Source: a virus
IMG/VR virus record: IMGVR_UViG_3300046542_000300
Location: 1-27,972 of that record
Reading direction: 5' to 3' (one strand)
DNA: 27,972 nt
The notes below the pieces were generated by a model. It worked only from the letters and a program-made list of their open reading frames with translations. It had not been told where the DNA came from and did no database searches. This document shows, one piece after another, positions 1-27,972 of this stretch. The translations under genes were made by a program, and so were the position numbers. How positions within the stretch are numbered: the stretch's first letter is position 1; every line of letters starts with the position of its first letter.

Positions 1-235
1 ACAATGCTTTGCCTTTTTTCCTCTGCTGATCGATGTGGTCGGCCAGGTCTTGAACGTGAATCATCCTTGGAGCTTTCTGGCTTTCAGATGCACGAAATGT
101 GGCAATTGGAAGCTCCCCCAATAGAGCTTTCTTTTCAGCCGTCGCTGGTTTCATGCCAAAATATTTTTCTGAGACATCCGCGAGAAGAATCGTGGGGGTG
201 CCAAACTCCGCAAGCAATAAAAAGACTGTATTCAT
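1..235 (-). CDS. PrtN/pyocin-activator family protein, probable excisionase-like regulator (partial)
   Basis: The frame starts at ATG 235-233 behind an AGGT ribosome site and is still open at the window edge, so the last few residues are missing (78 codons seen; the family is about 90 aa). The N-terminus MNTVFLLLAEFGTP and the later motif KAPRMIHVQDLADHIDQQR are typical of the PrtN (pyocin activator) family, small DNA-binding proteins. In lambdoid phages this family often sits beside the integrase, where it is thought to act as excisionase or integrase-module regulator. It is the last visible gene of the leftward early operon, which suggests that the integrase and attachment site lie just beyond the edge. 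The family is recognised from memory with good confidence; the excisionase role is inferred from position. Confidence 0.75.
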   Translation of the reverse strand, partial: MNTVFLLLAEFGTPTILLADVSEKYFGMKPATAEKKALLGELPIATFRASESQKAPRMIHVQDLADHIDQQRKKGKAL

Positions 236-243
236 TATTTACC

Positions 244-480
244 TCACACTGCGCCAATCGCTTTTTGCACTACTCGATAACCCCGTTTCCGGGGCTTCTT
301 CTTCGGTCCGATCTTCGCCGCTGCTACCTTGGGAGCTGGTGGCCTCGGTACACTGATGCCGTTCCGCATATCCCGCCTGGCATTCATCTTCCAAACCAGC
401 TGCTTTGTATGGTCACATCCGTCGTCAATCTGGACGCTGGCTTTCACCAGCGTGTCGTTCAGGTCAGCATGCTCAGCCAT
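244..480 (-). CDS. hypothetical small basic protein (78 aa), early left operon
   Basis: Not recognised. I chose ATG 480-478 (MAEHADLND) because it overlaps the stop of the upstream gene by a few bases and has an AGGTGATGG ribosome site; upstream ATGs in the same frame lie inside that gene. The C-terminal half is proline-rich and then very basic (PRPPAPKVAAAKIGPKKKPRK), which fits a nucleic-acid-binding or flexible tail. The stop lies eight bases before the PrtN-like start, so the two are probably translated from one message. No membrane segment or enzyme motif is visible. Confidence 0.6.
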   Translation of the reverse strand: MAEHADLNDTLVKASVQIDDGCDHTKQLVWKMNARRDMRNGISVPRPPAPKVAAAKIGPKKKPRKRGYRVVQKAIGAV

Positions 481-826
481 TACCATCACCTGAAACAGTT
501 GATCCCATATCGGATATCATGCTCTCCCAGATTTCAATTCCCGTCTGATTGAGCGATTTATCTTTCGCTAAACATTTATCAAACAGTGCAATGGCTACCG
601 CCTCCCATCCCTGATAGTTCAATTGCAGTGCCTCGAGGAAGTAAGCATCGACAAGCTGCCTGACTCCTGTAATACCTCCAACAATATTCACCCTGATAGG
701 GAATGAATCGGCGTTAACGTTAAACCATTCGCCGGCGTTCTGCTTAATGAGATGGCTATGAACTGCTGCTGCATACTGGTTAGCCAGCGCGTTTAGGCGA
801 AAATTTTTAGTTATTAAATTACTCAC
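473..826 (-). CDS. hypothetical protein (117 aa), early left operon
   Basis: Not recognised. The start is GTG (826-824), overlapping the TGA of the upstream gene in a GTGA arrangement, with a strong GGAGG at 833-837. This supports translational coupling. The protein looks soluble and mostly helical, with no catalytic motif. Its 3' end overlaps the next leftward gene by eight bases, as expected in a compact early operon. Confidence 0.65.
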   Translation of the reverse strand: MSNLITKNFRLNALANQYAAAVHSHLIKQNAGEWFNVNADSFPIRVNIVGGITGVRQLVDAYFLEALQLNYQGWEAVAIALFDKCLAKDKSLNQTGIEIWESMISDMGSTVSGDGNG

Positions 827-1104
827 GATTTACCTCCAAATGCGCGACGTAGGGCTTTCTTCATTTTCTTGCCGTTATTAACCGAGCAGTAAAGCTCTGC
901 CAGTTCCTGAGCCATCATTTGCTCGCCAGTCTCTTCATTGACGAAATACTGGTTCGGATTGTTTTTTATGTATTCCTGCACCATTGGCAGTGCGAGAAAT
1001 TCTTCTGGACTGTAAATTTTCGATTGCCGACGAAGGTGTTTCACATTCGGAATCTTATGTGTGGACTCCACCGAAAAAATGTTTGCGTTATCCTGGCTTG
1101 CCAT
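823..1104 (-). CDS. hypothetical protein (93 aa), early left operon
   Basis: Not recognised. It starts at ATG 1104-1102 behind an AAGGGGATGG ribosome site. The sequence is charged and ends in a lysine/arginine-rich stretch (NNGKKMKKALRRAFGGKS). There are no membrane segments and no recognisable domain. It overlaps the downstream gene by four bases and lies nine bases after the upstream one, so it belongs to the same leftward transcript. Confidence 0.65.
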   Translation of the reverse strand: MASQDNANIFSVESTHKIPNVKHLRRQSKIYSPEEFLALPMVQEYIKNNPNQYFVNEETGEQMMAQELAELYCSVNNGKKMKKALRRAFGGKS

Positions 1105-1113
1105 ACCATCCCC

Positions 1114-1497
1114 TTAAAACGGCTTCGTTTTCATGAAATCGCGGTAACGATCAGTCAGTGCGTCGTGCTTTTCCTGCCACTGCTGGATCTCACGTTTACG
1201 GGCCAGCAAACGACGAATACGGCGAATGCAGCGGGCATGAGCAGACAGGTAAACTTCAGTTGGTAGGCCGAGCTGGTGGACTATTACGCCATCTCGCTGG
1301 ACTGGCATATCTGGATGGTGGGTCCTGATACCAACCAGACGGAAAACATGAGTAGTCATGTAATGCGCCAGGTTGTTCAGCGCGGCACTACGGCTCAGGC
1401 AACGCTTGCGGTATCCGTGACGTGTCACGATATACACTGGGCGGAGAGGGCGACTGAATGCTGCGTCAATACCTGTTTTAACTTTGCTGGTGGTCAT
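1114..1497 (-). CDS. hypothetical arginine-rich protein (127 aa), early left operon
   Basis: Not recognised. ATG 1497-1495 follows the preceding stop closely, with GAGGAATGAGAA as ribosome site. The protein is strongly basic: the N-terminal half has many Arg and Tyr residues (TRHGYRKRCLSRSAALNNL), and a second basic helix follows (ARCIRRIRRLLARKREIQQW). This suggests RNA or DNA binding, but that is inference only. It is in line with overlapping early genes on both sides and uses similar base composition. Confidence 0.65.
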   Translation of the reverse strand: MTTSKVKTGIDAAFSRPLRPVYIVTRHGYRKRCLSRSAALNNLAHYMTTHVFRLVGIRTHHPDMPVQRDGVIVHQLGLPTEVYLSAHARCIRRIRRLLARKREIQQWQEKHDALTDRYRDFMKTKPF

Positions 1498-1500
1498 TTC

Positions 1501-1725
1501 TCATTCCTCAACTTTGTATCCAGCCATGCGGGCCAGCTCTAAAAATTCATCTAGGGTGGCCACGTGTTCACTTTCATGAAGGCGGCGATCGCAAATGGCA
1601 CGCCCTTTTTCAAAGTGGACAACTACGCGCCCCGTAAAATCGGGCAAAACATGCAACTCAATGGGTAATACTGGGGCCGGAATATTTACGCCCATATAGC
1701 TGATGGTTCGTTGCTCAGTTACCAT
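1501..1725 (-). CDS. hypothetical protein (74 aa), early left operon
   Basis: Not recognised. It starts at ATG 1725-1723, overlapping the end of the upstream gene by 11 bases. The predicted product has a beta-rich N-terminal part (TISYMGVNIPAPVLPIELHV) and a C-terminal helix (TLDEFLELARMAGYKVEE), a small compact domain without cysteines or membrane segments. Its stop is three bases before the next gene, consistent with coupled translation. Confidence 0.6.
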   Translation of the reverse strand: MVTEQRTISYMGVNIPAPVLPIELHVLPDFTGRVVVHFEKGRAICDRRLHESEHVATLDEFLELARMAGYKVEE

Positions 1726-2068
1726 TGCTGACTCCTTTATGCTCGAATGCCTGCTCTGCTAAATTCGCTATAACCGCATTCATAAATTCCATCCCCAGAG
1801 GTGATAATTTATTTAATTGCCGCCCCATACATGCGCTGTAGTGCTCAGAGATATGTTTCTCCGCATCGACTCGCTTGTTTGAGTCGTAGACCATCGTTTC
1901 AAAGACCTTAATTAATGCTTTGGTTAAGATTTCTTCGTTCAACTCAACCGTGGTCACCTCAATGTTTGGTAAATTGAGCACAGCAAAATGACCTCCAGTT
2001 TTACGCAGCATTGAGTCAAGCTTTGCAATGACGATACGGCGACGACGTGTTTTAATCAGACTGGACAT
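1715..2068 (-). CDS. hypothetical protein (117 aa), early left operon
   Basis: Not recognised. ATG 2068-2066 follows the stop of a 35-aa ORF by two bases. The N-terminus is basic (MSSLIKTRRRRIVIAKL) and is followed by a mixed alpha/beta region and a helical C-terminus (MEFMNAVIANLAEQAFEHKG). Length and position are typical of the unassigned genes of lambdoid left operons. No function can be given. Confidence 0.6.
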   Translation of the reverse strand: MSSLIKTRRRRIVIAKLDSMLRKTGGHFAVLNLPNIEVTTVELNEEILTKALIKVFETMVYDSNKRVDAEKHISEHYSACMGRQLNKLSPLGMEFMNAVIANLAEQAFEHKGVSNGN

Positions 2069-2070
2069 GA

Positions 2071-2178
2071 TTATTTCCCGTATGCTTTTCTTAGATACAA
2101 CGTGGCGATAACTTCTTGCCCGTGTGCTGCAAAGAGTTGTGCTGTTTTATATGCCGCGATATCTTTAATAAAACTCAT
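2071..2178 (-). CDS. small ORF, 35 aa, early left operon
   Basis: A short frame starts at ATG 2178-2176 with a good ribosome site (GGCGGAG, eight bases away) and stops at TAA 2073-2071, two bases before the next start. The peptide begins MSFIKDIAAYKTAQLFAAHG and ends LYLRKAYGK. It is amphipathic and helical. Coupling on its 3' side and the clear ribosome site argue that it is translated. The position is similar to that of small regulators such as Kil or CIII, but the sequence is not recognisably either. Confidence 0.55.
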   Translation of the reverse strand: MSFIKDIAAYKTAQLFAAHGQEVIATLYLRKAYGK

Positions 2179-2253
2179 AATTAAATCTCCGCCGAATTTT
2201 GGCTGTGGAGTTCCCCAGCGATTAGGCTGTATTTCTATAAAGCTATTTGAAAT

Positions 2254-2439
2254 TTATTTCTTGATGGAGGCTATATTTTTATCTGCTTCTTCAATTGCCT
2301 TATTAACACCATTTAGAATTGTGATTATCGATGCAATTAAATTAGCTTCGTAATCATCTCTCGGAGACTCCAACCACATACTCAACACAGATTCTGCCTG
2401 TTGAACTCTGCAGCTTGCATCGGCTAGGCACATAGTCAT
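2254..2439 (-). CDS. hypothetical small helical protein (61 aa), paralogue group
   Basis: Not recognised by name. I chose ATG 2439-2437 (MTMCLADASC) because it forms an ATGA overlap with the stop of the upstream gene; a longer frame upstream lies inside that gene. The product is one long helical hairpin: a helix with VQQAESVLSMW, a turn with SPRDDYE, and a helix with ASIITILNGVNKAIEEA. The same pattern appears in the two genes upstream, suggesting tandem duplication. Possible helical-bundle regulator; function unknown. Confidence 0.6.
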   Translation of the reverse strand: MTMCLADASCRVQQAESVLSMWLESPRDDYEANLIASIITILNGVNKAIEEADKNIASIKK

Positions 2440-2633
2440 TGTTGGTTCTCCCGTGCTGCCTGTTCTTCTATAAGCCATGCTGCAACATCACCGGTCAAAC
2501 GACGAAGTAAAGAGGCAATAGCTGTAATTTCAGAGTCAGCCATACGATCTGGATAAGACTCCATCATGCGGCAAATAATTTCTGCCTGATGAGCTTTTTC
2601 TTGTATTCTTTCCAAGCTGATTTCATGAACCAT
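2436..2633 (-). CDS. hypothetical small helical protein (65 aa), paralogue group
   Basis: Not recognised by name. I chose ATG 2633-2631 (MVHEISLERI) because AGGATGG lies at the right distance and the start overlaps the upstream stop; longer frames run back inside that gene. It has the same plan as its downstream neighbour: helix (AHQAEIICRMMESY), short turn (PDRMADSE), helix (ITAIASLLRRLTGDVAAWLIEE). Both look like divergent copies of one ancestor. No catalytic or metal-binding residues are evident. Confidence 0.6.
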   Translation of the reverse strand: MVHEISLERIQEKAHQAEIICRMMESYPDRMADSEITAIASLLRRLTGDVAAWLIEEQAARENQQ

Positions 2634-2943
2634 GAGTGCCATCCTGTACGCCTGATAGATACGCAGCAGTATGTGAAATTTTATTTGTTGCAATACCAAG
2701 TTCAGCTAGATCGGCAATAATGCAAGAGAGATTACTGATCTTCTTATTATCTAATTCGGCTTCATCAGCCATAGAAAAAATACTTATGCTGATATGATTA
2801 ATTGCTTCGAGTAGAGAAATTGTCTTGGTGTCGCAATCAGTGGCGATATCACCATAATCAATATGTGAGCACCCTTTGTCGTAGCGATAATCTTTGATAT
2901 CCACAAGCTGGAAGAGTTTTTTGGTGGTTGGTTTAGATTTCAT
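2623..2943 (-). CDS. hypothetical protein (106 aa), first gene of the left operon
   Basis: Not recognised. ATG 2943-2941 is the first start after the left operator region, so this gene occupies the place of lambda N, but it lacks an obvious arginine-rich N-terminus and I do not call it N. Residues 1-40 are charged. Residues 41-100 resemble the two downstream proteins: a helix (LLEAINHISISIFSMADEAE), a turn (LDNKK), and a second helix (IADLAELGIATNKISHTA). It overlaps the next gene by 11 bases. Confidence 0.6.
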   Translation of the reverse strand: MKSKPTTKKLFQLVDIKDYRYDKGCSHIDYGDIATDCDTKTISLLEAINHISISIFSMADEAELDNKKISNLSCIIADLAELGIATNKISHTAAYLSGVQDGTHGS

Positions 2944-2978
2944 CTCACTGGCTCCGTTGTTTGCCGATGAGTTAATAC

Positions 2979-3044
2979 TACAAAACGTACATTATACTGT
3001 CTATACGATTTGTACATTTATTTTGTGAATATGTACAAAGTGTA
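2979..3044. promoter_or_regulatory. left operator/promoter region (OL/PL)
   Basis: Three sites of the form TACA-N3-TGTA are seen: TACAaaaCGTA (2979-2989), TACGattTGTA (3004-3014) and TACAaagTGTA (3034-3044), spaced 25 and 30 bp. The same motif recurs three times on the other side of the repressor gene. A perfect leftward -10 (TATAAT, 2996-2991) sits among them, but I see no good -35. This is the expected place for PL and its CI/Cro operators. Assignment is by symmetry with the right side and by position. Confidence 0.6.
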
Positions 3045-3100
3045 TGATTAATAAGGTTAAATATATTGAAGGTGGTGTTCTTTTTGTATGGCATGGGAAT

Positions 3101-3128
3101 AAAAAAAGGCCGCAATAAATGCGACCTT
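3101..3128 (-). terminator. intrinsic terminator downstream of the repressor gene
   Basis: Read leftward, AAGGTCGCA pairs with TGCGGCCTT (9 bp, one wobble) around a five-base loop and is followed by T at 3105-3101. It lies 20 bases after the repressor stop and would end the leftward repressor transcript before it enters the OL region. Confidence 0.8.
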
Positions 3129-3147
3129 GTATTCTAAAAGAGGTGAG

Positions 3148-3813
3148 TTAATCGAAAGTATCTTCTGGCCATTGAGCCTTTACTACCTTTCCGATAACCC
3201 GGCAATTCTCATTGCATGGGATGCTCTGATAGCGCGGGTTTGGGTTTAAAGGTTCTAGCCAAGGCTGGCCGTCCTCCCAAACAAAGCGTTTAAATGTTAC
3301 TTCTGAGTCGTTGTGTATTCCCGCCACGCAAAAGTCACCTGGCTCTACGTCTTCAGCAGGATCTACCAAAATCAGCATGCCCTCAGGGAAGCTCGGGCGA
3401 GTTCCCGGTGGAGCAGTCATAGAATGACCGCTAACCTCTAGCCAGAACGCATCTGGTCCTGCCTTACTAGTTGTCGCTATCCACTGCTGAGCATCTCGCT
3501 CCGTATATGTGCCTACATCTGTAAACTGCCCCGCCTGCACGGTGGTAAACAATGGGTATTCATACTGCTGTTTAACTGGAGGAAGAGTTAAGTCCTCAGA
3601 AACTGTAAAAGTTCCATCAGGATTAAGTGATGCGCCGTTTATACCCAGTATTTGAAAGATAGCACCAACCTCTGCGAGGGATGGATTTCTTCGGCCGTTA
3701 AGCCAATGCCCCATGGCGCCCTGTGTCACCCCCATTTTTTCAGAGAGCTCCGCTTGGGTCATGCCAAGTGCATTCAGTCTGGTTTTCGCCAGTTCGTTCC
3801 AGTTCTTTTTCAT
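3148..3813 (-). CDS. cI: CI-like phage repressor with S24 peptidase domain
   Basis: 221 aa. Residues 1-60 form an XRE-type helix-turn-helix ([21 protein letters not shown]) that binds operators. The C-terminal half is a LexA/UmuD-type autopeptidase domain: a candidate Ala94-Gly95 cleavage site (TTVQAGQF), nucleophile Ser131 in the SGHSMTAP motif, and general-base Lys175 (VTFKRF). By family knowledge, RecA filaments formed after DNA damage trigger self-cleavage and induction. The gene is divergent from the Cro-like gene, with candidate operators on both sides. Length and domain order are those of lambdoid and P22 C2-type repressors. Start ATG 3813-3811 is the first in frame after the operator region. 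Confidence 0.9.
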
Positions 3814-3824
3814 GGTTCAAATAA

Positions 3825-3894
3825 TACACCTTGTGTAGTTTTGCTCAATGCACAATATGTACAGTTTGTTTGATTATGTAAACTACATATTGTA
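3825..3894. promoter_or_regulatory. right operator/promoter region (OR, PR/PRM)
   Basis: Three motif copies are seen: TACAcctTGTG (3825-3835), CACAataTGTA (3851-3861) and TACAtatTGTA (3884-3894), spaced 26 and 33 bp. They lie between the divergent repressor and Cro-like genes. The first copy is also the centre of a TACAC-ctt-GTGTA palindrome. A possible rightward promoter (TTGATT, 17 bp, TACATT) overlaps the last copy. The layout matches a three-site OR. Which protein prefers which site cannot be read from the sequence. Confidence 0.65.
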
Positions 3895-3922
3895 CATTTA
3901 GTTTATCCATGAGGAGAACAGA

Positions 3923-4171
3923 ATGAATAATCTGAAAGCACTAAGACGATCTCTAAGAATGACTCAAAAGTCATTAGCGGAGGAGATTGGTCAAACTATT
4001 AGCTCTATTGGTCATTACGAATCAGGAAGAAGACAGCCTGACATCAAGACATGCCACCAACTTGTGGTTGCGCTCAGTAAGAACGGAGAAAGAGTATCAA
4101 TCGAAGATATCTTTCCAGGTCCAAATGCAACCGGTAATTTCGTAAGCGTAACCAGCAGCGGGCAGGGGTAA
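3923..4171 (+). CDS. cro: Cro-like HTH regulator
   Basis: 82 aa. It starts at ATG 3923 behind a strong GAGGAGA ribosome site. Residues 5-55 are an XRE-type helix-turn-helix (MTQKSLAEEIGQTISSIGHY followed by ESGRRQPD), and the last 20 residues are a Gly/Ser-rich tail. It is the first gene rightward of the divergent operator region, the position of Cro, which blocks the lysogeny promoters. No CII-like gene follows; the replication gene starts six bases after the stop. It could instead be a second repressor, but Cro is the simplest reading. Confidence 0.75.
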   Translation: MNNLKALRRSLRMTQKSLAEEIGQTISSIGHYESGRRQPDIKTCHQLVVALSKNGERVSIEDIFPGPNATGNFVSVTSSGQG

Positions 4172-4176
4172 TTATT

Positions 4177-5136
4177 TTGGCTCGAATCAGAACCATAAAG
4201 CCTGAGTTCTTCCTGCATGATGAGTTGTTCGAACTGGAACAGGAAACTGGCTTGCCAGTTCGTTTGGCTTTCATTGGGCTATGGACTCAGTGTGACAGAG
4301 AAGGGCGATTCAAATGGCGTCCTTTACGCCTTAAGGCCGCGATACTTCCTTATGATTCCGTTGATATGTCACGCGTACTTCACGCGTTAAACACGCGTGG
4401 TTTTCTCGTTAAATACGCGAATGAAACGGGTGAATATGGCGTGATTCCTTCGTTCAAAAACCACCAGGTAATTAACAATAAGGAGTCAAAATCTGATCTT
4501 CCGGCTGTTTCAGACTGTGAAATTGTTAAATCTAGTAATGGCGCGGCCTCTGACGCGACTGTCACGCGTGGCGAACGCGACGACCACGCGAACCAAGGGG
4601 AAAGGAAGGAAGGGAAGGGAAAGGAAAGGAAGGAACTAAACACTTTGTCCGATTCGAATCGGACTGGCGACGATGCTTTTTCAGAACCAGAAAATATGCC
4701 TGCGCAGGTTGAGTGTGAGGGCCCGGAAGAAGCCGATGATGGAGGTGATAAGTCAGATCCAGTCGATACGGTTTTCGAAGATATTTTCTGGATTGCAGGT
4801 TTACGCAAAGACGCGAAGGTTAAATCCCGTTCAGCATTTCGGGCTAAATACCGGGAATGGAAAAAACTTAAGCACGGTACACCTGAAGACTTCGCATCGA
4901 TTCTGGCTGCGGATATCCGCCGGCGGGTGCAGGCTAGCGAGCTGGGAGTGGATAAGCTTTTGCCCACTTCGTACCTCAACGGCGAACGCTGGAACGATGA
5001 ACGCTCAACTCCGGCTTTACCCAGTTCTCAGCCTCCGGGTTCTTCATGGTGCACACCATCAACCGACGGCTCAGCCGAGATATTTATCAATCCAGCCGCG
5101 CTTGCTCGTGCGCATAACGGTGGATATCGCTCATGA
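4177..5136 (+). CDS. phage replication initiator-like protein (O-like)
   Basis: 319 aa. The start is a TTG codon at 4177 (MARIRTIKPEFFLHDELFEL) with AGGGG about nine bases upstream. The N-terminal 110 residues resemble the winged-helix domain of phage replication proteins that begin with ARIRTIKPEF. A low-complexity charged linker follows (residues 125-195). The C-terminal domain (EDIFWIAGLRKDAKVKSRSA, ending YLNGERWNDE) is shared with many phage replisome organisers. By position, between Cro and a helicase, it plays the lambda O role of marking the origin and loading helicase. Phased repeats within its own gene (4371-4591) support that. The stop overlaps the next start (ATGA). Confidence 0.75.
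   Translation: MARIRTIKPEFFLHDELFELEQETGLPVRLAFIGLWTQCDREGRFKWRPLRLKAAILPYDSVDMSRVLHALNTRGFLVKYANETGEYGVIPSFKNHQVINNKESKSDLPAVSDCEIVKSSNGAASDATVTRGERDDHANQGERKEGKGKERKELNTLSDSNRTGDDAFSEPENMPAQVECEGPEEADDGGDKSDPVDTVFEDIFWIAGLRKDAKVKSRSAFRAKYREWKKLKHGTPEDFASILAADIRRRVQASELGVDKLLPTSYLNGERWNDERSTPALPSSQPPGSSWCTPSTDGSAEIFINPAALARAHNGGYRS
4371..4635. other. candidate replication origin: 11-bp-phased ACGCG iterons plus polypurine tract
   Basis: ACGCGT occurs at 4371, 4382 and 4393, with ACGCGA at 4415, all on an 11-bp grid (a weak copy at 4404). A second cluster has ACGCGA/T at 4553, 4564, 4575 and 4586, again exactly 11 bp apart. Immediately after it, 4595-4635 is an unbroken run of 41 purines on the plus strand. 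An AT-rich segment lies between the clusters. The 11-bp step is not a multiple of three, so the repeats fall in different codon frames and are not explained by a repeated peptide. Lambdoid origins are typically iterons inside the initiator gene next to an asymmetric tract, so an origin is the natural reading. Confidence 0.65.
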
Positions 5137-5240
5137 AATCATTCCTCAAACGTTTGCTAATGGCCGGATATAACAACGGCATTTTGCGAGGGGAATTCGT
5201 GACGTGGTGTTTTCAGAAATTTGATTTACGGAGTTCATAA
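5133..5240 (+). CDS. small ORF, 35 aa, coupled between initiator and helicase
   Basis: Not recognised. ATG 5133 overlaps the initiator stop (ATGA), and its own TAA overlaps the helicase start (TAATG), so it fills the gap exactly in a third frame. The peptide starts MKSFLKRLLMAGYNNGILRG and ends DLRSS; it is basic and amphipathic. The two overlaps are strong evidence for translation, at least as a coupling device. Confidence 0.6.
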   Translation: MKSFLKRLLMAGYNNGILRGEFVTWCFQKFDLRSS

Positions 5241-7114
5241 TGACCCCATCAGTGCTATCGGAAAAACTCTGGGATAACGCAGAGCGAGTGGCGAAATTTC
5301 TTTTGCCAAAAGGACATCAGGAAAGCCATGAGTGGTGTGTTGGGAGCATCAATGGTGAGGCGGGTAAAAGTCTCAAGATTAACCTGACAGGCAAAAAGGT
5401 CTGGTCTGATTTTGCCAGTGGTGAGAGTGGAGACCTGCTGGATTTATGGGTACTGGTGCGTAACTGCCAGTTGCATGATGCTATGCGCGAGGCGAAAGAG
5501 TTTTTGGGTCTCAAAGACGACGATCATCATTTTCAGGCGAAGAAAAAAGACTTTTCCCGTCCTACGAAAAAGGGCGTCAAAAAGGCGAATCAGTGCTACG
5601 AGTATCTGAGTACGAGAGGGATTACTCGCGAGACCGCTGATATGTTTCGTGTATCTGATGCCGTTGTATGGTTGCACGATGAGAGCAGGGAGGTTCCCGC
5701 GGTTGCTTACCCGTATATTCGCAATGGCGATTTGTTGCAGGTGAAGCGCATTGGCACTGAACGTCCTAATGGCAAAAAGCTGATCATGGCAGAAGCTGAT
5801 TGCGAGCCCTGCCTGTTCGGCTGGCAAGCTCTTAAACCGAAGGATCGCCTGGTGGTGCTGTGCGAGGGCGAAATTGATTGTATGACGTACACCCAGTACG
5901 GACTACCAGCGCTTTCAGTGCCGTTTGGCGGCGGAAAGGGGGCGAAGCAGCAGTGGATTGAGTACGAATATCACAACCTGGACCGCTTCGATGAAATCTG
6001 GCTCAGCCTGGATAACGACGACGTGGGGCGGGAGGCTGCGAAAGAAATCGCCCGTCGTTTGGGTGAGCATCGTTGCCGCATGGTTGAGTTACCACACAAA
6101 GATATCAACGAATGCCTGCTGGCTGGAATGGATACCAACGATGTTCTTGAGTATCTGGAGCGGGCTAAGTTTTTTGATCCTGACGAACTTTGCTCTGCCG
6201 GCGATTTGCTGCAAGAGACCATTGAAGCCTTTGAGCACCGGGATGTAGGACTGTTCAGTAGTCCATGGAAATCGCTGAATCATAATTTCAAATTCCGTGC
6301 TGGAGAACTAACGCTGGTCAATGGGGTGAACGGTCACGGCAAAACTGAACTGGTTGGCCATATTGCGGTGGAAGCCATGAATCAGGGGGTAAGAACTTGC
6401 ATAGCATCACTTGAACTGAAGCCCGGAAAGATGCTTGCACGTCTGACCCGGCAAACCATCTGCACAGCTTCGCCAGCCCATGCTGAAATCGTTATGACAA
6501 ATGACTGGTTTTCTGATCGCCTCTGGGTTTTCAAATTGACCGGAACGGCGAAAGCCGGGCGCTTGCTGGAAATATTCGCTTATGCTCGACGTCGCTACGG
6601 GATCGAGCTGTTTGTTATCGATAACCTGGCAAAGTGTGGACTCGACGAGGAGGATTTCACCGGGCAGAAGAATTTCATTGATACCTTGTGCGACTTCAAA
6701 AACGAACATAACTGCCATGTGCTTCTCGTTACTCATGCCCGGAAAACCAACAACGAGGCTGCTCCCACAGGGAAGATGGACGTGAAAGGGACGGGAGCGC
6801 TTACAGACATGCCGGATAATGTAATGTCTGTATGGCGCAATATTTCTCGCGAGCTGGCTCAAAGAAAGGCCGATCAGAGCGGATATGATAGCCTGGACAA
6901 AGACCAGCAAACCTCGCTTCTGCTGCCTTCTTCGATGATCCGTCTGCTGAAGCAGCGAGAAGGTGAAGGCTGGATTGGGGATATTGGCGCAAGCTTCGAC
7001 TCGCGCTCCCACCAGTTCCTTGAAGGCAAAAACACACCATTTAACTACCTGGCCGGAAAACTTCAGAGCGAAGTCGATCTGGAATGGGAAGCAAATAACG
7101 TAACGAGGGTATAG
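5240..7114 (+). CDS. primase-helicase with TOPRIM and DnaB/gp4-type helicase domains
   Basis: 624 aa. Residues 1-100 look like a CHC2-type primase N-terminus that has kept the strand pattern (KINLTGKKVWSDFASGESGD) but not the four zinc ligands. Residues 200-310 are a TOPRIM domain with Glu209 (LCEGEID) and the LSLDNDD motif around Asp258-Asp260. Residues 345-600 are a RecA-type DnaB-family helicase core with Walker A GVNGHGKT (362-369), a Walker B-like LFVIDN, and the LLVTHARK segment. By family it unwinds DNA at the phage fork and may make primers; absence of the zinc ligands makes template-directed priming uncertain. It follows the initiator gene in the same operon. Confidence 0.85.
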   Translation: MTPSVLSEKLWDNAERVAKFLLPKGHQESHEWCVGSINGEAGKSLKINLTGKKVWSDFASGESGDLLDLWVLVRNCQLHDAMREAKEFLGLKDDDHHFQAKKKDFSRPTKKGVKKANQCYEYLSTRGITRETADMFRVSDAVVWLHDESREVPAVAYPYIRNGDLLQVKRIGTERPNGKKLIMAEADCEPCLFGWQALKPKDRLVVLCEGEIDCMTYTQYGLPALSVPFGGGKGAKQQWIEYEYHNLDRFDEIWLSLDNDDVGREAAKEIARRLGEHRCRMVELPHKDINECLLAGMDTNDVLEYLERAKFFDPDELCSAGDLLQETIEAFEHRDVGLFSSPWKSLNHNFKFRAGELTLVNGVNGHGKTELVGHIAVEAMNQGVRTCIASLELKPGKMLARLTRQTICTASPAHAEIVMTNDWFSDRLWVFKLTGTAKAGRLLEIFAYARRRYGIELFVIDNLAKCGLDEEDFTGQKNFIDTLCDFKNEHNCHVLLVTHARKTNNEAAPTGKMDVKGTGALTDMPDNVMSVWRNISRELAQRKADQSGYDSLDKDQQTSLLLPSSMIRLLKQREGEGWIGDIGASFDSRSHQFLEGKNTPFNYLAGKLQSEVDLEWEANNVTRV

Positions 7115-7116
7115 CC

Positions 7117-7449
7117 ATGAAAAACAAACTCGCCACTATTGCAATGGAAAAATACCTTCGTATTTACGAAGAGATCAAAAAGCAGGAGAGGGAGGGAGAG
7201 GCCGGTGATCCTGATGGTATCGGCATTGGAGCGGATGAAGAACTGTTTGTGGAACTTGACCGAGCTCAAGAAGAATTCTGTAGCCTGGTTACACCATCCT
7301 GCTATGCAGAATTGCTCAGGCAAGTTGCAATGAACCGCGATAACACTTGCGAGTTGATTCTGGAAAACATGGTACTGAAAAATGAGGTTCGTCGTCTGGG
7401 TGGTAATCCTGACTGGCTAGGTAACGTAGACGGCGAGGGCAAAGCATAA
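7117..7449 (+). CDS. hypothetical protein (110 aa) between helicase and Q
   Basis: Not recognised. ATG 7117 lies just after the helicase stop, and the TAA at 7447-7449 overlaps the next start (TAATG). The product is acidic and largely helical, with a possible coiled coil near the C-terminus (ELILENMVLKNEVRRLGG) and a Gly/Asp-rich loop in the middle (EGEAGDPDGIGIGADEE). It is co-transcribed with the replication genes. Position suggests an accessory of replication or delayed early control, without direct evidence. Confidence 0.6.
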   Translation: MKNKLATIAMEKYLRIYEEIKKQEREGEAGDPDGIGIGADEELFVELDRAQEEFCSLVTPSCYAELLRQVAMNRDNTCELILENMVLKNEVRRLGGNPDWLGNVDGEGKA

Positions 7450-7793
7450 TGCGTGATATGTACGATGTTTTAGACCGCTGGGGAGCATGGGCCGCTTCCG
7501 ATAGCAGTGGCGTTGACTGGCAGCCAATAGCTGCAGGTTTTAAAGGTCTGCTCCCACATGGTAAGAAATCACGCCCTCAGTGTTGTGATGATGAAGGGAT
7601 CATGATTGATGGCTGCGTGGCAAGACTGAGGAAGTATAAGCCTGATGAGTACGAACTTGTGATTGCTCACTTTGTCATTGGTATTTCGTTGCGTGCGATA
7701 GCGAAGAGGCGGAAGTGCTCGGATGGGACGATCAGGAAAGATATGCAGACAGCGTTAGGATTTATAGATGGAGTATTATCAACACTAAACTGA
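7449..7793 (+). CDS. Q: late antiterminator Q
   Basis: 114 aa. The N-terminus MRDMYDVLDRWGAWAASDSS, the IAAGFKGLLP segment and the SRPQCCDDEG motif are hallmarks of the phage 82/phi80-type antitermination Q family. The C-terminal part holds a helix-turn-helix-like stretch (ISLRAIAKRRKCSDGTIRK). By family it loads onto RNA polymerase paused near the late promoter and lets it read through intrinsic terminators. Such terminators are present before the tRNAs and the holin. It is the last gene of the rightward early operon. Unlike most lambdoid phages, the late genes do not follow directly: a minus-strand cassette is inserted. Confidence 0.9.
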   Translation: MRDMYDVLDRWGAWAASDSSGVDWQPIAAGFKGLLPHGKKSRPQCCDDEGIMIDGCVARLRKYKPDEYELVIAHFVIGISLRAIAKRRKCSDGTIRKDMQTALGFIDGVLSTLN

Positions 7794-7806
7794 TTATTAT
7801 AGAATC

Positions 7807-7831
7807 GTAAGGGGAAGCTGACTCCTCTTAC
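7807..7831. terminator. hairpin between convergent Q and RelA/SpoT genes (weak terminator)
   Basis: GTAAGGGGA pairs with TCCTCTTAC (9 bp, one G-T) around a seven-base loop. It lies between Q and the stop of the minus-strand cassette. Neither side has a long T tract, so it may be only a weak bidirectional terminator or mRNA 3' end. Confidence 0.4.
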
Positions 7832-8823
7832 CGTCTTGAGCTTACACCTAAATCACTAAAGGCCATTTCCGCTTCTGGAATATATCCAGGGAGAGGCCAC
7901 TTTGACATAATGCTTTCTAAGGGGGAGGTTTTTATAAGGTAATAGATGAATAAGATTCCAGGTTGGGAAAATAGTGTTTTTGTATGGGCTCTTGCTTGTA
8001 TTTTTTTTGCAATAAATTTTTTTGCATAGATAAATTCTCTTATTTCAGTTTCGATATTTTCAGTTAAAAATTCTCTATACGTATCCAGTATTAAAAAGTT
8101 AGTTGATTCATCGTAATGAATAAATCCAGAACCAACGTAATCATTATAGATGTCAATGAGGTGTTTATTTAATTTATTGCGCTCAATATTTGTTTCATAC
8201 AAAAGTTTCATTGTGGAGCAAAATAAATCGTCAGTGGTCTCCATAAGGGCCATGCTTCGTGCTATATGCCTTTCTGCCGATTTTGGAACAATTCCAACCG
8301 GTTTATATATGCTATCATGTACTAACTCCGCATATGCATGTTGCAGGAGAGTCCTAACTTGGACTTCACAGCAAATTGAAGTTGGTATATGTATTCCATC
8401 AATTTCCACATCATTTGATGGTCTTATTTCATAATGCTTAGACTGATAATCAAATATTTTAGGATTTAAATCTATTTCATCAAGATAGTTTTTGGAAACA
8501 ACTGAATCGAATGCTTCAATTGATTCAATTGTTTCACAAATTGTAGTAATATCTTCCGATAATAAGACAACAAATCGAGTGCCTACCAAATCAGTCATTT
8601 GATTGATAGGGTCATCATATCCTTTTTTTGCTACCTTTCCTAAAGCTGAACTGGTTTCTTTGACCCTTGGTACTACAGGTATTTTTATGAAGGTCTTGAA
8701 CGATTCAAGACCTAGTTTTTCTTGCAAGAGTTTAGAGATGGTTTCAGATACATATTTCCCCCATGAAGCGAAAGCATCATGGTTATCAGTTAGGTATCGG
8801 TGAAACTCATCATAGGCACTCAT
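7828..8823 (-). CDS. RelA/SpoT-type nucleotidyltransferase (candidate defence effector)
   Basis: 331 aa. Residues 45-170 carry the synthetase motifs of the RelA/SpoT family: the PRVKETSSALGKVAKK segment (Arg53, Lys55, Lys63), the metal-binding Asp78 in DLVGTRFV, the Tyr126-x-Ser128-x-His130 loop, and Glu153 in EVQVRTLLQHAYAELVHD. No HD hydrolase domain precedes it. The C-terminal 160 residues are helical and unassigned. It should transfer pyrophosphate from ATP to a nucleotide, or to tRNA as in toxic small alarmone synthetases. ATG overlaps the upstream stop (ATGA), so it is coupled to the NdpA-like gene. It is AT-rich compared with its neighbours and opposite in strand, both signs of a moron. 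Alternative: a housekeeping-type alarmone synthetase. Confidence 0.8.
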   Translation of the reverse strand: MSAYDEFHRYLTDNHDAFASWGKYVSETISKLLQEKLGLESFKTFIKIPVVPRVKETSSALGKVAKKGYDDPINQMTDLVGTRFVVLLSEDITTICETIESIEAFDSVVSKNYLDEIDLNPKIFDYQSKHYEIRPSNDVEIDGIHIPTSICCEVQVRTLLQHAYAELVHDSIYKPVGIVPKSAERHIARSMALMETTDDLFCSTMKLLYETNIERNKLNKHLIDIYNDYVGSGFIHYDESTNFLILDTYREFLTENIETEIREFIYAKKFIAKKIQARAHTKTLFSQPGILFIYYLIKTSPLESIMSKWPLPGYIPEAEMAFSDLGVSSRR

Positions 8824-9905
8824 AACTGACTCGTTAGCTTACCATTAATTTTAAGGATGGTTGTATTATGATCCTCATTTGGTAATATTTCAACTAAGTC
8901 CTTAATTTTGTCGGGCGGTATAGACATCCAAATGTCATTGGAAAAAACTAATCTGCTTCGACGTTTTAACTTCGATGCAATGTAATCAATGTCTTTCAAA
9001 AAAGAATTTAGCGGAAGATGATTTTCAGTTGCGATTTTTTTGTAATCTTCTTTAATTTCATCGGGAAAATGCTCTGTTGCAAATGAATTTATATTAACAG
9101 TGGCTTTCTTAGACCTTAATTCTGATCTTAAAGCCTCATGAAGATCAAGTTTTTGTTCTTCAGGTATTTTTGCATCATTTATAAATTTACGAGTGGTTTC
9201 ATAAAAATCTTGTGTTAGTTTTTTAGATGATGAATTTATATCCATCCCTAAAAATGTATTATAGAAGTATGAAGCGGCCTTGCTTGTATCAGTTGCTGTC
9301 ATCAAATGGTCAAATAAGAATGCCCGAAACGCCGATGAGGGATAATTTCCTGATTCATCTACCTCATTTATTTGTTGCTCAACAATAAAACCAACTTTAT
9401 AAAATCGTTGTGATGGTGTTAATAAAAGTTCATTCAGAAAATGCATTGTTAATTGTTCGTCATTTTCATGAGTACTAAATCCTGTTTGAGTTTCAGCCTT
9501 AATTACAGCGTAAAATGGCTTTTGCTCGTCGCCAACATCTCCAGAGACAATAATAAGAATCCCACCAGGAGCACCTACATTAAATTGTGCTTCAGTAAGT
9601 TTATTTGCTAAACGGTGACTGGATTTAATGAAAATATCTTCACTATTATGCATCGTTGATGCTGCAAGATTAAGAAAGCTGTCTGCTACACCATCTCTGA
9701 TGGACATCTCAATTCCATGTGAGCGTGCGGCTAAGGCCTCGGTAATCCTAAGTTGTAGGGCATCAATTGCTTCACCTGAGAAGTTAAGAATTTTTTGACT
9801 CAATTTCGCTGGGATAATCGTTTTTGACGCTGAACGAGGAAATATTCTGTGTGCGATCACTCTTTCAATGCATAAACCTTCAAAAGAAAAGTCGATTCCC
9901 GCCAT
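8820..9905 (-). CDS. nucleoid-associated protein, NdpA/YejK (37 kDa) family
   Basis: 361 aa. I chose ATG 9905-9903 (MAGIDFSFEG) because AAGAGGA lies eight bases upstream and a promoter is visible behind it; the frame continues 34 codons further up without a ribosome site. Family features: the central GGILIIVSGDVGDEQKPFYA strand region, the YFYNTFLGMD motif in the middle, and a C-terminal strand pair ending TTILKINGKL. The family (E. coli YejK) binds the nucleoid, but its biochemical role is not known. Here it is the first gene of a two-gene cassette with a RelA/SpoT-type enzyme. It could be the sensor or the partner that neutralises that enzyme. AT-rich codon use contrasts with the phage genes on both sides. 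Confidence 0.75.
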   Translation of the reverse strand: MAGIDFSFEGLCIERVIAHRIFPRSASKTIIPAKLSQKILNFSGEAIDALQLRITEALAARSHGIEMSIRDGVADSFLNLAASTMHNSEDIFIKSSHRLANKLTEAQFNVGAPGGILIIVSGDVGDEQKPFYAVIKAETQTGFSTHENDEQLTMHFLNELLLTPSQRFYKVGFIVEQQINEVDESGNYPSSAFRAFLFDHLMTATDTSKAASYFYNTFLGMDINSSSKKLTQDFYETTRKFINDAKIPEEQKLDLHEALRSELRSKKATVNINSFATEHFPDEIKEDYKKIATENHLPLNSFLKDIDYIASKLKRRSRLVFSNDIWMSIPPDKIKDLVEILPNEDHNTTILKINGKLTSQL

Positions 9906-9924
9906 TCCGTGTGTCCTCTTAGTT

Positions 9925-9953
9925 GTTATATAGCGAGAATACGAAAAAGCTAA
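9925..9953 (-). promoter_or_regulatory. candidate promoter of the minus-strand cassette
   Basis: Read leftward: TTAGCT (9953-9948), a 17-base spacer, and TATAAC (9930-9925), about 20 bases before the NdpA-like start. The -10 matches five of six consensus positions; the -35 is weak. It would let the cassette be expressed independently of the phage early and late promoters, for example in a lysogen. Confidence 0.5.
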
Positions 9954-10019
9954 CGCGTACGCAAAAGATATCGTAATGTGATAAGAGTCGTCACAAAGAC
10001 ACAGCACTTATCAAATAGG

Positions 10020-10045
10020 AAACCTCGGCATCATGCTGGGGTTTT
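10020..10045. terminator. bidirectional-type terminator upstream of the cassette
   Basis: AAACCTCGGC pairs with GCTGGGGTTT (10 bp with wobbles) around ATCAT. There is a short T run on each strand. It insulates the minus-strand cassette from rightward phage transcription on its upstream side. A second small hairpin (AGCGCA/TGCGCT) follows at about 10057-10073. Confidence 0.55.
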
Positions 10046-10129
10046 GTCGCTTTATAAGCGCATTTACTGCGCTGTTAGACGGGAATACTGACTTTCATCT
10101 TGCTGGCTCACCCGACCAGAGTTATCTGT

Positions 10130-10351
10130 ATGTCATCAGAAACGAAATGGATAAAAGTCATGCTAAAACAGCAAGATATGACAGAGGCAGCAAAGGTTGT
10201 ATTTAAAGAATTAAGTGACAAGCCGGCAACCGTTGGGGAAATCGCCCAGAATACACATCTGACGCGTGAACGATGCCAGTTAATACTGACGCAGTTAGTA
10301 ATGGCGGGTTTATCGGAATACCAGATTGGATGTTACAAGCGCCTCCATTAA
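10130..10351 (+). CDS. small winged-helix-like protein (73 aa)
   Basis: Product of 73 aa from ATG 10130 (MSSETKWIKVMLKQQDMTEA); an internal ATG at 10160 is a possible alternative start, and neither has a strong ribosome site. The sequence shows helix, then a recognisable wHTH core (KPATVGEIAQNTHLTRERCQ followed by LILTQLVMAG). This resembles small marR/TrmB-like DNA-binding domains in enterobacterial prophages. No effector domain is attached. It lies alone between the cassette terminator and a structured intergenic region preceding the methyltransferase. A regulatory role is inferred only from fold. Confidence 0.6.
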   Translation: MSSETKWIKVMLKQQDMTEAAKVVFKELSDKPATVGEIAQNTHLTRERCQLILTQLVMAGLSEYQIGCYKRLH

Positions 10352-10409
10352 CCGGAGGCTTCTGCAGTGAAAATGGGCGGCTGGTGGGTGTTGTAGCACT
10401 CAGCCAGCC
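10341..10409 (+). other. two consecutive hairpins, one containing a Chi-like octamer
   Basis: GCCTCC/GGAGGC (10341-10358) overlaps the stop of the small wHTH gene. It is followed by a long hairpin at 10379-10409 in which GGCTGGTGGGTG pairs with CACTCA and CCAGCC (12 bp, one bulged G) around TTGTAG. The left arm contains GCTGGTGG, the Chi octamer. No T tract follows, so these are not plain terminators. The space to the methyltransferase start has no gene. Confidence 0.5.
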
Positions 10410-10451
10410 ATTCGCTCATGTCTTAAGGTCACAAGCGAACCGAGGCCCACC

Positions 10452-10467
10452 GCTTTAGCGCTAAAGC
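10452..10467. promoter_or_regulatory. 16-bp perfect palindrome upstream of the methyltransferase gene
   Basis: GCTTTAGCGCTAAAGC reads the same on both strands and ends 34 bases before the methyltransferase ATG. A palindrome of this size fits a dimeric-protein operator, possibly for the small wHTH protein encoded just upstream or for the methyltransferase itself. No promoter elements could be assigned with confidence. Confidence 0.45.
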
Positions 10468-10501
10468 AAAGTGAGCCTATCAGAGACTCGTTTACTGATC
10501 T

Positions 10502-11566
10502 ATGAAAAATACTGTAAATTTAAACAGTGTTGAGTTATTCAACGCTGATTGTCTTCAAGTTCTTGCTACCCTTTCCGATAATTCCGTCGATCTCATCGTT
10601 ACCGATCCGCCTTATTTCAAGGTGAAACCAAACGGTTGGGATAACCAGTGGCGGGGCGATGAGGATTATCTGGCTTGGCTTGATACGTGCCTGGCTGAGT
10701 TCTGGAGGGTGTTGAAACCTAATGGCAGCATTTACCTGTTCAGTGGTCATCGACTGGCGGCTGATATCGAGCTGCTGATGCGACATCGCTTCAATATTCT
10801 GAATCACATCATCTGGGCGAAACCTTCTGGACACTGGAACGGTTGCCATAAAGAAAGCCTGCGGGCTTATTTCCCTGCGACCGAGCGCGTGCTGTTCGCA
10901 GAGCATTACCCTGGACCGTATAAGCCCGACAGTTATGTAGAGCAGTGCAACGACACCAAACAGCATGTGTTTACCCCGTTGATTGAATACTTCCGTAATA
11001 CCCGGGCAGCTCTGGGGGTGACCTCAAAACAGATTGCGGAAGCGACGGGTAAGAAAAACATGGTTTCGCACTGGTTCGGTGCCAGCCAGTGGCAATTGCC
11101 AAATGAGACAGACTATTTAAAGCTCCAGGCGCTGTTCAATCAGGTAGCCATCGATAAGCATGCGAAGCACGAGTTGGATAAGCCTCACCACCAGTTGGAG
11201 GCCGCATGGCATTCGTTAAACAGGAAATATTCTGCTCTGTTGGGTGAGTTTAAAGCGCTCCGGCGTCCTTTTGCGGTATCAGTGTCTGTTCCGTATACCG
11301 ATGTATGGACACACAAGCCCGTTCAGTTCTATCCAGGAAAGCACCCCTGTGAAAAGCCTGCCGACATGCTGAAGCAGATTATCGATGCCAGTAGCAAACC
11401 CGGAGATGTGGTAGCTGATTTCTTTATGGGGTCAGGTTCAACTATCAAAGCAGCTCTTACTCTGGGGCGTAGGGCGATAGGTGTGGAGATCGAGGAGGAG
11501 AGGTTTAATCAAACCGTTGGCGAGATAGGATTAATGGCTATTACCCCCAGTCTTCCAGGCAGGTGA
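10502..11566 (+). CDS. DNA methyltransferase, beta class (N6-adenine or N4-cytosine)
   Basis: 354 aa. The catalytic motif DPPY is at residues 35-38 (LIVTDPPYFK), after an N-terminal NADC segment. The AdoMet-binding motif FMGSGST is near residues 308-314, followed by RRAIGVEIEEERF. Motif IV before motif I makes this the beta class. An HTH-like insert (GVTSKQIAEATGKKNMVSHW) sits between them and may be part of target recognition. No restriction partner is nearby, so it is an orphan methylase, as common in lambdoid phages where it protects DNA or alters expression. Start ATG 10502 has no clear ribosome site. The specificity cannot be read from the sequence. Confidence 0.85.
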   Translation: MKNTVNLNSVELFNADCLQVLATLSDNSVDLIVTDPPYFKVKPNGWDNQWRGDEDYLAWLDTCLAEFWRVLKPNGSIYLFSGHRLAADIELLMRHRFNILNHIIWAKPSGHWNGCHKESLRAYFPATERVLFAEHYPGPYKPDSYVEQCNDTKQHVFTPLIEYFRNTRAALGVTSKQIAEATGKKNMVSHWFGASQWQLPNETDYLKLQALFNQVAIDKHAKHELDKPHHQLEAAWHSLNRKYSALLGEFKALRRPFAVSVSVPYTDVWTHKPVQFYPGKHPCEKPADMLKQIIDASSKPGDVVADFFMGSGSTIKAALTLGRRAIGVEIEEERFNQTVGEIGLMAITPSLPGR

Positions 11567-11803
11567 TGATGCGGGGACGATTTTTTGCTAATGCCCGGTT
11601 TACATTTTCCAGCACTCCGTCAGCGCTAAATCCCGTTCGCTTTGTATTGCTTCTGTCTATTTTTGAAAAGGCGTTTTAAAACGAAAAAATTCAGCATGAA
11701 ATGTTAATAGTAACCCATGTGAACTGTATACGATTCATCCCGTCGCTTGCAGGTGATACTTTGTAGGGTAATCGTAGTTGTTTTTTGAGTCCCGGATTTG
11801 CTC

Positions 11804-11827
11804 AGGCCTCGTCGAGGGGCCTTTTTT
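11804..11827 (+). terminator. intrinsic terminator directly before the first tRNA
   Basis: AGGCCTC pairs with GGGGCCT (one T-G pair) around GTCGA and runs into TTTTTT. The next base is the first base of the tRNA. It would block transcription into the tRNA array unless polymerase is antiterminated, for example by Q. Confidence 0.75.
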
Positions 11828-11904
11828 ACCGGTTTAGTTCAGCAGGCAGATTGCCTGATTGTAAAATCAGGATGGAAGCGGTTCAACTCCACTAACCGGT
11901 ACCA
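11828..11904 (+). tRNA. atypical tRNA with 8-nt anticodon loop (copy A, degenerate arms)
   Basis: The 77-nt cloverleaf has a perfect 7-bp acceptor (ACCGGTT/AACCGGT), discriminator A and encoded CCA. The anticodon stem CCTGA/TCAGG closes an eight-base loop TTGTAAAA, one more than normal. It would read GTA (Tyr) if counted from U33, or looks like the Phe loop TTGAAAA with one inserted T. The variable loop is short, unlike bacterial tRNA-Tyr. The D stem (GTTC/GATT) and T stem (AGCGG/CCACT) contain mismatches, so this copy may be decaying. Identity cannot be assigned. Confidence 0.65.
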
Positions 11905-11906
11905 GT

Positions 11907-11975
11907 GCGGTCAATTGATATTCAGGTCTTGCCACCGTAATAAAACTTGGGTGGTTTGATTCCCTCCGGCGCAAT
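11907..11975 (+). pseudogene. tRNA-like remnant (copy A)
   Basis: Two bases after the preceding tRNA begins GCGGTCA, followed by a stretch similar to 12525-12596. The acceptor 3' strand no longer pairs well and the CCA is gone. The T-arm-like GGTGG/TTTGATT block remains. It reads as the decayed twin of the copy B element. Confidence 0.45.
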
Positions 11976-11982
11976 ATACATC

Positions 11983-12059
11983 GGCCCTTTAGCTCAGTTG
12001 GTTAGAGCGAACGACTCATAATCGTCAGGTCGCTGGTTCAAGTCCAGCAAGGGCCACCA
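11983..12059 (+). tRNA. tRNA-Ile2 (CAU, lysidine-type)
   Basis: 77 nt with CCA. The acceptor GGCCCTT/AAGGGCC, D stem GCTC/GAGC and T stem GCTGG/CCAGC all pair. The anticodon loop is CTCATAA (CAT). Overall it is very close to E. coli minor tRNA-Ile2, whose C34 is modified to lysidine so that it reads AUA. The other CAU tRNAs (Met) differ in acceptor and T arm. The anticodon stem has one end mismatch (A27-C43). Phages often carry this tRNA to cope with rare AUA codons. Confidence 0.9.
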
Positions 12060-12060
12060 A

Positions 12061-12137
<77 letters not shown>

Positions 12138-12142
12138 AAAAA

Positions 12143-12217
<75 letters not shown>

Positions 12218-12418
12218 ACTTAAATTTTCCAGTATATAGCCAATGCTAAGGTCATCCGTTTTCTGTGTGTTTCGTTATTTTTGAAAAGGCATTTTGAATT
12301 GAATCGATTCAGCATGAAATGTGAATTATTACACGCATAAACTATGTAGGATTTGCCCTGTCGCATTATTGGCGACATGTAGTGTGAGAACCGTTTGCTT
12401 TGAGTCCAGGATTTGCTC

Positions 12419-12445
12419 AGGCCTCGTCGTTGCGGGGTCTTTTTT
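12419..12445 (+). terminator. intrinsic terminator directly before the copy B tRNA
   Basis: AGGCCTCG pairs with CGGGGTCT (two G-T pairs) around TCGTTG and runs into TTTTTT. As in copy A, the tRNA starts at the very next base. The duplication preserved the terminator-tRNA junction. Confidence 0.75.
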
Positions 12446-12522
12446 ACCGGTTTAGTTCAGCAGGCAGAACGCCTGATTGCAAAATCAGGATGACAGCGGT
12501 TCAACTCCGTTAACCGGTACCA
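12446..12522 (+). tRNA. atypical tRNA with 8-nt anticodon loop (copy B)
   Basis: 77 nt, with fully paired acceptor (ACCGGTT/AACCGGT), D stem (GTTC/GAAC), anticodon stem (CCTGA/TCAGG) and T stem (AGCGG/CCGTT, one G-T), plus discriminator A and CCA. The loop TTGCAAAA has eight bases instead of seven. Counted from U33 it would read GCA (Cys). Compared with the Phe-type loop TTGAAAA it has one inserted base after G34. All arms being intact argues against simple decay. Such expanded loops are known from frameshift-suppressor tRNAs. Amino acid identity is undetermined. Confidence 0.7.
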
Positions 12523-12524
12523 AT

Positions 12525-12596
12525 GCGGTCGATTGATATTCAGGTGTACTACCTTCTTTAGCACCTGGGTGGGTTTGATTCCCACCGATCGCACCA
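12525..12596 (+). pseudogene. tRNA-like element with shortened body (copy B)
   Basis: 72 nt. Acceptor GCGGTCG pairs with CGATCGC (one G-T), then discriminator A and CCA. T stem GTGGG/CCCAC has loop TTTGATT. Between them there is only about 37 nt, too short for normal D and anticodon arms; instead CAGGTG pairs with CACCTG, with an inner CTA/TAG stem and a seven-base loop CCTTCTT lacking U33. It is either a degenerate tRNA or a tRNA mimic with ends that CCA enzymes and RNase P could recognise. Confidence 0.45.
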
Positions 12597-12645
12597 TATG
12601 CTTTTCAGTCTACGAAGATGGGTTAACCCGGAGCGACTGGAGAGC

Positions 12646-12724
12646 GTATCAGTCTGAACGCTGGGTGTTCCCATATTGCTTTATACGCTTGTAGGTTCAT
12701 GCCGCTCAGCGTTCAGTCTGATAC
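12646..12724. repeat. 18-bp inverted repeat between tRNA array and holin
   Basis: GTATCAGTCTGAACGCTG at 12646-12663 is the reverse complement of 12707-12724 except for one central mismatch, and G-T pairs extend the stem inward to about 22 bp. The loop is about 35-43 nt. No ORF or T tract is associated. In RNA it forms a long duplex suitable for RNase III, which could separate tRNA precursors from lysis mRNA. Confidence 0.6.
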
Positions 12725-12775
12725 CTATCCCGGTATCTCCTTAGAGCTTTCTTAATCGAGTATTCGTTTTTACTC

Positions 12776-12801
12776 AGCCTCACTCTGTTGGGGCTTTTTT
12801 T
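12776..12801 (+). terminator. intrinsic terminator upstream of the holin (first)
   Basis: AGCCTCA pairs with TGGGGCT (one T-G) around CTCTGT and is followed by seven T (12795-12801). It would end array transcripts before the lysis gene in the absence of Q. Confidence 0.75.
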
Positions 12802-12856
12802 ATTTCAAAAAACATCACCAAGTCATAGCCGCTGGCATTGTTACGCTATGACCCTC

Positions 12857-12883
12857 AAGCCTTGCTTATCGCGGGGCTTTTTT
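12857..12883 (+). terminator. intrinsic terminator upstream of the holin (second)
   Basis: AAGCCTTGC pairs with GCGGGGCTT (9 bp, two T-G) around TTATC and runs into TTTTTT. It ends three bases before the holin ribosome site (GGA at 12886), so lysis gene expression depends on readthrough. Confidence 0.75.
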
Positions 12884-12897
12884 ATGGACGAAATCCC

Positions 12898-13206
12898 ATG
12901 CCATTCAAACCCCCAGAAGACGAAATTGCGGGGTATATCCTCGTTGCCATTTTTACAGGTCTCGGTGTGTTATCGAAGATAGCCCACAGCATTCTTTCTG
13001 GCATGCCGACGTCGTTCTGGGGCGCGGTATGCCAAATCATCATCTCAACCTTTGCGAGTGCGCTTGTGCTGATGCTCGCTGTGCGCTTTCAGTGGCACTA
13101 CACCGGAACGGCGGTTGCTTGCGGAATATCATCCTGGTCCGGCGTAACGGTAGTTAATTTGCTTGAAAAGAAACTGTTATCCCGCCTGAATGGCAAAAAG
13201 ATATAG
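12898..13206 (+). CDS. holin
   Basis: 102 aa from ATG 12898 (MPFKPPEDEIAGYILVAIFT), nine bases after a GGA ribosome site; the frame extends upstream but through the terminator. Three hydrophobic segments are seen: about 10-34, 39-65 and 70-92, the last ending GVTVVNLLEKKL, followed by a short basic tail. Size and topology fit a three-segment holin that opens the inner membrane at lysis. It lies downstream of Q, behind two terminators, as expected for a late gene. No endolysin or Rz-type spanin gene follows. It resembles phage holins with a GTAVACG third segment, but the exact family is uncertain. Confidence 0.7.
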   Translation: MPFKPPEDEIAGYILVAIFTGLGVLSKIAHSILSGMPTSFWGAVCQIIISTFASALVLMLAVRFQWHYTGTAVACGISSWSGVTVVNLLEKKLLSRLNGKKI

Positions 13207-13208
13207 AT

Positions 13209-13242
13209 AAAAAAATCCCGGCACTAATTCACTGTGCCGGGA
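13209..13242 (-). terminator. strong leftward terminator after the holin
   Basis: TCCCGGCAC pairs perfectly with GTGCCGGGA (9 bp) around a nine-base loop. On the minus strand it is followed by seven T (13215-13209). On the plus strand there is no T tract, so it mainly stops leftward transcription. Confidence 0.8.
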
Positions 13243-13473
13243 GCTTGAAAAGAACATCGTACTTACTGAAAAAGTACATGTTAAGTGTAGCTGACCAACT
13301 CACACCACTAAGCTGATTTTATTAAATGCTGTTAATTGCGTTGGCCACATCAAGAAAACAGCACAAACGCGCTGTTTCCGTGTAAGTCGGTATTCGTTAT
13401 TCCCGTGGCTAAAATTAAATAACCAGCATAAACCCCTGCAACGCTCGCCGAAGTACTGCCAGCTTGCTGGCAG
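13209..13473 (-). ncRNA. candidate structured minus-strand RNA
   Basis: No gene of more than a few codons is visible between holin and recombinase. Read leftward, the segment holds four hairpins in series: CTGCCA/TGGCAG (13473-13456), AAACAGC/GCTGTTT (13377-13356), GTACTT/AAGTAC (13277-13259), then the strong terminator. A weak promoter (TTGCAG, 16 bp, TTTAAT) lies just inside the right part. Together this looks like an sRNA gene or an antisense transcript end. No known RNA family was recognised. Confidence 0.35.
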
Positions 13474-13532
13474 TCGAGGAAGCGGAAATTAACCGTGCTC
13501 ATCCTGGGTGCGTTCACGCCGGAGTAAGGTTC

Positions 13533-14552
13533 ATGGCTTCAATAAAAGAAATCATCTCCGCCAGCGATGGCAAGCCACGTTTTGTTGTCCACTACAAACA
13601 TGAAATAACAGGCAGCAGTAAGCATCCTCAATTCAGAACCCTGGACGAGGCCGCCGCACTGTTCTGGGATGTTGAGGAGTCCGCTCTCAGTGTGAGCAGT
13701 GCTGAATCAGCAGAGGATCGTAAGTCATGGACCCTGCAAAAGCTTATCTGGTTTTATCTCGGCTATTTGCACAACAGGCTGAACGATGAGAAACCGATCT
13801 CCCTGAGTTACTACAACAAATCACGCGCTACCTTGCTGGTAATAGATGGGCGGATTCTTAGCCGTCCCGTACCGCAAATTAGTCGCCGTGAGCTGGAGCT
13901 GTCTGTGTCACCGGCTGCACTGAATGTACTGCGTTCTGCATTTATTCAGATTCGTCGGCACAACCTGATTACCACGATCCCTTTTCGTAAGCGGAAGAAG
14001 CCACGGTATAAGGCAAAAAATATCCCGTCCAGGTCAACGATTAAGAAGCTGTTAAAAGAAGCCCCGCTGCGTGAACGTATTGCCGCCTGGTTTGGTGCGG
14101 TTTGTGGTCTGCGTATCGGTGAGATTCTGGCTCTGACCTATCGTGATATCACAGAGAAAATAATCACGGTGAATAAACACATTGTTCCCAGATTAGTCAG
14201 CGTGCCAGGACTCAAAACCAGCCTTCAGCGCCAGGTTCCTATGCCCCGTGCACTTTTCTCACTGCTTAATCATGAGTTAATGGGGACTTCATCCCCGATA
14301 ATAGCTCAGCACCGCACTGGTCGCCCGATGGGGCTGGGATACAGCAATCAGGGTGAAATGCGCCGCGTGCTTGATGCCTATGGTATTTCTCGTTTCCACG
14401 ACCTGCGCCACTTTGCCGTATCCATTCTGATAGAGCGCGGTGTGAATACCACAACCATTTCAAACATGATTGGTCACAGTAAACCATCTGTCACCACCGA
14501 TGTTTATGGCCATCTGATCGGCGACCTGCCATCACTGGATTACGACCTCTGA
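13533..14552 (+). CDS. tyrosine recombinase (phage integrase family)
   Basis: 339 aa from ATG 13533 (MASIKEIISA), with GGAG and AAGG upstream; a longer frame from 13464 has no ribosome site. Residues 1-55 look like an arm-binding domain, 65-145 like a core-binding helical domain. The catalytic set is complete: Arg194 (CGLRIGEIL), Lys228, His289 and Arg292 (FHDLRH), His315 (IGHSK), and nucleophile Tyr325 (TTDVYGH). It should cleave and join DNA by a covalent 3'-phosphotyrosine. Its place between holin and terminase, far from the PrtN-like gene at the window edge, is unusual for the prophage integrase. It may be a second recombinase for dimer resolution, inversion or a captured element. Confidence 0.85.
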   Translation: MASIKEIISASDGKPRFVVHYKHEITGSSKHPQFRTLDEAAALFWDVEESALSVSSAESAEDRKSWTLQKLIWFYLGYLHNRLNDEKPISLSYYNKSRATLLVIDGRILSRPVPQISRRELELSVSPAALNVLRSAFIQIRRHNLITTIPFRKRKKPRYKAKNIPSRSTIKKLLKEAPLRERIAAWFGAVCGLRIGEILALTYRDITEKIITVNKHIVPRLVSVPGLKTSLQRQVPMPRALFSLLNHELMGTSSPIIAQHRTGRPMGLGYSNQGEMRRVLDAYGISRFHDLRHFAVSILIERGVNTTTISNMIGHSKPSVTTDVYGHLIGDLPSLDYDL

Positions 14553-14553
14553 G

Positions 14554-14562
14554 TTATCCACA
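14554..14562 (+). promoter_or_regulatory. perfect DnaA box
   Basis: TTATCCACA matches the DnaA consensus exactly and begins two bases after the recombinase stop. A single box is not an origin by itself. The following 240 bases before the terminase genes contain no ORF but a repeat cluster. Confidence 0.4.
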
Positions 14563-14658
14563 GAAAACGCCATAGTGGAATATATAGTTCTTTCCATTGG
14601 ATCGTTATTTCATGCGGGTTGATCGTCTTAATTTGTCGGTTTGGGGAAAACAGCGAAA

Positions 14659-14738
14659 TTCCGAGGTTTTTCAAAGTAGCTCTCGGACCTTGGTAGCCGT
14701 GGGCTAGACCCTCGGAACTTCCGAGCTTCAGTCCGAGG
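14659..14738. repeat. cluster of five CCGAG repeats before the terminase genes
   Basis: TCCGAG at 14660, 14720 and 14732 and its inverse CTCGGA at 14682 and 14711. Copies three and four form a perfect 15-nt palindrome CTCGGAACTTCCGAG (14711-14725). The cluster lies 70 bases upstream of the first small-terminase-like gene. This could be the packaging start (pac) recognised by TerS, or an operator for the truncated TerS paralogue. Confidence 0.55.
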
Positions 14739-14809
14739 AAAAAAGCGGAAAAATCGCCACTGCTTAATAAATGACCAATTGGCGCAATGATTATTTTTAA
14801 GAGGTCTGC

Positions 14810-15139
14810 ATGAGCAAAAAATCCCAGTTTAGAAAGGAATTTATCGGCACTGTTTTGAATGCTGCACTTGCACGCGGGAAGCCTTTATCCAACCGGTATA
14901 TAGCTCAGCGTTTTGATGTGGATGAATCGACAATACGCAACTGGCGAGAAACTTACCCTGAGTTCGATAGAGCCATAACGCACGCCAGGGAAATCCTTGC
15001 CGAAGAAGTCATTGCAGCCAAACACGCTATTTCGTCTGGATCGAGAACAACAACGACAACTAAGAAGGTAATACGACCGGATGGGACAACTACCATCACC
15101 ACCACTACGCGGACAGTCGTTCGCCCTCGCAGGAGGTAA
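14810..15139 (+). CDS. truncated small-terminase paralogue with HTH and Thr-rich tail (109 aa)
   Basis: It starts at ATG 14810 behind AAGAGG. Residues 5-70 (RYIAQRFDVDESTIRNWRET then YPEFDRAITHAREILAEE) match the N-terminal DNA-binding domain of the next gene nearly position by position. The rest is a low-complexity threonine and arginine tail (TTTTTKKVIRPDG, TITTTTRTVVRPRRR) that still echoes a strand pair in the longer paralogue. The large C-terminal oligomerisation part is missing. It is probably a DNA-binding partner or regulator of packaging derived by duplication. It is 20 bases from the next gene. Confidence 0.7.
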   Translation: MSKKSQFRKEFIGTVLNAALARGKPLSNRYIAQRFDVDESTIRNWRETYPEFDRAITHAREILAEEVIAAKHAISSGSRTTTTTKKVIRPDGTTTITTTTRTVVRPRRR

Positions 15140-15159
15140 GCAGATTAAGAGGAGGCCGC

Positions 15160-15774
15160 ATGTCTCCACGGCATAAATATAAAAAGTCATACACTGAAAC
15201 CGTCATTGATATGGCGCTTTCCCGTAACCGCATAAGCAACGTCATGGTTGCCAAACGACTGGAAATTGACGAGAAGACTATCCGCAACTGGCGTAAGGAG
15301 CACCCGGAGTTTGATAAGGCTTTTACTGAGGCCCATCACCAGGTGATGGAAAAAATCAACAATACTGCTCGTAAAAGCCTGGATGTCAGAAAAAAGCGCA
15401 CGGTAGTTAAAGAAACCGATGACGGTAAAATCATTACGGATGATGTACTACCCAATCATAACGACCTTGCTGCATTTGCAAAACTGGGGCTAAAGCAAAC
15501 CTTCAGTGACCCTGAGGCCGAAAAGCTGAAGGCTTACGGGCGTGACATTCTCAAGCGTTACTCTGCAGGTGAAATCACACCAGAGGATGCTGCGACAATG
15601 CTGGAGTTTGAAGGGCTGCCTGTGCCAGAGACACTCATGCTACGGGTTCGCCAGCTCATTGGCCCTGATGCCAAAGGTGCAGGTGGCTCCCGTTATCGCA
15701 ATATGACCGATGAAGAACTTGAATCAAACCTGAGGCACCTCAGAAAGCAGACTGATGAGCCGGAGGGCTGGTGA
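15160..15774 (+). CDS. terminase small subunit
   Basis: 204 aa from ATG 15160 behind AGGAGG. Residues 5-65 are an HTH domain (NVMVAKRLEIDEKTIRNWRK), 80-105 are a likely strand pair (KKRTVVKETDDGKIITDD), and the remainder is helical and would assemble the TerS ring. By family, it recognises the packaging site and feeds DNA to the large subunit. It overlaps the TerL start (TGATG), which supports the assignment. It is not like P22 gp3 in sequence, so the packaging module is from another lineage although TerL and portal are P22-type. Preceded by a truncated duplicate of itself. Confidence 0.8.
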   Translation: MSPRHKYKKSYTETVIDMALSRNRISNVMVAKRLEIDEKTIRNWRKEHPEFDKAFTEAHHQVMEKINNTARKSLDVRKKRTVVKETDDGKIITDDVLPNHNDLAAFAKLGLKQTFSDPEAEKLKAYGRDILKRYSAGEITPEDAATMLEFEGLPVPETLMLRVRQLIGPDAKGAGGSRYRNMTDEELESNLRHLRKQTDEPEGW

Positions 15775-17216
15775 TGACCCGTGAAGAAATGATCGCCGAA
15801 ATAGAACTGCGTAAAGAAGAAGAGCGCAGACGTAAGAACCGCCGCCTTGAGCGGTTTTTTTTCGCCTCACGATACCCATGGCAGCGTAACTTTATCTCCC
15901 TCACAGCAGAGTATCCGCAGGTCGGGCTGATTGCAGCTAACCGCGTGGGTAAAACTGAAACAGGCCTGGGAATTGATGCGATTCACGCAACGGGTGATTA
16001 TCCCGATGACTGGACAGGCTACCGCTTCGACTTCCCGCCATTGCTATGGCTGCTGGGTTACTCAGGCGAAAAATGCCGCGACCTGCTGCAAACACCGCTC
16101 ATTGGTAAAAAGCTGGGTAATGAATGGGAGGGGGGATTAATACCCGCTGAGCGCCTGTTGGGGCATGAATCCATGCAGGGAGTCGCCGCCGCGCTGCGTA
16201 CTCTGCGTATTAAGCATAAATCTGGCGGTATCAGCACTATCCAGTTCTGGTCCTACAGCCAGGGGCAGCACGCATTGATGGGGGATGAAGTCGACTGGTT
16301 CCATGTTGATGAAGAGCCCCGCGACCCGGCAATCTGGCCGCAGGTCTTAACCCGTACTGCCACTGGCAACAAAAACCGTGGTGGGCGTGGCATTCTTACA
16401 CTGACTCCGGAGAATGGTCGAACACAACTGGTTATCGACTTCAGCGACAATCCCGCTCCCGGGCAGGTACTTGTTAATGCTGGCTGGGATGATGCCCCTC
16501 ACTTGACGGAAGAAGTGAAAGCTAACCTGCTGGCGTCATATCCCGAACACCAAAAAGACATGCGAACGAAGGGCGTTCCTATGCTTGGCCATGGGCGCAT
16601 TTACGACATCAGTGAGGAGTATGTCACTTGTGAGCCGTTCGCCATTCCCGACCACTGGCGCGTTATCAACGGCATGGACTTCGGCTGGGATCACCCGCAG
16701 GCGCATTTGCAGTTCGTATGGGATACGGATAACGATATTTTCTATGTGACCAAAGCATGGAAAGCCCGACAAACATCACCGGCTGAAGCATGGGCAGTTG
16801 CTAAACCCTGGTCAGAAAACGTGCCTACCTCATGGCCTAGTGATGGCCTGCAGACCGAAAAAGGTAGTGGTAAGCAGCAAAAGAGCTACTACGAGGAAGC
16901 GGGCTTTCTCATGCTGTTCGAACCCGCACAGTGGGTTGATGGTTCCCGCTCTGTCGAGGCTGGATTGTTTGAGCTGCTCGACCTGATGCGCAAAGGCAAG
17001 CTCAAGGTATTCCGTGGTCTGCGTGATTTCTTCGAAGAGTTCAACTTTTACCACCGTGACGATAAAGGGCAGATTGTCAAAAAGCGTGACGATCTGCTCG
17101 ATGCGCTCCGCTATGCCTACATGATGCGCCGCTATGCCATCCCAATGGCTCACGTTAAATCACCACCGTCTGACGAGCCCAACAACTATCACGTACCCAA
17201 CACGATGGATTACTGA
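15774..17216 (+). CDS. terminase large subunit
   Basis: 480 aa. I chose ATG 15774 (TGATG overlap, GGAGG seven bases upstream) over GTG 15771. The ATPase N-terminal domain has a Walker A-like AANRVGKTE (residues 54-62) and an acidic Walker B-type region (GDEVDWFHVDEEP). The C-terminal RNase H-like nuclease carries acidic residues in GMDFGWDHPQ and KKRDDLLDALRYAY. It pumps DNA into the prohead and cuts concatemers. Length and order are those of P22 gp2-type terminases, which package by headful. It is coupled to the portal gene by TGATG. Confidence 0.9.
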   Translation: MTREEMIAEIELRKEEERRRKNRRLERFFFASRYPWQRNFISLTAEYPQVGLIAANRVGKTETGLGIDAIHATGDYPDDWTGYRFDFPPLLWLLGYSGEKCRDLLQTPLIGKKLGNEWEGGLIPAERLLGHESMQGVAAALRTLRIKHKSGGISTIQFWSYSQGQHALMGDEVDWFHVDEEPRDPAIWPQVLTRTATGNKNRGGRGILTLTPENGRTQLVIDFSDNPAPGQVLVNAGWDDAPHLTEEVKANLLASYPEHQKDMRTKGVPMLGHGRIYDISEEYVTCEPFAIPDHWRVINGMDFGWDHPQAHLQFVWDTDNDIFYVTKAWKARQTSPAEAWAVAKPWSENVPTSWPSDGLQTEKGSGKQQKSYYEEAGFLMLFEPAQWVDGSRSVEAGLFELLDLMRKGKLKVFRGLRDFFEEFNFYHRDDKGQIVKKRDDLLDALRYAYMMRRYAIPMAHVKSPPSDEPNNYHVPNTMDY

Positions 17217-19330
17217 TGAAAAACAAGAAAGAGTTTCACGAAATCGCGCTCAAGCGGTTCGATGCTGCCTACACTCCGCAAACCGGCATACGTGAATCAA
17301 TCCGCAGGGCCATTCGTTTTGCACGTAAAAGCGGCGCTCAGTGGGAGGGTGACACCGCATCTGGCTGGACCCCTTCAAAAACGATGAAGAAGCGGCCGAT
17401 GCTGGAGGTTAACAAAACCGCCAACTCCATCGAACGTATCACTGCAGAAGGGAAGAATGCCCGCATCAGCGTAAAGTTTCGGCCTGGTGATTCTGATGCG
17501 TCTGCTGAACTGGCTGAGAAACTTAACGGCAAGTTTCGCGCTGATTTCAACGGCTGTGAAGGGGAAGAGGCCAGCGACACAGCCTATGAAGATGCGGTAG
17601 CCGGTGGGTTTGGTTGTTTGCGCCTGACCACAGCACCCGATAACGAGGATGCCATACCCGATCAGCAGGGTGTAAAGCGCATTGTGATGGAGTATGTGCC
17701 GGAGGCTTACACTACTGTCTGGTTTGATGCCGCTGCCAAACGTTACGACAAATCAGACGGCACGCACGCTTTCGAGCAATTCACCATGTCTCATGAAGCC
17801 TATAAGCAGAAGTATAAGAAAGACCCCGCTTCTCTCGAATCACCCAGCGCTTTCAACTTCGACTGGTTTGCCTCAGACCTGGTGTATATCGCCCGTTACT
17901 ATGAGCGCCGCCAGGAGGAGGTCAACATTATCACTTACCTGAACCCGCTCACGGGTCACAGTGTTGTCTATGAAGAAGACGACATTGAAAAGGTGAAGGA
18001 TGAGCTGGCTGATTATGGCTACGAAAAGACGGGCGAAGAGCTGCAAAAGCGCTGGCGTGTTTACTGCACGGTCATTGACGGTGAAGGGATTTTAGAAGAG
18101 CCGGTTCTACTGCCTGGCACGATGATCCCCCTCGTTCCCTACTATGGAAAGCGCTTCTATAACGAAGGTAAAGAACAGGTTGAAGGATTCACGCAGAAGG
18201 CGATGGACCCGCAGCGGGCGCTGAACATTGGCTTTTCAATGCTGACCAAAGAGGCCATTGAAGCCCGACCGGCGAAGATGATCATCAATACAAAATTCAT
18301 TACCGGGCATGAGACTATCTGGGGTGACCCGTCAGATAAAGCCTATATGCCCATGCACGATGCAGCATTACCGCCAGGTGGCCCATTACCCAAAGATTCT
18401 CCTCCTGCATTTAGTCAGACACAGCCCACGGTCACCAGCCCCGCCGTACAGCAACTGATTGCCACTGCTGACAACCTGCTCACGCAGATGACCGGTAATG
18501 CCATCACAGAGCAGGGCGTACCCAATAACACCTCAGGCCGGGCGGTCAACACCATCGCAGGCCGAACCGATCAGCAGGATTACAACTTCATCGACAACCT
18601 GAAGAAGTCGACCCGGCATCTCGGACGCGTCTGGTTGTCCATGCTGCGCGATGTCAGCGGTTCTGATCGTGTTGTCCGGATAGTGAAGCCCAACGGCAAA
18701 GACGAGCTGGTCATACTGAATGCGCAAGTGAAGGATGAGGAAACCGGCGAGGTTATCGGCCTCAATGACCTCAGTCAGGGTAAGTATGACGTGGTCGTCG
18801 GTGTGGGTCCTGCATTTGCCAGCTCCCGCCAGCAAGCTATCGCTAATTTGACAGCCATCATGGCCGCCGTCCCGCTCCCGCCTGAAATACAGTCTCAGAT
18901 GGCGCTGTATATGGTCGATGAGATTGCCGGTGAAGGGCTGGACGACCTGAAGAACGCCGTCAACCGCCAGTTACTGCTGACCGGTGCAAAAGAGCCTGAA
19001 ACGCCAGCCGAAGCCAAACAAGTGCAGCAGTTCCAGCAACAGCAGGCCGCCGCCGCACAAAACAGCCCTGAAAATATTATTGCTCAGTCTTCAGCTATGA
19101 AAGCACAGGCCGACATGTTCCGGTCTGTAGCTCAGCTGATTGACACGGGGATCGGCGTCTTTGATACCGAAGCTGATATTCAGCTTAAAGGTACTGAAAT
19201 GCTGAAAAACCTCAGTGATATCGAGGTATCGCGTGCAGGTGCCATTACTGAAATTGCTAATTCGTTACATGAGCGACAGCAGTCACTCATTACTTCTCAA
19301 CTCCAATTCTTAGGTGACATCAATGGATAA
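17216..19330 (+). CDS. portal protein (P22 gp1-like)
   Basis: 704 aa, against about 725 in P22. The start MKNKKEFHEIALKRFDAAYT and the GRAVNTIAGRTDQQDYNFIDN region are characteristic of the P22 portal family. The C-terminal 120 residues are Gln/Ala-rich and helical (KQVQQFQQQQAAAAQNSPEN), matching the long barrel extension of P22-type portals. Twelve copies form the ring at the packaging vertex and later the DNA channel. ATG overlaps the TerL stop. Its own end overlaps the scaffold start by eight bases. Confidence 0.9.
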   Translation: MKNKKEFHEIALKRFDAAYTPQTGIRESIRRAIRFARKSGAQWEGDTASGWTPSKTMKKRPMLEVNKTANSIERITAEGKNARISVKFRPGDSDASAELAEKLNGKFRADFNGCEGEEASDTAYEDAVAGGFGCLRLTTAPDNEDAIPDQQGVKRIVMEYVPEAYTTVWFDAAAKRYDKSDGTHAFEQFTMSHEAYKQKYKKDPASLESPSAFNFDWFASDLVYIARYYERRQEEVNIITYLNPLTGHSVVYEEDDIEKVKDELADYGYEKTGEELQKRWRVYCTVIDGEGILEEPVLLPGTMIPLVPYYGKRFYNEGKEQVEGFTQKAMDPQRALNIGFSMLTKEAIEARPAKMIINTKFITGHETIWGDPSDKAYMPMHDAALPPGGPLPKDSPPAFSQTQPTVTSPAVQQLIATADNLLTQMTGNAITEQGVPNNTSGRAVNTIAGRTDQQDYNFIDNLKKSTRHLGRVWLSMLRDVSGSDRVVRIVKPNGKDELVILNAQVKDEETGEVIGLNDLSQGKYDVVVGVGPAFASSRQQAIANLTAIMAAVPLPPEIQSQMALYMVDEIAGEGLDDLKNAVNRQLLLTGAKEPETPAEAKQVQQFQQQQAAAAQNSPENIIAQSSAMKAQADMFRSVAQLIDTGIGVFDTEADIQLKGTEMLKNLSDIEVSRAGAITEIANSLHERQQSLITSQLQFLGDING

Positions 19331-20222
19331 TCCAGACATCAGCAGCACCACAGGTGACATCACCGTAACCGATCCGGTCATCACGATTACCCCGCCAGGC
19401 GATGACGTTGTATTGCCTCCTGGTGACGGTGACAACAGCGGCGCAATAACTATCCCTGGAACCGTCGACAATCCTGAAATCATTACCATGGTTGCCGATC
19501 TCGTCTTTGATGGCGCACCTCTGCCCGATTTCAATATCCCGGATGAAACACCGCGTGAAAAAGAATTGCGCGAACAGCTTGAAGCGCTGCGTCAACAGAC
19601 TGGCGCGGATGCAGGCCAGCACAAGGCGCTGGTTGTTGAACCTCAAAAGCCAAAGCGTGATGAGTTTTACAGTGATGAAGCATTTGAAGAGGCGTTTGAA
19701 CAATACATCACTGATCGTGAGCAGTTTAAACAGCAGCAAACCAGCCAGGTGCAGGCCAAAGCAGCCCATAAAGCACAATTTGAAGAGGCGGTTGGTCATT
19801 ATGTGCAACAGCGTGCAGATGCCGCGCTGAAGCTGAAGGATTTTGACCGCATTGAAAAGTATGTCGATGACAACCTGAATCCGGGCGTTTTGGCGGCCAT
19901 TCTGTTTGGCAATCAAAACGGCACATTTACCAACGCACCGGAAATGATCGCCGCCATTGGCCGTAATCCTGCACTGATGAAGCAGCTCAACGAAATCAAC
20001 AACCCCTTCCTTGCTGGCGCCATGCTCCTGGATATCAGCAAGAAATCTCAACGTGCACCTGATGCACCGGGTAAGCAGGTGAATGCCATTCCGGAGGTAT
20101 CCGGCGGCAGTCCTCAGTCTCTCGATGCCGAACTGGCTCAGGCAGAGGAGGAAGCAGAACGCACGGGGGACAGAACGAAAGTCATCGAGCTCCGCGCTAA
20201 AAAACGCGACCAGAAAAAATAA
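19323..20222 (+). CDS. scaffolding protein (P22 gp8-like)
   Basis: 299 aa from ATG 19323, with AGGTGA upstream; GTG 19314 is a less likely start. The first 70 residues are acidic and disordered, rich in Asp, Pro and Thr. A charged coiled-coil region follows (PREKELREQLEALRQQTG and SDEAFEEAFEQYITDREQF). The C-terminus is a short helical, basic motif (KVIELRAKKRDQKK) like the coat-binding helix-turn-helix of P22 scaffold. It directs coat assembly and exits the prohead before DNA entry. Length equals P22 gp8 (303). Followed by two terminators. Confidence 0.85.
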   Translation: MDNPDISSTTGDITVTDPVITITPPGDDVVLPPGDGDNSGAITIPGTVDNPEIITMVADLVFDGAPLPDFNIPDETPREKELREQLEALRQQTGADAGQHKALVVEPQKPKRDEFYSDEAFEEAFEQYITDREQFKQQQTSQVQAKAAHKAQFEEAVGHYVQQRADAALKLKDFDRIEKYVDDNLNPGVLAAILFGNQNGTFTNAPEMIAAIGRNPALMKQLNEINNPFLAGAMLLDISKKSQRAPDAPGKQVNAIPEVSGGSPQSLDAELAQAEEEAERTGDRTKVIELRAKKRDQKK

Positions 20223-20224
20223 TC

Positions 20225-20246
20225 ACCGGCAATCGCCGGTTTTTTT
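20225..20246 (+). terminator. intrinsic terminator after the scaffold gene (first of two)
   Basis: ACCGGC pairs perfectly with GCCGGT around AATC and runs into seven T. It starts two bases after the scaffold stop. Confidence 0.8.
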
Positions 20247-20262
20247 AACCCCAAAATTTCCC

Positions 20263-20287
20263 AACCCGCCGCGTGCGGGTTTTTTTA
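20263..20287 (+). terminator. intrinsic terminator before the coat gene (second of two)
   Basis: AACCCGC pairs with GCGGGTT around a five-base loop and runs into T to 20287. Together with the preceding terminator it separates scaffold from coat within the late operon. Confidence 0.75.
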
Positions 20288-20300
20288 TTTAAGGATACTT

Positions 20301-21590
20301 ATGCCAACTACCAATGATTTAACTAAAAACCTCCAGGTGTATTTTGACCAGACAGTGGAAGGTTTTGACGCGTCAGTCGTGCTTGCTCAGCAGGCGGCAA
20401 AACACACCCCGCCAGCGACAGACATGTCTCGCGCAAACAATACGTTCTGGCGCCCGCAGCCTGCTATTTTGCAGGTTCGTTCTGGCTGGGACACCACTGG
20501 CGTTGATCCAGAAACATTACAAAAACTCAGCGTTCCTGCCTCCCTTAACAGTCCGGGCAATATCGAGATTGCGCTAAACCTTCAGGAGATGCAGGACCCG
20601 AGCAATATGGCCACCGCAACCGCCGCAGCGCAACTGCAGCTTGCCGCTCACGTTGATTTGGCTGTCGCTGAAACAGTCGCTCGCACCGGTTCACTGGTGA
20701 TCACCGGCAACGGCCCGATGAACTGGAAAATGGGGGCGACGGCTGATGCAGTCATGAATGAGCAGGGGGTGAAGATGGGATCGGAACGCTCTATGTTCCT
20801 GTCTCCACAGCACTACGTTGATATTGCTGACGAATTAAAATCCAAGCAATTCCATCAGGGGGATGTGAAGACGGCCTGGGATGAAGCCCGCATTCCTAAC
20901 ATCGCCGGCTTCAAAACCTTCCAGACGGATTACACCGGCTACATTCCAGCTCCGACAGTGGCCGTGACTGCAACGTTAACGGCAGATGTGGCCTATGTGC
21001 CTAAAGCCATGACCACAAACAACGGCGGCAATGGTGAGGTTCCGGTTGATAACCGCTTTGCCACCATGTCGGTTGATATTACGGCGGGCGAACTCCGTCC
21101 GGGTGATGCCTTTACCGTTGCGGATGTGTACGCCGTCCATCACATTAAGAAAACCGCCACACCACGCCTGAAGACTTTCCGCGTCGTTAAAGTTGAAGGG
21201 GCGATTGTCACCTATTGCCCACCAATCATTCCAGATGGTCCATACCAGAACGTGACGACCAAAGGAGCGGCCGGTGTGGCGCTAAGCGTCATCAACAACA
21301 CCGATCAGGCTCCTACCTCTTTTTGGCGTAAAGATTCCGTTGAGCTCATTCTCGGCAGTTTCGACAACCTCGGTAATATCAGCGGCGGCGCTCGCTTTAT
21401 GAAGGCGACCACCAAAAAACTCGGCCTGCCTATTGCCATGCTCTACTGGCTGGACGGCAAGAGCGTGATTTACGCCGTTAAATGGCTGGTCTTCTTCGGT
21501 GTCAACAACCTGAACCCGGAGATGAACGGCATCATTCTCCCTAACCAGATTTCAACCGCGACGATGAGCACAGCGTCTAAAAAAGGTTAA
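20301..21590 (+). CDS. major coat protein (P22 gp5-like)
   Basis: 429 aa, nearly the P22 length (430). ATG 20301 follows AAGGA. The early segments SVVLAQQAAKHTPP and DMSRANNTFWRPQP and the central PSNMATATAAAQLQLAAHVD region fit the HK97-fold P22 coat. The middle (about 225-345: ATLTADVAYVPKAM to NNTDQAPTSFW) corresponds to the inserted I-domain. It builds the T=7-type shell around scaffold. Flanked by terminators on both sides. Confidence 0.9.
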   Translation: MPTTNDLTKNLQVYFDQTVEGFDASVVLAQQAAKHTPPATDMSRANNTFWRPQPAILQVRSGWDTTGVDPETLQKLSVPASLNSPGNIEIALNLQEMQDPSNMATATAAAQLQLAAHVDLAVAETVARTGSLVITGNGPMNWKMGATADAVMNEQGVKMGSERSMFLSPQHYVDIADELKSKQFHQGDVKTAWDEARIPNIAGFKTFQTDYTGYIPAPTVAVTATLTADVAYVPKAMTTNNGGNGEVPVDNRFATMSVDITAGELRPGDAFTVADVYAVHHIKKTATPRLKTFRVVKVEGAIVTYCPPIIPDGPYQNVTTKGAAGVALSVINNTDQAPTSFWRKDSVELILGSFDNLGNISGGARFMKATTKKLGLPIAMLYWLDGKSVIYAVKWLVFFGVNNLNPEMNGIILPNQISTATMSTASKKG

Positions 21591-21597
21591 TTCTCAC

Positions 21598-21617
21598 GGC
21601 CCCGAAAGGGGCTTTTT
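21598..21617 (+). terminator. intrinsic terminator after the coat gene
   Basis: GCCCC pairs with GGGGC around a stable GAAA tetraloop, followed by five T. It lies eight bases after the coat stop. Confidence 0.75.
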
Positions 21618-21629
21618 CTGAGGTGACGG

Positions 21630-22058
21630 ATGATAACCAAACAAGAACTGTGTGATGCAGCGCTGGCAAAGACAGGTGTGGGGCGGGGTGAGTCATTGAC
21701 CGGATTTTCCGGCGTGACGATGTCAGACAGCCTGAAAGAGCTTGAAGCGATGATGGCGGAATGGCAGGGGCAGGGATGGGAATTGTATTATCAGTTCACG
21801 TTACCGGATGACACCGCCAAAGATAACAGCCCGCTACCAGGCCAGGATTCGATGATCGAACTGCGCTGGAAGTCGGTTGTTGCCAGTAATCTGGCGGTGC
21901 GGCTCTGCCTGCTGTTTGAATTTCCCGTTTCCCCCAATCTTGCGACAGAAGCCTATAACGGCACGCTGCAACTGGCGGCGTACTTTATCAACGTGCCGGA
22001 TAAACCTGCGTCACCGTGGGCAATTGGCGGCTCCGGGAGTTATGCGAAAAAATGGTAA
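21630..22058 (+). CDS. head completion / tail accessory factor (P22 gp4-like)
   Basis: 142 aa. The pattern of an N-terminal helix with ALAKTGVG, then SLKELEAMMAEWQGQGW, then a helical region with RLCLLFEFPVSPNLATEAYN matches P22 gp4, which binds under the portal to close the head and dock gp10. It is shorter than gp4 (166 aa), mainly lacking the C-terminal extension. Its stop overlaps the gp10-like start (TAATG). Position directly after the coat gene agrees. Confidence 0.8.
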   Translation: MITKQELCDAALAKTGVGRGESLTGFSGVTMSDSLKELEAMMAEWQGQGWELYYQFTLPDDTAKDNSPLPGQDSMIELRWKSVVASNLAVRLCLLFEFPVSPNLATEAYNGTLQLAAYFINVPDKPASPWAIGGSGSYAKKW

Positions 22059-23833
22059 TGAGAAACGGAAAAATCACGACACTCCAGCTCGGGCGGGGAA
22101 TGGGCAAGAACCCCCTGAATGCGCAGTATGTTGAGCTGTTACCGGTCAATGTGCTGATGATCCCCCCGAAAATTATTAACACCGCCAGTGTCCTGCGGGC
22201 TTTCCCTGGCACGGAGAATATTGCCGATGTTGACGGAGTATCGCGGGGCGCATTGCTGAATCCTGCTGATGCCGCTGTGATGCGTGTCTGTGGAAAGCAA
22301 CTCTACCGCAATCATGAGCCAATGGCGGAAATCGAGGGTGATGACCGCGTATCGATGGCGGGCAGTATCAAGTCAGTGGCGGTTTCCAGCCTCGGGAAGA
22401 TGCACGTTTTTAAAGGTGATGGCTCACACAGCGTGCTTGAGAACTGGCCTGAATCTGAATACTTCCCTGGCGAGCAAATTCCCCTGGGCAAGGGCAGTGC
22501 TGCATTTGGTTATGACGGCACACTCGACATCACGGAGTCTATGGCGCTTAAAGGGAAAATCATTCTGACGCTGACACCGGCCACAACCACCGGCGCTGTG
22601 GGTGAACCCCTTGAGCTGGATTTGGCCCTGGAGCCTTTCAGCCAGGAGCCTGCACCACCGGGAACCCCGTTTATTACGGATGCTATGGTTAACGGTTTCT
22701 ATATCTCCGGCACAACCGTTACGGTGAGCTATACGCTCAACGCGAACGGCGCAGACGGCGAGGATGATACCCAATATCTGTGGATGCAGATTGTCAGCCC
22801 GACGACGGTTAAAAACGCGCAATTCGATTTAGGCTACGTGTCGGATATTGTTCACGCCGGTGCGCGTTACGCCTGGGTTAAAAAAGGCACCAATACGTTC
22901 GGCGTGACGGATATCAGCGCCGAAGCGAACGAATCAAAGCCCGACCGTTATCGCCCGTTCACGACAGCTGAGTCATTTCCCGATCCGGCGGTAGGCATTG
23001 GCGAACTGAACGACGACATTGTCCTGTTTGGTACGGTTTCAACGGAATTCTTTACATTAACCGGTGAGTCTGACCCATCTCAACCTATCTACCGTAGCCA
23101 GCCCGGCGCAATGATTGCGGTCGGCATCGCAGGCCCACACTGCAAGGCGCTGGCGGGGAAAGAGTTTGCGGTGATAAGCCATCCCGCCGGTGGCCGCGTA
23201 TCGGTTTACCTGTTGGGCAGCGGCCGTGCGACAGACATCGCGTCACCGGCCGTCATTGATGCCCTGGCAAAAGCGACCCCTGATGAGCTGGCCGCCGGTG
23301 TGGTTGAATATCTGGAAACCGGCATTCACCGCTTAATCATTGTGCGATTCGGCCATCATGTTTTCTGTCATGACAAAACCAGCAAAGCCTGGTTTCAGCT
23401 TTGCAGTGACAACGTCAACACCCCGCACAAAGCCATTGATTTTATTGCCCGTGGCGGCGTGATCACAGCAGGGAATACCCATCACGGTACGGTGAGCCAG
23501 CTCAGTGAGCAATCAACCGATCAGGATGGTAAGCCGCAGCCCCACCAGTTTTACACCTCAACACTGTCTTTGCTGAACTCAAAACTGTTTGACCTTGAAT
23601 TGTCGGTGGCCACGGGGCTGGCAAAACATCCTCAGCACATCTTTGCGGCTGCCTCCACGGATGGCGTGGTGTTCCCGGTCGAAACGCAGATGCATTTTGA
23701 TGCGCCACATCATCACAACATCAAGCCGAAACTGGCGCGGGTTGGCTTTGTGCGTGATGAGATTGTGTTTCGTTTTCGCATTGTGTCCGCTGCGCCATTC
23801 TCGGTGTCTGCCTGCCATGTGAGGGTTGTTTGA
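22058..23833 (+). CDS. tail hub / packaged-DNA stabilisation protein (P22 gp10-like) with inserted domain
   Basis: 591 aa from ATG 22058 (MRNGKITTLQLGRGMGKNPL). The N-terminal 137 residues and residues from about 254 to the end align by eye with P22 gp10: shared YxELLPVN, FPGT, GVSRG, RVCG, RVSMAG and NWP, then later GRYAW-like ARYAWVKKGT, IVLFGT and AFISHPA-like AVISHPAGG. Between them lies an extra segment (about 138-253; 22469-22816) absent from P22 gp10 (472 aa). It is beta-rich (LTLTPATTTGAVGEPLELDL and ISGTTVTVSYTLNANGADGE), like an Ig-type domain. The core protein forms the hexameric hub below gp4; the extra domain would sit on the outside of the tail. Confidence 0.85.
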   Translation: MRNGKITTLQLGRGMGKNPLNAQYVELLPVNVLMIPPKIINTASVLRAFPGTENIADVDGVSRGALLNPADAAVMRVCGKQLYRNHEPMAEIEGDDRVSMAGSIKSVAVSSLGKMHVFKGDGSHSVLENWPESEYFPGEQIPLGKGSAAFGYDGTLDITESMALKGKIILTLTPATTTGAVGEPLELDLALEPFSQEPAPPGTPFITDAMVNGFYISGTTVTVSYTLNANGADGEDDTQYLWMQIVSPTTVKNAQFDLGYVSDIVHAGARYAWVKKGTNTFGVTDISAEANESKPDRYRPFTTAESFPDPAVGIGELNDDIVLFGTVSTEFFTLTGESDPSQPIYRSQPGAMIAVGIAGPHCKALAGKEFAVISHPAGGRVSVYLLGSGRATDIASPAVIDALAKATPDELAAGVVEYLETGIHRLIIVRFGHHVFCHDKTSKAWFQLCSDNVNTPHKAIDFIARGGVITAGNTHHGTVSQLSEQSTDQDGKPQPHQFYTSTLSLLNSKLFDLELSVATGLAKHPQHIFAAASTDGVVFPVETQMHFDAPHHHNIKPKLARVGFVRDEIVFRFRIVSAAPFSVSACHVRVV

Positions 23834-24072
23834 TGTCTGATCCATTGTCACTCAATACTGTAAAAATCCATCTCTCTGAGCTTCCCCCGACATTTTCAGA
23901 AAAGCTGAAATCGTTCTTCAGTCGCCAGCCTGCATTCAATGACGAGGTAAAAAAACGCCTCAGCAGCGCCAGTCAGGCAATACAGCTACTCACACAGGAG
24001 CAGGCCGCACTGAAGAAGCGGATAAACAGCCTTGAAAATGAAATCAACACCATGAAGCAGCAGAATAAATAA
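23833..24072 (+). CDS. 79-aa coiled-coil protein in the tail-needle position
   Basis: Starts at ATG 23833, overlapping the gp10-like stop (TGATG). The N-terminus MSDPLSLNTVKIHLSELPPT resembles the plug segment of P22 tail needle gp26 (MADPSLNNPVVIQ...). The last 40 residues form a regular coiled coil (SQAIQLLTQEQAALKKRINS then LENEINTMKQQ). P22 gp26 is 233 aa and is encoded directly after gp10, as here. It may therefore be a very short trimeric needle that seals the portal, or a needle remnant, or an unrelated P22 gp14-like assembly factor. Homology is suggested by eye only. Confidence 0.55.
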   Translation: MSDPLSLNTVKIHLSELPPTFSEKLKSFFSRQPAFNDEVKKRLSSASQAIQLLTQEQAALKKRINSLENEINTMKQQNK

Positions 24073-24082
24073 GAGGTTTGCT

Positions 24083-24676
24083 ATGGGAATTCTCAGCAGT
24101 GCCGGAGCCAAAAAAGGCGCGGAAACTGAAGCAGCAGCACTTAAAAGCCTGGCTCCTGCCTATGGGACGCTGACCGAAAAGCAATATGGCGCCATTTCGC
24201 CGTATATGAAGGCTGGACAGGGGGCGCTGACAGCTCAGATGCAGATGATAGCCAACCCGATCAACAGCCAGGTAGCGCTCTCGGAATATTACGCCAGCCC
24301 GGAATACGCTATACAGCAAGACCAGGCAGCCTATTCCGCGATGGCGGGTGCCGAAGCCGCTGGCACGATGGGTAATACCGCCACCTCAAACGTGCTGGCA
24401 TCATCGGCCACACAGCTGGGGCAGACTTACCTTAAGAGCCTGAATACCGCCAGAGGCCAGCAAATAGACACCCTGGGTGATATCAGCCAGCAAGGCCTGA
24501 GTGCAACGAAAACCATGGGCGGCTGGGCATCGAATAATCTTTCTGATGCGACTGACCTTATGGCTGGCGCTGCACAACTTGAGGGGCAAGCCGCCGCCGC
24601 ACCGTACTATGGCATGCAGCGTAGTCTGTTCCAGATGCCGTATTACTTCGGTATGGGTAAAGGGAAGGGGAAATAA
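24083..24676 (+). CDS. DNA ejection protein (P22 gp7-like)
   Basis: 197 aa (P22 gp7 is 229). Small-residue-rich, largely helical. The segment QAAYSAMAGAEAAGTMGNTA followed by TSNVLASSATQLGQTYLKSL matches the gp7 family (AEASGGLGSTATSNQL...). It ends in Gly/Lys repeats (MGKGKGK). By family, it is carried in the virion and released first with gp16 and gp20 to form the conduit across the periplasm. It is the first of three ejection genes in the P22 order 7-20-16. Confidence 0.85.
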   Translation: MGILSSAGAKKGAETEAAALKSLAPAYGTLTEKQYGAISPYMKAGQGALTAQMQMIANPINSQVALSEYYASPEYAIQQDQAAYSAMAGAEAAGTMGNTATSNVLASSATQLGQTYLKSLNTARGQQIDTLGDISQQGLSATKTMGGWASNNLSDATDLMAGAAQLEGQAAAAPYYGMQRSLFQMPYYFGMGKGKGK

Positions 24677-24677
24677 T

Positions 24678-26006
24678 ATGGCCATTGGAAGCAGATATAA
24701 TCCGACGAATTACATCGGCATGGCAAGCCAGGCTGATCAGTCTGGTCTGAACTCGGCAAAAGGTGCTGCTGACTTATTTCAGCGCGGCTTCGACATGTCT
24801 GTGAAAATGGATGAGCGCGACCGTCTGACAAGCGCGCGGCAGGAATTTGATGCTGCCTGGATGTCAAATGACCCTAATGCTGTGCAGCGTGTGATTGCAA
24901 AGTTTCCTGAGTACGCGGCGAAAATTCAGCAATCACTGGGTGTACGTGATGATCAGCATCGCCAGCAGGTTGGCAGTATGGCTATCCAGCTCAGCGGCCT
25001 GCTTGAAAGTGGCAATGTGGCCGGTGCGCAGGAATACGTTAAACAGAATTCACATTTGTTTGATAAATCCGGCCCGTTTAGCGCTGAGGGAGTGGTAAAC
25101 GAACTGGGGGCGGCGGCCGCTGATCCAAAACGGCTGGATGCCTGGAAAAGCTGGGCGCAAAAGCTTTCCCTGAGCACGCTTGCACCAAAAGAAATCATGG
25201 ACTACGGCATAAGTCAGCAGCAACTTGCACAGCAACTTTCGTTGGGGCAGCAGCAAATTGCGCTGGGATACTCTAACCAGGCTAGTCGTAATGCGAACAC
25301 GGCAAATCTCAATAACTACAGAAGAGACATGCTTGATTTCCAGAAAATGAAATTTGATCAAGCTGGCGGACTCGATGTGATGGCCGATATCAACGGCAAT
25401 CCACTCTCTTCATATAAATATAACACTCAGATGCTGCAAACTGGCGTAAACCCACGCACCGGGAAAACCGCTACTGGCGCACAGCTTAAGGCCGCCAAAG
25501 ACTGGAAGGCTGGAGACGCTGCATTTACCACTGCGCAGATGGGATTGCACCGCGGGCTCAAGCAAATACAGGAGATTATCCCCATGCTCTCTGAAGGTGT
25601 GGGTCCATATACGGGCCGCTTGCCTGAAATGCTTCTGGGTGATAAAGGCGTTCGCGTCCGCAACCTGGTTGCATCGATGCAGTCAGGGCAATTTCTGGCG
25701 AACGTTAAAAACCTTCAGGGAATGGGGGCGTTATCCAACGCTGAGGGTGAGCGAGTTTTAAACTTAATCGCCAAGCTTGATGTTACTCAGGGGGATAAGG
25801 TTGTTCTTCAGTCTCTCAAAGATATCGAGACTCAATACAGCAAGCTCATTGCGGCGAACGCGCAAGATGCTGCTGCTATGGGTTATTCCCTTGAGCAGCT
25901 TAATGCGTACCTGGAGGATGAGGATGTCAGAGAGGCTAACGCCCAACCGTCAGCGAATAACGCACCGCCAACTAAAAACAACGATCACTCAAATTTATGG
26001 GATTGA
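24678..26006 (+). CDS. DNA ejection protein (P22 gp20-like)
   Basis: 442 aa from ATG 24678 (MAIGSRYNPTNYIGMASQAD), eight bases after a GGGG ribosome site; the frame stays open upstream inside the gp7-like gene and those starts are rejected. The protein is helical with long Gln-rich stretches (ISQQQLAQQLSLGQQQIALG), typical of gp20. P22 gp20 is 471 aa. Position between gp7-like and gp16-like genes gives the assignment. It is ejected into the host with the DNA. Confidence 0.8.
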   Translation: MAIGSRYNPTNYIGMASQADQSGLNSAKGAADLFQRGFDMSVKMDERDRLTSARQEFDAAWMSNDPNAVQRVIAKFPEYAAKIQQSLGVRDDQHRQQVGSMAIQLSGLLESGNVAGAQEYVKQNSHLFDKSGPFSAEGVVNELGAAAADPKRLDAWKSWAQKLSLSTLAPKEIMDYGISQQQLAQQLSLGQQQIALGYSNQASRNANTANLNNYRRDMLDFQKMKFDQAGGLDVMADINGNPLSSYKYNTQMLQTGVNPRTGKTATGAQLKAAKDWKAGDAAFTTAQMGLHRGLKQIQEIIPMLSEGVGPYTGRLPEMLLGDKGVRVRNLVASMQSGQFLANVKNLQGMGALSNAEGERVLNLIAKLDVTQGDKVVLQSLKDIETQYSKLIAANAQDAAAMGYSLEQLNAYLEDEDVREANAQPSANNAPPTKNNDHSNLWD

Positions 26007-26009
26007 CTT

Positions 26010-27972
26010 ATGGCACTTAAATGGAAGGACGTCGTCGCAAAAGACCAATACCAGCGTTTAAGTCCTGAAGAAAAAGCGGAAGCGCAAAACCAATATTTCA
26101 ATGAGATCGTGGCACCACAGGCTGGGGCTGATGTTGAAGAGGCTCGCCAGCAGTTTTTTTCACAATACCCAATTGCCACCAGTTCACCAGCTCCTCAAGA
26201 GCCTGGCTGGATCGATAAGGCTTTGGACGTGGTGACCGGCTCAAGTCGAATGACTAAGGAGATGGAAACATTACAGGCAGTAGGTAATGCACCAGAGCTC
26301 AACACGCTCACAGCGTTAGCTGCGAAAATGACCTGGATGCAGTTATTTGGAAGCGATGAGTCACAGAGAAAAATTCTCGCAGAAATGGGCGGGAAGCTGC
26401 GCAAAGACGGGATGGGCAATGATATCGTTGATTTACCATCTGGTTCATATGCATTAAACAAGCCAGGGTTATCACCTCAGGATGTTGCGAGTGTTATTGC
26501 TGAACTTCTAGCCTTCGCTCCGGTGGCAAGAATTGCAGGCGCTGGAATTATGGGGGTTGCCAAGATTGCCGCATTGACAGGCGTAACTGAATTGGGGTTG
26601 GAGTCAGCTACGCAAGCGATGGGTGGCGAGGATATTAGCGCCAGTGATGTGGCGCTCTTCACTGTGCTGGGGGCATTGCCACCCGGTGTTATTAATAGTG
26701 CAAAATGGCTTGTCTCCTCAATCAGGGGGAAAGCAGGCACCTCCGCTAAAGATGCTGCCACTGCTTTAAAGAAAGCGGTTGATGCGGAAACGTCAAGGAT
26801 ATTATCCAGCCTCTCGCCAGAAGCCAGCGCAGCCGAACAGGCTGCTGCATTGCGTGAGATTGGCGATCTTAATGTTGCCCTGAGTGAAATAAACGCCCGG
26901 CTGTCACCAGAGGCATTAAGAGAAATTTTATCTCCAGCGGCACAACAGACCAGTCTGATCGCAGCAACAAAAGAGGGGTTACGAGGTGATTTTAGTAAAT
27001 TAGCTCAGGAAGCTATGCCTATTGAGGCGAGAATTAAAGCAGCAGAGGCGTTAGGCTTGAATCCTGATTTAATACCTGCAAGTTTCTTTTCTGGTAATAC
27101 GCAATTCATTGAATTTTATCAAGCCCTTAAACAGATGCCTGCAAGCATTCTGTCACCGGTCGAGGGGGAAGCCGTCGAGCAGATAGCCAGGCGGGCAGAT
27201 AAATTAATTGCGGATGCAGGTGGGGTGGAAGACCTGTCTGCGCTGGATTTTAGTGTAAAAAGCAGCATCAATAAGGCGATCACCGATCTAACGACTGAAT
27301 CCGATTCTTTATACAAAAGGATAGCCTCAAGCGTACCAGCTAACATGCAGGTTGAGGCGAAGGGGGTATTGCAACTGGTTACCGATGAGATAGCCAGGCT
27401 TGGAGGGCGAGCTGATTTACTTGATCCGGTTGAAAAAGATGTGCTCCGTTATTTGTCACCACAAATAATTGATGGGAAGAAGGTTAATCCTACTTATCAC
27501 GCCCTTGATAAACTCAGAAAGGATGTGGAAAAAACAAAAAGAGGCATTAACGACCCGTACGCAAATACTGATCGCGGTAAACTAAAACTCATCGGCTCAG
27601 CCCTGCGAGGGGATCAAATGACATCCCTGGATAACACCAATGGCCTTGATTCTGTATTTGACTTAGCTCAGCAGTTGGTAGCGAAGAGAAAGCAGCTCGA
27701 ATACCAGTCCAAAGAACTCTTTGGTAGGGATATCGGCAAATCCCTTATACCGTCATTAAAAGGGGCGGTAACCGCTGCGACTAAGGGTGATGCAACAAAA
27801 ATAAAAGAAATCATGGACAATATCCCCAGCGAAATGCGCGGCGAAGTGGCATCCAGTGCTTTGCACTTTCTTTTCACTGGCGGAGGGAGAAAGGCGGGGC
27901 AAGCTGTATCACTCAATGGATTTGTTAATTCCTATGAAGGGCTGATGAGAAACAAGTTAGCCAGAAATGAAT
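26010..27972 (+). CDS. DNA ejection protein (P22 gp16-like), partial
   Basis: The frame opens at ATG 26010 (MALKWKDVVAKDQYQRLSPE), four bases after the previous stop, and is still open at the window end after 654 codons. P22 gp16 is 609 aa, so this protein is longer. An early hydrophobic stretch (about 155-185: VASVIAELLAFAPVARIAGA, then GIMGVAKIAALTG) suits membrane insertion. The centre (EALGLNPDLIPASFFSGNTQ) is the best match to the gp16 family. By family, it goes into the cell with DNA and is required for passage across the inner membrane. Confidence 0.8.
   Translation, partial: MALKWKDVVAKDQYQRLSPEEKAEAQNQYFNEIVAPQAGADVEEARQQFFSQYPIATSSPAPQEPGWIDKALDVVTGSSRMTKEMETLQAVGNAPELNTLTALAAKMTWMQLFGSDESQRKILAEMGGKLRKDGMGNDIVDLPSGSYALNKPGLSPQDVASVIAELLAFAPVARIAGAGIMGVAKIAALTGVTELGLESATQAMGGEDISASDVALFTVLGALPPGVINSAKWLVSSIRGKAGTSAKDAATALKKAVDAETSRILSSLSPEASAAEQAAALREIGDLNVALSEINARLSPEALREILSPAAQQTSLIAATKEGLRGDFSKLAQEAMPIEARIKAAEALGLNPDLIPASFFSGNTQFIEFYQALKQMPASILSPVEGEAVEQIARRADKLIADAGGVEDLSALDFSVKSSINKAITDLTTESDSLYKRIASSVPANMQVEAKGVLQLVTDEIARLGGRADLLDPVEKDVLRYLSPQIIDGKKVNPTYHALDKLRKDVEKTKRGINDPYANTDRGKLKLIGSALRGDQMTSLDNTNGLDSVFDLAQQLVAKRKQLEYQSKELFGRDIGKSLIPSLKGAVTAATKGDATKIKEIMDNIPSEMRGEVASSALHFLFTGGGRKAGQAVSLNGFVNSYEGLMRNKLARNE

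What the first reader, a model, noticed from the sequence alone, without database searches (positions are those of the whole stretch)
4371..4635. 11-bp-phased ACGCG iterons and a 41-nt purine tract inside the initiator gene
Copies at 4371, 4382, 4393, (4404 weak), 4415 and at 4553, 4564, 4575, 4586 are each exactly one helical turn apart. The spacing is out of codon phase, so protein coding does not explain it. An uninterrupted purine run (4595-4635) follows the second cluster at once. This matches the logic of the lambda origin but with a different, shorter iteron and two clusters.
Basis: partly seen in the sequence, partly recalled or inferred. Interest (0 to 1): 0.7.

Follow-up and report, generated by a model that had tools for sequence, protein, structure and literature searches.

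The report
Phage replication origin inside initiator gene
The repeats are almost certainly the binding sites of the phage's own replication-starting protein, written twice inside that protein's gene, once in the codons for the very helix predicted to read them, and the layout recurs in many phages, in some with different repeat sequences.

Summary
ACGCG copies lie at 4371, 4382, 4393, (4404 weak), 4415 and at 4553, 4564, 4575, 4586; a 41-nt purine run follows at 4595-4635. Synonymous shuffles never reproduced the phasing in 20,000 trials. All 65 non-identical genes of the window's initiator clade, fetched with peptide patterns outside the repeats, carry 11-bp-phased ACGCG; nearly all have both clusters and a purine tract. 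Third codon positions under cluster 1 are frozen, while neighbouring codons vary.

The predicted fold is a winged-helix N-domain, a disordered linker and a helical C-domain. Cluster 1 encodes the predicted recognition helix and first wing strand. Cluster 2 and the tract encode the linker.

Other N-domains carry other 11-bp iterons (ACTCAnTGAGT; AAGGGGCTT), again in two clusters. The C-domain instead tracks a TOPRIM/DnaB-like helicase, whatever the N-domain. An inverted repeat follows the tract.

Best explanation: a lambda-type intragenic origin. The N-domain binds the iterons, the purine tract is opened, and the C-domain delivers the helicase. It is not a lambda O family member: the N-domain has no Pfam match, the iterons are one turn apart, the tract is 49% G, and no loader gene was identified next to it. 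Binding and origin activity are untested.

The parts
4177..5136 (+). Initiator gene, 319 aa, TTG start: winged-helix N-domain, disordered linker, helical C-domain
   Evidence: ORF; PHROG 16167/1408 'replication initiation protein'; no Pfam match even at E<=10; AF2 model
4366..4419 (+). Codons 64-81: predicted recognition helix (64-74) and first wing strand (78-81); same DNA as iteron cluster 1
   Evidence: Secondary structure and pLDDT about 95 in AF2 model m814a9fc1390c
4371..4419 (+). Iteron cluster 1: ACGCG at 4371, 4382, 4393, (4404 weak), 4415
   Evidence: conserved at the homologous gene position in the clade; frozen third codon positions
4553..4590 (+). Iteron cluster 2: ACGCG at 4553, 4564, 4575, 4586, in the disordered linker
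4595..4635 (+). 41-nt pure purine tract (21 A, 20 G), encodes GERKEGKGKERKE; proposed opening/helicase-entry region
   Evidence: Gly 211/215 and Arg 67/70 all-purine codons in family tracts versus 409/880 and 244/1201 elsewhere in the genes; neither strand folds
4647..4664 (.). 18-bp perfect inverted repeat GTCCGATTCGAATCGGAC, start of the C-module
   Evidence: inverted repeats of at least 7 bp in 26% of downstream regions versus 4.9% of control windows
4759..4932 (+). Helical C-domain core (residues 195-252), inferred helicase-recruiting part
   Evidence: AF2; shared with Sf101 O protein and other N-domain types, with the same downstream helicase
5240..7114 (+). TOPRIM plus DnaB-like primase/helicase, inferred partner
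   Evidence: Pfam Toprim_2, AAA_25, PHROG 239
3923..4171 (+). Cro-like HTH regulator immediately upstream, same direction
   Evidence: Pfam HTH_3
3148..3813 (-). CI-like repressor (HTH plus S24 peptidase), divergent
   Evidence: Pfam, PHROG 4

Best explanation
This is the phage's theta-type replication origin, built into its initiator gene. Inferred: the winged-helix N-domain of the initiator binds the roughly 11-bp ACGCGT iterons, one per helical turn, and so stacks along one face of the DNA at two arrays. Array 2 abuts a 41-nt polypurine tract which, once opened (helped by transcription from the upstream early promoter and possibly by an R-loop on the purine strand), offers structure-free single strands. 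The C-domain, joined by the flexible linker that this same DNA encodes, then delivers the adjacent TOPRIM/DnaB-like primase-helicase. Array 1, inside the codons for the recognition helix and wing, is proposed to be a second binding array for cooperative looping, titration or autoregulation. Shown here by computation: the arrays, their selection at DNA level, their co-variation with the N-domain, the predicted domain layout, and the coupling of the C-domain to the helicase. Not shown: binding, strand opening, helicase contact, origin activity.
For: (1) Never reached in synonymous shuffles. (2) 65/65 non-identical clade genes, fetched with patterns outside the iterons (TIKPEFF, HQVINN), have phased ACGCG and nearly all have both clusters plus a purine tract; identical 6-mers at lag 11/22/33/44 = 521/437/101/40 versus about 5 at most other lags. 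(3) Frozen codons under cluster 1: Ser TCA 46/46, Arg CGC 49/49, Ala GCG 48/48, Leu TTR 49/49, Thr ACG 44/44, Arg CGT 47/47, while Gly codons beside them vary; repeated in the L006 group (Leu CTC 17/17, Ser TCA 18/18, Val GTG 18/18). (4) Different N-domains have different 11-bp iterons; iteron type follows the N-domain tree (17 changes versus 48.6 shuffled; window clade of 51 rows all ACGCG, support 97/97). (5) Same C-domain on other N-domains, with other iterons but the same helicase at 67-87% identity; Sf101 has this C-domain with a lambda O N-domain and lambda-type iterons. (6) Winged-helix N-domain, disordered linker. (7) Order iterons, purine tract, inverted repeat as in lambda and Sf101.
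Against: No binding or replication data exist for any member, so far as the library shows. The tract is half G, whereas lambda's opening region is AT-rich, so how it opens is unexplained. The two clusters could serve different purposes and only one may be needed. GC skew turns positive near 4 kb, but gene direction changes there too, so skew is uninformative. Some sister genes keep only two recognisable copies (L055, L058 group).
Confidence: 0.85

Rival explanations
1. The arrays are operators: the initiator binds them to repress its own transcription or elongation, and the real origin is elsewhere.
For: Cluster 1 lies 195 nt into the gene and lacks a purine tract; initiators often autoregulate (general knowledge). 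The Cro-like gene and initiator are co-directional.
Against: Cluster 2 is followed by the purine tract in nearly all genes, which an operator does not need. C-domain/helicase coupling and the lambda and Sf101 parallels fit an origin. No comparable array was found outside the gene in the window. Autoregulation can coexist with origin function.
Confidence: 0.07
2. Recombination linkers: the repeats, purine tract and inverted repeat are kept because they promote exchange of initiator modules.
For: Module junctions fall at the 3' end of the tract: window, Sf101, L046 and L047 share near-identical DNA only from AACACT(A/T)TGTCCGA on.
Against: Iterons differ between N-domains, so they cannot be shared homology for exchange. 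Helical phasing and co-variation with the N-domain are unexplained. Junction placement is expected anyway if N-domain plus iterons is the functional unit.
Confidence: 0.03
3. Coding or RNA-level explanation: the peptides, or mRNA features (rare AGG/GGA codons, internal ribosome site ahead of an ATG/TTG), are selected and not the DNA.
For: In the C-module family the hairpin is preceded in frame by ATG, TTG or GTG in 30 of 32 contexts, compatible with an internal start behind a purine-rich ribosome site.
Against: Copies lie in all three frames with frozen third positions. Across 143 family genes there is no general excess of in-frame starts after the tract. The 11-bp spacing survives complete change of sequence.
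Confidence: 0.04

Closest known systems
Phage lambda ori-lambda / O protein (and Stx-phage and Sf101-type O)
   Same: Iterons inside the middle of the initiator gene, in the interdomain linker; a purine-rich stretch on the coding strand 3' of them; N-domain binds DNA, C-domain serves the helicase; Sf101 shares this window's C-domain and hairpin (PMC7466680, PMC3349717).
   Different: Lambda: 18-bp iterons about two turns apart, one cluster, A-rich opening region, PF04492 N-domain, P loader. Here: one-turn ACGCGT iterons, two clusters (one in the recognition-helix codons), G/A tract at 49% G, unrelated N-domain sequence, TOPRIM-helicase next door.
RepA_N plasmid initiators (pSK41, pTZ2162) and PLE RepA
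   Same: Winged-helix N-terminal domain binding iterons with a swappable C-domain (PMC7145576); 4PT7 and 4RO3 appear among weak fold matches.
   Different: No Pfam RepA_N match at E<=10; fold matches not significant (best PDB E 0.05); iterons differ. Origin position inside the rep gene in pSK41 is recalled, not checked.
PHROG 16167 / 1408 'replication initiation protein' (VvAW1 gp33, Mx8 p19, JBD44 gp2)
   Same: Same protein family by profile or by tblastn; VvAW1 and Vibrio phage 1.131.O carry the ACGCGT arrays and purine tract.
   Different: Annotated from homology only; no description of origin or iterons found in the papers searched.
Vibrio chromosome 2 RctB 12-mers
   Same: Short direct repeats bound by an initiator (PMC5395669).
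   Different: RctB sites named there are 12-mers and 39-mers; relation of the proteins not tested here.

Membership tests
Lambda O family (PF04492) | Phage_rep_O N-terminal domain | tested here: not met
   No Pfam hit for the window protein; lambda O and Sf101 O hit at 5.7e-36 and 1.1e-37
Lambda O family (PF04492) | Iterons within the initiator gene | tested here: met
Lambda O family (PF04492) | About 18-bp iterons roughly two turns apart | tested here: not met
   11-bp spacing versus lambda annotation at 39034, 39054, 39078, 39101
Lambda O family (PF04492) | AT-rich opening region beside the iterons | tested here: not met
   Adjacent tract is 21 A and 20 G; lambda tract AAAAGAAAAAAGAAAAGA
Lambda O family (PF04492) | Separate helicase loader (P) downstream | tested here: not met
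   Next large gene is TOPRIM plus DnaB-like helicase; HK639 relative has a P-like loader
Sf101-type O C-domain | Homologous C-domain and matching TOPRIM helicase | tested here: met
   48% identity C-domain, 59% identity helicase
RepA_N (PF06970) | RepA_N profile match | tested here: not met
   No hit at E<=10
PHROG 16167 replication initiation proteins | Profile match over N-domain and linker | tested here: met
   E 1.3e-42, residues 1-227
Iteron-type origin (functional class) | Initiator binds the repeats | not testable with these tools
   Indirect only: co-variation of repeats with N-domain
Iteron-type origin (functional class) | Fragment drives replication | not testable with these tools
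   needs plasmid assay

The most novel reading that the evidence does not exclude
A widespread class of phage origins in which the initiator's binding sites are written twice into its own gene, once in the linker and once in the very codons of the recognition helix and wing that read them. The layout is held by phages with at least three different iteron sequences (ACGCGT, ACTCAnTGAGT, AAGGGGCTT), and the iteron-plus-N-domain cassette is swapped as a unit onto different helicase-recruiting C-domains.
Probability: 0.6. Interest if true: 0.75.

Novelty: new variant of a known kind. Interest (0 to 1): 0.62.

Why it matters
It gives precise, testable origin positions for a large group of temperate and environmental phages whose initiators are annotated at best as 'replication initiation protein' with no Pfam model. 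It extends the lambda principle to short one-turn iterons and a G/A tract, with at least three unrelated iteron sequences in the same layout. The recognition-helix array is a clean case of one stretch of DNA constrained both as a protein reader and as the site read. It yields a specificity code: a set of paired N-domains and iterons from which DNA recognition rules and orthogonal replicons could be derived.

Tried and rejected
Pfam and PDB sequence searches for the N-domain: nothing meaningful. PDB fold search: only generic winged helices, best E 0.05. E. coli genomes by distant blastn: no match. GC skew as origin evidence: confounded by gene direction. Considered and rejected: protein-level repeats (all three frames, frozen third positions); simple charged-linker coding as cause of the purine tract (Gly and Arg use all-purine codons in 278 of 285 cases); the terminator-like hits at 4380-4400 (a by-product of ACGCGT palindromes); a general internal translation start after the tract (no excess in 143 genes). 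Phase between the two clusters looks conserved (R 0.62 modulo 11, n=49), but the sequences are related and array length alone creates an 11-bp comb, so I do not rely on it. Papers: ten searches found lambda, Stx-phage and PLE work but nothing on these repeats; the library holds open-licence papers only.

Full report
OBSERVATION. The window is an IMG/VR virus record of 27,972 bp. The initiator gene is 4177-5136 (+), 319 aa. It is preceded by a Cro-like gene (3923-4171) and a divergent CI-like repressor (3148-3813), and followed by a TOPRIM/DnaB-like primase-helicase (5240-7114). ACGCG lies at 4371, 4382, 4393, 4415 (with a degenerate TCTCGT at 4404) and at 4553, 4564, 4575, 4586; the purine run is 4595-4635. 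In 20,000 shuffles of synonymous codons within the gene the observed 5 pairs at an 11-bp lag were never reached, and no 5-mer at any lag from 6 to 29 reached more than 3 in 3,000.

RELATIVES KEEP IT. An N-domain profile search of viral contigs, driven by the peptides TIKPEFF and HQVINN (neither in the repeats), found 435 relatives, of which the best 80 were fetched. All 65 non-identical genes of the window's clade, window included, have at least two ACGCG pairs 11 bp apart. Nearly all have them at gene nt 195/206/217(/239), or 189/200/211(/233) where the fetched match starts two codons later, and again near 345-445, with a purine tract following. Over 66 genes, identical 6-mers (purine-only words excluded) at lag 11, 22, 33, 44 number 521, 437, 101, 40 against roughly 5 at most other lags. 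Consensus: Y(C/G)ACGCGT(G/C), with a palindromic core. In a sister group of 63 non-redundant genes (L065 group) the same ACGCGT is spaced 10 or 11 bp (lag 10: 143, lag 11: 278, lag 21: 192). The rule is therefore one helical turn, not a fixed 11 bp.

SELECTION ACTS ON DNA. In the non-redundant set (62 genes at 90% identity), third positions under cluster 1 are frozen: Ser TCA 46/46, Arg CGC 49/49, Ala GCG 48/48, Leu TTG/TTA 49/49, Thr ACG 44/44, Arg CGT 47/47. The adjoining Gly codon uses all four forms. The counts are conditioned on at least two ACGCG in that stretch, which excludes few genes. An independent clade with another iteron repeats this: Leu CTC 17/17, Ser TCA 18/18, Val GTG 18/18, with free Leu codons nearby. 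In the purine tract, defined by amino acids and not by bases, Gly is GGA/GGG in 211 of 215 and Arg is AGA/AGG in 67 of 70, against 409/880 and 244/1201 in the rest of the genes (Fisher 3e-54 and 8e-40). So the tract is held as purine DNA, not only as a charged linker. Neither strand of it folds.

ITERONS FOLLOW THE N-DOMAIN. Genes with other N-domains lack ACGCG but have other repeats at the same spacing. The L006 group has ACTCAnTGAgT at gene nt 205, 216, 227 and again at about 324-456. The L080 group has TTCGnCGAA-like or ATCATTGA repeats, up to eight consecutive copies. L022-type genes have AAGGGGCTT at 186, 197 and 453, 464; there the same peptide (EGASKGL) appears in both the recognition helix and the linker, as expected if DNA repeats dictate it. 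On an N-domain tree of 156 rows the iteron class needs 17 changes (shuffled mean 48.6), and the smallest well-supported large clade holding the window is 51 rows, all ACGCG, support 97/97. The class labels were assigned by simple pattern counts and are coarse: 25 of the 156 rows fell in 'other', most of them genes with fewer or degenerate copies.

THE C-DOMAIN FOLLOWS THE HELICASE. The window's C-domain occurs on several other N-domain types, and in every enterobacterial case it is followed by the same TOPRIM helicase at 67-87% identity. Phage Sf101 has this C-domain (48%) and helicase (59%) but a lambda O N-domain (PF04492) and lambda-type 19-bp TGTCAC...GTGACA iterons. Conversely the N-domain family is found beside DnaB-like helicases (Vibrio 1.131.O, JBD44, Bordetella IFTN1), DnaC-like loaders (Mx8, IME307) and a lambda P-like loader (HK639). 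So there are two cassettes: N-domain plus iterons, and C-domain plus helicase.

STRUCTURE. AlphaFold2 on 61 aligned sequences gives a confident winged helix for residues 1-120 (pLDDT about 95), a disordered linker 122-190, and a helical C-domain 195-252 of moderate confidence. Cluster 1 (4371-4419) coincides with the predicted recognition helix 64-74 and wing strand 78-81. Cluster 2 and the purine tract encode the disordered linker. A second model (L023, less confident) again puts cluster 1 (codons 61-69) in the predicted recognition helix 60-73. Calling helix 64-74 the recognition helix rests on its position in the winged-helix order, not on a complex structure. Fold searches find phage replication proteins and replisome organizers and, in the PDB, only weak generic winged helices.

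INVERTED REPEAT. Just 3' of the tract lies GTCCGATTCGAATCGGAC (4647-4664). Across 136 non-redundant downstream regions, perfect inverted repeats of at least 7 bp occur in 26% against 4.9% of control windows from the same genes. In the L065 group several are made of further ACGCGT copies; leaving out every repeat that contains ACGCG or CGCGT leaves about 25 of 136. In Sf101 one stem pair has changed on both sides (GTCCGAA/TTCGGAC). Lambda has an imperfect inverted repeat in the same place (ATTCGTCAGAGAATTCTGGCGAAT, read by eye). Its role is unknown; a barrier to unwinding or a priming or loading structure are guesses.

MECHANISM. Shown by computation: the two arrays, their selection as DNA, co-variation with the N-domain, C-domain/helicase coupling, predicted fold. 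Inferred: N-domain binding, same-face stacking, opening at the purine tract aided by transcription (as transcription activates the lambda origin, PMC7466680), helicase delivery by the C-domain. Unknown: what cluster 1 adds. It is absent in part of the sister groups, so it is probably regulatory or reinforcing and not the core.

KNOWN OR NEW. The kind is known: intragenic iteron origins of lambda type (PMC3349717, PMC7466680). The variant is not described in the papers I could search: one-turn iterons, a second array in the recognition-helix codons, a G/A tract, several unrelated iteron sequences in one layout. The library is open-licence only, so older subscription literature on lambdoid origins could hold related remarks; that a 1979 study compared lambdoid origins and noted inverted repeats is recollection and unchecked.

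Noticed in passing
L173 (HK639) 3980-4032, L176 (yong1) 3982-4023, L178 (JBD44) 1203-1232, L175 (IFTN1) 3890-3917, L180 (IME307): Relatives of the N-domain with DnaB, DnaC or P-like partners carry CTGATTC(C) repeats spaced by multiples of 7 bp in the linker instead of 11-bp iterons; a further iteron class with another periodicity.
   Followed up: partly
L022-L028, L050, L052: A third N-domain type (MRDYGKVSP...) has two clusters of AAGGGGCTT iterons; the peptide EGASKGL or a close variant appears in both recognition helix and linker because the DNA repeat is the same.
   Followed up: yes
window 4645-4647 and the same site in L001, L006, L022, L046, L047, L177: The codon just before the hairpin is ATG, TTG or GTG in 30 of 32 contexts, the pattern of a start codon, behind a purine-rich stretch: possible internal start for a C-domain-only protein.
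   Followed up: partly
L005 5001-5459 (same contig as L094) and L048: Initiator frames are broken; in L005 the purine tract is 37 nt (others 41 or 50), so tract length change shifts the frame. Could be decay, sequencing error or slippage-based switching.
   Followed up: no
L174 (Mx8) p19, residues about 119-194 of the stretch read: The Mx8 initiator has a MUG113/T5orf172 domain right after the winged-helix domain, where other members have iterons; no phased repeats were found there.
   Followed up: no
window 7828-10007 (-): Low-GC (33-36%) stretch with two minus-strand genes of unknown function (PHROG 32462 and 1974) between the Q-like antiterminator and the methyltransferase gene: looks like cargo.
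   Followed up: no
L290, L296, L305, L324 just 3' of the purine tract: In the L065 group further ACGCGT copies lie beyond the tract and form inverted repeats, so the tract is flanked by iterons on both sides.
   Followed up: partly
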